Shown piece after piece: positions 1-45,034 of a stretch of 45,034 nt of DNA; the stretch's first letter is position 1, and the number at the start of each line of letters is the position of its first letter. Made by a program: the position numbers and the translations under genes. The notes below the pieces were generated by a model. That model was not told where the DNA came from and searched no databases. It saw only the letters and a list, made by a program, of their open reading frames with translations. The stretch lies in the IMG/VR virus record IMGVR_UViG_3300001242_000038, positions 306 to 45,339 of that record; one strand, 5' to 3'. The stretch comes from a virus.

Positions 1-1
1 A

Positions 2-283
2 GCAGGTGGTTATAAAACTAAAACGGCGTTAAAATTTATTAAAAATGAATTGCCAGAAACAAATGCTGTTTATAAAATTTTTACTTCTGAAGCGGGAAGA
101 GAAATATCAATCAGAAATGAGAGATTGGTGAAGCTTCCACTTGAAGGCACACAAGTATTTGAAATAAACACGGACTGGAAATTAGATATCAAAGATTTCG
201 TCTATATTTGTGATAAGTACGATTTCAGGTCTTTTTTAAATGGAGATGCTTATGGAAAGTGGCAAACCATTATGTGTGAATAA
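2..283 (+). CDS. Hypothetical protein, 5' end cut by window edge
   Basis: The frame is open from the first complete codon of the window to the TGA-type stop near 283, so this is the C-terminal part (about 93 residues visible) of a gene that begins to the left. The visible part is mixed alpha/beta in character, with charged residues throughout and the end ...WQTIMCE. No motif or family is recognised. It overlaps the next small gene by a few tens of bases, as in the rest of this early operon. A start inside the window (TTG at 50) is possible but nothing supports it. Confidence 0.6.
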   Translation, partial: AGGYKTKTALKFIKNELPETNAVYKIFTSEAGREISIRNERLVKLPLEGTQVFEINTDWKLDIKDFVYICDKYDFRSFLNGDAYGKWQTIMCE

Positions 284-437
284 AGAAAAATACTGGTATT
301 TATTCCACTACGAAGAATGCCCAGTTTGTGGAGCTTCTGAGATATGGAAAGAAAGAATATATGATAAGCCAAAACCAAAAGATTGTGTAGATAGAAAAGT
401 TTTTACATATCTAAATTGTTATTGCATAGGAAAATAA
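252..437 (+). CDS. Small Cys-containing protein (zinc-ribbon-like)
   Basis: About 61 residues. Contains a CPVCG knuckle near residue 24 and later cysteines (KDCVD, LNCYC) that could complete a metal site. The ATG at 252 is preferred over the ATGs at 240 and 246 because GGAG lies six bases before it. The gene overlaps the end of the upstream gene, and its TAA directly abuts the ATG of the resolvase gene, which suggests translational coupling. One of a series of small zinc-ribbon proteins in this block; no specific role can be read from it. Confidence 0.6.
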   Translation: MESGKPLCVNKEKYWYLFHYEECPVCGASEIWKERIYDKPKPKDCVDRKVFTYLNCYCIGK

Positions 438-1016
438 ATGATTATAGGAATTGATCTTTCTCTTAGAAGCACGGCTATTTGTGCTTTAGACTGTCAAAAT
501 AATTTAATCTATTTTGAACTTATAAAGTCTAAACCAAATGAAGGAAAGACTAAAAAAGAACAAAATAATGGCCTGCCTATTTTAAATGATGAAGCCTTGC
601 TTATTTATAATGCAAAATCAATAATTGCTTTTATAAAAATGGCCGAAATGGGGTGGGGTATTGATGGCATTGCAATTGAGGGCTTGAGCTTTGGCTCTAT
701 TTCAGGGAATAAGGACATTATACAAGGCAACTTTTGGTATGTGCGTACAATGCTTTATCAGACTTTTACCAAAATCCCAATTGGCATAATTCCGGTATCG
801 GCATGGCGCAGTAAAGCCGTAACTAAAGAAGAAAAAGCAAGAGCGAAAGAAAAATATGTCAAGGATTATTTAAAGCATGTAGTTGTAGACGCTTTGCCAG
901 AAGATGTGAGAACTGAGTTTAAAACCTATATTGATAAAAACGAATACAGTCAAGAAAGTTTATTTGATTTAGCAGATTCATATTTTTTATCTAAATACAG
1001 AAACAGTTTAAGTTAA
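438..1016 (+). CDS. RuvC-like Holliday junction resolvase (RNase H fold)
   Basis: 192 residues. The N-terminus reads IIGIDLSLRSTA, the first beta strand of a RuvC/RNase H-fold nuclease with the first catalytic Asp at residue 5. A second acidic residue follows a hydrophobic strand (GIAIEG, Glu81), and acidic residues at the C-terminus (FDLADS, Asp177/Asp180) match the last metal ligands of the family. Such proteins cleave four-way junctions and other branched DNA during phage recombination and before packaging. It starts directly after the previous stop with AGGA upstream. The neighbouring Rad50/Mre11-like and PD-(D/E)XK nuclease genes fit a recombination module. Strict RuvC versus a related phage resolvase cannot be separated here. 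Confidence 0.85.
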   Translation: MIIGIDLSLRSTAICALDCQNNLIYFELIKSKPNEGKTKKEQNNGLPILNDEALLIYNAKSIIAFIKMAEMGWGIDGIAIEGLSFGSISGNKDIIQGNFWYVRTMLYQTFTKIPIGIIPVSAWRSKAVTKEEKARAKEKYVKDYLKHVVVDALPEDVRTEFKTYIDKNEYSQESLFDLADSYFLSKYRNSLS

Positions 1017-1019
1017 ATT

Positions 1020-1232
1020 ATGGAAACACAAATAGATTTAAAAATTACAAATCAAATGAAGAAAGAAGAAGTGAAAATACTTTTCCTTGTATTGTGGGAT
1101 ATTTTAGAATTATCTGAATCAGGCAGGATTAATCCAAATTATAAGAATAATGAAAAATATAGGCAGTTATATTTTAAATTCGGCCATATTTTACTGGGCA
1201 ATGAATGTCCAGAAAGAGAAGTCAAATGTTAG
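1020..1232 (+). CDS. Hypothetical protein
   Basis: 70 residues, charged and probably helical (LFLVLWDILELSESG in the middle). No family recognised. The end overlaps the start of the SMC-like ATPase gene in an ATGTTAG arrangement, so the two are probably translated together. It might be an accessory factor of the recombination module, but that rests only on position. Confidence 0.55.
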   Translation: METQIDLKITNQMKKEEVKILFLVLWDILELSESGRINPNYKNNEKYRQLYFKFGHILLGNECPEREVKC

Positions 1233-2455
1233 AACAAATTGAGATTAAAAAATTTCAATGTCACGACAATTCTGTTATTAATCTTGCTCCAGGTGTTAAT
1301 ATTATTTCTGGTTCGTCAGATCATGGCAAAACAAGCGTATTTAGAGCTATTGGGCTGGTTAAAAATAACAGTCCTTCCGGATATCGTTATAAACCATGGC
1401 AGGCAAAGAAAAAAGACGTAACAATTATTGGTCTTAAGTTTGATAATGGCAAAGTAGAAAGAAGAAGATCGGATACAATTGATGAATATCTTATTCAGGC
1501 TTCAAATTGTTCAACCGACCCATTTAAAGCCATGAATAGGCAAGTGCCAGAACAAATATCTGAATTTTTAAATTTAAATGAATATAATTTTCAGAGTCAG
1601 CACGATCCCCATTTTTTCATTTCTAAAACGCCGGGCGAAAGGGCAAAGCTTTTAAATGAAGTAAGTGGATTAGAAATTATAGACAAATCTACTTCTAAAA
1701 TAAATTCGTTAATTAAAGAAAATAATTCACTTTTAGAAAAATCAAAAGAAGAAATAAAAAATCTTGGCAACAAAAAAGAAAAAATAGAATTTGTTGTAAA
1801 AGCCGATGCTATTTTAACTGATATAGAAGAAGGGGTTGAAAAAGAAAATAAATTAACTGCAAACAATAATATATTATCAAATTATTGTCAGAGTATAGAA
1901 AAGCTACAAACAGTAATTGATGACAATAAAGAGTTCTTGCTAATCAAAGCCAGTTTTGATTTAATTCAATCATTAATTAATAAAAACGAGTTTTTAACAA
2001 CAGCTAATGAAAAAATTATTCAATATGTTGATAAAATAACAGTTCTTGCCAACATAATTGATGATAAAAAAGAATTTTTAAAAATAAAAGACTTGACAAA
2101 TAAGCTAGAATCTGATATAGATAATTACAAAGCCTCTTATTTAGATAATGAAAAGATTAAAAAATATTGCCTTGATTTAAAAGAAAATGAAGACAATGTT
2201 ACTTCAGTTAAAGAATGGCTAGGGGTAAAAACATTGTATACCTCTAGCATTCAATATAAAGCCCGCTACGACGAATTAGAGGTAAAACAAGCTACCCTAC
2301 TAGCTTATATTGAAAAAGCCCTTACAATTGATTCTAGGGCCATAGAATTGGATAATAAAGTAACGGAGTTGAAAAGAAAGAAAGAACAGTATATGAAAAA
2401 GTTCGGCATTTGCCCATTTTGTGGCAGAGGTGATGGCGATGAAAGCAAATTATGA
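1226..2455 (+). CDS. SbcC/Rad50-like ATPase, N-terminal half ending at the zinc hook
   Basis: 409 residues from the ATG at 1226, chosen over the ATG at 1205 because family members begin with a short strand such as LEQIEIKKFQC. The P-loop GSSDHGKTS is at residues 29-37. A Gln-containing segment (NFQSQHDP) follows, as in the Rad50 Q-loop region. From about residue 150 the protein is a long charged coiled coil. It stops just after CPFCG near residues 396-400, the CxxC of a Rad50 zinc hook. The second coiled-coil strand, signature motif and Walker B are missing; they occur in a separate gene at 5026-5730. In the normal family both halves are one chain of 600-1300 residues. It presumably binds ATP and works with the Mre11-like nuclease at 3334 on DNA ends. 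Confidence 0.85.
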   Translation: MLEQIEIKKFQCHDNSVINLAPGVNIISGSSDHGKTSVFRAIGLVKNNSPSGYRYKPWQAKKKDVTIIGLKFDNGKVERRRSDTIDEYLIQASNCSTDPFKAMNRQVPEQISEFLNLNEYNFQSQHDPHFFISKTPGERAKLLNEVSGLEIIDKSTSKINSLIKENNSLLEKSKEEIKNLGNKKEKIEFVVKADAILTDIEEGVEKENKLTANNNILSNYCQSIEKLQTVIDDNKEFLLIKASFDLIQSLINKNEFLTTANEKIIQYVDKITVLANIIDDKKEFLKIKDLTNKLESDIDNYKASYLDNEKIKKYCLDLKENEDNVTSVKEWLGVKTLYTSSIQYKARYDELEVKQATLLAYIEKALTIDSRAIELDNKVTELKRKKEQYMKKFGICPFCGRGDGDESKL

Positions 2456-2672
2456 TAACCTTCTTCTCAAACTAAAAACAATTCCAGTTCTGTGCGGTCG
2501 TTGCTATAACTATGTAGATAAAGTCTATCAAGCAACTTGTGAAGAAAAGCCAGAAGAATTTGACAATTTTATTCACGGCACATATTATTGTCCCGATTGT
2601 GGGGCAATGGTAGTTGCTGGTCTTCCTCATCCAGACGTATGTGAAAAGTGTTTAAATGAGAAAAAGGATTAA
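2439..2672 (+). CDS. Small zinc-ribbon protein
   Basis: About 77 residues. It carries LCGRCYN, YYCPDCGA and VCEKCLN, three CxxC knuckles that could bind two zinc ions. The ATG at 2439 has GAGG eight bases upstream and is favoured over GTG 2421 and ATG 2433. It overlaps the 3' end of the Rad50-like N-half gene by 17 bases. Function unknown; position inside the Rad50/Mre11 gene group is the only hint. Confidence 0.65.
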   Translation: MKANYDNLLLKLKTIPVLCGRCYNYVDKVYQATCEEKPEEFDNFIHGTYYCPDCGAMVVAGLPHPDVCEKCLNEKKD

Positions 2673-2873
2673 GTGTTGGGGTTAAATATGCATGAAAAAT
2701 GTATAAAGTGTAAATATAGAGAACATTATGTGAGTAATTCAAACCAAGATCATATCAATTTGTGTATAGTTTTACCATATGAAGAAGATGAGGAAATAAC
2801 GACTTGGCTTGATGTTGAAGATTTTGATTCATCAGATTGTTGTTATTTCAAAGAGGTTAGGAATATTGAGTAA
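2673..2873 (+). CDS. Small Cys-rich protein
   Basis: 66 residues from GTG 2673, or 61 from ATG 2688; both have purine-rich sequence at ribosome-binding distance. It contains CIKCKY near the N-terminus and further cysteines (LCIVLPY, SSDCCYF), with an acidic middle (YEEDEEI). Likely metal-binding. No family recognised. Confidence 0.55.
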   Translation: MLGLNMHEKCIKCKYREHYVSNSNQDHINLCIVLPYEEDEEITTWLDVEDFDSSDCCYFKEVRNIE

Positions 2874-3333
2874 GACTAAACTAAAATCAATTGATATTGA
2901 AATAGCAGTCGCGGCTTATTTAAATTTCAGGCATAATTTAATTGTGCCTAATGTGTGTTGGGGCATTCATATTCATGAATGTGATTTGCTTGTCATTACT
3001 AAAGCTGGTTACGCATGGGAAGTTGAAATTAAAGTTAGTAAAGCCGATTTAATAAAAGACACAGATAAGAGGCATGGGCATAAAGACAATCGAATTAAAG
3101 ACCTTTATTTTGCCATGCCTGAAGAAATGAAAGATTGCATAGACCATGTTCCAGAACGAGCGGGTATTATTTTAGTTAAAAACAATTTGAGATGCCAGAC
3201 CATTAAAAAGCCTATTTCAAATCGAAATGCAGTCCCATTTAGTGATAGAGAAAAATATAAAGTTGCGAGACTGGGTGCGTTACGTATTTGGGGACTGAAA
3301 AGAAAAATTATTAAGAAAGATAAAGAGGATTAG
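2866..3333 (+). CDS. PD-(D/E)XK nuclease-like protein (MmcB-like)
   Basis: 155 residues from TTG 2866, which has AAAGAGG about nine bases upstream; the frame is open further upstream but there it overlaps the previous gene. The core reads HECDLLVIT followed by WEVEIKVSKADL, i.e. an acidic residue then an E-x-K on consecutive strands, the pattern of PD-(D/E)XK nucleases; MmcB-like and small phage nucleases look like this. The region after it is basic (KRHGHKDNRIKD). It probably cuts or processes DNA together with the adjacent Mre11-like protein. Function is inferred from the motif only. Confidence 0.65.
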   Translation: MSKTKLKSIDIEIAVAAYLNFRHNLIVPNVCWGIHIHECDLLVITKAGYAWEVEIKVSKADLIKDTDKRHGHKDNRIKDLYFAMPEEMKDCIDHVPERAGIILVKNNLRCQTIKKPISNRNAVPFSDREKYKVARLGALRIWGLKRKIIKKDKED

Positions 3334-4266
3334 ATGAAGATGTTATGTTTTGGTGATATTCATGCCAGATCAAATAACCCCAGATATAGGGTTGATGAAT
3401 ATTGGCAAACTTTATTGAATAAAATAGAATTTGGGCTAAATCTTGGGCTTGCTAATAATTGTGAATATGTTGCCATGCCTGGAGATATCTTTGAAACACA
3501 TAGAGTTTCAAATGCTGTTATTAGCAAAATGATAGATACAATGCTTAAATATGGATATTTAAACATGACTTTTTTAGGCGTAGTTGGCAATCATGACGCA
3601 CCATTTCATAATTTGAAATTGGAAAATTGTCCACTAAATGTTTTACAATCAGCACAAGTATTGGAAATTTTAGATAAAAACCCATATAACGACGATACTG
3701 CAAGTGATGGCAAGATTAATTTTTACGGTGCAAGTTGGGGTCAAACAATTCCTGAAATTAAAGATAAAGCAGCTTTTAATATTTTATTAATTCATAAAAT
3801 GATAATTGGTGAAGACAAGATTTGGGAAGGGCAAGAACATTATGTCAGTGCTCGTACATTACTCGCTAAAAATGGATTCGATTTAATTATATCTGGGGAT
3901 AATCATAATTGTTTTACTTCTGAATATTCAAAAAAAGTTTTACTGAATATGGGGAGTTTGGGTCGTATGACGGCTGGACAATTAGAGCATAAGCCGAAAG
4001 TTGCTATTTATGATACTAGCAATAGAACATATGAATTGTTTGAAGTTCCAATTCAACCTTCTTCAGTTGTTTTCAATTTAGATGAGATCAGACATAAAAA
4101 ACAAATAGCTGAAGAAAATGCTAAAATAAAAGAATATGTTAATTTTCTTAGTAGCAATGAAGAAAAGCAGGATTGGAATTATGTAAAGAATTTAAATAAT
4201 TTTATGCTCAATAATGACATAAGAGACGAGATTAAAGAAATTGTCTTACAGACATTGGAGGATTGA
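3334..4266 (+). CDS. SbcD/Mre11-like metallophosphoesterase nuclease
   Basis: 310 residues. All calcineurin-like phosphoesterase motifs are present in order: GDIHAR (residues 7-12), PGDIFE, VGNHDAP, LLIHKMI and ISGDNHN. These are the metal ligands of the SbcD/Mre11 nuclease. The protein is shorter than bacterial SbcD (about 400 residues) and has a short capping region and a charged C-terminal tail. The ATG follows the previous TAG directly and has AAAGAGGA upstream. It lies between the two halves of the Rad50-like ATPase, its expected partner, so an Mre11-Rad50 type end-processing complex is very likely. Confidence 0.85.
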   Translation: MKMLCFGDIHARSNNPRYRVDEYWQTLLNKIEFGLNLGLANNCEYVAMPGDIFETHRVSNAVISKMIDTMLKYGYLNMTFLGVVGNHDAPFHNLKLENCPLNVLQSAQVLEILDKNPYNDDTASDGKINFYGASWGQTIPEIKDKAAFNILLIHKMIIGEDKIWEGQEHYVSARTLLAKNGFDLIISGDNHNCFTSEYSKKVLLNMGSLGRMTAGQLEHKPKVAIYDTSNRTYELFEVPIQPSSVVFNLDEIRHKKQIAEENAKIKEYVNFLSSNEEKQDWNYVKNLNNFMLNNDIRDEIKEIVLQTLED

Positions 4267-4267
4267 C

Positions 4268-4471
4268 GTGCCTCTTAGAGATTACTGTTGTAAAAATTGT
4301 CAATTTGTGATAGAAGATAAGTTAGTGTTTGCTGAAAACGAAGCGGAAGCTATTTCATGTCCTAATTGCGGAAGCACTGCTTACAAGCTTCCTTCATTTG
4401 CTAATTTTGTCATAAAAGGGTATAATGCAAAGAACGGATATTCAAAAACAGAGGCTAATAATGGAAAATAA
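4268..4471 (+). CDS. FmdB-like zinc-ribbon protein
   Basis: 67 residues from GTG 4268, with GGAGGA just upstream; the alternative TTG at 4241 lies inside the nuclease gene. Sequence order CCKNC, then CPNCGS, then KLPSFANFVIKG, is the layout of the FmdB/CxxC_CxxC_SSSS family of small zinc ribbons. Members are common in phages and bacteria and often annotated as regulators, without firm proof. Confidence 0.65.
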   Translation: MPLRDYCCKNCQFVIEDKLVFAENEAEAISCPNCGSTAYKLPSFANFVIKGYNAKNGYSKTEANNGK

Positions 4472-4613
4472 GTCTTGGTGTGTTTGCACAAATTATAATT
4501 GTCAATATGAAGGTGGATATGCGGAACCATATTCATTCTGTCCAGGGTGTGGGAATATTTTAGAGCCAACAAAAATAAGCATTGAAGAAAATGTAGAGGA
4601 AGACAATGATTGA
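4461..4613 (+). CDS. Small zinc-ribbon protein
   Basis: 50 residues. CVCTNYNC and CPGCGN form a likely four-Cys site; the C-terminus is acidic (EENVEEDND). The ATG at 4461 follows AGAGG and overlaps the end of the FmdB-like gene by 11 bases; an upstream ATG at 4425 seems less likely. No specific function recognised. Confidence 0.6.
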   Translation: MENKSWCVCTNYNCQYEGGYAEPYSFCPGCGNILEPTKISIEENVEEDND

Positions 4614-4851
4614 TTTAAAACAGATTTCAACAGATTTAGAAAAATTAAATAAAGAAATTGTAAGTGCTGAAAAAGAACTTCTACAAGCTGAGGCTCAAAG
4701 AGATTTGCTTCAAAAACAAGGTTTAGAATTTGGCGTAAAAAATGTCAAAGAAGCTAAAAAGCAGATACTAGATAATGACAAAGAATTGGCAGATCTAGCT
4801 AATGAAATAGAAGAAAAATATAATAACTTAAAGGCTTTGTATGAATGGTAA
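4606..4851 (+). CDS. Coiled-coil protein, possible part of the split Rad50 system
   Basis: 81 residues, almost entirely a heptad-patterned helix (LEKLNKEIVSAEKELLQAE) with one likely break around LEFGVKN and a second helix (AKKQILDNDKELADLANEIE). GAGGA lies before the ATG. It sits between the Mre11-like gene and the C-terminal half of the Rad50-like ATPase. A short antiparallel coiled coil is what would be needed to replace the missing hook-return helix, but its part in the complex is only inferred. Confidence 0.6.
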   Translation: MIDLKQISTDLEKLNKEIVSAEKELLQAEAQRDLLQKQGLEFGVKNVKEAKKQILDNDKELADLANEIEEKYNNLKALYEW

Positions 4852-4996
4852 ATTGATTTTAAGGAAAATATGGGACCATATTGCAAGATGTTTGGGGATT
4901 GTAGCGGTTATATTTATTATTTCATTTTGGCTAGGGTTCGGATTTTATTTTGGCATAATCTCAGCCTCTAATTTAGATTTCCTTATTTATGGATAA
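4841..4996 (+). CDS. Small single-span membrane protein
   Basis: 51 residues. A basic N-terminus (NGKLILRK) precedes one long hydrophobic stretch around residues 18-42 (CLGIVAVIFIISFWLGFGF), then a short polar tail ending LIYG. Overlaps the coiled-coil gene by 11 bases. No ribosome site stands out, so it would depend on coupling. The size suggests a small membrane-active protein, but no family is recognised. Confidence 0.5.
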   Translation: MNGKLILRKIWDHIARCLGIVAVIFIISFWLGFGFYFGIISASNLDFLIYG

Positions 4997-5025
4997 TTTT
5001 TAATAGTATAAAATATATTAAAACA

Positions 5026-5730
5026 ATGATAAATAAAACAGAATTATCAAATATAAGAACAAAAGTCAATGACTTACTTGCTGATTTAAGGTCTTTAAAC
5101 TCTTCTTTAAAAAATGAAGAAGAGAAAAAAATTAAGTATGAAAAGTACGGCCTCAGTGCTTTAGAGGCGAGAGCAATAATTCAGAATGTTTCGAAATCAA
5201 CACAACAATTACTTGAAAAACAATTTAATTCGCTAGTCACACTTGCCATACAATCTGTATTTCAAGACGATAGAGAATTTTCAATTGAATTTGTTGAAAA
5301 ACGGAACAAGACAGAAGTTGAATGTTTTATAATTAAAGACGGACAAAAAATAGGACTATATGAAGGAGGTGGGGGATTAGTTGATGTAACAGCTATTGGT
5401 TGCACAATCGCTTTCTGGAATTTAGAGAGAAAAACAAGACCTATTTTTATTTTAGATGAAAAGTTCAAATTTCTCCATAGCCCGACATTACAGAAAAATT
5501 TGAGTCAGGTTTTAAAACTTATATCAGAAAAATTGGGCCTGCAATTTATTTTAATAACCGATCAATCTGATATTGTTGGTGATAAAGAATTCGGCGTTAT
5601 TAAAGGCGAAATTTATGAAGTAAAGCCAACAGAAATTCAATGTCCTGAATGCGGAATAGCTTGTCTTTACTCTTATGTAAAAGACCAGACAGAAATATTT
5701 AGATGTAAGAATTGCGATTATATGGAGTAA
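5026..5730 (+). CDS. SbcC/Rad50-like ATPase, C-terminal half with added zinc ribbon
   Basis: 234 residues. Starts with a short coiled coil (residues 5-65) followed by the second half of an ABC-type SMC head: a Gly-rich signature-like segment YEGGGGLVDV (residues 112-121), Walker B PIFILDE (139-145) with D-loop following, and an ILITDQ strand near 175 where the His-switch region lies. It ends with a four-Cys ribbon (CPECG at 206 and CKNC at 227) not usual for Rad50. There is no Walker A; that is supplied by the gene at 1226-2455. The ATG lacks a clear ribosome site and is preceded by TATAAAAT-like sequence. It should pair with the N-half to form a composite ATPase. Confidence 0.8.
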   Translation: MINKTELSNIRTKVNDLLADLRSLNSSLKNEEEKKIKYEKYGLSALEARAIIQNVSKSTQQLLEKQFNSLVTLAIQSVFQDDREFSIEFVEKRNKTEVECFIIKDGQKIGLYEGGGGLVDVTAIGCTIAFWNLERKTRPIFILDEKFKFLHSPTLQKNLSQVLKLISEKLGLQFILITDQSDIVGDKEFGVIKGEIYEVKPTEIQCPECGIACLYSYVKDQTEIFRCKNCDYME

Positions 5731-5732
5731 AA

Positions 5733-5969
5733 ATGAAAATTTTATGTATTAAAGATGTTATAATGCAGGATGGAGAAATTGCTTTTTATAAAAATAAATC
5801 ATACTTTACCTCATTCGATCCAGATAAAATAAATTTTAATATTATTGACCATGTTGGGTTGTTTGCGGTTAATAGTGAAATATCCTTAGAACATAATATG
5901 ACAAGACATTTTTTAAAAGAACATTTTTCATTGGATAAACATGAAGATAAGACAGTTATAGTGGAGTAA
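5733..5969 (+). CDS. Hypothetical protein
   Basis: 78 residues from ATG 5733, with GGAG eight bases upstream; an in-frame TTG at 5712 is less likely. The layout (KILCIKDV, then AFYKNKSYFTSF) suggests a small beta-barrel-like protein seen in many phages, but no named family is recognised. It sits between the Rad50-like C-half and the kinase gene. Confidence 0.55.
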   Translation: MKILCIKDVIMQDGEIAFYKNKSYFTSFDPDKINFNIIDHVGLFAVNSEISLEHNMTRHFLKEHFSLDKHEDKTVIVE

Positions 5970-5971
5970 AA

Positions 5972-6490
5972 ATGAAAATCGTTATAATCTTAAATGGTTA
6001 TCCACGTAGTGGTAAAGATAGCTTTGCCAAATTTATAGGCCAGGCTTTGTTAGATAAAGGCGTACAAACCGATATTGTCAGTTCTGTATGTAATGTTAAA
6101 GATGCGGCAAAAATTTTGGGTTGGGATGGCGAAAAAACAGAAGTAAATAGAAAAGCTTTGTCTGATTTAAAAGATTTGTCTACAAAATATTGGGAAGGCC
6201 CATTCAATTTAATGTCAAATTGTGTCATGAAGATGAAAGAAAATCATTGCTTCGTATTCATGATTAGAGAACCAGAAGAAATTGAAAAATTTGTAGCTAG
6301 ATTTCCACAATCAGTTTCGGTATTTATGAAAAGAGATGAGGCGAAAATAGATTGTCTTAATCACGCCGATCAAAGCGTAGAAAATTATATTTATGATTAT
6401 TACATTTACAATAACGAAGATTTAAAAAATTTATCAACTCAAGCACAGTTATTAATAGAAAGGATAATTTATTATGGACAAACTAGATAA
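5972..6490 (+). CDS. Deoxynucleoside monophosphate kinase-like P-loop protein
   Basis: 172 residues. The N-terminus IILNGYPRSGKDSFAKF contains a P-loop (Gly9-x4-Gly-Lys15-Asp16), the GKD form found in phage deoxynucleoside monophosphate kinases. A later FMIREPEEI strand contains an Arg-Glu pair like the substrate/lid region of the family. It would phosphorylate dNMPs to dNDPs, feeding the reductase and dUTPase steps encoded downstream. GGAG precedes the ATG. Which dNMP it prefers cannot be told from sequence alone. Confidence 0.75.
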   Translation: MKIVIILNGYPRSGKDSFAKFIGQALLDKGVQTDIVSSVCNVKDAAKILGWDGEKTEVNRKALSDLKDLSTKYWEGPFNLMSNCVMKMKENHCFVFMIREPEEIEKFVARFPQSVSVFMKRDEAKIDCLNHADQSVENYIYDYYIYNNEDLKNLSTQAQLLIERIIYYGQTR

Positions 6491-6656
6491 GGAAAAATTA
6501 GACTTGCTCCAAGCCATGGCAATTTTATTTGAAGAATACGAAGATGTTGCCAGTCATACAATTGATTGCAGTATTAGCTTTGGTGACGATCCTTGTGAAG
6601 TACATTACTACAGTCCAGAAGAAGACAAGCCATTTTGCACAAGGTATGAAGAATGA
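6474..6656 (+). CDS. Hypothetical protein
   Basis: 60 residues, acidic, probably helical at the N-terminus (KEKLDLLQAMAILFEEYED). Overlaps the kinase gene by 17 bases and the next gene by an ATGA. No family recognised. Confidence 0.5.
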   Translation: MDKLDKEKLDLLQAMAILFEEYEDVASHTIDCSISFGDDPCEVHYYSPEEDKPFCTRYEE

Positions 6657-6880
6657 AAATAGAACTAGAAGAAAATCAAGCCGCTTTGATCCTAACCCTT
6701 GAAGAAGATGGAGAAAGCTGCAATATGAGAATTGTTTATGACAGAGGCCATGACGATTTTCTACCAATTAATATCCAAATGTTATACGCTGTTGCGGAAT
6801 TATTTCAAGGCAGTGAACAATTTATGGAAAGTATTCATAAAACAATTGTTGAAATTTTTAAAGAACCCACAACACATTAG
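6653..6880 (+). CDS. Hypothetical protein
   Basis: 75 residues, acidic, starting MKIELEENQAALILTLEEDG, with mixed strand and helix character. Starts in an ATGA overlap with the preceding gene, so the pair is probably translationally coupled. No motif recognised. Confidence 0.5.
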   Translation: MKIELEENQAALILTLEEDGESCNMRIVYDRGHDDFLPINIQMLYAVAELFQGSEQFMESIHKTIVEIFKEPTTH

Positions 6881-6888
6881 GAGCGGTT

Positions 6889-7563
6889 ATGGAAGTAAAG
6901 GTTTTAGGTGAATATGGTTATGAATTTGCAAGATATGGATTTTCTCTAAGTTTTAAAGAGAGGTCTATTAAACCAACTGATTGGATGCTTTGCCCTAAAA
7001 ATTGTCACAAAGAGTGCAGCGATTGTGATATTTTTGAAAGGCAGCAACATTATGATAAAGTTTTAATTAAAAATGCAAATAGAGAAGGGGGCCACAATAA
7101 ATTTTTAGAACACATATCTGTTTGGCTTGATGTTGAAGCTCCGTTAGAACTATGGAAGCAAATCGACACCTATCGGGTCGGTCCAAGTAAACAGTCAGAG
7201 TCAACAATGCATACTTTAGATAAAAGAGATATGGCTGTTGAAGATTTTGATTTAGACGAAAAAGAACTAGAAAAAGAATGTATTTTAGACCCAACTGACA
7301 TTGGGGACAAAAACCCTAGCTTAAAGCATATTTTAGGTTTATATTTGCAATATCTTAATTTTATGCCGTCAAGAATTAAGTCGAAACTATTACCTCAAGG
7401 TTACAAACAAAGGCGTGAAATTGTTTTAAACTACAAAGTATTGCGACATATTATCAACCAAAGAAAGGGACATAAATTACCTGAATGGCAATTTTTTATT
7501 AAATCAATTTATGAGCAAATTGAAAGACCAGAACTATTGCCCGAATACCCATATGAAAGATAA
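6889..7563 (+). CDS. ThyX-like protein (flavin-dependent thymidylate synthase superfamily, divergent)
   Basis: 224 residues. Segments FLEHISVWLDVEAPLELWKQ, then DTYRVG...SESTMHTL, then LPQGYKQRREIVLNYKVL and HKLPEW follow the order of ThyX: the His-containing helix, the R-H-R-x-S type motif region and the C-terminal helix. The canonical RHRxxSxNExSxRY signature is replaced by DTYRVG/SESTMH. Related phage proteins with this degenerate signature occur widely. It may make dTMP from dUMP or act on another nucleotide; activity is uncertain. An N-terminal extension has four cysteines (CPKNCHKECSDC). GGAG precedes the start. It lies within a run of nucleotide-pool genes. Confidence 0.6.
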   Translation: MEVKVLGEYGYEFARYGFSLSFKERSIKPTDWMLCPKNCHKECSDCDIFERQQHYDKVLIKNANREGGHNKFLEHISVWLDVEAPLELWKQIDTYRVGPSKQSESTMHTLDKRDMAVEDFDLDEKELEKECILDPTDIGDKNPSLKHILGLYLQYLNFMPSRIKSKLLPQGYKQRREIVLNYKVLRHIINQRKGHKLPEWQFFIKSIYEQIERPELLPEYPYER

Positions 7564-7747
7564 ATATTATAAAAATATGACATTCTGTGTCTTTGAAGAA
7601 TGTACGTTCTATCAAGATTGTGGTAGGAGATTAACAGAAAAAGATAAAAAAGATGCCATTGAATGGTTTGGGTCTGACAAAGCCATAATTCAAATTTATC
7701 TTGATAAACCATATTGTTTTGAAGGAGAAGATGAAAATATACTGTGA
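7553..7747 (+). CDS. Small Cys-containing protein
   Basis: About 64 residues from ATG 7553; an upstream ATG at 7511 would overlap the ThyX-like gene by 50 bases, and neither has a good ribosome site. FCVFEECTFYQDCGRRL holds three cysteines in a compact group, followed by a charged helix (TEKDKKDAIEWFG). Probably metal-binding. No family recognised. Confidence 0.5.
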   Translation: MKDKYYKNMTFCVFEECTFYQDCGRRLTEKDKKDAIEWFGSDKAIIQIYLDKPYCFEGEDENIL

Positions 7748-8321
7748 TTATGACAGCACTCTTAATACCTTAGCTCAGGCTTGGACAGATTGGGCAAATA
7801 GGCTTTATCATACTAATATTACTACAAAAGACATTTTGCACTGGAATTGGATGGGAGAAAGATTCGGAGGAAGTGTTAATGATTTTTGGAAAAATGCCGA
7901 TATTTATAAGAATGATGTTGTCACCGTACTTCCTGGTTCAATTCCTTTTATAAAAACCTTACAATCTTTATTTGGGAAAGAAAATGTATTTATTGTAACC
8001 CATTCATGGCCGGGAACAGAAGTAGAAAAAGACAAACAAATTAGAAGAAAATTTGGTTTTATAAATATTATTCATGAAGCAGATAAATTTAGAGTAACAA
8101 ATGATGGGATTTTAATTGACGACAGAGCCTGTACAGTAGGCTATCATTGTCAGATAAATAAAATGAGAGGAATTGTATTTAACAATAACAACAATTACGG
8201 TTGGTCAACAAAAGAATTTATTGAAGATTTTGAAACAGTACAGACCTTAGTTAGCTTTAAACAAAGCTATGAAGATACTTTCGAATATTTGGTTAAATTA
8301 TATAAAGATGGTGTTTATTAA
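7731..8321 (+). CDS. HAD-type 5'(3')-deoxyribonucleotidase-like phosphatase
   Basis: 196 residues from ATG 7731, with GGAGA upstream. The N-terminus MKIYCDYDSTLNTL carries the HAD nucleophile motif DxDxT (Asp6 and Asp8). Motif II is VTHSWPG near residue 87, and the acidic motif III is ILIDDRAC near 128. The size matches phage NT5C-like nucleotidases that remove phosphate from deoxynucleoside monophosphates. It would balance the kinase at 5972 in controlling dNTP pools. Overlaps the previous gene by 17 bases. Confidence 0.75.
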   Translation: MKIYCDYDSTLNTLAQAWTDWANRLYHTNITTKDILHWNWMGERFGGSVNDFWKNADIYKNDVVTVLPGSIPFIKTLQSLFGKENVFIVTHSWPGTEVEKDKQIRRKFGFINIIHEADKFRVTNDGILIDDRACTVGYHCQINKMRGIVFNNNNNYGWSTKEFIEDFETVQTLVSFKQSYEDTFEYLVKLYKDGVY

Positions 8322-8322
8322 T

Positions 8323-9026
8323 ATGAAATACATGGGGAGTAAAAGGAGAATTGCAAAACACATATTGCCAATAATTTTAAAAGATAGAAAAGAAGAACAA
8401 TGGTATGTAGAACCATTTGTCGGTGGTGCAAACATAATTGATAAAGTAGTTGGTAATAGGATTGGAGCAGATTGCAATGGATATTTAATTGCTCTTTTAA
8501 AAGAAATGCAAAATGATGAAATGATTTTCCCTTTATTGGGGAAGAAAAATACAAAGAGATCCGGCAGAATAAAGAAAAATATCCAAGTTGGTTAGTAGGA
8601 TATGTTGGCTTTCAATTATCTTTTGGCGCTAAGTTTTTTGGTGGATATAGAAGAGATAGCAAAAGTGTCAGAAATTATGAAAATGAAGCTATGCAAAATT
8701 TAAAAGCACAACAAAATTTAAAAGCACAACAAAATTTAATAAAAGATGTTTTATTTTATTGCAATGATTATAAAAATATTGAAATTCCTAAAAACAGCAT
8801 AATTTATTGTGACCCCCCATATAAAAATACTACTGGGTATAATAATAAATTTAATCATAATGAGTTTTGGGAATGGTGTGAATTAAAATCAAATGAAGGG
8901 CACAAAGTTTTTATATCAGAATATAAGGCCCCAATAAAATTCAAATGTGTTTGGTCAATGCCAGTAAAGACAAAAATTGATGTAAATTCAAAGAAGAATA
9001 GCATTGAAAAACTTTTTACAATTTAA
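8323..9026 (+). CDS. DNA adenine methyltransferase (Dam-like), reading frame broken by -1 shift
   Basis: From ATG 8323 the first frame reads MKYMGSKRRI and YVEPFVGGANIIDKV, the SAM-binding FxGG region of Dam-like N6-adenine methyltransferases. That frame ends at 8595 in unrelated sequence. The rest of the enzyme lies in the -1 frame from about 8535 to 9026: PSWLVGYVGFQLSFG, the catalytic IIYCDPPYKNTTGY (DPPY at about 8811) and HEEFWEW-type helix. Joined, the enzyme is about 234 residues and complete. The switch coincides with C CCT TTA at 8529-8535, a possible slippery heptamer, but a one-base deletion (mutation or sequencing error) explains it equally well. It would methylate adenine in phage DNA, perhaps as anti-restriction. 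Confidence 0.75.
8694..8740 (+). repeat. 18-bp in-frame tandem repeat inside the methyltransferase gene
   Basis: The unit CAACAAAATTTAAAAGCA (encoding QQNLKA) occurs about two and a half times, giving QNLKAQQNLKAQQNL. It lies between the target-recognition part and the DPPY motif. The repeat keeps the frame, so it looks like replication slippage within a helical linker. Confidence 0.8.
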
Positions 9027-9053
9027 TACAAGAAAGAAAATATTGTAGATACT

Positions 9054-9112
9054 GTCAGGAATGGCCTTAACACCGCTTAGGTTAGGCGATTGGTATATTT
9101 AGCATACCTGAC
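9054..9112 (+). other. Possible structured RNA element in 137-base gap
   Basis: The gene-free stretch 9027-9163 contains nested complementary segments: GTCAGG (9054-9059) with CCTGAC (9107-9112) closing an interior that holds GCC-TAAC (9064-9071, one bulge) with GTTAGGC (9081-9087), and GGTAT (9092-9096) with ATACC (9104-9108). The last stem competes with the closing stem for two bases. The layout resembles a compact three-way fold upstream of the small membrane protein at 9164. It could be a 5' leader element or just an attenuating hairpin. No known riboswitch consensus was recognised. Confidence 0.3.
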
Positions 9113-9163
9113 TATGGAAGGTAATAAAAATGTCTTAAAACGAATTGAGGAGGGCGGGTTGGA

Positions 9164-9364
9164 ATGGATACAAAAATAGATGCGTTTAATCGTACATTTT
9201 CAATTTTATGTGTTTGTGTAGTAACTGGATATATGGCTAGCGTTGGTTATGAAGTTTCAGACATTAGCATAATTGTAGAAAAGCTCGCATATTTAGCCGG
9301 GGCTTATATCGGCGTAAAAGAAGTTGGAAATATCATTGCCTCAGTAAAGGAGAACAAGCAATGA
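9164..9364 (+). CDS. Small membrane-associated protein
   Basis: 66 residues. A hydrophobic stretch around residues 11-28 (FSILCVCVVTGYMASVGY) and a second weaker one (KLAYLAGAYIGVKEVG) suggest one or two membrane helices, ending in a charged tail. GAGGAGG lies about 14 bases before the ATG. It overlaps the start of the NlpC/P60-like gene by four bases (ATGA-type). Could be a holin-like or anchor protein, but there is no family match. Confidence 0.55.
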   Translation: MDTKIDAFNRTFSILCVCVVTGYMASVGYEVSDISIIVEKLAYLAGAYIGVKEVGNIIASVKENKQ

Positions 9365-9819
9365 AAGTATTGCTTTATCAAGGAATTAGTGTTGTATCAA
9401 AAATAATCAAATGGCAGACAAGAAGTCAATATAGCCATGCCGCAGTTGAACTAGATGATAGCAGTGTTATTGAATCCTGGCATAAGGGAGTAGAACACGT
9501 TAAAGATTATCGAACAAATCATACTAGCGGAACAGTTGTTGATGTTTTTGGGATTAAAGCTCCATCAGAAAACATCGACCTTGCCGAATCTATTTTTCTA
9601 AAACAAGTTGGAAGAAAGTATGATTTTCAAGGAGTATTCAATTTTGTAACAAGAGAAGACATTAATGTTGATGAACGCTTGTTTTGTTCTGAATCAGTTA
9701 TGACTGGGTTTAATGAAGCAGGTATTTATTTGCTGGAAAGGATTAAACCAAATCTCGTTTCCCCACGTGATATTCATATTTCACCCTTGCTTTATTTTAT
9801 TGAGAAAAGAATTGTATAG
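9361..9819 (+). CDS. Permuted papain-like hydrolase (YiiX/YebB-like, NlpC/P60 superfamily)
   Basis: 152 residues. QYSHAAVEL carries the catalytic His in the circularly permuted order (His before Cys), followed by GRKYDFQGVFNF and the Cys motif LFCSESV. This is the arrangement of YiiX/YebB-like permuted NlpC/P60 proteins, which hydrolyse amide or thioester bonds in peptides or lipids. Phage members are sometimes thought to help lysis or entry. It is coupled to the small membrane protein upstream. Substrate is unknown. Confidence 0.7.
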   Translation: MKVLLYQGISVVSKIIKWQTRSQYSHAAVELDDSSVIESWHKGVEHVKDYRTNHTSGTVVDVFGIKAPSENIDLAESIFLKQVGRKYDFQGVFNFVTREDINVDERLFCSESVMTGFNEAGIYLLERIKPNLVSPRDIHISPLLYFIEKRIV

Positions 9820-9828
9820 AGGTAAGTT

Positions 9829-10014
9829 ATGAGAAAAGAAGAATTAAGTAGAGAAATACTGGCTGATGAGGCATGGAAAATGGAGTTAGGCGATCTTTGT
9901 GAAAGAGTTTTGAGATATAGTTATACTCCGGGTATTCATGACGAAATTTTGCTAGAAAGATGTAGAAAGCATGATATTGGAGAAAAACAAAATCATCCTA
10001 ATGAACGTTCTTGA
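9829..10014 (+). CDS. Hypothetical protein
   Basis: 61 residues, charged and mostly helical, starting MRKEELSREILADEAW. GAGG is positioned before the ATG. The C-terminus overlaps the next gene by 44 bases. No motif recognised. Confidence 0.5.
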   Translation: MRKEELSREILADEAWKMELGDLCERVLRYSYTPGIHDEILLERCRKHDIGEKQNHPNERS

Positions 10015-10405
10015 TCCATATTTTATAAAAATTGATGAAACCTTAATTCCTTATCTTGGCGATATGCTAACTGAATTGTGTGAGTGCAAGTTAGAGGTTT
10101 GTCTAATCCCATCGCAGAATGACAGCACAAGAGAAGATGGAGGCATGATCAGAGTCTGTATTGGTAAAAATCCGGAGTGGTATAGTAATTTATGTTCTTC
10201 ATATATTAGAAAATCAAAAAAGATAAAGAAACAAAGAACGATTATTAAAAGAAAAAATGTAATTGAATTGTTAGAACATATGATAAGAAATGGCTACAGC
10301 AAAAGTAAATATTGTGATTATTTGGTTAAAATTGCTACAGATAAGAAACAAGTTGAAGACCAGTACACATTAAATCAATTTGAACCATGGAATGATCAAT
10401 TTTGA
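9971..10405 (+). CDS. Hypothetical protein
   Basis: 144 residues from ATG 9971, or 134 from ATG 10001; neither has a strong ribosome site. The middle is very basic (IRKSKKIKKQRTIIKRKN) and the C-terminal part is helical, so nucleic acid binding is possible. Its TGA overlaps the TTG start of the next gene. No family recognised. Confidence 0.5.
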   Translation: MILEKNKIILMNVLDPYFIKIDETLIPYLGDMLTELCECKLEVCLIPSQNDSTREDGGMIRVCIGKNPEWYSNLCSSYIRKSKKIKKQRTIIKRKNVIELLEHMIRNGYSKSKYCDYLVKIATDKKQVEDQYTLNQFEPWNDQF

Positions 10406-10761
10406 GGACAATTATAGCTGGATCAAGATCAATTGAAAGTTATATAGAATTATTAAAAGCTATCTCTAAAATTGATTTTAAAATAACAGTTGTAATAAGT
10501 GGTGGAGCACATGGTGCAGACAAATTAGGCGAAAAATATGCAAAAAGACACGGAATTCCATTAGAAATATATGAAGCCAATTGGGATAGATATGGTAAAG
10601 GAGCGGGGCATATCAGGAATTCTTTAATGGCTGATAAAGCAGAAGCGTTGATTTGTTTATGGGATGGAAAGAGCAATGGCAGTGCTAATATGATTAAAAA
10701 AGCAAGGGTGAATAATTTAATTACTAAAGTTTTTATTAAAGGAATGGAAGGGGAAAAATAA
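10402..10761 (+). CDS. SLOG-domain protein (YspA-like, DUF2493)
   Basis: 119 residues, starting at TTG 10402 that overlaps the preceding TGA. Sequence order AGSRSI, VVISGGAHGADKLGE, GIPLEIYEANWDRYGKGAGHIRN, and ICLWDGKSNGSANMIKKA is the pattern of the YspA-like (cpYpsA-related) SLOG family, a Rossmann-like fold that binds nucleotides or nucleotide-derived ligands. The GGA.GAD loop is the expected ligand-binding segment. Position before dut suggests a role in nucleotide handling; the ligand is unknown. Confidence 0.7.
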   Translation: MRTIIAGSRSIESYIELLKAISKIDFKITVVISGGAHGADKLGEKYAKRHGIPLEIYEANWDRYGKGAGHIRNSLMADKAEALICLWDGKSNGSANMIKKARVNNLITKVFIKGMEGEK

Positions 10762-11202
10762 ATGACAGTGTGGGTCAATGTTTTGAGAGAAGACAAGAGT
10801 TTGCCAATGCCAGAATTTAATTATGAAGGAGACGCAGGTTTTGACTTAAGAAGCGCAGAAGATGTTGTTATTTATCCAAATATGCCGTTACCTGCTAAGA
10901 TCTCTACTGGAATGAGATTTAGTATCCCTCTAGGATATTGCATGGAAGTTCATTCAAGAAGTGGATTAGCGGCTAAAAATCACTTGTTTGTAACCAATGG
11001 CCCTGGCATAATTGATAGTGTCTATACAGGCATTGTTTACGTATTATTAACTAATTTGGGCGAAGATCCTGTTCATATCAAACACGGTCAAAGGATTGCA
11101 CAAGGCATTATTAAGAAATTGCCAGAAGTTATTTTTAAAGAAGTTGATACTATTAAAGAAACTAAAAGGGGTGATAAAGGATTCGGAAGTAGCGGTATTT
11201 AA
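10762..11202 (+). CDS. dut: dUTP pyrophosphatase (dUTPase)
   Basis: 146 residues, standard length for a trimeric dUTPase. Conserved motifs are present in order: GDAGFDLRSAE, the HSRSGLAAKNHLF segment, GIIDSVYTGIVYV (substrate Asp and Tyr), HGQRIAQGII, and the C-terminal RGDKGFGSSG arm. It hydrolyses dUTP to dUMP and pyrophosphate, keeping uracil out of DNA and supplying dUMP for thymidylate synthesis. AAGGGG precedes the ATG. A terminator hairpin follows. Confidence 0.95.
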   Translation: MTVWVNVLREDKSLPMPEFNYEGDAGFDLRSAEDVVIYPNMPLPAKISTGMRFSIPLGYCMEVHSRSGLAAKNHLFVTNGPGIIDSVYTGIVYVLLTNLGEDPVHIKHGQRIAQGIIKKLPEVIFKEVDTIKETKRGDKGFGSSGI

Positions 11203-11228
11203 AATCTGGTATTAACAATTATCTTAGA

Positions 11229-11259
11229 AAGGCAAGGTATGTACCTTGCCTTGTTTTGT
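11229..11259 (+). terminator. Intrinsic terminator after dut
   Basis: AAGGCAAGGT (11229-11238) and ACCTTGCCTT (11243-11252) form a perfect 10-bp stem with a four-base loop, followed by GTTTTGTC. It sits 26 bases after the dut stop and just before the strong AGGAGG site of the reductase gene. It probably reduces read-through into the reductase gene. Confidence 0.8.
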
Positions 11260-11279
11260 CTTAGGAGGTTTTTTATAAA

Positions 11280-13196
11280 ATGAATGATTTCCAGAAATAT
11301 ATCCATATTTCTAAATACGCTAGATATTTAGATAAAGAAAAAAGAAGAGAGACATGGGAAGAGACAGTCAGTCGATATGTCCAATTCTGGGAAAGAAAAT
11401 ATCCAGAATTAATTATGGGCGATTTTAAAACAGAGATGTTTAATGTCATTTATAATTTAGAATCAATGCCTTCTATGCGAGCATTAATGACATCAGGAAA
11501 GGCTTTAGAAAGAGACAATGCCTCTGGATACAATTGTACTGGTTGTGCTATAACAAACCCAAGGGTTTTTGACGAATTGTTTTACTTGCTTATGTGCGGC
11601 TGTGGCTGCGGATTTTCAGTCGAAAGACAATATATTGTAAAACTACCTGAAGTGCCAGAAGAATTTTTTAAAAGTGATACTATTATATCAGTAGCAGATT
11701 CAAAAATAGGATGGGCATCAGCGTTAAGAGAATTAATAAGTTTGCTTTATGCCGGTAAAATTCCTAAATGGGATTTATCTAAAATAAGGCCCGCTGGAGC
11801 AAGATTGAAAACATTTGGTGGAAGAGCAAGTGGTCCTGATCCATTAAATTCATTATTTAATTTTGTTGTAAAAACATTTAAAAATGCTACTGGTCAAAGA
11901 CTTAACAGTTTAGAATGCCACGACATTATGTGTAAAATTGCAGATACAGTTATTGTCGGTTCAGTAAGAAGGGCGGCGATGATTAGTTTCTCTAATCTAT
12001 CAGATGATAGAATGAGAAGAGCAAAGAAAGGGGAATTTTGGTTAACTGCTCCTCAAAGATCATTAGCTAATAATTCTACAGCATATACAGAAAAACCAGA
12101 TCTCGACGCTTTCTCAAAAGAATGGAGAAATCAATACATTTCTAAATCTGGAGAGAGGGGAATCGTAAATAAAATAGCTTTAAAGAAAAAAGCAGAATCT
12201 TGTGGAAGGGAATATGAAGGAGATTATATTTTAAATCCTTGCGCTGAAGCTATTTTAAGAGATTCAGGACAAATGTGTAACTTATCAGAAGTTGTTATAA
12301 GACCAGAGGATTCATTAGAAGAATTAAAAAGAAAAGTAAAATGGGCGGCAATTTTAGGAACACTCCAGTCAACCTTAACCGATTTCCGTTATTTGAGAAA
12401 AATATGGAAAGATAATATAAAAGAAGAAAGATTACTTGGAATTTCATTGACTGGCATTATGGACCATCCAGTAATGAGCGGAGAATGGGATAAATTCGAT
12501 GATACTGTATGGGATCATTCAAGCTTTTGCGGTACATTTTCACTAAAAGAAGTCTTAGAAATATTAAAACAAACGGCAAGAGAAACGAATGAAATATGGG
12601 CAAATAAATTAGAAATAAACAAATCAAAACAATTGTCTTTAATAAAACCTAGCGGAACAGTTTCACAACTCGTTAATTGTTCTTCTGGAATACACCCTCG
12701 AATGTTCCCTTATTACATTAGAAGAGTCAGACAAGATAAAAAAGATCCATTGTCTAATCTCATGATTGACCAAGGTGTTCCATTTATAGAAGAACAGGAT
12801 AAATATATTTTCTCTTTTTATATAAAATCACCAGAAAATGCTATAACTTCTGATAATGTAAATGCTTTAGATCAATTAGTATTATGGAAAATATATCGTA
12901 ATTATTGGTGTGATGGGAATCCAAGTCAAACAATCTACTATACAGATGACGAATATTTTGCTATAGCTGATTGGATATGGAAAAATTGGGATGAAATAGG
13001 AGGTCTTTCATTTTTTCCTAAAAATGATCATTGTTATGAAAATGCACCATACCAACAAATTACACAAAAAGAATATGAAAAGGCTATCTCAACCTTCCCA
13101 AAAATTGACTGGACTCAATTAATAAATTATGAAAAGGAAGATTTAACAACCTCTAATCAAGAGTTCGCATGTAGTGGAGGAAGTTGCGAAATTTAG
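11280..13196 (+). CDS. nrdJ: Adenosylcobalamin-dependent (class II) ribonucleotide reductase
   Basis: 638 residues. Matches the monomeric class II reductase type (Lactobacillus RTPR-like): YNCTGCAI near residue 83 for the first redox Cys, LNPCAEAILR with the radical Cys and Glu, CNLSEV for the second redox Cys, KPSGTVSQL for phosphate binding, and a C-terminal CSGGSC pair that re-reduces the active site. It converts ribonucleotides, probably triphosphates, to deoxynucleotides using coenzyme B12 and needs no second subunit. It is about 100 residues shorter than the Lactobacillus enzyme. AGGAGG precedes the ATG. No B12 riboswitch is seen in the 77-base leader. Confidence 0.93.
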   Translation: MNDFQKYIHISKYARYLDKEKRRETWEETVSRYVQFWERKYPELIMGDFKTEMFNVIYNLESMPSMRALMTSGKALERDNASGYNCTGCAITNPRVFDELFYLLMCGCGCGFSVERQYIVKLPEVPEEFFKSDTIISVADSKIGWASALRELISLLYAGKIPKWDLSKIRPAGARLKTFGGRASGPDPLNSLFNFVVKTFKNATGQRLNSLECHDIMCKIADTVIVGSVRRAAMISFSNLSDDRMRRAKKGEFWLTAPQRSLANNSTAYTEKPDLDAFSKEWRNQYISKSGERGIVNKIALKKKAESCGREYEGDYILNPCAEAILRDSGQMCNLSEVVIRPEDSLEELKRKVKWAAILGTLQSTLTDFRYLRKIWKDNIKEERLLGISLTGIMDHPVMSGEWDKFDDTVWDHSSFCGTFSLKEVLEILKQTARETNEIWANKLEINKSKQLSLIKPSGTVSQLVNCSSGIHPRMFPYYIRRVRQDKKDPLSNLMIDQGVPFIEEQDKYIFSFYIKSPENAITSDNVNALDQLVLWKIYRNYWCDGNPSQTIYYTDDEYFAIADWIWKNWDEIGGLSFFPKNDHCYENAPYQQITQKEYEKAISTFPKIDWTQLINYEKEDLTTSNQEFACSGGSCEI

Positions 13197-13199
13197 TCC

Positions 13200-13228
13200 T
13201 TGCATTTATTTTGAAAACGTGGTATAAA
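13200..13228 (+). promoter_or_regulatory. Sigma70-type promoter
   Basis: TTGCAT (13200-13205) and TATAAA (13223-13228) are separated by 17 bases, a near-consensus vegetative promoter. It lies in the 103-base gap after the reductase gene and would drive the small genes at 13300-14725. A nine-codon ORF at 13236 follows it and may be untranslated. Confidence 0.6.
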
Positions 13229-13299
13229 GATAGTTATGGAAACAAAAGTTAAAGAGTTGGTATAGAAATTAGACATCTATTAACAGCAAGAGGACAGAA

Positions 13300-13488
13300 A
13301 TGGCTGAGATTAAAATTGTTATTGATGAGAAAAAACTAAAGGAGCTTATTTCAGATCATCTTTACGATCTGTTTGGAAGCCTTACTTTTACTGAAGAAGA
13401 AATTAGTATAATGGTAAAATCTAAACAGAATTATAAAAGTGAGTGGGAGAAAGCAGATTTTAAAGCAGAAATAAATAAAAGTTTTTAA
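13300..13488 (+). CDS. Hypothetical protein
   Basis: 62 residues, charged, starting MAEIKIVIDEKKLKELISDH, with GAGGA before the ATG. It is the first gene after the promoter at 13200. The predicted strand-helix start is common in small phage proteins, but no family is recognised. Confidence 0.55.
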   Translation: MAEIKIVIDEKKLKELISDHLYDLFGSLTFTEEEISIMVKSKQNYKSEWEKADFKAEINKSF

Positions 13489-13490
13489 CC

Positions 13491-14153
13491 ATGACAAATC
13501 AAGAAATAACAATTTTAACCTCAGTTAAAACAATCTTAGAATACTTGGATTCAAAATATGGTTTTAAACTAAACTCAGTAAGGTTTCACAAACTCATTAA
13601 ATCACAAGGATTCCCCGTAACTAAAATTGGAATCAAGTATGCGGCAAGAACTGATTTTATTGACAAGTGGATTGACGATTTATTTAACAATAAAATTATT
13701 GAAAATATTAGAAATAGATATGATTTAGTTAGAAAACCTGAAAGAAAAGGACCAAGTAAATTTATTGATAAGGTAAAATACAGATACCCTAAAAAGAGAG
13801 GTAGAAAAAAAACCTGGAAAGAAGAAATAGATACTAAAAGTTGGGAATTTTTTCTTAAGAAAATAGATTTGGTATTGCCATGGTATGATAATAAAAACCG
13901 AAACATGATTTATTCAAGTGCTAAGAAGCTGATCTTAAATAAATGTTCAGTTACACTTATTGTGAATGTTATAGAGCAATGTATGTGGGCTTCGTATCGT
14001 GAAGCCCTTCATGCATATCAAAAAGAAGGCACACCTTTTCTTAATTTTAGAGAAAGAAAGAAATTTGGGAGCTGGAAAGAAAAAGTAAGGGGGAAATTAA
14101 CAATTGGAGATAACGTCTCAATTAATAAAGAAGATAAACCAATTAAAGAATGA
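13491..14153 (+). CDS. Putative DNA-binding protein (HTH and AT-hook-like)
   Basis: 220 residues. The N-terminal part (SVKTILEYLD ... FHKLIKSQGFPVTKIG ... AARTDFIDKWIDDLF) looks like an excisionase-type helix-turn-helix that reads a target then positions a second helix. A basic stretch KRGRKKTW near residue 103 resembles an AT-hook. The C-terminal region is basic and helical. It could be a transcription regulator for the late genes that converge from the right. A terminase small subunit was considered but not supported. Confidence 0.5.
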   Translation: MTNQEITILTSVKTILEYLDSKYGFKLNSVRFHKLIKSQGFPVTKIGIKYAARTDFIDKWIDDLFNNKIIENIRNRYDLVRKPERKGPSKFIDKVKYRYPKKRGRKKTWKEEIDTKSWEFFLKKIDLVLPWYDNKNRNMIYSSAKKLILNKCSVTLIVNVIEQCMWASYREALHAYQKEGTPFLNFRERKKFGSWKEKVRGKLTIGDNVSINKEDKPIKE

Positions 14154-14382
14154 CAATTACGTTCCTTTAAAATTACAGTTTAATGAAAGTACGTATATTA
14201 AAATTTTAGAGGAATGTAATTTTATAAAGAAAGAAAACGGAGAATATATTTGGTATTCTCCTAAATTAGTAGAAACGAGTTCTAACACACCTGGGGTCAA
14301 TACATTTTTTGGCCTGCCATTTGTCATTGAAGACGAAGGTTTCGATTGGGCTATAGTTTCAGAGGAGAAAAGTAATGGATGA
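14104..14382 (+). CDS. Hypothetical protein
   Basis: 92 residues from TTG 14104, which has AAGGGGG about nine bases upstream and overlaps the previous gene by 50 bases; no ATG is available in this frame nearby. Sequence is mixed (STYIKILEECNFIKKENGEYIW). No family recognised. Confidence 0.5.
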   Translation: MEITSQLIKKINQLKNDNYVPLKLQFNESTYIKILEECNFIKKENGEYIWYSPKLVETSSNTPGVNTFFGLPFVIEDEGFDWAIVSEEKSNG

Positions 14383-14725
14383 AATAGATAAGTTGGGTAT
14401 GAAAGCAAATCTAGTTAATGAAATTTGCGGATTAAATCACGGCCATTGGGATTGTCCAGATCCACAAGCAGTTGATTATATTGTAGCACCATTTGGATAT
14501 AAAGTCGGAGACATAGAATACATGCAAACACAAGAATTTGCTATTCCTGTTTGTAAGTGCTGTGCAGAAACATTATATAGCAATGACAAGGAGTGGATTC
14601 TGTACTATTGTATAAATTGTAATAGCTCGCAATGGATAATTAGACAATTGATGGGCATTAACAGCCAAAGACCAATGGTTGAATGGCTTGACGAATGCCC
14701 CAAATGTAAGGCTCAGACTTTATAA
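14375..14725 (+). CDS. Zinc-ribbon protein
   Basis: 116 residues. Contains CKCCAE, YYCINCNS and a C-terminal CPKCKAQ, giving a probable pair of four-Cys zinc sites. Last gene of the + strand block; its 3' end overlaps the 3' end of the first - strand gene by 13 bases. GAGGAG precedes the ATG. Function unknown. Confidence 0.6.
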   Translation: MDEIDKLGMKANLVNEICGLNHGHWDCPDPQAVDYIVAPFGYKVGDIEYMQTQEFAIPVCKCCAETLYSNDKEWILYYCINCNSSQWIIRQLMGINSQRPMVEWLDECPKCKAQTL

Positions 14726-14736
14726 AATCTTACATT
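14703..14736. terminator. Weak hairpin at the convergent gene junction
   Basis: AATGTAAG (14703-14710) and CTTACATT (14729-14736) can pair across an 18-base AT-rich loop, spanning the overlap of the two converging gene ends. It might serve as a weak bidirectional terminator, though the stem is short and lies inside coding sequence. Confidence 0.3.
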
Positions 14737-14973
14737 ATCAATCTGTTTGACGAAACTTGTTTTGGTCGCCCATTTAGGTGCGCTAATGCTAATATCGTAA
14801 TAACTATTAGCATTAGCGACTTCGGTTATATCTTTTCCAAACCAAGCCTTAGCTTTTACTCTATTCAAAATAACAGCAGCAATTCCTGTCTTAACTTCTT
14901 TACTTGCGCCTCTAGCTTCTCTCCAAATCATTAAAGCTAAAAATACAGTATCGGCTATTTTTAATAATTCCAT
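14713..14973 (-). CDS. SleB-type cell wall hydrolase, shortened
   Basis: 86 residues. The N-terminal half, MIWREARGASKEVKTGIAAVILNRV, is the catalytic-Glu helix region of the SleB/Hydrolase_2 family. The end, YYDISISAPKWATKTSF...RFYK, matches the family's C-terminal strands. Family members are usually about 130-150 residues; the middle that normally holds the QFSCW-type segment is missing between ITEV and ANANSYYD. It may be an internally deleted, possibly inactive lysis enzyme, or a minimal form. It lies next to a membrane protein in a lysis-like group at the end of the tail operon. Confidence 0.65.
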   Translation of the reverse strand: MELLKIADTVFLALMIWREARGASKEVKTGIAAVILNRVKAKAWFGKDITEVANANSYYDISISAPKWATKTSFVKQIDNVRFYKV

Positions 14974-14976
14974 TTC

Positions 14977-15087
14977 TCACATTTGGCAATTTATACAAAC
15001 GCAACCACAATAAATACATTTTTCTTTATTGCTGCCATTCTCAATTTCAAAAACCATACCACAATTTTTGCAAATATAAATTATCAT
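14977..15087 (-). CDS. Very small zinc-ribbon protein
   Basis: 36 residues: a rubredoxin-like layout with CKNCG near the N-terminus and CIYCGCVC then CINC near the end. Six or seven cysteines in 36 residues make metal binding very likely. Its ATG overlaps the stop of the membrane protein gene (ATGA) and has GGGAGA upstream. Function unknown. Confidence 0.6.
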   Translation of the reverse strand: MIIYICKNCGMVFEIENGSNKEKCIYCGCVCINCQM

Positions 15088-15359
15088 TTTCTCCCATTTT
15101 CTCTCAATATAGAATCCATCATATCTGTTTCTAAACTTTTAATTCTAGCCGCATTATTTTTTATATCTGCTTCTGCCTTAACAATCGTCAAGTTTTCCAT
15201 TGATATTGAATTACTCAAAACACCAAAACCAGTTTCCATTTTGTCAACTCTTTTAATTATATATCCCTGCATACCTACCATTATCACTACTGCGATTCCA
15301 ATTACCCATTGAGTCACAGTAAAGCGTGTACAGGTTTCGACATTACAGCTTTTCACCAT
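15084..15359 (-). CDS. Single-span membrane protein with coiled coil (holin- or spanin-like candidate)
   Basis: About 91 residues from ATG 15359, favoured over ATG 15365 because AAGGAGA is seven bases from it. One transmembrane helix around residues 16-36 (TQWVIGIAVVIMVGMQGYII) is followed by a charged, heptad-like region. This topology is seen in XhlA-like lysis proteins and some holins. Position beside the SleB-like hydrolase supports a lysis role, but the sequence alone does not identify the family. Confidence 0.5.
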   Translation of the reverse strand: MVKSCNVETCTRFTVTQWVIGIAVVIMVGMQGYIIKRVDKMETGFGVLSNSISMENLTIVKAEADIKNNAARIKSLETDMMDSILRENGRK

Positions 15360-15465
15360 AGTCATTCTCCTTATATTCTATAAGAGACAAAGCTTCATAT
15401 AAATAACATCTTTCCAAAACAAGATTTATCTCTTTTTTATTTTCAACTATAAAATCATTATCCAT
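15343..15465 (-). CDS. Small acidic ORF
   Basis: 40 residues, starting MDNDFIVENKKEINLVLERC and ending ENDYGEKL. It overlaps the start of the membrane protein gene. No good ribosome site is visible, so expression is uncertain. Confidence 0.35.
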   Translation of the reverse strand: MDNDFIVENKKEINLVLERCYLYEALSLIEYKENDYGEKL

Positions 15466-15472
15466 AATTAAT

Positions 15473-15565
15473 TCATATATTATCTGTTTTTAAATACCCT
15501 CTGCCATAAATTGTACAATTACCACAACTGACACATCTTTTTTTGTCTTTTGTGAATTTATACAT
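15473..15565 (-). CDS. Very small Cys-rich protein
   Basis: 30 residues with CVSCGNC at the centre and a basic N-terminus (YKFTKDKKR). AAGGA lies seven bases before the ATG. The tight Cys group suggests metal binding. It follows the tailspike gene closely. Confidence 0.45.
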   Translation of the reverse strand: MYKFTKDKKRCVSCGNCTIYGRGYLKTDNI

Positions 15566-15586
15566 TTACAATCCTTGGTTAAATTA

Positions 15587-17587
15587 TCACCACTCAGCAG
15601 CATAAATTGGGACATAGCCAAGTAAAACTCCACTTGAGTTATAAATAGGCCAGGCTTTAGATGTTGCTCCTGATGGTGTGTTGGCATTACTAGTGGTATT
15701 CCCTACTCCCAATCCATCACCAGCTCCAAGAGACAAAACATTAGCCGCTGTACGACTCAGAGTTACATCTACTGCTGTCGCTCCACCAGCACCAAAAGAC
15801 ATAACTCCATCGCCAGTTAAATTAAATGTAGGTTGAGCATCTAAAGTTCCACCAGTAGATTGATGAACTCGAAGAACAATATTTGCCCCACCTCGGACTA
15901 CTTGGATATAATCATTGTCCACAATTCTAATATAATTATCTTCATCAGCCATCCAGCCATTGTAATTATCAAAAAATTCAAAGATTGTAGTTGTTGAGTT
16001 ATTAGTAATATTAGATGCTGTAACTGGACGAAAATCATTTGACATTTGACCACTTGTTATATATGTATAATAAGCAGTCGCGGCTATTGTTCCACCTTTA
16101 AGACCTCCGTCTTTACATCTTAAAAACTCCACATTGATACAATTAGAAAGATCAAACGCTGGGATGCCTGCTTCAGTAGCAAATGAACTACGATCAAATA
16201 GAATACCTCTAGGAATTTCCCCACCTTCATTAGAAATTTTTAAACCTACTGCTCCGGCATCAGGAGATGGGTAGCCTATGCTTTCAATATGATGACGGAC
16301 AAAGCTATAACGTCCACCTGCAGCAACATGAATCCCATGTAAACTATTAGCTTCGGTCACAACATCTATAAGCGTAACACCAAACGGACCACTGTTAACA
16401 TCAGCTAAAGCTTCAGTTAAATTACCATCGAAATGGATGCCTACCTTCCCACCCCAATAAGCACCACCTTTAAAATTCATAGTAGTGCCATCAGCAACGT
16501 ATGCCTGGTACTCTGTGTTGTCCCAACTATTCACGTTGTCTATTGAAGTTTCAAGACATCTTATCAGATAAAGGCCTGCATTAGTAAATCCAGTAACTTT
16601 AAGCTCTTTAATGGTCATACTCTGTGCAACACCGTAAAGAGCCAGCCCATTAGTCCCTGTCCCACCTCCATCAAGATACAAATTAGTAAACTCAAGTCCC
16701 CTGGTCCAGTTAGCAGGATGCTGAACCTGAGAGTAGGTATTAAATATCGGAACAGCCGCAGTTGATACTAATTTCCCATTTCTGAAGATCCAATCTAGTC
16801 TAGGAGTAGAACCTGCTCCTGGGTCTGGTAAAGTGAGAACTGTCCCTATTCCATATCCCAACACACCACTTGCAGAAAAATCAAATATCCGATTAGTTGA
16901 AGTTCCAACTGAATCAATCATAGACTGAAGTTCTGTACTAACATCTGTGCCATCACCAATACCAACCCACCATCCAGCATATAAAACAGTATCGGGATAA
17001 CCAGAAAAATCAGTCACTAAATTTGCCCCAATCCAATACTGCCCAGGAGAAGCAACAACCCCACCAGTTATAACTAATGTCTCGGTTCCGCCTCCAGCAG
17101 TACCATCAAAATAACCGCCTTCAGAAAGATTTAATATCCCATTAACTGTTAATGTAACCCCATCTGCTAAAGTAGTTATACAACCCTTAACACCTCGTAA
17201 AGTCAGTGTTGTAGGGGAAGCCAGATCAGCACTAACTGTATTATCTACATCAAGGGCTAAAATAGTTTCTGTTGCGCCGATATCGGTTAAAGCAGCGCTT
17301 AAACTGCCTGCATAATCAGCATATAAATATTTTATCCCTTCTTCTCCAACATTATGCAAATCCCACCATAAATTTCCGGGATTAGAATCGGGAATAATAA
17401 CCCATGGGGAATTTTCAACAGCTCCAACACTCTCTTTCAACAAATATTGTCTAGCTCTACCAGCAACATATGTTAAAGCGACATCGCCTGCCGCTAAACT
17501 AGCGCCGTCAATAGCGTCTAAATTACCTGTTCCCCCAGACCAGGCACCTCCACCAATTAACCCCGTTGTTTTATAAAAAGTAGCCAT
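15587..17587 (-). CDS. Tailspike/tail fibre with beta-helix
   Basis: 666 residues. The N-terminal 100 or so residues (GGGAWSGGTGNLDAIDG ...) look like a virion-attachment or polymer-binding part. From about residue 110 to 520 the sequence has short Gly-, Asn- and Asp-rich strand repeats typical of a right-handed parallel beta-helix, the fold of pectate-lyase-like tailspikes. The C-terminal part is low in charge and fibre-like. It probably recognises or degrades host surface polysaccharide. GGGGG precedes the ATG; the ATG overlaps the stop of the upstream coiled-coil gene. Confidence 0.75.
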   Translation of the reverse strand: MATFYKTTGLIGGGAWSGGTGNLDAIDGASLAAGDVALTYVAGRARQYLLKESVGAVENSPWVIIPDSNPGNLWWDLHNVGEEGIKYLYADYAGSLSAALTDIGATETILALDVDNTVSADLASPTTLTLRGVKGCITTLADGVTLTVNGILNLSEGGYFDGTAGGGTETLVITGGVVASPGQYWIGANLVTDFSGYPDTVLYAGWWVGIGDGTDVSTELQSMIDSVGTSTNRIFDFSASGVLGYGIGTVLTLPDPGAGSTPRLDWIFRNGKLVSTAAVPIFNTYSQVQHPANWTRGLEFTNLYLDGGGTGTNGLALYGVAQSMTIKELKVTGFTNAGLYLIRCLETSIDNVNSWDNTEYQAYVADGTTMNFKGGAYWGGKVGIHFDGNLTEALADVNSGPFGVTLIDVVTEANSLHGIHVAAGGRYSFVRHHIESIGYPSPDAGAVGLKISNEGGEIPRGILFDRSSFATEAGIPAFDLSNCINVEFLRCKDGGLKGGTIAATAYYTYITSGQMSNDFRPVTASNITNNSTTTIFEFFDNYNGWMADEDNYIRIVDNDYIQVVRGGANIVLRVHQSTGGTLDAQPTFNLTGDGVMSFGAGGATAVDVTLSRTAANVLSLGAGDGLGVGNTTSNANTPSGATSKAWPIYNSSGVLLGYVPIYAAEW

Positions 17588-17745
17588 TAATTACCCCCTA
17601 AGTCATTTTGAACGTTAGTTATGACCTTATTTTTCATTTCATTAATTTGTGTTTTTAAAACCTGAATTTCTTCATTGGCAAGTCTTAAATTTATTGTCAA
17701 TTCCCCTACGATTTGAAGAATTTTATTTAATTTATCTTGGTCCAT
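17587..17745 (-). CDS. Small coiled-coil protein
   Basis: 52 residues, largely one amphipathic helix (NKILQIVGELTINLRLANEE ... LKTQINEMKNKV). Strong GGGGAGA ribosome site. It lies between the tail tip protein and the tailspike and may help attach or trimerise the spike; this is inference from position. Confidence 0.6.
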   Translation of the reverse strand: MDQDKLNKILQIVGELTINLRLANEEIQVLKTQINEMKNKVITNVQNDLGGN

Positions 17746-17757
17746 ATCTTCTCCCCA

Positions 17758-20517
17758 TTAAGCTGTTGCTGCAACTAAAACATAAATTGTTGAACCACCA
17801 AAATCAACTTCAACTGTCCCTACCGGAGTCGTATTAGATCCTGTAGTTCCGGCACTATGCATAACGTCTTGAGTTAAAACCTGAAGAGTTGTTAGCCCAG
17901 AAATAGAACCACCTGTTATACTAACATTGTCAGAAGCTTGTGTAGAAATACTACCAATACCTAAAGTTGATCTTGCCGCAATATTATTCGCATCATCTAA
18001 TAAAGTTCGCGCAAAGGGAGTTATATCTGTTTCTGCCGCTGTATTTGCAGCAGTTGTATATACCATCTTATCGGCAGCAGTCCCCAACCCTGCAATACTT
18101 GTTAAAAACACATCGTAAGCTTGAATATCGACTCCAATTTCTAAATCAATAGAAGCTAGAAAAGTAGCTGTATCTTCAATCGTTAATACCTCACCTGTTG
18201 GGACAGTAATACTCCCTTCAAAATATGGAGCTGTCCCATCAGTATAAATTTGGAAGACAACGCCGAGTACAGAGTCATAACCTATTAACCCACTTGGGCT
18301 AATTTGAACATAATTACTTCCAGTATATGATTTTATTCTTTGATTTGCAGAATCTATTTCAACTCCATCAACAGATAACATTGTTGATGTCAGAGTGAAG
18401 CCACCAATAGTTCCACCACTAGCATAAATAGACTCACAATAATTATTTCCACTCTCATCAATTCTAAAAGGAGCTGTTGAAGGCGTAGCTCCACCCGCCC
18501 AAATTCTCCAATCCGTAGCCCCAGTTACTTCACTATTTAAACCAACTAAACCATTACTAGCGGTAAGACTATATTGATTTGCAGTAAACCCACATAATTT
18601 ATTCACTCCTGATCCGTCTAATCTTAATATAGAAACAGCATTTGAATCTAAAATTTCAAGGCCATAGTCATTTGTCCCCAAATCTCCTATTTTTAATCTA
18701 GTTGTCCCATTTTCAACAAATTTTTGAATAGGCTCATTAGGATCAAAATAAATATAATTTACCCCTGCTCCAATTCTAAAAACACCCTTAACTGTATTTT
18801 GAGTATTGCCAGTACTAGTTGTTGAATCTGGCCCAGAGATCATAGGTGAATAAACTTGAGCAGAACTGGTATCATCTAAAACTGTTAAAGTAGTAACAGA
18901 TAGGTCTGCAAAATCATCTAAAGCTTCTTTAAACTGAATACAATTTATACTTATTCCACTAGCTCTGGTAAAAGAAATAGAATCAATCAAAGCCGTATAT
19001 GTTCCACCATATTTAGCAGAACTAATTGTTATAGCATCATCAGGATTTAAACCAAGTAATTTATATTTCCCAGAAAAAGAAATATTAGCTTTTTGTAATA
19101 AACGGCGTTGATAATACAAAATTCCAATTTTTTGCGCTACATCTGAATTTTGTATAAATGGGATATTTAGGTTTGATGTAGATATATCATCAGTGCTTGT
19201 TTTTGCAGGAACCAAAACTTTAATAAATTTGTCTTGAGCTTCATTGGTTTGTTGAAATGAAATATATCCAGAATCAGATTGAGTTTGTGTGACAAGGTTA
19301 TAATTAAAGGAACCCATTCCAACAGTATTGGGGTTAATTACAATAGCTTCATCAATTGTTTTTTGGCTAGCTTTAATTAAAGGTTGTAGTTCTATTTTAT
19401 CATTAACAATTAAAGTAGAATGACAACAATTTAACAATTCGCCCAAAACTTCTGCTTTTGGCCTTTTATAATAATAGGCATAATTAAATAAAATGCCTTG
19501 ACTGTCATATGTTGCTTTTGATGTAATAAAACTATCACCTATATCAATACTAGGTACGCCCATATCAAGCAAAACGAACTTAATTGCATCTGCTGGATTA
19601 TGAATATTAGTTGTATTGGACTTATCAAATTGACATGGGATATCAAGGAAAGTATCTCCCTGCATCCACAATCCATTAGCATCAGCGTCTCCATCTCCAT
19701 TGCTATCTGCAATTATGGCTTGAAAAACAGAATAATTTGTTGAATTCAGGGTTTTAGAAGTTTTGCCAAATGTATAAGAACTAGCATCCCATTCAGACTT
19801 AGCATTCCCCCATGCTCGTGGAGATCTGACTTTATGGATATTATAGTCATATCCTGCCTCTCCGAGCAAATAATACCTTTGGTTCGTTATATAAATTGAA
19901 CGCAAAGGTATATAAGCTTTCCCAATAGGTACTGGTACACAAATATTATCATCGTTCACATCAGAACTAATACTTAATTCTTTAACTAATTTAGTATTTG
20001 GGTAATCACCACGTAAATATTTTTGTAACCAATCCTCGCAGGTAAACTTTATTTGATTATATACTTCTTCAGATCTTCTAATATTAAATTTAAAAAAACG
20101 AATAATTGCATCATCAGTACCGTTGCCAACGATTAACCTTATCAAAAGTGTGGCATCAATAAAATCAGCAGCAGTTAAAGACGCACTTGCATTGCCAACA
20201 GAAAAAGACATTTCACTAGGCGCAATTATACCATATTCTGACCTAGACCGATTTAAAGTTACGCCACTAAATGTTTCTGGTACAATTTTAAACGCATAAA
20301 CGTCTGTATTAGCCCAAAAGTCAATGCCAGCAGCCCATGATATGCCAGAAGCCCAAACACCGCTTAGAGAAGCGTTTAGGGTCGTTAAATCACTATCTGC
20401 TTTGGTACTCCACAAATACTTAACATTTGCAGCAGTAGTTATTTCAAACAACCAGTCAATGGTTTTATAATTTGAATCAACTAAAGCTTGTTTTGTTGTA
20501 TTAAAAGTTATTGACAT
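17758..20517 (-). CDS. Tail tip / baseplate hub protein with fibre-like C-terminus
   Basis: 919 residues from ATG 20517, just after the stop of the preceding gene. The first 600 residues are rich in beta strands and include a hub-like segment (FKFNIRRSEEVYNQIKFTCEDWLQ; PKAEVLGELLNCCHSTL; SGKYKLLGLNPDDAI) resembling tail tip proteins of siphoviruses. From about 600 on the sequence becomes repetitive and fibre-like (NYIYFDPNEPIQKF, LTSTMLSVDGVEIDS). It should form the distal tail end and hold the spike. Exact family not recognised. Confidence 0.65.
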   Translation of the reverse strand: MSITFNTTKQALVDSNYKTIDWLFEITTAANVKYLWSTKADSDLTTLNASLSGVWASGISWAAGIDFWANTDVYAFKIVPETFSGVTLNRSRSEYGIIAPSEMSFSVGNASASLTAADFIDATLLIRLIVGNGTDDAIIRFFKFNIRRSEEVYNQIKFTCEDWLQKYLRGDYPNTKLVKELSISSDVNDDNICVPVPIGKAYIPLRSIYITNQRYYLLGEAGYDYNIHKVRSPRAWGNAKSEWDASSYTFGKTSKTLNSTNYSVFQAIIADSNGDGDADANGLWMQGDTFLDIPCQFDKSNTTNIHNPADAIKFVLLDMGVPSIDIGDSFITSKATYDSQGILFNYAYYYKRPKAEVLGELLNCCHSTLIVNDKIELQPLIKASQKTIDEAIVINPNTVGMGSFNYNLVTQTQSDSGYISFQQTNEAQDKFIKVLVPAKTSTDDISTSNLNIPFIQNSDVAQKIGILYYQRRLLQKANISFSGKYKLLGLNPDDAITISSAKYGGTYTALIDSISFTRASGISINCIQFKEALDDFADLSVTTLTVLDDTSSAQVYSPMISGPDSTTSTGNTQNTVKGVFRIGAGVNYIYFDPNEPIQKFVENGTTRLKIGDLGTNDYGLEILDSNAVSILRLDGSGVNKLCGFTANQYSLTASNGLVGLNSEVTGATDWRIWAGGATPSTAPFRIDESGNNYCESIYASGGTIGGFTLTSTMLSVDGVEIDSANQRIKSYTGSNYVQISPSGLIGYDSVLGVVFQIYTDGTAPYFEGSITVPTGEVLTIEDTATFLASIDLEIGVDIQAYDVFLTSIAGLGTAADKMVYTTAANTAAETDITPFARTLLDDANNIAARSTLGIGSISTQASDNVSITGGSISGLTTLQVLTQDVMHSAGTTGSNTTPVGTVEVDFGGSTIYVLVAATA

Positions 20518-20518
20518 T

Positions 20519-20938
20519 TTAATCAGCGATCCTACCAACTACTTTTAGTCTTACATCAGGAATTGTATGAAGTCCAGGAACAGAAATGCTCCTATTAAGC
20601 TTGCCCGCAAACCTTACAACATATGTATGACCTCCAGCATCGGCAGGGGCAGTCCATTTAAATGTCCTTGACATACCATTTCCTTTAGCTGCGTCATGAT
20701 AAAAATCAATTATTGTACCGGCATCACTAGAATCTTTATTGTTCCATCTCAGAGTAATAAAAAATATTGACGTATTGGATAAAGCTATTCTTTCTTCACT
20801 TCCGTCATCACCTGTTAATATCACCGCCGATTTTTCCCCTTCTTCAACAATGACATCGCTTGGGCTAACACTTAGTGTTGTAGTTGAGTAATCTGGGGTA
20901 ACAGTACTTAAATAGTCATAAAGCTCTTGATTCGCCAT
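20519..20938 (-). CDS. Minor tail protein
   Basis: 139 residues, placed between tape measure and tail tip genes and sharing one base (TAATG) with the tape measure stop. Beta-rich C-terminal half ending YVVRFAGKLNRSISVPGLHT, with AP-type turn AGGHTYVVRF, similar in style to small distal tail proteins. Likely a distal tail or tail-tip adaptor protein; this follows mainly from gene order. Confidence 0.6.
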   Translation of the reverse strand: MANQELYDYLSTVTPDYSTTTLSVSPSDVIVEEGEKSAVILTGDDGSEERIALSNTSIFFITLRWNNKDSSDAGTIIDFYHDAAKGNGMSRTFKWTAPADAGGHTYVVRFAGKLNRSISVPGLHTIPDVRLKVVGRIAD

Positions 20939-23900
20939 TATACACTCCCAATAGCACTAATTAATTCTACATCTCCACTTCTAATAGCAGAAACAACAAG
21001 ATCAGAAATAGTCTTATCCCCTATTTTAATAGTCAAGTTAATTCCACCTTCTCCAGGGATTAAATATGGTTCAATAGCTTTTAAAATACCTGCTCCAATT
21101 TTTTCACCATCAACTAAAACATCGGAAGTGCTGACAACAAGATTTCTTAAAGTTCCACTTGGTCCAAATAATTCATTATACAAATCTTTATAATCGGTTT
21201 CATCACCAGTAAAATTCTTTAAAAATGGCAGATATTGTGAAGATACAAAATCCATCAATGAATTTGTTGCATCCGTATCCCCAGATCTTGATAAGCCCAA
21301 TAATTCATTATACCTATTCTGATATTGTTCAACGCTTTGAACAGGAGCGAGGTCACTAAATTGAATATTGTTCACAAAATCAAGATAATCCTTTACAAGC
21401 TGAATCATCGGATTTACATCAAGAGATTGAGACGTTGCTTTAATTTGATCTACTTGGACTTTATATGCTTGATTTAGAACTCCAAGATTCATGCCCAAAC
21501 TATTAGCTAAAGCAGTTTGTTCTTCATACCACTTATTCAATTGCTTGAGTTGGTATTCAGCATCAGTCATGGTATTTTTGTCAATTATGTCCTGCCAACT
21601 TGCTTGCAATTCTTTAATTTGTGTAATATAATCAAAAATCGCCTGAATTCCACTCATAGCTATATCAATATTTTCCAAAGCCTTTGTAAGACCTGCTTCG
21701 TCAGATATTTTCCCTATTTTCATTATATCCAATGCATCTGTCAAAGCGGCTTGAATTTTGTTTTTAGCAATATTAGAAAAAACAGAAAGATCTAATTCAT
21801 TAAAATCACTTTGTAATGCTTTTCTCATAATGCCAACACTACCAGAAATTAAGGGAGTGATAACACCAGAAGTAAATGCTTTTACAACATTAGCAACAGT
21901 TGCCTGTGCCTCACCAGCGTCTTCAGCCTGATAATATTGACCAATGGTAATTGCGCTAGATTTTGGCTTGTTGCCAACAATAGTACTACCAGAAGTAAAA
22001 GAGCTTTCTCGACTTCCAACGGCAACGGCACTAAAATTCTTTAAAAATGTTTCATATTGATTAGAAGCGGCTTTGCCGAACATTGAAATCTGACTAGAAA
22101 ACATTGATGTTAGCTGATTCAAAGCAGAAGATAAAGAGCCTGTCAATGCATCAGCCGCTGGCGCAAAACTAGCACTGCCTCCTTTTCTATCATATGGAGT
22201 ATTTTTACCTGTTTGGACAAATCCTTGACCAGATTTATAATCTAATGTATAATTACTATACATATAAGCGCGTTCTTTATTATTCCCAAATAAAGAGCCA
22301 ACCCCCAAAGCACCTAACATTCCACCAAGAATTGCCCCGATACCAGCACCCCATGGACCAAAATAAGCTCCAACTTGTGCGCCTGCATATGCACCAGCGC
22401 CAGCGCCAGCGCCCTCAGCAGCAGATTGTCCAAAATCTTTACCATTTAATAAGCCCGCAATAAAAGTAGTGATACCAGCAGTCCAACCACCAAAGGCGGC
22501 ACTTGACATGTTGGAAACACCAAATGCGGCAGAATCAAGGGCATTACCAAACATATTAGTTGAGGTAGTTAGGGAGTTTACAGACGATGCCATATTGGTA
22601 AGGCCCCAAGAAACACTACTTTGCAGTGCAGCCGACGATGCTGCATAAGAACCAGGATTTAAGACCTCATTCCCTAAAGACAATGCTCCAGGTAGATATG
22701 AACCATTAGAAGCCATAGCCGCAGAAGAAACGCCAGCCGCACCACCTAATGAACTTAAAGAGCTGCTTAAACTGCCGCTACTCCCACTCACCTGCATTTG
22801 AGTCTGACCCCAAAGCCAAGCACTCACCATTTCAGCAACAGCTTTTTTAAACAAATCATTTAAAGAATCAATATCAAATTTCCAATCATATAACCACTGA
22901 GCAGTTAGATCTTGTAGATTGTCATACATGTTCTCCCAAATTCTTTCTACCTTTTTTCTAAATTCATCATGTTCATATTCTAATTGCTTTATACCATTAT
23001 TTTTAGCATCTAATAACGCTTCTTTATATTCTTTTGCCTTTTCAGTTGGGAAAACAGGTTGTTCTCCTTGTGCAATAAGTTTCTCATTTGCAGCTATTAC
23101 GCCATTTAAAACCTCTATCATTTTCTCATATTCTATATTAAGAGAATGAAGGCCCTTTTGTAATGGAGTTAAATTCCCACTTTCATTATATTTATTAACA
23201 AATTCATCAAGCTTATCAGTTAATTTGCTAATATCTCCTTTAAGAATTTGAGCGTTTAAATCTTTAATTGTTTGCTCAAGTTTTTTGCCTTCGGGACTCG
23301 CTTTTTTTAAATATTCAGCCAGCAACTCCAAATTTTTATTATATTTTTGTAAAGCGCTGTCTCCTTTATCAAAAGCAGATGCTTGTGATTCCAGTCTATT
23401 TTGTAAAGTTTCTAAAGAAGAGTCTGCCTTCATAGCAGCTTTATTTTTATCAAACTCTATAGATGCAGCCATAAGATCAGCAGATAAATTCTTAGCGGCA
23501 TTACCAGCTTTCTCAATTCTTAATCTCCATTCATCAGTAACTAATAAAGCCGCCATCTCAGAAGCTTTAGATTCATCCAAGGCCGAATCTTTTACTTTAA
23601 TTTTATCAATTAATTGCTGAAGGTCGTTGATTGTTTTCTCATTATCAATACCTTTAGACGTAGCCATAATCATATCTACATATTTTTGGCTATTTTCCCC
23701 CGCCATAGCAATCGTTGCTTGCCATTCTTTACTAGCTAAAGTCGCGGCCATTTCAGACTCTTTAGATTTGTCCAAAGCCGCAGTTTTAATATTTAACGAA
23801 TCAGCTAATTGCTGAAGCTTTTTTTGAGCAGTTAGAGAATCAATAGAACCGGCTGTTTTATTCACCTCTGCCGTAAGCTTCTCTAGTTCATTTCTTGCAT

Positions 23901-25893
23901 TATATCCACCATCTTTTAAGCTATTTAAATCTTCTGCGAACTGTCCGGTAATCATTTTTGCATTAGCTTCAGCAGCAGCAGAATTGTTAGTTGATTCTTT
24001 TAGTTCTTCAAGTTTTGTTTTTAAAGAGGATAAATATTCTTTTACTTTCGTAGTTTTTTCAGAAATATCCGATGGGGATAGTGTGCCCTCAATTGCGGGG
24101 ATTATTTCAGAGCTTATGGTACTACTTGTTTCTGTTTTACCATAGATAATTTGGTCTGACTTTTGTTTCCTCACTTCCATTTCAGCTTGCAATTGCAATG
24201 CTTTTTCAGCTTCTTTATTAGTCAATCCTAATTTATCAGCCAATTGGCTAAATTTATCTACTAAAGTACCTAAAAAACCCCAAGCCTGAAGGCCGGAAAA
24301 ATAATAAACAAATTTCCCGCCTAATTCAACAAGGTATAGCATCCCGCTTATTAATTTACTTATTCCCTTACTTGTCATTGTTAATGAGCCATCTGCATTC
24401 ATTAACAATGCGTTCCACTTTTCAGCTAAAGAAATAAGATTCTCATAAGTCCGCTTAAACCCGTCTCTTAAAATCCTATTGTGAATAGTCTCCATAGTAG
24501 AACCGATTACAGCCCAGTTGTGCTGTAAATCTTTACTTGCAGGGCCAAAACCAACAAGTAAAGCGCCTACCTTTTCTATTAACACACCTTGTTGTCGCCA
24601 CGTAACAAGGTGAGATTTTATTTCAGGGTCAATTGACTGAAGGGTTTTGACTAAAATATTAGAATCTCTCAACTGGCCCTGAACCAAAGACCTGATCTCT
24701 TGTCTCATTTGGATTTCTTGGTTCTGGCCTTGGGTCAAGAGTTTTAAAGCATTTGCTATATTGGTGAATCCGTCCAATGTGCCTTGATTAGCAGTATCTA
24801 TCTTTACAGAACCTTTAATAAATTGTTCTGCCATAATAGTTAAATCTCTGCCACTTGCAACAGTCCTAGCATCTAAAATTTCCATTGTTTGGACTAATTT
24901 TGTCGCTTCTTGCTTTGCCCCTGCATAAATTTCACCTACATTGCTTAAATTAATATTTCTGTCAAATGTAGTTAAAAATGCTGCCATGCTAGCAATACTT
25001 ACTTGGTAATCTTCGACAGCTTTTAGACCTTTAACAAACTCATCTCTAACAGCCCTCAGAATAGCGTACATTGCAGCAATAGCACCGGTAGCAATAGCAA
25101 AGCCGGGGGCTGCTAACAAAACTTGTTTTGAAATAGCAACAGTATTTTGAAGATATGATTTTTGAGGCCCAAGACTGGCATTATATTCTTTTCTTGCCTG
25201 TTCAATCCCTCTGGTAAGTTGATTATATTGATTTTTATCTTGAGAAGCAGAGGCTTTTTGGGCGAACCTTTCCTGAGCATCATACATTTGCTGCCAGCTC
25301 TTCATTTGAGAAGTAGCTGCTCTTTGCACTGTTTGGGAATATTGATATTGAGCCTTAGCATCAGCCGCATAATAATCTTGAGACAATCTTTGTCTTTGCG
25401 TAAAAGCGGCCTTTTCTTCTTTTAATTGCTGTTGGTTTAAGGCTGTTTTTGATTTTAAAGAAGAAGAATCAAGCTGTTCCTGAAGTTTTAGCTGTTGCTG
25501 ATTTAAAGCTGTTTTTGATTTTAGAATAGACGCATCGATTTGCTGAATTTCTTTTAACTGTTGTTGATTTAAAGCAGTCCTAGCTCTTAAAGTATCAGAC
25601 ATAGATTGTCTGATATATTTTTCATAATTCAAATTGCCTTGCATAATAGCAGCACTAGCTTTATCATTTGTTCTAATAGATTCAGCAACTGCTTTTTTTG
25701 TAGCCCTGTCTTTTTCAGCTATAAATTTATTATATTCTTCTAATTGACTGCTAGTAGATTTTTTAGCAGAAGCAATATTAATACTTTCAATTTCTCGGGC
25801 AGACCTCTCCACCTCTGCTTTTTGTTTTAACAAAGCGTCTTTAAATTGAGAAATATCAAGCTTTAATTGAATAAATATTTCGCCAAGTCGCAT
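20938..25893 (-). CDS. Tail tape measure protein
   Basis: 1651 residues, the largest gene. The N-terminus (LGEIFIQLKLDISQFKDAL) is typical of tape measure proteins. It is followed by long helical segments, a hydrophobic Gly/Ala-rich central region (about residues 1100-1220, AAEGAGAGAGAYAGAQVG) that fits the membrane-interacting part, and further coiled coil. At roughly 0.15 nm per residue the tail would be about 250 nm long, as a rule-of-thumb estimate. Two internal repeats are present (22-residue units near residue 106; about 80-residue units near residue 700). No clear ribosome site precedes the ATG, which directly follows a TATAAT-like sequence. Confidence 0.9.
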   Translation of the reverse strand: MRLGEIFIQLKLDISQFKDALLKQKAEVERSAREIESINIASAKKSTSSQLEEYNKFIAEKDRATKKAVAESIRTNDKASAAIMQGNLNYEKYIRQSMSDTLRARTALNQQQLKEIQQIDASILKSKTALNQQQLKLQEQLDSSSLKSKTALNQQQLKEEKAAFTQRQRLSQDYYAADAKAQYQYSQTVQRAATSQMKSWQQMYDAQERFAQKASASQDKNQYNQLTRGIEQARKEYNASLGPQKSYLQNTVAISKQVLLAAPGFAIATGAIAAMYAILRAVRDEFVKGLKAVEDYQVSIASMAAFLTTFDRNINLSNVGEIYAGAKQEATKLVQTMEILDARTVASGRDLTIMAEQFIKGSVKIDTANQGTLDGFTNIANALKLLTQGQNQEIQMRQEIRSLVQGQLRDSNILVKTLQSIDPEIKSHLVTWRQQGVLIEKVGALLVGFGPASKDLQHNWAVIGSTMETIHNRILRDGFKRTYENLISLAEKWNALLMNADGSLTMTSKGISKLISGMLYLVELGGKFVYYFSGLQAWGFLGTLVDKFSQLADKLGLTNKEAEKALQLQAEMEVRKQKSDQIIYGKTETSSTISSEIIPAIEGTLSPSDISEKTTKVKEYLSSLKTKLEELKESTNNSAAAEANAKMITGQFAEDLNSLKDGGYNARNELEKLTAEVNKTAGSIDSLTAQKKLQQLADSLNIKTAALDKSKESEMAATLASKEWQATIAMAGENSQKYVDMIMATSKGIDNEKTINDLQQLIDKIKVKDSALDESKASEMAALLVTDEWRLRIEKAGNAAKNLSADLMAASIEFDKNKAAMKADSSLETLQNRLESQASAFDKGDSALQKYNKNLELLAEYLKKASPEGKKLEQTIKDLNAQILKGDISKLTDKLDEFVNKYNESGNLTPLQKGLHSLNIEYEKMIEVLNGVIAANEKLIAQGEQPVFPTEKAKEYKEALLDAKNNGIKQLEYEHDEFRKKVERIWENMYDNLQDLTAQWLYDWKFDIDSLNDLFKKAVAEMVSAWLWGQTQMQVSGSSGSLSSSLSSLGGAAGVSSAAMASNGSYLPGALSLGNEVLNPGSYAASSAALQSSVSWGLTNMASSVNSLTTSTNMFGNALDSAAFGVSNMSSAAFGGWTAGITTFIAGLLNGKDFGQSAAEGAGAGAGAYAGAQVGAYFGPWGAGIGAILGGMLGALGVGSLFGNNKERAYMYSNYTLDYKSGQGFVQTGKNTPYDRKGGSASFAPAADALTGSLSSALNQLTSMFSSQISMFGKAASNQYETFLKNFSAVAVGSRESSFTSGSTIVGNKPKSSAITIGQYYQAEDAGEAQATVANVVKAFTSGVITPLISGSVGIMRKALQSDFNELDLSVFSNIAKNKIQAALTDALDIMKIGKISDEAGLTKALENIDIAMSGIQAIFDYITQIKELQASWQDIIDKNTMTDAEYQLKQLNKWYEEQTALANSLGMNLGVLNQAYKVQVDQIKATSQSLDVNPMIQLVKDYLDFVNNIQFSDLAPVQSVEQYQNRYNELLGLSRSGDTDATNSLMDFVSSQYLPFLKNFTGDETDYKDLYNELFGPSGTLRNLVVSTSDVLVDGEKIGAGILKAIEPYLIPGEGGINLTIKIGDKTISDLVVSAIRSGDVELISAIGSV
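25414..25593 (-). repeat. 66-bp tandem repeat in tape measure gene
   Basis: TALNQQQLK recurs at residues 106, 128 and 150 of the tape measure protein with a 22-residue period (66 bases), each followed by a short variable helical segment. The spacing keeps the heptad phase roughly and suggests slippage expansion that lengthened the ruler. Confidence 0.8.
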
Positions 25894-25942
25894 ATTATAC
25901 CAAACAATTAAAAGAATTCATAAATAATACCCCTAAAATAGA

Positions 25943-25984
25943 AAATGGCTAGGAAATAACCATTAAATTATTTCCTAGCCATTT
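25943..25984 (-). terminator. Long hairpin between tail chaperone and tape measure genes
   Basis: A perfect 17-bp inverted repeat (25943-25959 with 25968-25984, eight-base loop) overlaps the end of the frameshift extension, whose TAG stop lies in the stem. The T-run on the - strand after it is only moderate. It probably attenuates transcription into, or protects the transcript end before, the tape measure gene. Confidence 0.65.
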
Positions 25985-26723
25985 CTTGGATTTGCCTCTT
26001 CTATCTTTTTAATATGATTGAAAATTTTCAAAACTTTTTCAAACGTTTTGACTCTATCCCCAACCTTCAATTCATCAATTAATTTCCAAATAGGCTCATG
26101 TTTTAATGCGACCGATTTTATGCCACCAAACCCACCAACCCAAATCCTTTGATCGCTTACTAAATTCCAAATCCTTATTGCGTCACCGTTAGATAACCAA
26201 AGACTCGGCATACATTCAGCACACGGAGGGTCTTGAAATTGGTGTATTGCAAGTTTTTTACAAGTCTTGCAATCAAATTTCTTAGTGGCTAACCTCTCCG
26301 CATACTCAATTAGTTTTTTACTTCTTCATCCTCAACCAAGTCCAGTTCCTTCTGTAGCTCGCCCAGACACTTATTAGCCCATTTAGCAAACACAGGACTG
26401 CCATAAAATAATTTGAGTTTATTTTCATCTGTACAAGGTATTGACTCCCCATTTTTTTGCATCAATGTCCACGTCTCAATTTGATAGCAGATAATGGCAT
26501 CATTAAACTTCATCATGATATCATCATTACCATCAACATCAATTACACTGTCCATTCTTCTTGTAAGAGTGTTGGGAATATATTTCTGTTTTGACTTAAG
26601 ACCTAATTTTTTTCTAATTTCTTGCATTTTTTCATCAGGAATAAGCCTGAAATTAACACTCTCAGTTTTATTTTCATCCCAATAAAATTCCCGTGATGGG
26701 TTCAAACATTCCAAATCCCACAT
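25975..26723 (-). CDS. Tail assembly chaperone, frameshifted long form (gpGT-like)
   Basis: A -1 shift at A AAA AAC (26313-26319 on the + strand) joins the 137-residue short form to a frame running to 25975, giving about 249 residues in all. The extension starts LIEYAERLATKKFDCKTCKK, has CxxC pairs (CKTC, CAEC) and continues through GFGGIKSVALKHEP to the stop at 25975. The extension frame has no ATG, GTG or TTG before 26211, which supports synthesis by frameshifting rather than by own start. In lambda the equivalent GT:G ratio is set by slippage; the C-terminal part recruits the tail tube protein. Confidence 0.7.
26310..26723 (-). CDS. Tail assembly chaperone, short form (gpG-like)
   Basis: 137 residues, placed between the tail tube and tape measure genes, where siphoviruses encode their chaperone. 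N-terminal part beta-rich, C-terminal helical with an acidic end (LQKELDLVEDEEVKN). It ends in GTA AAA AAC TAA, so a A AAA AAC slip site lies just before the stop. The product would bind the tape measure and tail tube during assembly and not be part of the virion. It overlaps the 3' end of the HNH endonuclease remnant by 22 bases. Assigned from position and the frameshift; sequence similarity to lambda G is not visible. Confidence 0.7.
   Translation of the reverse strand: MWDLECLNPSREFYWDENKTESVNFRLIPDEKMQEIRKKLGLKSKQKYIPNTLTRRMDSVIDVDGNDDIMMKFNDAIICYQIETWTLMQKNGESIPCTDENKLKLFYGSPVFAKWANKCLGELQKELDLVEDEEVKN
26313..26319 (-). promoter_or_regulatory. Programmed -1 frameshift site, A AAA AAC
   Basis: On the - strand the zero-frame codons are GTA AAA AAC TAA. 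The heptamer A AAA AAC is one of the best known -1 slip sequences, placed directly before the stop of the short chaperone and in the position expected for G/GT frameshifting. Confidence 0.75.
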
Positions 26724-27468
26724 AAATTTTTCTCTCCCTTTTTATGTTTCTCTTTATGGCACTTCTTACAGAATGTTTGCCCATTGCCAACATTCCAAAG
26801 TTCACCACAATTTTCAGCTTCTTCTATTGTCTTAATCTCGTTTTCTTTTATTATCTTAGCAAATTCTTTAATATGATGAGCGTTTAGATCACCGTTACCT
26901 CTAATAAGACACTTTTCACATGTAAAATCATCTCTGATAAAAACAAGATTTCTCCATTCTTTATATTTATCGAGCTTTCTTATTCTTTTTACTAAACTAG
27001 TAATTCCACCTTTCCAATTAGGATTTTTATCTCCATTCTTTTGCTTCACTAATTTACTTATTTTTAATTTATGTTCTTCAGTAAATTTTTTACCTAAATG
27101 AGAATCACTTATTTTCTTTTTACTTTCTTCTGTATGAGTCTTACCTAATAAAGAATTGCTAATTTTATTTTTGTCTCTTCGGTATGATGTTTCCCATAAA
27201 AGGGATTTCCTTCACCTACAAGACTAATTTTCAAAGCAACACTTATCTTTTTATTATGGATCTCTGGCCTATTTTTATTATAGTGCCCAGAGATATATTT
27301 ATTCCAAACTAATTTCCATCTATCAAAGGAAACATGTTCTCCACAACCACAAGAATATAATGGAGACATTTTATTTTTTAAATTATCCAAATGTCCTTTT
27401 ATAAACTTATGCCTTTTATTTGTTACAATTTCACCACAACCACACAAGCAAAATCTAATATCACCCAT
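26702..27468 (-). pseudogene. HNH homing endonuclease with NUMOD3 repeats, frame broken
   Basis: The first part (27468 to about 27166) reads FCLCGCGEIVTNKRHKFIKGH, a Cys-rich start, then GEGNPFYGKHHTEETK, a NUMOD3 DNA-binding repeat. That frame stops at 27145. Reading one base out from about 27164 continues the repeats without a break (GKTHTEESKKKIS and GKKFTEEHKLKIS) into the HNH domain (FTCEKC, LNAHHIKEF, FCKKCHKEKH), which ends at 26702. A lost A in the AAAA run at 27163-27166 restores one gene of about 255 residues. It is a selfish homing nuclease inserted between tail tube and chaperone genes. Decayed gene and sequencing error are both possible. Confidence 0.75.
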
Positions 27469-27534
27469 TTTTAATATCTCTGTAATATCACTGATTATAA
27501 AATAATAGGCAACAAGTTCAGAATACTTGCTTTC

Positions 27535-27546
27535 GGTTGGCCAACC
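27535..27546. repeat. 12-bp palindrome in the gap after the tail tube gene
   Basis: GGTTGGCCAACC is a perfect palindrome, followed on the + strand side by a short inverted repeat CAAGT/ACTTG (27510-27530). The 96-base gap 27469-27564 separates the tail tube stop from the homing endonuclease. It could be the nuclease target remnant or an operator. Confidence 0.4.
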
Positions 27547-27564
27547 TAGCCCATTACAATCAAA

Positions 27565-27981
27565 TTATACCAACGTCATAAAACCAGAAACTTTGCAAGA
27601 AAATGAAGCAGTAACTAACTGTGATTTATCAGCATCTACGTTCCATTCCGTAATCCAGACATAGGATAACGGGTTAGTAGTTGATGGAGTATAATAACTG
27701 TTATCGTCTATATAGAAACGGATATCACTTACACTCGTGTTACTAGCATTGTAATTTCGTAATGAGGTCTGACCGTTAGCATCAGTACCGTCAAACAATC
27801 CGTTAAAACTAATAGTCCCACCATCACGTAAACCCGGACGAAATTGTTTCCATTCATCTCCAAATGCTGAAGTTTCCAACAGATCTGTGGTGACGCCTGA
27901 CATTGACCACGTTCCCATTAAAGAAATACTATTTGATCCTAAAGTTACTTTACCATCAGCACCTCTATAAGATGTCGCCAT
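27565..27981 (-). CDS. Major tail tube protein
   Basis: 138 residues, beta-rich. The order GADGKVTLGSNSISLMGTWS, TSAFGDEWKQFRPGLRDGGTISFNGLFD, YVWITEWNVDADKSQLVTASFSCKVSGF matches the phage major tail (tube) protein layout: strand, loop with GLRDGG, and a final TASFSCKVSG strand. It polymerises into hexameric rings around the tape measure. GAGGG precedes the ATG. Position upstream of chaperone and tape measure agrees. Confidence 0.85.
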   Translation of the reverse strand: MATSYRGADGKVTLGSNSISLMGTWSMSGVTTDLLETSAFGDEWKQFRPGLRDGGTISFNGLFDGTDANGQTSLRNYNASNTSVSDIRFYIDDNSYYTPSTTNPLSYVWITEWNVDADKSQLVTASFSCKVSGFMTLV

Positions 27982-27984
27982 ATT

Positions 27985-28641
27985 TTAACCCTCCATATTT
28001 TGCAATTTCTTCACATGTTTATATAAAGCATATGTTGACCAATTTATTTCTAAAGTTGACAAATGCCCTATATCTATAGTCGTATCACAAAAAATACGAT
28101 ACCCATTCTGTTTCAATTTATAACAAAAACCAATATCTTCTCCAACAAGACTTCCTTTTTCATCTCTACCAAATTCAAACCAAGGAGGGTCTATCTTCAA
28201 AAAGACCTCAGTATTATACAATACGCAACCACATCCAGTAGCATCAATTTCGAGCAACTCTTTTCTTTCTCTCGAATCTAAAATATCCTCATCTGAAACA
28301 TGGACATACATACTTGGAATCCCGCGATATAAAATACAATCAAATCCCGGATACCTACGATGAACTATAGAAGAAGTTACATCTTTATTATGAGATAAAA
28401 GTTTTTCAATCGTATCTACAGGGAATACCTGATCACTGTCCATCATCAATAAATGAGTACAACCATTTTCTAAAGCTCTTTCAACTAGCTGATTTCTAAC
28501 ATCAGCAATATTCATTCCACTATATTGAGGCCTTAGATATAAAAAACTCGGCTTTCGCATCATTACAAAACTATCAAGAAACGCTGCTGGGACCGTTGGG
28601 TCTACTAATGGAATTCCTATAGCAAGTTTAATTTTTTCCAT
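27985..28641 (-). CDS. Glycosyltransferase, GT-A type (paralog 1 of 3)
   Basis: 218 residues. LAIGIPLVDPTVPAAFLDSF starts a GT-A nucleotide-sugar fold; HLLMMDSDQVFP carries a DxD metal/nucleotide motif; EIDATGCGCVLYN and VGEDIGFCYKLKQNGYRIFCDT are the acceptor-side and ED segments common to this phage family. It should transfer a sugar from a nucleotide donor. Two paralogs occur at 31875 and 35658. CGGGAGAAA precedes the ATG. It lies directly downstream of the sugar/methyl cassette and just before the tail tube gene. Confidence 0.8.
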   Translation of the reverse strand: MEKIKLAIGIPLVDPTVPAAFLDSFVMMRKPSFLYLRPQYSGMNIADVRNQLVERALENGCTHLLMMDSDQVFPVDTIEKLLSHNKDVTSSIVHRRYPGFDCILYRGIPSMYVHVSDEDILDSRERKELLEIDATGCGCVLYNTEVFLKIDPPWFEFGRDEKGSLVGEDIGFCYKLKQNGYRIFCDTTIDIGHLSTLEINWSTYALYKHVKKLQNMEG

Positions 28642-28654
28642 AATTTCTCCCGAA

Positions 28655-29446
28655 TTATAGGTTATTCAAAAACTCTTCAATTTCTTTATCTGTTTTATTT
28701 TGTTTCTTCAAAAGATAAAGACACTTATTTCTTTTTAATAGTTTATCAACATTTAAGCTTTTAACTGTTGATTCATGTGCTTGATGTAAAGTCAGTAGAT
28801 CATCTCTTAAGATAAATCCTATCCCACTTTTTTCTACATCGTCCCTAAAGGCATCATCATCATAAGCATAGCCCTTACTAAATCTTTCATCAAATCCACC
28901 CATCTTTAAATAATTTTCTTTTGATAAACAACTACAAAAATGATATCTCGCATTCCTAAATTTTGTATGTTGATACCAAGAATGATGTTCGTATTTAAAA
29001 CTATCAAAGGAATCAGAGAATAATTTAAATTTGTGGATATTCTCACAACCGCATACTATATAAGAATTTGGTTGATTGTCAAAGATCTTGTCAAACCCGG
29101 CCAGAATATTTTCTTTATGAAAAACTTCTGGATTTGTTATGCAAATATATTCACCGCTCGCTTTAGAAACACCTAAATTAAATAATGGAGCGGGGTTATG
29201 ATTATTGATAAAATTAGATTCTACCAACTTGATATCAATATACTTATCGGCATTTTTAGTAAAAAACTTTAATATTTCTTTTAATTTATGGTGTTCTTTA
29301 CCATCCTCTCTGTTTTTAACATCTTCAACAATTATTACTTCATAATCATCTCTATTTTTATAATGATGATAGTAAGACAACAATGTATTATGCAGCCATC
29401 CAGCCCTTTTTATATACGGGAATACTATTGAATATTTTTTACTCAT
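28655..29446 (-). CDS. Glycosyltransferase family 2-like protein
   Basis: 263 residues. SIVFPYIKRAGWLHNTLLSYYHHY, EVIIVED, LGVSKASGEYICITNPE (in place of DxD) and GGFDERFSKGYAYDDDAFRDDV fit a family 2-like GT-A enzyme with a C-terminal galactosyltransferase-like motif. It would add a sugar to an acceptor. Start overlaps the upstream glycosyltransferase gene by eight bases. The DxD motif is not canonical in this protein. Confidence 0.75.
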   Translation of the reverse strand: MSKKYSIVFPYIKRAGWLHNTLLSYYHHYKNRDDYEVIIVEDVKNREDGKEHHKLKEILKFFTKNADKYIDIKLVESNFINNHNPAPLFNLGVSKASGEYICITNPEVFHKENILAGFDKIFDNQPNSYIVCGCENIHKFKLFSDSFDSFKYEHHSWYQHTKFRNARYHFCSCLSKENYLKMGGFDERFSKGYAYDDDAFRDDVEKSGIGFILRDDLLTLHQAHESTVKSLNVDKLLKRNKCLYLLKKQNKTDKEIEEFLNNL

Positions 29447-30263
29447 TAATACCAGCCATTAATTTTAGAAGAAAATTGTCAAAGGTTTCAATATTTTCTT
29501 GTGTTACAATATTTTCGTATTCACTAGTTTTTTCAGCACCAGCAAACCAATGAATACCAACCGTATTCTCAAATAAATTAGAGTGCTTGCCAAAAATTAA
29601 TTCAATTTGTCTCCAGTCAAATGGATAGACAGTTGTAAATGGAATATTATCAATTTTACATTCATGTTTTTCTGAAAAATCTTCAGTATTTTTTTTGTTA
29701 TATTTAAAAAAAGAAGTAAATAAATCTCTCCCAATTGTTTGATATTGCAAATTATCTATTTTATTTATAGAGTTTACACACATATCAAACAATTGTTTAA
29801 AAAATTTATTATCCCCAGCACTTGCCAAAAATCCAATATTATGACAATTATAGTGATAACAAATTAGAGTATCTTTATTTTCAAATTTATTAAAAATTTT
29901 ATCTACAGAAGAAGTATAAAAAATATCAAAGTCTGACCACAAGCCCCCAACAGATGAAAGCAAACTCAATCTTAATAAATCCGACTTATGAACTTCAGAT
30001 ATTTCTTTGGCTAATTTAAAATCAGTTTCAACCAAAGACACATTTTTTATATTAGCCAAATCATCAAAATAGTCCTTCCCTACAGGGCAATATTTTTTTT
30101 GTTCAAACCCATCCCATTTAATTTCTTTATTAATATTTTTAGGATAGTAAACAAAAATTTGCCAATCCGGGTTTAATTTAGAAAAAGAAACAACTGTCAA
30201 ATATTTCATATAAGACAATGGTTTATTTTTACCCCAATATAGATGAATTTTCTTAGGTATCAT
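29439..30263 (-). CDS. Glycosyltransferase with DxD motif (GT32-like)
   Basis: 274 residues. IPKKIHLYWGKNKPL is the typical first strand of the Gly_transf_sug/GT32 group, and HKSDLLRLSLLSSVGGLWSDFDIFY is the helix plus DxD metal site of that family. HWFAGAEKTSE near the C-terminus is the usual His/Trp segment. Related bacterial enzymes build capsule or O-antigen. Starts in an ATGA overlap with the methyltransferase gene. Confidence 0.8.
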   Translation of the reverse strand: MIPKKIHLYWGKNKPLSYMKYLTVVSFSKLNPDWQIFVYYPKNINKEIKWDGFEQKKYCPVGKDYFDDLANIKNVSLVETDFKLAKEISEVHKSDLLRLSLLSSVGGLWSDFDIFYTSSVDKIFNKFENKDTLICYHYNCHNIGFLASAGDNKFFKQLFDMCVNSINKIDNLQYQTIGRDLFTSFFKYNKKNTEDFSEKHECKIDNIPFTTVYPFDWRQIELIFGKHSNLFENTVGIHWFAGAEKTSEYENIVTQENIETFDNFLLKLMAGINE

Positions 30264-30808
30264 TTATTCTCCCAAATCGCATACGTATTTTTGTCAATAT
30301 TATCTGTAGATGTTTTAAACCCAAATTTTTTAAATACTCTATCTGGTATAAAACATTTGTGCTCTTGATATTTGTTTATTCCAGTGCCTTTCCAATCTGA
30401 ATCTGGAGAGTTCTCCATCCATTCAAATATATTATTTTTCTGACCCAACCAATTGATGTTAATATTGTCAAAGAAATGAGATGGTGTATAAATAATAACC
30501 TTTTTTCTAGCCATTCTTTTCATCTTTTTTATAAGATTATAAGCTTCTTTAAAATCAAGATGCTCTAATATATCTAAGGCAATTACAACATCAATTGTGT
30601 TTATTCCAAATTCATATTTTGTTATATCGGCACAAATAGCATTTACGCCCAGCAACTTAATTTTATTTATATAAGGCTCATATATATCAAATCCAACAAA
30701 AGATTTACACCTTAACCCCATAACCTCTTGCAATACCCCGCATCCAAGGCTTGAAACAGAATCGTTTCCAGTTATTTCTTTTTGAACTAAATCACCTAGC
30801 CAATTCAT
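30260..30808 (-). CDS. SAM-dependent methyltransferase (class I)
   Basis: 182 residues. VSSLGCGVLQEV is motif I of a Rossmann-like methyltransferase, FVGFDIYEPYI motif II (Asp binding the SAM ribose), and VVIALDILEHLDFKEAYN the motif IV region. This is the pattern of sugar- or small molecule methyltransferases that often stand beside glycosyltransferases. Could methylate an added sugar (methyl cap). Substrate unknown. Confidence 0.75.
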   Translation of the reverse strand: MNWLGDLVQKEITGNDSVSSLGCGVLQEVMGLRCKSFVGFDIYEPYINKIKLLGVNAICADITKYEFGINTIDVVIALDILEHLDFKEAYNLIKKMKRMARKKVIIYTPSHFFDNININWLGQKNNIFEWMENSPDSDWKGTGINKYQEHKCFIPDRVFKKFGFKTSTDNIDKNTYAIWENK

Positions 30809-30816
30809 AGTAAGCC

Positions 30817-31878
30817 TTAAATAAAATTAATATGTTTTGGTTTATCTTTGATACAATAATTTATGAATTCATTTTTAGCTTTATAAAGACAAGGATTTTT
30901 ACATCTCAGATCAGGATTATGAGATTTAAACATATTGATCTTGTCATCACTCATCCACAAATCTTTGAACGATTGATTTTTTATAGAACCAATCTTCCCT
31001 TTTTTATTATACGCAAGTGTACAGCAAGTATAGACATTATAATCAGCCCCTACATAAGCAAGTAAATCTTTTGTAGGACAAAAATTATAGTCTTGAACTC
31101 CCTCAAACATGTCTTTCATTCTATCATTAAAAAGATTAAAAACAGTAAAATTATCATCAGATAGTTCTTGAGCTTTTTTAGCCAACTCAAAAGAATCTTC
31201 ATATATGCCATCAAAATAAGAATAGCCATCTGGGGTAAAAGCAGCAGATATTCTAAAATTATCTACTCCAATTTCTTTAAATAATTTTGCTGCATCAAAT
31301 ATTTCTTTGTAATTATATTTGTTAACAACAAATCCTGCTCCTATAACACTATCTTTTTTGTATTTAACTAAATTTTTAATATTTTCAATAGTCCTGAAAA
31401 ACATCTTTTTATTTACTTTTCTAAAAGATGAATATGTTTCTGGTGTAGCACAATCAACTGATATTCTAACCCAAGCTGAATCGCTTAAAATCTTACACAA
31501 TTCATCATCTAACGCCATGCCATTTGAAACTAGAGCTAGTTCTAGTTTTCTATCTAATATATCTCTGAATATATTTTTAATTTTTGGGTGGACAAGAGGC
31601 TCTCCTCCTCCGGTTATTTGAATAGCTCTTACCCCCATATCAACACAAGAATCTAACGTTTCAACAATTTTTTCATAAGAAAGTAAGTCTTTATCATTAA
31701 ATATTTCATTTGATTTATTCCCCTTCAAGCGATACGCACATGTTAAACAAGAATTGTTACACTTATTTGACGGAATAATCTGGACTTGCAATGGATTTGG
31801 TTGTTCTCCATCTTTAAACTGAATTAATTTGTCAAAGCTATGAATAATTTTGTATGGTGAATATTCCTCTTTAATCAT
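30817..31878 (-). CDS. Radical SAM/SPASM enzyme
   Basis: 353 residues. CNNSCLTC at residues 40-47 is the CxxxCxxC 4Fe-4S motif; QITGGGEPL near 90 is the SAM-binding GGE region. The C-terminal 100 residues have the SPASM-like Cys pattern (FCPTKDLLAY, YTCCTLAY, RCKNPCLY) and IGSIKNQSFKDLWMS spacing, so auxiliary iron-sulfur clusters are likely. SPASM enzymes modify peptides or carry out dehydrogenation/epimerisation of sugars; the latter fits the glycosyltransferase neighbours. Starts by ATGA overlap with paralog 2. Unusual in a phage tail operon. Confidence 0.85.
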   Translation of the reverse strand: MIKEEYSPYKIIHSFDKLIQFKDGEQPNPLQVQIIPSNKCNNSCLTCAYRLKGNKSNEIFNDKDLLSYEKIVETLDSCVDMGVRAIQITGGGEPLVHPKIKNIFRDILDRKLELALVSNGMALDDELCKILSDSAWVRISVDCATPETYSSFRKVNKKMFFRTIENIKNLVKYKKDSVIGAGFVVNKYNYKEIFDAAKLFKEIGVDNFRISAAFTPDGYSYFDGIYEDSFELAKKAQELSDDNFTVFNLFNDRMKDMFEGVQDYNFCPTKDLLAYVGADYNVYTCCTLAYNKKGKIGSIKNQSFKDLWMSDDKINMFKSHNPDLRCKNPCLYKAKNEFINYCIKDKPKHINFI

Positions 31879-32504
31879 TTTTCTCCCCTATTCCAAATTG
31901 CCGAAAACTCTTTATCTACTTCAACTGTCCCCAAATGTTTATTTGTACAACTCGTATCTATAAATATTTTATAGCCAGCTTGTTTAACTAAATTACAAAA
32001 ATAAACGTCTTCACCAATATCGAATTGAATGTTAGGATCTGGATTTTTCATAAAAGAAAAATAAGGCTTTTTAATTTTGTTGAAAACATCCATATTAACT
32101 AATAAACATGCTGCGCCAACACTATCTACTTCAATTAACTCATTCTCTGGGACATTATCTATCGTTTTATAATTGTTTATCATACCATTAAAAGCACAGA
32201 CTGAATATGGTGTAGTCCTCATAAAAGACAACCCAGATACAATAGGTAAGTTGTGTGAAAGTAACTTAATTATTGTATCTGGGTTATGTCGATGGTCTAC
32301 ATCAAGAAAAAGTATGTGCGTACAGTTGTATTTTTGTGCGGCGTCAACTAATTGATTTCTCATTGATGCCAGTCCTTGATAACCACCAGCTCTAAAAAAT
32401 ACGTGATTATCAGGCTTGCGCATAGCCATGAACGATTCAAAAAATTCAACTGGTACTGTATTGTGTGTTAATGGCACTCCTATAGCTAATTTTACGTCTT
32501 TCAT
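31875..32504 (-). CDS. Glycosyltransferase, GT-A type (paralog 2 of 3)
   Basis: 209 residues. LAIGVPLTHNTVPVEFFESF, HILFLDVDHRHNPDTI (DxDH metal/nucleotide site), ELIEVDSVGAACLLVNMDVF and DIGEDVYFCNLVKQAGYKIF match paralogs 1 and 3 residue by residue at these points. First gene of the cassette, with CGGGAGAAA upstream. Ends overlapping the radical SAM gene. Confidence 0.8.
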   Translation of the reverse strand: MKDVKLAIGVPLTHNTVPVEFFESFMAMRKPDNHVFFRAGGYQGLASMRNQLVDAAQKYNCTHILFLDVDHRHNPDTIIKLLSHNLPIVSGLSFMRTTPYSVCAFNGMINNYKTIDNVPENELIEVDSVGAACLLVNMDVFNKIKKPYFSFMKNPDPNIQFDIGEDVYFCNLVKQAGYKIFIDTSCTNKHLGTVEVDKEFSAIWNRGEK

Positions 32505-32559
32505 TTTTCTCCCGATAATGAATGTTTTATTTTTCTTATCGGAAAATTATAAAAAGACT

Positions 32560-32979
32560 TTAACTTTTTTGAATAACAACGTTAAATTCGATTGAGTAAA
32601 CCCAAGATTCATCTTCTTCTATCCAAAACGGGCCAAATATATTCTTTAACCCCATTCTATGACTATTATATCCTGTTATAGATAATTTATAATTATTAAA
32701 CTGAGTAATTAAATAGCCTAAAATCGTACCTGCTTCAGAAGAAGAATTTATTGTATTAGAATGAATATTAAATTGGCAAGTGATGTCATCAATCGCTTGT
32801 GTCTGATCAGAAACTGAATTAAAAAAACAGTCATAAGAATGGTTAAATAAAAAATATCTAACAAATGGAAAGACTGGAACTTGTGGGGCCTTTACAAAAT
32901 ATAACCTGCTACCTATAGATGTATTAAAATTACTAGAAGCCGTTCCCCTTGAATAAATTGCAGTAGAAATAGAATTCAT
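32560..32979 (-). CDS. Tail completion/terminator-like protein (DUF3168-like)
   Basis: 139 residues. LYFVKAPQVPVFPFVRYFLF and ITCQFNIHSNTINSSSEAGTILGYL fit the DUF3168 tail terminator group, in which a helix follows a beta sheet. Position after the HK97 gp10-like neck protein and before the tail tube agrees. It caps the tail tube. Single-base overlap with the previous gene. Confidence 0.6.
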   Translation of the reverse strand: MNSISTAIYSRGTASSNFNTSIGSRLYFVKAPQVPVFPFVRYFLFNHSYDCFFNSVSDQTQAIDDITCQFNIHSNTINSSSEAGTILGYLITQFNNYKLSITGYNSHRMGLKNIFGPFWIEEDESWVYSIEFNVVIQKS

Positions 32980-33446
32980 TATTTTCCTAAATATTTTTTA
33001 AATATATTTAAAATTTCAGATGTATTTTGCTTTAACTGTGGTCTCAAAAATGGCCTTTTAGCAGAATACCATGTCAGGCCCAACTCATGTCTGACACCGT
33101 TATCATTTGTAGTTCCAACTCTCCCAAAAATTGCTTGGATATTGTTACCATAAATAATTGGGCTTATTTTGCTATCTCCACTTTCTGCCCCACCACTTTC
33201 TCCCCCAGATGTCACCCAAGAAATAGACCCGTTCAAATCACCAGTATCTGGAGCAGGAGGAACACCAGGGACAGAAGCTTGATGCAAACCTTGTCCTGGG
33301 ACTTTAGATGGCCACATTCTGCCCGTACCTTCAATCATAGAATCTCTAACATTAGCTGTCACGGCGACACAGCTTTCTTTAATTGCTTCTTCGCCAATAG
33401 TTTTAACAGCAGCCAAAACCTTGTCGTCAAACCAAACAGCTTTCAT
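32979..33446 (-). CDS. Neck protein, HK97 gp10-like
   Basis: 155 residues. The VPGVPPAPDTGDLNGSISW segment and RPFLRPQL near the C-terminus are typical of the HK97 gp10-like family. It forms part of the head-tail joining region. Overlaps the head closure gene by four bases (ATGA). Confidence 0.75.
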   Translation of the reverse strand: MKAVWFDDKVLAAVKTIGEEAIKESCVAVTANVRDSMIEGTGRMWPSKVPGQGLHQASVPGVPPAPDTGDLNGSISWVTSGGESGGAESGDSKISPIIYGNNIQAIFGRVGTTNDNGVRHELGLTWYSAKRPFLRPQLKQNTSEILNIFKKYLGK

Positions 33447-33760
33447 TCTACTTTCTTCAATTCTAATGATAGCGTAATATTCTTATTGGCGAGATTATCT
33501 ACAAAATTTATTTGATATAATATACCATCACAAAATGCCCTATCTTTCTCTGTTACAACAATATCTTTTGGAAAATCACAGTTAAAATAATGCGTAGAAA
33601 TAGTTTTTGTCGAATCGTTGACAAATCTTTCCCTGGCTTTAAAAGCAATAAGAGTCCCTTTTAAAGTCTTAATGCCATACCAAGACGTTGTGTAACCACC
33701 CATTCCATCAGAAACAGATGTCTGTCTATGTATTTCTAATTTGACTTTATGGCCAACCAT
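33443..33760 (-). CDS. Head closure protein (SPP1 gp16-like head-tail joining)
   Basis: 105 residues, mostly beta. IHRQTSVSDGMGGYTTSWYG is the family start (Q/T...DGxGGxTxxW), and GILYQINFVDNLANKN the C-terminal strands. It seals the head after DNA packaging. Gene order connector, closure, neck, terminator is the common one for siphoviruses. Confidence 0.75.
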   Translation of the reverse strand: MVGHKVKLEIHRQTSVSDGMGGYTTSWYGIKTLKGTLIAFKARERFVNDSTKTISTHYFNCDFPKDIVVTEKDRAFCDGILYQINFVDNLANKNITLSLELKKVE

Positions 33761-33762
33761 TA

Positions 33763-34920
33763 CTATACCTTGCGTTTTTTATATCTTTCAAGAATCATTT
33801 TAGCTTCTTTTGGAAAATCTCCAGCTTCAAAAACAGATAAAACAGAATTATTACCAACCCTATATTGAGTTAGGCCAAACCCATCTTCATTCCTTCTATT
33901 GTAAAAATACTTCACCAATATTTTTACCGCCAGTTGCAAATTTTTCGGCATATTGTCAGCAGAATACCCAGCAGTATAATCAACATAGATATTTCTAAAA
34001 CCTTCTGGCCATCCACCAAATTTCCGAATTTGAGCTTTATCTAAATCAACATAAAAACTATCTTCATGATCGTCTGTTTTATATAAATCAACCCAATTAC
34101 TGTCTATCACATTTAGCCCATACACAGGAATCAATTCTGTGGACTTAACGCTACCGTAGACAGACGAAAGAATTTCTGCTTCCCATCCATTGCCTAAGGC
34201 GTTAATCGCGGCTACAACAGCCGTTACAGTAGTATTAGAGGCAAATGTAACAGAAGTATCGGCAGTACCATCTAAAACAAGTCTTAACCCAGTTGTAGTA
34301 ACAGAGACAGTTGCTGTTGATGTTGAGTTAGTGTTTCTGACTTTCATTACTCCAATTATCCATACCGCAACTCTATCTACTGCTGTTATGGGATAATTGT
34401 TTAAATTAATTATAGAACCGCCGCTACTATCGTACCTTTCCAATCTATAACTTGTTTCTTCAAATACGCGTCTACAATAATCAGAAACAAGTCCTTCAAC
34501 ATCTTCTCTGATTATATCAACTATCAGAGTTGGATCTCCGGCTTCAATATCTGAGACTATAGTTTGAGCCGCACTTTTATTGCTATCAAGTCCAAGTGTA
34601 AGTCCGGCGTCAGAACTTGTATGAGTATAAGCAATTGTCTTGCCCGTTCCAGCATTTATAGTAAAAAGTCTTGTTGTAGAAGAATATGATACAGCAAATG
34701 TTATTACACCTGTGCCGGTCAAAGTAGTGTTTGCGTTCATTTGAGTCTGAAGATGAGAGGCTAGCCCAGATCCATCATATGTACCATCACTCAAATCTAT
34801 ATTTACTGGACCACCACTAGAACTAGTAAGATTAAGAGTGTTATTCGCTTTAGTTATTGTAAAATATCCTTTATCAATATCTAAAAATGTAAGACAATCA
34901 TCTAAACTTACAATGGCCAT
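33763..34920 (-). CDS. Head-tail connector (gp6-like adaptor) with inserted beta domains
   Basis: 385 residues, about three times a normal gp6-like adaptor. Only the segments around residues 120-180 (VSDYCRRVFEETSYRLERY) and 300-385 (IYVDYTAGYSADNMPKNLQLAVKILVKYFYNRR) look like the connector. Residues 17-115 (TITKANNTLNLTSSSGGPVNI ... FTINAGTGKTIAYTHTSSDAG) and about 190-250 (VRNTNSTSTATVSVTTTGL) are Thr/Ser-rich beta domains that seem inserted. Such insertions could project from the neck. The connector assignment rests on the C-terminal motif and gene order. Confidence 0.65.
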   Translation of the reverse strand: MAIVSLDDCLTFLDIDKGYFTITKANNTLNLTSSSGGPVNIDLSDGTYDGSGLASHLQTQMNANTTLTGTGVITFAVSYSSTTRLFTINAGTGKTIAYTHTSSDAGLTLGLDSNKSAAQTIVSDIEAGDPTLIVDIIREDVEGLVSDYCRRVFEETSYRLERYDSSGGSIINLNNYPITAVDRVAVWIIGVMKVRNTNSTSTATVSVTTTGLRLVLDGTADTSVTFASNTTVTAVVAAINALGNGWEAEILSSVYGSVKSTELIPVYGLNVIDSNWVDLYKTDDHEDSFYVDLDKAQIRKFGGWPEGFRNIYVDYTAGYSADNMPKNLQLAVKILVKYFYNRRNEDGFGLTQYRVGNNSVLSVFEAGDFPKEAKMILERYKKRKV

Positions 34921-34932
34921 AATTTTACCTAA

Positions 34933-35247
34933 TTATTCTTGATCTACAAATTTATTATAAAGACTCATGTGCTCTTCAGTCAAAAAATCTTTTTCTTTAC
35001 AAACTTTTAATCTGCCTTTAATTATATTTAAAACATTTTTAGGAATATAAAATTCTTTTTCAGAATCATTAGTCCATTTAACTTCTCCATCTTCTTGATG
35101 GGTTATTGAGTACAAGTCATGCTCATCTTCAGTAAAAGACAAATATCTTAGACAATCTTGATACATACCATAAATAGTCATGTCCACTTCTTGAGGCAAT
35201 AAATTTAAAAGCAAGATCCTATCAAAAACACTCAACTTAATCAACAT
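34933..35247 (-). CDS. Conserved phage hypothetical protein
   Basis: 104 residues. Sequence pattern SVFDRILLLNLLP ... FTEDEHDLY ... FYIPKNVLNIIKGRLK ... TEEHMSLYNKF is familiar from phage head/tail gene regions, but no function is known. GGGAGAG precedes the ATG. Position between the Fn3 protein and the connector gene. Confidence 0.6.
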   Translation of the reverse strand: MLIKLSVFDRILLLNLLPQEVDMTIYGMYQDCLRYLSFTEDEHDLYSITHQEDGEVKWTNDSEKEFYIPKNVLNIIKGRLKVCKEKDFLTEEHMSLYNKFVDQE

Positions 35248-35268
35248 TTAAATCTCTCCCGTCTAAAG

Positions 35269-35652
35269 TTATGGCGAAACTGAAATCGTGACTTTCTTTT
35301 CAGGGTTAACGTAGAAATTGATTGGCTTAATGATACGGTCATGAGCCACCCATTTTACCTCAGTTGAATAATCACTTTCGTAACCATAGACATCATAAGC
35401 TGTGGCGGCGAAATAATAGGTTGTTCCAACAACAAGATCCCCTACTGAGCCCTCAACATGACCATCCACCATTGTGCCCATTTTCTGGTCAACATCTAAA
35501 GTGTATTTTTTTGACGCTGTGCCATAGTAGATCTTATACCCGGCAAGGCTGGTCTCTGCATTTGGAGACCAAGAGAACCTTGCCTCGGCAGCAAAAGCAT
35601 AACTGGATAAGAATAAAACAAAAATAGTCGCAAAACAAATTTTCTTTAACAT
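35269..35652 (-). CDS. Secreted fibronectin type III domain protein
   Basis: 127 residues from ATG 35652 (AAGGTG upstream). Basic start and hydrophobic core (LKKICFATIFVLFLSSYAFA) with an AFA-A cleavage site form a Sec-type signal peptide; the mature part is one Fn3-like domain (FSWSPNAETSLAGYKIYYG ... TYYFAATAYDVYGYESDYS). No virion role is obvious because the signal sends it across the membrane. It may act at the cell surface, e.g. exclude other phages. Lies as an isolated gene within the structural block. Confidence 0.75.
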   Translation of the reverse strand: MLKKICFATIFVLFLSSYAFAAEARFSWSPNAETSLAGYKIYYGTASKKYTLDVDQKMGTMVDGHVEGSVGDLVVGTTYYFAATAYDVYGYESDYSTEVKWVAHDRIIKPINFYVNPEKKVTISVSP

Positions 35653-35657
35653 AATTT

Positions 35658-36269
35658 TCACCTTGGATTAAATCTCTCCCAATATGTTTGATCTATTTCA
35701 ATTGTACCTAAATGTTTGTTATCACAACCGGTATCACAATATATTTTATATCCAGCCTGTTTAGCCTTTAAACAAAATGCAAAATCTTCACTTACAACAC
35801 CGTCGCCAAACCTATAATTCATTTCGAACCAAGGATAATTAATTTCTTTAAAAACACTGACATCAACCAATAATGAAGCAGCTCCAATAGCATCTACTTC
35901 AATTAATTCATTTTTATTCCATTGTATTATATTCTTGAATTTATCACCATCTTGTTCGAATATAATTGGGTCATATGGATAAGAACGCCTAAAAGATAAA
36001 CCAGATACAATATCTTTATCATGTGACAATAATTTAAGGATGGTATCGGAATGATGTCTATGATCTGTATCAAGGAACAATATATGGCTAAATGTCCCAT
36101 CTTTAAGAACGGCATGAATTATTGAATTTCGTTGATCGTCTACTCTTCCCCTATTCCCAATTATTACACTATGTTGGGGTTTCTTCAACTCTATCCATGA
36201 TTCAAAAAATTTGGTCGATAAAAAATCCCAGTTGCAAGGAAGACCAATGGCGATGTTAATATTACCCAT
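35658..36269 (-). CDS. Glycosyltransferase, GT-A type (paralog 3 of 3)
   Basis: 203 residues from ATG 36269 (TAATG overlap with the preceding gene). IAIGLPCNWDFLSTKFFESW, HILFLDTDHRHHSDTI and ELIEVDAIGAASLLVDVSVF repeat the pattern of paralogs 1 and 2; closest to paralog 2 by eye (DxDHRH shared). It sits behind an AP2/HNH endonuclease, apart from the other two. Confidence 0.8.
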   Translation of the reverse strand: MGNINIAIGLPCNWDFLSTKFFESWIELKKPQHSVIIGNRGRVDDQRNSIIHAVLKDGTFSHILFLDTDHRHHSDTILKLLSHDKDIVSGLSFRRSYPYDPIIFEQDGDKFKNIIQWNKNELIEVDAIGAASLLVDVSVFKEINYPWFEMNYRFGDGVVSEDFAFCLKAKQAGYKIYCDTGCDNKHLGTIEIDQTYWERFNPR

Positions 36270-36997
36270 TACAAACACCAGCTAATTGCTAGTTCCGGGA
36301 AGTTTAATTTATGAGGCAATCCTTCTCTTATAATAAATTTATCTCTTGCTAATGCTGCATCTTTAGCAGTTTTAAATGTTGTTTTGTTAAATACTGTCTT
36401 CCCATCATTTCTTACAATTGCAGAAAAAGATTTTCTCTCCGGTTTATAAGACACCCCACAATATCCAGAAGTGTTATTCGACTGTAATAATCTTTTATTA
36501 AATCCATTCTCTCTTATAGTTATAAATCTACAATTCCAAGGAGCATAAGGACCATCATTATCGATTCGATCTAATTGAAGACCTTCTTCCCATCCATTAT
36601 TTAAACACCAATCATTAAACACGGGGAATTCAAACACCCATTCACTACATACATAAATTCCACGCCCACCATAACTGTCATACGATCCATTATTCACATT
36701 TGAACATCTACTATTGATATGTTTCCAAAGTGAATAAATTTTATTCCTTGATTTTCTTCCACCCATCCCATGAATTGTGGATCTCTCTACTAATTTCTCT
36801 ATTTTAAGACAGCCGCAAGATTGTGATTTCCCACTCCTCAAAACTTGTAAATTAACTAATTTAATTGTCTCTTTATCACATAAACATTTTACAACGACTA
36901 GCCTACCTTGCCTCTGACTATATGGCAAATCAGCATAAATTACAACCCATCTTCCATAAACGCATCCCAAAACATATTCTTTTACATTATTACTCAT
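36269..36997 (-). CDS. HNH homing endonuclease with AP2 domain
   Basis: 242 residues from ATG 36997, with AGGAGG before it. The C-terminal 60 residues (NTSGYCGVSYKPERKSFSAIV ... FKTAKDAALARDKFI) are an AP2-like DNA-binding domain. The middle (LQLDRIDNDGPYAPWNCRFIT) is the HNH motif with its DR.dNdG..Y...N.R core, and CLCDKE/CGCL near the start give extra cysteines. Typical selfish element of phage structural regions. Start/stop overlaps with glycosyltransferase paralog 3. Confidence 0.85.
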   Translation of the reverse strand: MSNNVKEYVLGCVYGRWVVIYADLPYSQRQGRLVVVKCLCDKETIKLVNLQVLRSGKSQSCGCLKIEKLVERSTIHGMGGRKSRNKIYSLWKHINSRCSNVNNGSYDSYGGRGIYVCSEWVFEFPVFNDWCLNNGWEEGLQLDRIDNDGPYAPWNCRFITIRENGFNKRLLQSNNTSGYCGVSYKPERKSFSAIVRNDGKTVFNKTTFKTAKDAALARDKFIIREGLPHKLNFPELAISWCL

Positions 36998-37022
36998 AGT
37001 ATTCCTCCTATACAATCCATAA

Positions 37023-37083
37023 TATATTGAGAGAAGAGGTGGATTAAATCTCTTGTCGGGTGCGCTCCCTATCCCTCAATATA
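37023..37083 (-). other. Possible structured RNA or attenuator upstream of the AP2/HNH gene
   Basis: TATATTGAG (37023-37031) and CTCAATATA (37075-37083) form a perfect 9-bp outer stem. Inside are AAGAG (37034-37038)/CTCTT (37050-37054) and GGG (37058-37060)/CCC (37067-37069). This gives a three-way junction layout in a 94-base gap between the structural gene at 37092 and the HNH gene. May terminate, attenuate, or be part of the mobile unit. No known RNA family recognised. Confidence 0.35.
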
Positions 37084-37091
37084 ACTATATT

Positions 37092-37409
37092 CTAACTTGC
37101 GTAAACCACTAATCCTTTGATTACATGGAGATTTGTTACGGCACCACTGGCAAAATCAGCACCAGCAGTTGAACCGACTGTATAGGCTGCTACATTTAAA
37201 CTTGTCCCCATATCGGCTGAACCCACCACGATCAGTTTATCAGCGGACTGATCCCAAAGCATGTATTTGCCAGTAGTATCGCCATAACATTTAAAATCCA
37301 AACCAGTAGCGTCTTCCCCTAAAACAATACCAGTTGTTGCACCAGTACCTACTTTCTTAAAAATTAGGCTTCCACTTGACCATTCTGATTTAACTAAAGT
37401 AACGGGCAT
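37092..37409 (-). CDS. Putative capsid decoration protein
   Basis: 105 residues, beta-rich with little charge: LVKSEWSSGSLIFKKVGTGATTGI, CYGDTTGKYMLWDQSADKLIVVG, AGADFASGAVTNLHVIKGLVVYAS. The GKYMLWDQSADKLIV strand is common in phage structural proteins and fibre trimerisation motifs. Position just downstream of the capsid gene suggests decoration or a head fibre. GAGGA precedes the ATG. Confidence 0.55.
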   Translation of the reverse strand: MPVTLVKSEWSSGSLIFKKVGTGATTGIVLGEDATGLDFKCYGDTTGKYMLWDQSADKLIVVGSADMGTSLNVAAYTVGSTAGADFASGAVTNLHVIKGLVVYAS

Positions 37410-37460
37410 AATTATATCCTCCTAATCCATACAAATGTTTATCAGCGGTGGTTCCGCATT

Positions 37461-37682
37461 CTACTTCTTATTCTTGCCTTTCTTAACTTTTGGGTCTTTT
37501 ACCATCTTATCTTTTATCGGAAAGTCTAACGACTTATTCTCTATTTTAGAATCGAGAATAACAACGATACCTTTACTTTCCAAATCCAATGCTTTCTGTT
37601 TTAATATAGTCATTTTCATTGGGGCTTTATTCCCCATCCACTCCCCAATGAATTCTACTTTTACATATTCTAATTTATTCAT
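37461..37682 (-). CDS. Hypothetical protein
   Basis: 73 residues with a very basic C-terminus (VKDPKVKKGKNKK). Could contact DNA or the acidic capsid interior. No family recognised. GGGAGAAA precedes the ATG. Confidence 0.55.
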   Translation of the reverse strand: MNKLEYVKVEFIGEWMGNKAPMKMTILKQKALDLESKGIVVILDSKIENKSLDFPIKDKMVKDPKVKKGKNKK

Positions 37683-37700
37683 TTTCTCCCTGCTTTAAAG

Positions 37701-37732
37701 ACAAAGCTTGAGTGAAATATCTCAAGCTTTGT
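37701..37732 (-). terminator. Intrinsic terminator-like hairpin
   Basis: A perfect 12-bp stem (37701-37712 with 37721-37732), eight-base loop, in the gap after the gene at 37746-38231. On the - strand it is followed by TCTTTAAAG, only a short T-run, so termination may be partial. Confidence 0.6.
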
Positions 37733-37745
37733 TTAAATCAATAAA

Positions 37746-38231
37746 TTAAACAATGGCTGTTGGTTTTACTTCTTGGATAATCTTACCACCACCAAGAATA
37801 CATACAATTGTCCCATCTACTGGGTCATCAGTAGTTTCATCAGTGGCGAGCCTTGCATATTTATCAGTACCAGAAAGTCTAGAACTATCGATCTCAATCG
37901 CATAAATTTGGTCGCTACCAGCAGTAGTTGTGAACCCATACGCAGTAGCTGTCTGCATATCAGACCAAGTATCACCACTAGTACAAGTCCAATAATTAAA
38001 TGCTACAGTTGTCGCAGTTGAAGGCGTAACATCATCACAACTTTCAACACTGATACGTGCAACACCAGTAGAACCAGCCGCTTTTTGAATTACCCAAAGA
38101 CACTGTTCGTATTTGCCAAGATTAACAATATCCGTATTAGGACTACCATTAAACAAATCCTCATAAGCTGCTTGACTAGCACTAGGCATGGCGTTTACAA
38201 CATGAACATTCTGAAAAAGTCTTCCACCCAT
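37746..38231 (-). CDS. Putative virion structural protein
   Basis: 161 residues, beta-rich and acidic. MGGRLFQNVHVVNAMPSASQAAYE, WVIQKAAGSTGVARISVESC and YAIEIDSSRLSGTDKYARL form repeated strand-turn units like small phage virion proteins. It lies directly downstream of the capsid gene, where head decoration proteins are usual. GGAGG precedes the ATG; TATAAT-like sequence occurs further up and might be a promoter. Confidence 0.55.
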   Translation of the reverse strand: MGGRLFQNVHVVNAMPSASQAAYEDLFNGSPNTDIVNLGKYEQCLWVIQKAAGSTGVARISVESCDDVTPSTATTVAFNYWTCTSGDTWSDMQTATAYGFTTTAGSDQIYAIEIDSSRLSGTDKYARLATDETTDDPVDGTIVCILGGGKIIQEVKPTAIV

Positions 38232-38292
38232 AATTTATACCTCCATATTTATATTATAAAATTATACCCCCTACGATATTAATAAAATGTGG

Positions 38293-38319
38293 AAGCTAAG
38301 ACGGGAGATTTCTTAGCTT
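38293..38319 (-). terminator. Hairpin after the major capsid gene
   Basis: AAGCTAAGA (38293-38301) and TCTTAGCTT (38311-38319) form a 9-bp stem with nine-base loop in the 131-base gap after the capsid gene. It probably lowers transcription beyond the capsid gene, which usually needs the highest expression. Confidence 0.6.
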
Positions 38320-38362
38320 ATCAACTTTAGTTTAAAACCAAAGCCTATCCACACTAATATTA

Positions 38363-39643
38363 TTAACTTCTTGAAGTAATTACAATAAACGGAGAAATTG
38401 TGTCAGAACTGGCCTCTGGAGGCACCAATGCCTGCGGCATCCAGCTTTGACCAGCAACGTAAAAGCGCCACCGATATGCCATCTGATCAACGTCGAATTT
38501 TAGGTGCATAGAAGTGTCAAAACCAATACCACCATCACCACTAAGCATACCGAGTAGATACTGTTTCATGTCAGCAAGAATCAAATCGCCAGCAGTGCCT
38601 AAAGCTTTTGCATGGTGGCTAAAAACAACAGGGAGCCCAAACAACGTATTATACGGTTTCCCACTAGCCCCACCCGCTGGCATAAATACAGGGACACCAG
38701 CGGTGCCTACAGTTAGAGACATGCTTGCAAGCTGAGGAAGAGTATTGGGGTTGGCAATCCAAACAGCATTAGATGGATTAATGCAACGCGCATACATTTT
38801 AATAACATTTTCCCAAACAATGGTCGTAGCTGGTTGACCAGTCTCAGCAGTGATAGAGACAAGACAAGGGGCAGAGAGTAACCCCTGTGGCTGGCCAGCG
38901 CCAGTACCTTTAAGGATAACCCTGTTCATTTCATAATTAAAACCATCAGTAAACCCTTCACGCAATATATTCTCCATACTCATAGGAGAAAAGCGAAGAA
39001 TTTCATCACTAGCATAGGCAAGAGCTGTTACTTTATGAAGATTTAGATTAATATAACCAAACTTGATATTCTTTTCAGTAAGAGACCCTTCCTCTTCAGT
39101 CCATTGCCAAGCAACGTTACCATATACCAAGTTCCCAGATTTATCGAAACCATTGACATAAGGAATTTTTACAGAATTTGACTGCATAGGAATTTGAGTA
39201 CACCGACCCATCAACTCATTCTGTTCTTTAGCCGCAACAAGAAGGTTTTGCCGAAATTCTTCAGGAACCAGATAACCACCGGCTTCGCCGTCACCAACAT
39301 TCTGAGAAGGAGAACCAGCAGCTTTAATGGTTGCACAATTATCTTCCCATTTAGAAAGTTCTGGAGAGAGTTTACGATATCCAGACTGAGCAGCTTTAGC
39401 AACATCAGTTGCAAAGTGGGCAAGTGTTTTAAACCCAGCCTTCTTATCTTTTTCTGCTTCACTCTGACCAACCACAATACGTTTTTCAATCGGCTCTACT
39501 GCGGCTTTAATTTTTGCATCAATTTCAAGAGCAAGCGATTCTTTAAACTTAAGAACAGCGCCTTCAACTACGGAAGCAGCACCCTTGCTGATAACTTCAT
39601 TAAGTTCATCAATAGTCATCTTACTTTTAGTTTCTTCAGCCAT
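38363..39643 (-). CDS. Major capsid protein (HK97 fold)
   Basis: 426 residues. The first 110 or so are helical and charged, like the HK97 delta domain that acts as internal scaffold and is removed by the protease. The coat part starts near GGYLVPEEFRQNLL and continues with IPYVNGFDKSGNL, LAYASDEILRFSPMSMENIL, GTGAGQPQGLL, LFGLPVVFSHHAKALGTAGDLILADMKQYLLG, and a C-terminal MAYRWRFYVAG segment; all are hallmarks of this family. GGAGGA precedes the ATG. Directly downstream of the protease-AAA+ gene. Confidence 0.95.
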   Translation of the reverse strand: MAEETKSKMTIDELNEVISKGAASVVEGAVLKFKESLALEIDAKIKAAVEPIEKRIVVGQSEAEKDKKAGFKTLAHFATDVAKAAQSGYRKLSPELSKWEDNCATIKAAGSPSQNVGDGEAGGYLVPEEFRQNLLVAAKEQNELMGRCTQIPMQSNSVKIPYVNGFDKSGNLVYGNVAWQWTEEEGSLTEKNIKFGYINLNLHKVTALAYASDEILRFSPMSMENILREGFTDGFNYEMNRVILKGTGAGQPQGLLSAPCLVSITAETGQPATTIVWENVIKMYARCINPSNAVWIANPNTLPQLASMSLTVGTAGVPVFMPAGGASGKPYNTLFGLPVVFSHHAKALGTAGDLILADMKQYLLGMLSGDGGIGFDTSMHLKFDVDQMAYRWRFYVAGQSWMPQALVPPEASSDTISPFIVITSRS

Positions 39644-39716
39644 TTTATTTTATCCTCCAAATTTTATTTTATGTTTAATAATCGCCTAATATCTCTTGTA
39701 TGATATCTCTAGCAAT

Positions 39717-42182
39717 TTAATCCTCAAATTCAATTATACCCTTAGCTTTTTTAATTCTATCTTCCACTAAATCAGAAAGATCGATCTCATCAAATGTCTT
39801 TTTAACTTTATCAACAAATATATCTTTTATTTGAATAGCATCAAAGTCAAATTCGACTTCTGATTTTTTAACCGGGATTTCTATTTCTATAAAATCAATG
39901 CTTTTTGTCTCTATATTATTGCCAATATCTTTTTTCTTATCTACGTTCTTTAAATCTTGAATTAAGCATCTTTGCTCTTTCATTTGTTCTAAAGACTGAA
40001 TTAGAGCTTCTTCAATACTAATTCCATCATCTTCAGCAATCATTTTAGCAAATTCTACTAATTCTTTTAAATGAGCGCCAGAATATCCATCTGTTAATTT
40101 AGCAAACTCAGTTATAATATCCTTATCGGCATCTTTTATAAAAAACTTTAATAGTTTTATTCTGTTATCTTCATCTGGAAGTGAAAAATTTATAATATGA
40201 TGAAACCTACCAGGCCTATCAATCAATGCGTCTGGAATATCTTCTGGGAAATTTGAAGTTAAAATAGTTAGAACACCTTTATTTTCCCTTATCCCATCCA
40301 TTTCAGTTTTTAACAAATCAACAGTATAGCCACTAAGCCATGTATCAATATCTTCTAAAAAGAAAACACTAGGCGCAAGAGTTCTAGCCATTTCAAAGCC
40401 AATGCCTAAAGCACTAGCAGCTCCCCAGCCAAAATCTTTAGATGAAGCCCAGATAAAAGTCGTATCTGCTTTATTCATCAAAATCTTCCCAGTTAATGTT
40501 TTGCCCGTACCTGGGGAACCAATAAACATCATTCCACGACTAGGAGACTTTGTAGATAATTTTTCAATATTCTTCTTAATTTTATCCTTTGCTTCATCAT
40601 TTGGGAAAATGACATCATCCCATCCTATTTCCTTAACCTCAAGAAATTCTCCACCAATAGAAAATTTTTCACCTTTAAGATAATTATTCTCATCAACCCA
40701 TTTTATAGCATCTCTGACAAACGATTTATTTAATTCAATATTTTTATTAGAAGTAAAAATATCAATACTTAAACCACCCCAATTTTTATAAATTTGAAAA
40801 ACAAACCTATCACCATCATTTGATTTATAAAATTGAGTTCCAGTTACTAAAAACTCTTCTTCTAATTTTGAATTCAATTTCACAACAGAATGCTGCAATG
40901 GGATTTCAGATCCATTACCATAAAAATTTCTTTGATCAAGGAGTTCATGCTTAGACAAAACATTCTTAAATGCAGAAAGAAAATTGCCTTTCATAGCATT
41001 CGGGATAAAAAAATCTGTAGTGAAAATATCTTTTATTTTACACCCCAAATATTTCGTAAAAATTTTATATTCAAATCCTGCCGGTTCTGTCCTTACTTGA
41101 GTAATATCAAAATCATTGACATATTCTTTTTTTATTTTTTCTAAATCAACATTTTTTACTTTTAAAGAATTGAAAAATTTAATTCTTGCATCTATTACAT
41201 CTGTTTCCTTTTTAATCTCTACTTCCTGTTTCTCTTTATTAAAATCATCCAATTCTTTTTCAATGATTATGTCTATGTCTATCTCTGATTCTGATTCTTT
41301 AACATCCTCTAATTCCTGATCTTTCTCAATTAAAGTTTCATCAATATCCACATTATCGGAAATTAACTCCCCTTCCGGTTCATTAATAACGACAGTTTTT
41401 TCAATTATTTCTTTATCGGAATCTTTAGTTACGTCTTCATTATTTTCTTTACTGCTAATAAATTCTATATCAACATACCAATTGCCCATTTTTTTGATAT
41501 CTTCTTTTTCCTTACTTATGAAGTCATCACCAGCCAATAATCCAAAAACTTCATCAGGGATATTTATTTCTTTAACTATTTCTTCTTTTTTCTTTTCTAA
41601 ATCAACAAACCCAACAATTTTTGCTTTCTCATTATCTTGGTCAATTTCATTTACAAAATCAACAATAGATTTTGTAGTAATCTCTCCATTAGCCACTCTT
41701 TCTACTAATGCTGAGTAATGGTCCGGCACTACAACAGCTGATATTTCCAAAAGTTCAACTTTTTTAAAAACCCTATCAGGGATTTTGCCGCCTCTAGTAT
41801 ATTTTTTTATTTCAACTTCATTCATATCATCTTTATATAAAATTTCTTTAGGAATAAAGCCTACAGAAAATGCATTCATAACTCCGCTAGAGTATAACTT
41901 GTAAAAAGTTTCTCCTTCTTCAGTTTCAGCAAACTTAACCTTGAATTTTAATCCCTGACCAGGATAGACTTTAGTCCAAGCTGCCCTACCAATAGGAGGT
42001 CTATCATATTTATGGAAAGCGGGGATGACAGGATTTTCTATAAAATTTTCTAATTCCCAAGCATTATCATCAATTAAATCTCCACTTCTATCTATAGAAT
42101 CTGATTTATTCGCATAAGCAACTACAGATTTTTCTACCTCATTCACTTCTTTTTGAAAAATATTTTTAAATAACTTTTCCAT
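39717..42182 (-). CDS. HK97-type prohead protease fused to an AAA+ ATPase
   Basis: 821 residues, far longer than the usual 180-250. Residues 15-190 are a prohead protease: PAFHKYDRPPIGRA (His57), MNAFSVGFI (Ser106), and LLEISAVVVPDHYSAL (Glu146). Residues 190-330 are an acidic linker. Residues 330-520 resemble the beta/alpha region that precedes bacterial AAA+ domains (NWGGLSIDIFTS, FLEVKEIGWDDVIF). Residues 545-735 are an AAA+ module: GSPGTGKT (555-562), FFLEDID Walker B (607-613), TSNFPE sensor 1 (642-647), DRPGRF Arg finger (655-660), and SGAHLKEL (701-708). The Bcs1/FtsH-like motif style suggests an unfoldase or translocase. It probably processes the delta domain of the coat protein and may remodel or clear it with ATP. 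Confidence 0.88.
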   Translation of the reverse strand: MEKLFKNIFQKEVNEVEKSVVAYANKSDSIDRSGDLIDDNAWELENFIENPVIPAFHKYDRPPIGRAAWTKVYPGQGLKFKVKFAETEEGETFYKLYSSGVMNAFSVGFIPKEILYKDDMNEVEIKKYTRGGKIPDRVFKKVELLEISAVVVPDHYSALVERVANGEITTKSIVDFVNEIDQDNEKAKIVGFVDLEKKKEEIVKEINIPDEVFGLLAGDDFISKEKEDIKKMGNWYVDIEFISSKENNEDVTKDSDKEIIEKTVVINEPEGELISDNVDIDETLIEKDQELEDVKESESEIDIDIIIEKELDDFNKEKQEVEIKKETDVIDARIKFFNSLKVKNVDLEKIKKEYVNDFDITQVRTEPAGFEYKIFTKYLGCKIKDIFTTDFFIPNAMKGNFLSAFKNVLSKHELLDQRNFYGNGSEIPLQHSVVKLNSKLEEEFLVTGTQFYKSNDGDRFVFQIYKNWGGLSIDIFTSNKNIELNKSFVRDAIKWVDENNYLKGEKFSIGGEFLEVKEIGWDDVIFPNDEAKDKIKKNIEKLSTKSPSRGMMFIGSPGTGKTLTGKILMNKADTTFIWASSKDFGWGAASALGIGFEMARTLAPSVFFLEDIDTWLSGYTVDLLKTEMDGIRENKGVLTILTSNFPEDIPDALIDRPGRFHHIINFSLPDEDNRIKLLKFFIKDADKDIITEFAKLTDGYSGAHLKELVEFAKMIAEDDGISIEEALIQSLEQMKEQRCLIQDLKNVDKKKDIGNNIETKSIDFIEIEIPVKKSEVEFDFDAIQIKDIFVDKVKKTFDEIDLSDLVEDRIKKAKGIIEFED

Positions 42183-43020
42183 TATATAATCCCTCTAAAA
42201 AATCTTTTTTAAATTTATAAAATTGTTCCGGCGTAGTTATTTTACCATATATTTTATGGAATAATTTATGTTCATCATTGTTTAATGTCACAACATTATT
42301 AATATCAAATAAAATATTTTTAAATTTTATCCAATTGTCTTTATTAATATTATTTTCTCTAATTATTGTTGACAAAGATTTTAAATGATGATGGATTAAT
42401 TTGCTCCTATTATTTTTATTCAATATAATTGATTTATATTCATCTCTTTTAAAACACCTTTCTCTATTTTTAATATAACCAGAAGACTTCCTTATTAAAT
42501 CTTGCAAAGATGTTAACCCGCCCTTCCATTGTGGACTATTTTCTTTAATATACTTACCAACCCTAGCACAATCTGTACATTTTTTAGAACAATATTTTCT
42601 TTTACTTCCACGCCTGTATAAATTCAGCATCCGTTTATTAAAAATTTTATATTCTTTGCCACAATATTCACAAATTAAAAATATTGTTGAGACATCTTTT
42701 TTATTATTATCATAACATATACGAGAACAATACTTTTGATTAGATTTATTACTTTTGGGTTTATACGTCTTACCACAATATTCACAAATTTTATTTTCTA
42801 TAAATATTTTATCGAAGGCATAACAATAATGAGAACAATATTTCCTTCCATCTTTTATTTCAGAATTCCTTGCTTTATAGGCTATACCGCAATATCCACA
42901 AATAAGGCAAACACTATTATTTTTAATAGATTTTTTATTTTTACAAATAGAAGAACAATATTTTTTTCTTTTGATACTAGTTTCAAATTCTATAGAACAA
43001 AATTCACATTTTTTAATCAT
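42166..43020 (-). CDS. HNH endonuclease with several zinc knuckles
   Basis: 284 residues. At least four CxxC units occur in the first 170 residues (CEFCS, CGYCG, CEYCG twice), each followed by a YCS.xC pair, giving a string of short zinc fingers for DNA binding. The C-terminal HNH part includes LIHHHLKSLSTIIRENN and NVVTLNNDEHKLFHK. A homing-type nuclease. Its 3' end overlaps the start of the protease-AAA+ gene by 17 bases, so it may have carried this gene's start region with it. Confidence 0.8.
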   Translation of the reverse strand: MIKKCEFCSIEFETSIKRKKYCSSICKNKKSIKNNSVCLICGYCGIAYKARNSEIKDGRKYCSHYCYAFDKIFIENKICEYCGKTYKPKSNKSNQKYCSRICYDNNKKDVSTIFLICEYCGKEYKIFNKRMLNLYRRGSKRKYCSKKCTDCARVGKYIKENSPQWKGGLTSLQDLIRKSSGYIKNRERCFKRDEYKSIILNKNNRSKLIHHHLKSLSTIIRENNINKDNWIKFKNILFDINNVVTLNNDEHKLFHKIYGKITTPEQFYKFKKDFLEGLYNGKVI

Positions 43021-43036
43021 AATAAATTCTTCTCAT

Positions 43037-43246
43037 TCAATCACACCAATAATTACATTGGATAAGAAATTTATTATCGCCAATTTTTTTTATTACAGAA
43101 CCGTCATCAATCCCCATACATTTACATTCTTTGTTCGCTATACATTTCAATTTAGTTTTATCATGATTATATCTTGGACAAAATTCATAATTTTCTGGGA
43201 TTAGCTGATTTTTATTGTTTTGTACTGCACGAACAAGATTAATCAT
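43037..43246 (-). CDS. Small Cys-rich protein
   Basis: 69 residues. CPRYNHDKTKLKC, ECKCMG and CNYWC give six cysteines in 47 residues, so metal binding is likely. Overlaps the end of the phosphoesterase gene by eight bases. No family recognised. Confidence 0.55.
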   Translation of the reverse strand: MINLVRAVQNNKNQLIPENYEFCPRYNHDKTKLKCIANKECKCMGIDDGSVIKKIGDNKFLIQCNYWCD

Positions 43247-44015
43247 GATATTCCTTTTTTAATTTTTCCAATGAATAGGTTTGGGTGTCAAATCTCCCTT
43301 CTTTAAATGAATCGAGTAAAACCAAGCCTTTCCAATATTCAGTAATTCTGCCGTGTACATAATCTTCATGTTTTTCAAAAAAACAACCTACACTTAATAT
43401 TTGTTGTAAATCATCTTGCCCATGCCTTTTAAAACCTTCATACTCCATACTGTGAACATGAGCAAAGACACAACTCGTAAACATTAATTGGCTAACTTTT
43501 TTTGTAATATTCACCCCACAAACTTCTTTTGTTTTATTAAATGGAATATGTGTAAAATTTATTTTATTTATATTTAAATATTCTCTGTAAGGAATAAATT
43601 TTATATTCCTTTCTTTTAATTTTAGATCTTTTTCTATACTTACTAGACCTTCAAAAGTTGGATCATATTCTAAATATCTGTTGAGACGATTTCCATGATT
43701 ACCGTTAAGATAATAAACATTTGGTCTATATATTTTTAATTTTTGCAATCTTTGCTTTTCTTGTAATTCTAAAAGTTCATAAAATATAATATCTAAAGCT
43801 TCGTTCCCTTTATCTATTTCTTTTTTATATCTTTTACCTTCCATTCTTTGTCGTTTATCTTTATCAAAAAATGACAAACAACTCATTGTTAAAAAATCAC
43901 CCATAAAAATAATAACATCTGGTTTTTTATCTATAATAAATTTACTTAACAACTTAAACCTACTTAAATCATCAAGTTCATCTATATGACAATCACCTAT
44001 TGGCAATATTAACAA
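43239..44015 (-). CDS. Calcineurin-like metallophosphoesterase
   Basis: 258 residues from TTG 44015, with GAGG seven bases upstream. Motifs PIGDCHID, IFMGDFL, LNGNHGNRL, FTHIPF and VFAHVHS are the metal ligands of the calcineurin-like fold. Unlike the gene at 3334 it lies among structural genes and resembles stand-alone phage phosphoesterases. Substrate (nucleotide, RNA, DNA or protein phosphate) cannot be told. The middle helical insertion (KRQRMEGKRYKKEIDKGNE) is family-typical in length. Confidence 0.8.
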   Translation of the reverse strand: MLILPIGDCHIDELDDLSRFKLLSKFIIDKKPDVIIFMGDFLTMSCLSFFDKDKRQRMEGKRYKKEIDKGNEALDIIFYELLELQEKQRLQKLKIYRPNVYYLNGNHGNRLNRYLEYDPTFEGLVSIEKDLKLKERNIKFIPYREYLNINKINFTHIPFNKTKEVCGVNITKKVSQLMFTSCVFAHVHSMEYEGFKRHGQDDLQQILSVGCFFEKHEDYVHGRITEYWKGLVLLDSFKEGRFDTQTYSLEKLKKEYHD

Positions 44016-44086
44016 TTATTATCCTCTAATTAAATTATTAAAATAAAATCAGTTGCAAAAATGCGAATGCTATTGTTGCTGTCACC

Positions 44087-45034
44087 TTATTTAAACCTTA
44101 CCGAACCTGCGCCTTCTTTAGACCTTACCGAACCAACAGACTCAGTTGATGCCACAATGCTGAAACTCGCTTCCGTGCTTGTTGCGTTTGCGTTGCCAGA
44201 ACCATCAATACACCTGATGTAATAAGTGTATGCCGCGTTGCAATCCAGGTTTACGAGGCTTGTGGTGTGTGTAGTTCCCCCGCCACCTGAGAAAGTAAAA
44301 TCCATATCGGCGTAGGCTTCATCGGTAAGGCTTCCTTTGCAGGTGGCAGACTCATCTGTTGTCGCGCCAAGCACTTTGGTTGTTGGGTCCGAGGGGCAGG
44401 ATAGTTCTCCGGTAAGCGTAACGCCAGAGATAACCGGCGGGTCAAGGTGTGTGATGGTGATAACCGGGCTCGCAACGATGGCTGCAGATCCGGTGAGGAT
44501 TGAGGCCGGGATTGTTGCTGTTATCGTCTCATCTGCTGAGACGTCATAAGCATCTACTTTTACAATTAGAGTTATCTGCGTATCACTGTTACGGATGCAG
44601 TCAGCGTACGTCCAGTTTGCTTCATCATCCCAACTGCCTGCCCCAGACAATGAGCCGTTGAAACCAGCCAGTAATGCGGTAGTGGCTGCGTTATCAGCAC
44701 AAGCCGTCGCAATAAAGGTGTCGCCATCCAACGTGATGATTATTGTCTGGTCATCTCCGGCAAGCTCTGTTTCAGTTACTCCGCCTGTTACGGCTGTGCC
44801 TGTGAGTGTTGCGTTTACCCCTAACATGGCAAAATATGTAGGCCCTATACGACTGCCATCAATAATAAAATCATCGACATAGTAGGCCATATCCAAGGCT
44901 TCCGAAATTTCTCTGATAAGAAACGAATGGTTGCCACCAAAGAAAAACTTATTATAATTGTAGTCCTGGCCTGCCTCAACTACAACTCCGTCTGTTTTTG
45001 TAAATATTTTTGTAACATTCCCTTCAGCATCGTA
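44087..45034 (-). CDS. Adhesin or tail-fibre-like protein, N-terminus beyond window
   Basis: At least 315 residues; the frame is open to the right edge, so the start is missing. The first visible part (FFFGGNHSFLIREISEAL ... YYVDDFIIDGSRIGP) looks like the end of a lectin-like beta-sandwich. After it come Thr/Ala-rich beta domains and an Fn3-like domain (PVISGVTLTGELSCPSD ... YTYYIRCIDGSGNANATS), then a short repeat ending GSVRSKEGAGSVRFK. Base composition from about 44100 to 44860 is clearly more GC-rich than the rest of the window, which suggests recent acquisition. Could be a head fibre or surface-binding protein. Confidence 0.6.
   Translation of the reverse strand, partial: YDAEGNVTKIFTKTDGVVVEAGQDYNYNKFFFGGNHSFLIREISEALDMAYYVDDFIIDGSRIGPTYFAMLGVNATLTGTAVTGGVTETELAGDDQTIIITLDGDTFIATACADNAATTALLAGFNGSLSGAGSWDDEANWTYADCIRNSDTQITLIVKVDAYDVSADETITATIPASILTGSAAIVASPVITITHLDPPVISGVTLTGELSCPSDPTTKVLGATTDESATCKGSLTDEAYADMDFTFSGGGGTTHTTSLVNLDCNAAYTYYIRCIDGSGNANATSTEASFSIVASTESVGSVRSKEGAGSVRFK

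Follow-up and report, generated by a model that had tools for sequence, protein, structure and literature searches.

A prohead protease with an optional AAA+ ATPase module between its protease domain and its C-terminal tail in uncultured viruses

The window, by which we mean the whole 45,034-nucleotide stretch of DNA that was analyzed, makes up almost the entire 45,339-base linear virus record IMGVR_UViG_3300001242_000038. On its minus strand lies a single unbroken open reading frame (ORF), whose 821-residue translation coincides exactly, in its coordinates, with a frame singled out in an earlier reading made from the letters of this DNA (the sequence-only reading). The protein unites an S78 prohead protease and a full AAA+ module, an architecture about which we have next to no doubt. 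The combination in one frame was the central claim of the earlier reading, and it is borne out by a single ORF in which both Pfam domains score above their cut-offs; the residues His57, Ser106, and Glu146 and the motifs GSPGTGKT, LEDID, TSN (residues 642-644), and RPGRF (residues 656-660) are all at the places claimed for them, and the acidic linker and beta/alpha region ahead of the AAA core are likewise confirmed (Table 1). In the model of the full protein, the protease (about residues 12-160) and the AAA module (362-750) are predicted with confidence, the acidic linker between them (162-302) has low confidence and is followed by a helix (303-339), and the tail is weak; modeled alone, the AAA module has a mean pLDDT of 89. 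The next gene downstream encodes an HK97-type major capsid protein, beyond which a PHROG search places a head-tail adaptor gene.

Table 1. Features of the protease-AAA+ gene and its downstream neighbor (window coordinates)
Feature	Position	Strand	Basis or remark
Protease-AAA+ gene, 821 aa	39717..42182	-	ATG at 42182
Peptidase_S78 HK97-type prohead protease domain, residues 12-161	41700..42149	-	Pfam, custom HMM, triad, model
His57 codon	42012-42014	-	
Ser106 codon	41865-41867	-	
Glu146 codon	41745-41747	-	
Acidic low-confidence linker (residues 162-302) and helix (303-339)	41166..41699	-	Model
N-domain of AAA module, residues 362-528	40599..41099	-	Family conservation, fold; without Pfam family
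AAA+ core and lid, residues 529-749	39936..40598	-	Pfam, alignment, model
Walker A GSPGTGKT, residues 555-562	40497..40520	-	Alignment
Walker B LEDID, residues 609-613	40344..40358	-	Alignment
Arginine-finger region R656..R659 (RPGR)	40206..40217	-	Alignment
C-terminal tail, residues 750-821	39720..39935	-	
HK97-type major capsid protein, 426 aa, next gene downstream	38363..39643	-	phrog_10, E 5e-46

Pfam Peptidase_S78 matches residues 17-161 of the window protein with an E value of 5e-8 (33.7 bits against a curated cut-off of 21), and the NCBIfam model proheadase_HK97 scores 23.9, below its cut-off of 59. Among 38 family members, 18 are matched by Pfam Peptidase_S78 at an E value of ≤0.01, and the remainder were found by a custom protease HMM alone; this HMM matches the window protein with an E value of 3.7e-43, and it was built from 10 family members with the window excluded, and its matches therefore do not count as evidence from outside the family. 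Of 73 protease rows, 71 have the His, 71 the Ser, and 71 the Glu; 70 have all three, and gaps account for the rest. A downstream gene with an HK97-type capsid profile match is present at 53 of the 62 loci that extend at least 1300 nt downstream; the nine loci without such a match are L051, L092, L094, L103, and L019, which are Mu-like or other split loci, together with L040, L100, L110, and L115. When eight larger AAA-bearing records were searched for S78 domains, the fusion was the sole match in six, and two gave no match. Judged by its sequence, the window protease belongs to the HK97 prohead protease (S78) family (PF04586), with which it has in common the protease domain, the His/Ser/Glu triad, and the place upstream of an HK97-type capsid gene, and it is predicted to cleave the capsid protein. 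The HK97 prohead proteases, however, lack the AAA+ cassette that is carried here between the protease domain and the tail; head-maturation proteases are known as small, ATP-independent enzymes.

The Pfam AAA domain matches residues 551-667 with an E value of 4e-18, above its curated cut-off, and NCBIfam models of Cdc48, PAN, and FtsH match the AAA part below their cut-offs; the sequences closest to the core are those of Cdc48/p97. In a 39-row alignment, Walker A, the ED of Walker B, the Asn of sensor 1, and the two arginines do not vary, and over all 84 ORFs, fragments included, Walker A was counted in 82, DRPGRFH in 80, and TSN or TTN in 80. By these ATP-site motifs, the core classifies as a classical AAA ATPase. 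It is preceded by an N-domain of ~165 aa that is conserved across the family and for which searches returned little: none of 24 members matched Pfam at an E value of ≤0.1, matches to PHROG were scattered and weak (the best, with an E value of 0.0014, being to a family of unknown function), and the best match among PDB sequences had an E value of 0.32, with no detectable kinship to YjoB or Bcs1. The HExxH zinc-peptidase motif that characterizes FtsH is absent from the window protein and occurs in 1 of the 84 ORFs (L019, which is without an S78 domain). Bcs1 has an N-terminal transmembrane helix, but a simple hydropathy test indicated no transmembrane segment in the window protein (highest 19-residue value, 1.26); a value of 1.6 is reached in 7 of the 84 ORFs, inside the AAA module in six and in the protease part in one (L096).

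Relatives were collected as 59 loci from profile scans, the best 80 of 160 tblastn candidates in viral contigs, and one contig of a metagenome-assembled genome (MAG); the profile and tblastn sets represent 96 distinct viral contigs drawn from 70 datasets. Of the 84 distinct module-bearing ORF sequences, 73 also contain a protease match, 5 lose their 5' end to the end of the contig, and 6 have no protease match (L034, with a frameshift between protease and AAA, was scored as fused through a residual match). The fusion is thus widespread in uncultured viruses. The sequence-only reading had called for a search for other genomes with both parts in one ORF and had allowed that many phages might already have the fusion with a known function; the first part of that alternative holds, given these 73 ORFs, but we found no described function.

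Several of these sequences bear on the integrity of the window gene. An identical protein is encoded by L002, a 113 kb contig, and L003, a 5.6 kb contig, and L004 (65 kb) shares 99.94% DNA identity with the window over 11.3 kb; the three come from three different datasets. L005 is 99.25% identical to the window over positions 33720-41351, a stretch that runs from the AAA part through the capsid gene into further genes, and the near-identity stops at 41351, in the linker, past which the L005 protease is a different allele. More distantly, whole-protein identity ranges from 28 to 79% for 37 other aligned rows, among which L051 and L072 are without a protease. GC content stays between 0.26 and 0.33 across 500-base steps inside the gene. 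Between the window and L083, pN and pS are 0.24 and 0.63 for the module and 0.39 and 0.64 for the protease part, and between L033 and L044, they are 0.088 and 0.70 for the module and 0.097 and 0.67 for the N-terminal part; by these values, purifying selection acts on both parts of the protein, and silent sites are nearly saturated. The earlier reading had named an assembly chimera as an alternative, which we checked and found to be countered by the lack of a GC break in the gene and by the same protein in independent datasets. An assembly artifact or a chance read-through is rejected, with scarcely any probability left to it, because the fusion is found again in many datasets and lineages and is kept there by purifying selection.

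A first scan of genome contigs for a host or prophage yielded no relative and a second yielded one, a contig of a Cloacimonadota MAG; when Cloacimonadota were searched, 1 of 124 genomes matched, the same MAG, and one 3.4-kb contig is no proof of host. Cultured phages were represented by a collection of 50,697 phage records. Of these, 538 match the whole window protein, none of them over at least 80% of the query, and with the modules of L048, L103, and L061 as queries, no single place covers at least 80% of the query; the phage-record matches listed span the AAA core or little more. Among plasmids, none of the 549 matching records covers at least 80% of the query at one place. The top 50 BFVD matches to the whole protein include no named target whose description has both parts. 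These BFVD targets are AAA proteins, prohead proteases, or nameless.

Matches to Pfam, NCBIfam, and PHROG do not show the layout as a described family, and no title or abstract among the open-access literature matches listed describes a prohead protease-AAA+ layout. The sequence-only reading, which knew of no described phage protein of this kind and left the matter to a search, agrees in this with our literature search. Each half is a known family; what we rate as new is their combination, in which a head protease may or may not carry the ATPase as a cassette.

The association of module and protease extends to genomes in which the two are not fused. Six of the 79 ORF sequences with an uncut 5' end carry the module as a separate gene, and in all six, a prohead protease is the neighboring gene, such that linkage to the protease, by fusion or by neighborhood, holds for 79 of 79. 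By Pfam, the AAA gene lies directly upstream of an S78 protease gene in L051, L092, L094, and L019/L072. In L103, it is directly upstream of a protease that is 85% identical to the protease domain of L051, and in L107, it lies just downstream of, and overlaps, a protease recognized by the custom HMM (E value of 5e-18) and phrog_80 (E value of 3e-5), with no Pfam match. The portal of L051 is of the Mu type and its capsid protein is Mu-gpT, and the capsid protein of L072 belongs to a third family, phrog_3990; the AAA-protease association is therefore not confined to one head type. A tree was built from 74 of the 84 modules (L031, L034, L079, L099, L107, L111, and four short fragments were left out); the five split loci that it includes do not form one group, and four changes are needed to account for them, two of which are forced by strongly supported branches. 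Because the split loci are scattered in the tree, fission or fusion has happened more than once.

Comparison with proteases that have no AAA part shows that the module is an optional cassette, about 390-500 aa in size, inserted between the S78 domain and the C-terminal tail of the protease itself. A KEGRVLSxKN-like tail follows the AAA part in 32 of 67 ORFs with a complete 3' end (the tail count took in 67 of the 84 ORFs), and the window's own tail is without this motif. AAA-less proteases of other viral contigs have the tail motif in common with the AAA-bearing family: a scan for the tail returned 50 loci, at which 28 ORFs (24 distinct) consist of an S78-like protease and the tail with no AAA part. 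The other 22 comprise 13 with protease, AAA part, and tail, 6 AAA ORFs that lack their 5' end, and a remainder of 3, namely a truncated protease, a truncated ORF, and a complete ORF in which neither part was matched. Two AAA-less proteins align with AAA-bearing ones on both sides of the module. L137 is 81% identical to L044 over residues 1-310 and 62% identical over residues 813-1023, the L044 module occupying 388-780, and L121 is 64.5% identical to L027 over residues 40-398 and 62% identical over residues 788-1049, with the second block starting 28 residues inside the end of the L027 module (815). The closest AAA-less protease, that of L143, is 95% identical to the protease of L063. The protease of L151, also AAA-less, is 90% identical to that of the AAA-bearing L037, and the L151 capsid protein is 80.9% identical to that of the AAA-bearing L044.

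The surroundings of the AAA-less proteases, examined on the plus strand at 24 of 29 loci, yielded no AAA module, and a profile of the N-domain, which matched 8 of 8 AAA-bearing records, found no module in 20 records of AAA-less proteases. The closest AAA-less relatives are on contigs of 4.0-10.8 kb, so that a separate AAA copy elsewhere is possible in them; the longer AAA-less records, of up to 54 kb, belong to more distant relatives. Inspected by eye, AAA-less relatives show other recurring blocks in their linkers, including zinc ribbons and a PHHK..GVYNHLxKHY block, and L143 has a recurrent non-AAA block in its linker where L048 has the AAA module. This suggests that the protease linker is a favored site of cassette exchange.

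In Foldseek searches with the whole module, ranks 1-3 are YjoB, and Bcs1 takes six of ranks 4-10. By VIA, the best YjoB match has a Z score of 21.0 over 337 residues, with an rmsd of 7.7, too high for a close match in the arrangement of the two domains, and the best Bcs1 match has a Z score of 18.4 over 329 residues, with an rmsd of 9.5. Among the 50 VIA matches listed, four rows align over more than 300 residues, all of them YjoB or Bcs1, and p97 and proteasome ATPases reach a Z score of about 18 over 210-240 residues, i.e., over the AAA core. Bacillus subtilis YjoB and mitochondrial Bcs1 are AAA ATPases whose core is preceded by a beta-rich domain. They are the best whole-module structural matches; they differ from the window protein in having no protease tether, and their N-domain has no sequence match to that of the family described here. 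An aromatic-hydrophobic-Gly pore loop is present in 9 of 76 parsed loops and absent from 67, including that of the window, whose loop reads GWG. One account of Bcs1 describes an AAA part with no aromatic pore loop and seven strands (PMC11143374); the canonical loop is likewise not conserved here, but the AAA part of the window model has five strands. According to this and a second source, Bcs1 moves a folded substrate in a concerted, nonthreading way (PMC11143374; PMC12219900). The earlier description of the module as Bcs1/FtsH style is supported in its first half, with YjoB and Bcs1 as the top fold matches; the reading of the protein as an unfoldase-peptidase of the FtsH/HslUV kind is weakened by the pore loop and by these fold matches.

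Our preferred explanation, which we advance tentatively and with somewhat less than even confidence, is that the module is an accessory, YjoB/Bcs1-like remodeling ring that is brought to the head by the protease; this function is predicted. The cassette would form a ring, acting as an ATP-driven remodeler or chaperone of folded proteins in the manner of YjoB and Bcs1, and not as a threading unfoldase; the protease part would carry the ring to the assembling head, where it would act on a head-associated protein. The ATPase is probably an accessory: the corresponding gene lacks it in relatives whose proteases are very similar, one of which also has a similar capsid protein. Since very similar proteases occur without it, it is probably not required for basic cleavage. 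Its retention alongside the protease through fusion, fission, and protease swap would tie its job to the head or to the protease's load, and the fold and the missing pore loop favor a YjoB/Bcs1-like remodeler over an FtsH-like threader. Some observations count against this explanation. The core sequence is nearest to Cdc48/p97, and p97 and proteasome ATPases score nearly as high in structure; the YjoB match has its high rmsd, an N-domain without sequence kinship, and five strands versus seven; and an optional cassette is equally well explained by an internal-cargo or a regulatory role.

A specific form of ATP-powered head maturation, in which the ring remodels or clears folded head proteins and is gained or lost by phages through exchange of linker cassettes, is possible but, in our estimation, doubtful; if true, it would mean that ATP is used in a step otherwise thought to be ATP independent. 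The sequence-only reading had proposed ATP-powered clearing of the delta domain, a proposal weakened by the colinear AAA-less proteases and by the L151 capsid protein, which has 81% identity to its counterpart in an AAA-bearing virus. As a general need of these heads, such clearing is unlikely, unless the AAA-less viruses carry an ATPase elsewhere.

Of the alternatives to a remodeling ring, the one that survives best, although we consider it unlikely, is that the module is packaged cargo, with the linker serving as a loading bay: the insert would enter the prohead, be freed by self-cleavage, be kept or ejected with the DNA, and act on the host. The other recurrent blocks of AAA-less linkers, among them the L143 block at the site of the L048 AAA, would suit such a role, as would the missing module in the protease gene of a virus with a similar capsid protein (L151). 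Copackaging by fusion is not universal, however, given the separate genes in 6 of 79 ORF sequences with an uncut 5' end, and the N-domain and AAA core show strong conservation, which many host-facing factors do not.

More improbable still is an unfoldase resembling FtsH or HslU, whose ring would thread scaffold, delta domain, or other head proteins into the tethered protease. FtsH, HslUV, and Cdc48 share with the module the AAA core, Walker A and B, and two arginines, and Cdc48/p97, which are threading AAA proteins, and FtsH are its nearest sequences; the classical core with all ATP-site motifs, its place on one polypeptide with a protease, and the aromatic pore pattern of nine loops would all accord with threading. 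Against this reading stand the 67 of 76 parsed loops that are missing the canonical pore loop of threading AAA proteins, and the existence of colinear proteases with no AAA part; we also know of no closed proteolytic chamber in S78 proteases.

We give less credence still to a timer or regulator, in which the nucleotide state of the AAA ring would hold the protease inactive, or position it, until assembly is complete. Linkage to the protease, fused or adjoining, in every ORF sequence with an uncut 5' end would be expected of such a device, and there are weak PADLOC matches to IetA, but a stretch of 2 to 248 aa between the protease and AAA profile matches (68 ORFs) speaks against tight allosteric contact, as relatives without AAA speak against a regulatory role. 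The remodeling ring remains the explanation that we prefer, with the accessory status of the ATPase probable on present sequence comparisons. At stake is whether ATP drives a step of capsid maturation or the protease serves as a cargo carrier into the capsid, and the near-matched natural pairs, very similar proteases with and without the ATPase, make the question directly testable.

Other systems couple a head protease, or an AAA ATPase, to a different partner. In phage lambda, a scaffold is nested in the head protease gene (C/Nu3). The partner there is a scaffold, and the family described here has no enrichment of internal ribosome-binding starts in its linker: an ATG with a ribosome-site match of at least 5 bases occurs at 10 of 7,997 linker codons versus 35 of 34,399 other codons (68 ORFs). 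A nested internal start that makes the AAA part separately is thus not supported as a rule of the family. IetAS, a defense pair encoded by two genes, likewise couples an AAA ATPase to a serine protease, but its protease family differs from S78, its context is defense, and the weak IetA profile match is confined to the AAA part. A further case is that of the S78-capsid fusions (NCBIfam NF045541), reported in thaumarchaeal proviruses as an S78 protease fused to the capsid protein (PMC6563490); these too join a head protease to a head-related partner, but as described there, that partner is the capsid protein and not an ATPase.

The linkers of prohead proteases that lack the AAA cassette hold recurrent blocks, which we recognized by eye at eight loci on other contigs (L121, L122, L140, L143, L148, L149, L156, and L165) and which comprise the types PHHK..GVYNHLxKHY, EHxCRL.., and KWTxxEAxxWVxEH as well as zinc ribbons; the prohead protease linker therefore looks like a general cassette site. 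Within the protease domain of the AAA-bearing L027 ORF (4738-7884), a stretch of ~28 residues (ISTGIKDRDGEK...) is duplicated in tandem, which may reflect a slip in the assembly.

Immediately upstream of the protease-AAA gene, and overlapping its start, lies an HNH endonuclease-like gene, with ORFs resembling it (by eye) at the equivalent position in two other loci, L015 and the related virus L005. This gene might have contributed as a driver to the swap of protease alleles between the window and L005.

At L072 (= L019), the same AAA module occurs in a large ORF with a separate prohead protease just downstream; by eye, this ORF also contains an ATP-dependent ligase part and LigD-phosphoesterase-like stretches. 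A DNA_ligase_A_M match (E = 1.7e-13) was found in 1 of the 38 AAA-module family members scanned.

Features in the window and at related loci
Feature	Location	Strand	Match or basis
HNH endonuclease-like gene	window 42166-43020	-	phrog_1271, E 1e-13
HNH-resembling ORF	L005 5358-5876		by eye
HNH-resembling ORF	L015 2855-4135		by eye
1814-aa ORF, AAA module and further parts	L072 361-5805 (= L019)		
Ribonucleotide reductase	window 11280-13196	+	phrog_367, E 1e-157
Exonuclease-like gene	window 1205-2455		
Radical-SAM-like protein gene	window 30817-31878	-	phrog_14086, E 2.8e-12

Elsewhere in the window, structural genes flank the radical-SAM-like protein gene. A Mu gpF-like ORF at another locus (L018 831-2321) apparently contains an intein-like (Hint) stretch, as judged by eye.
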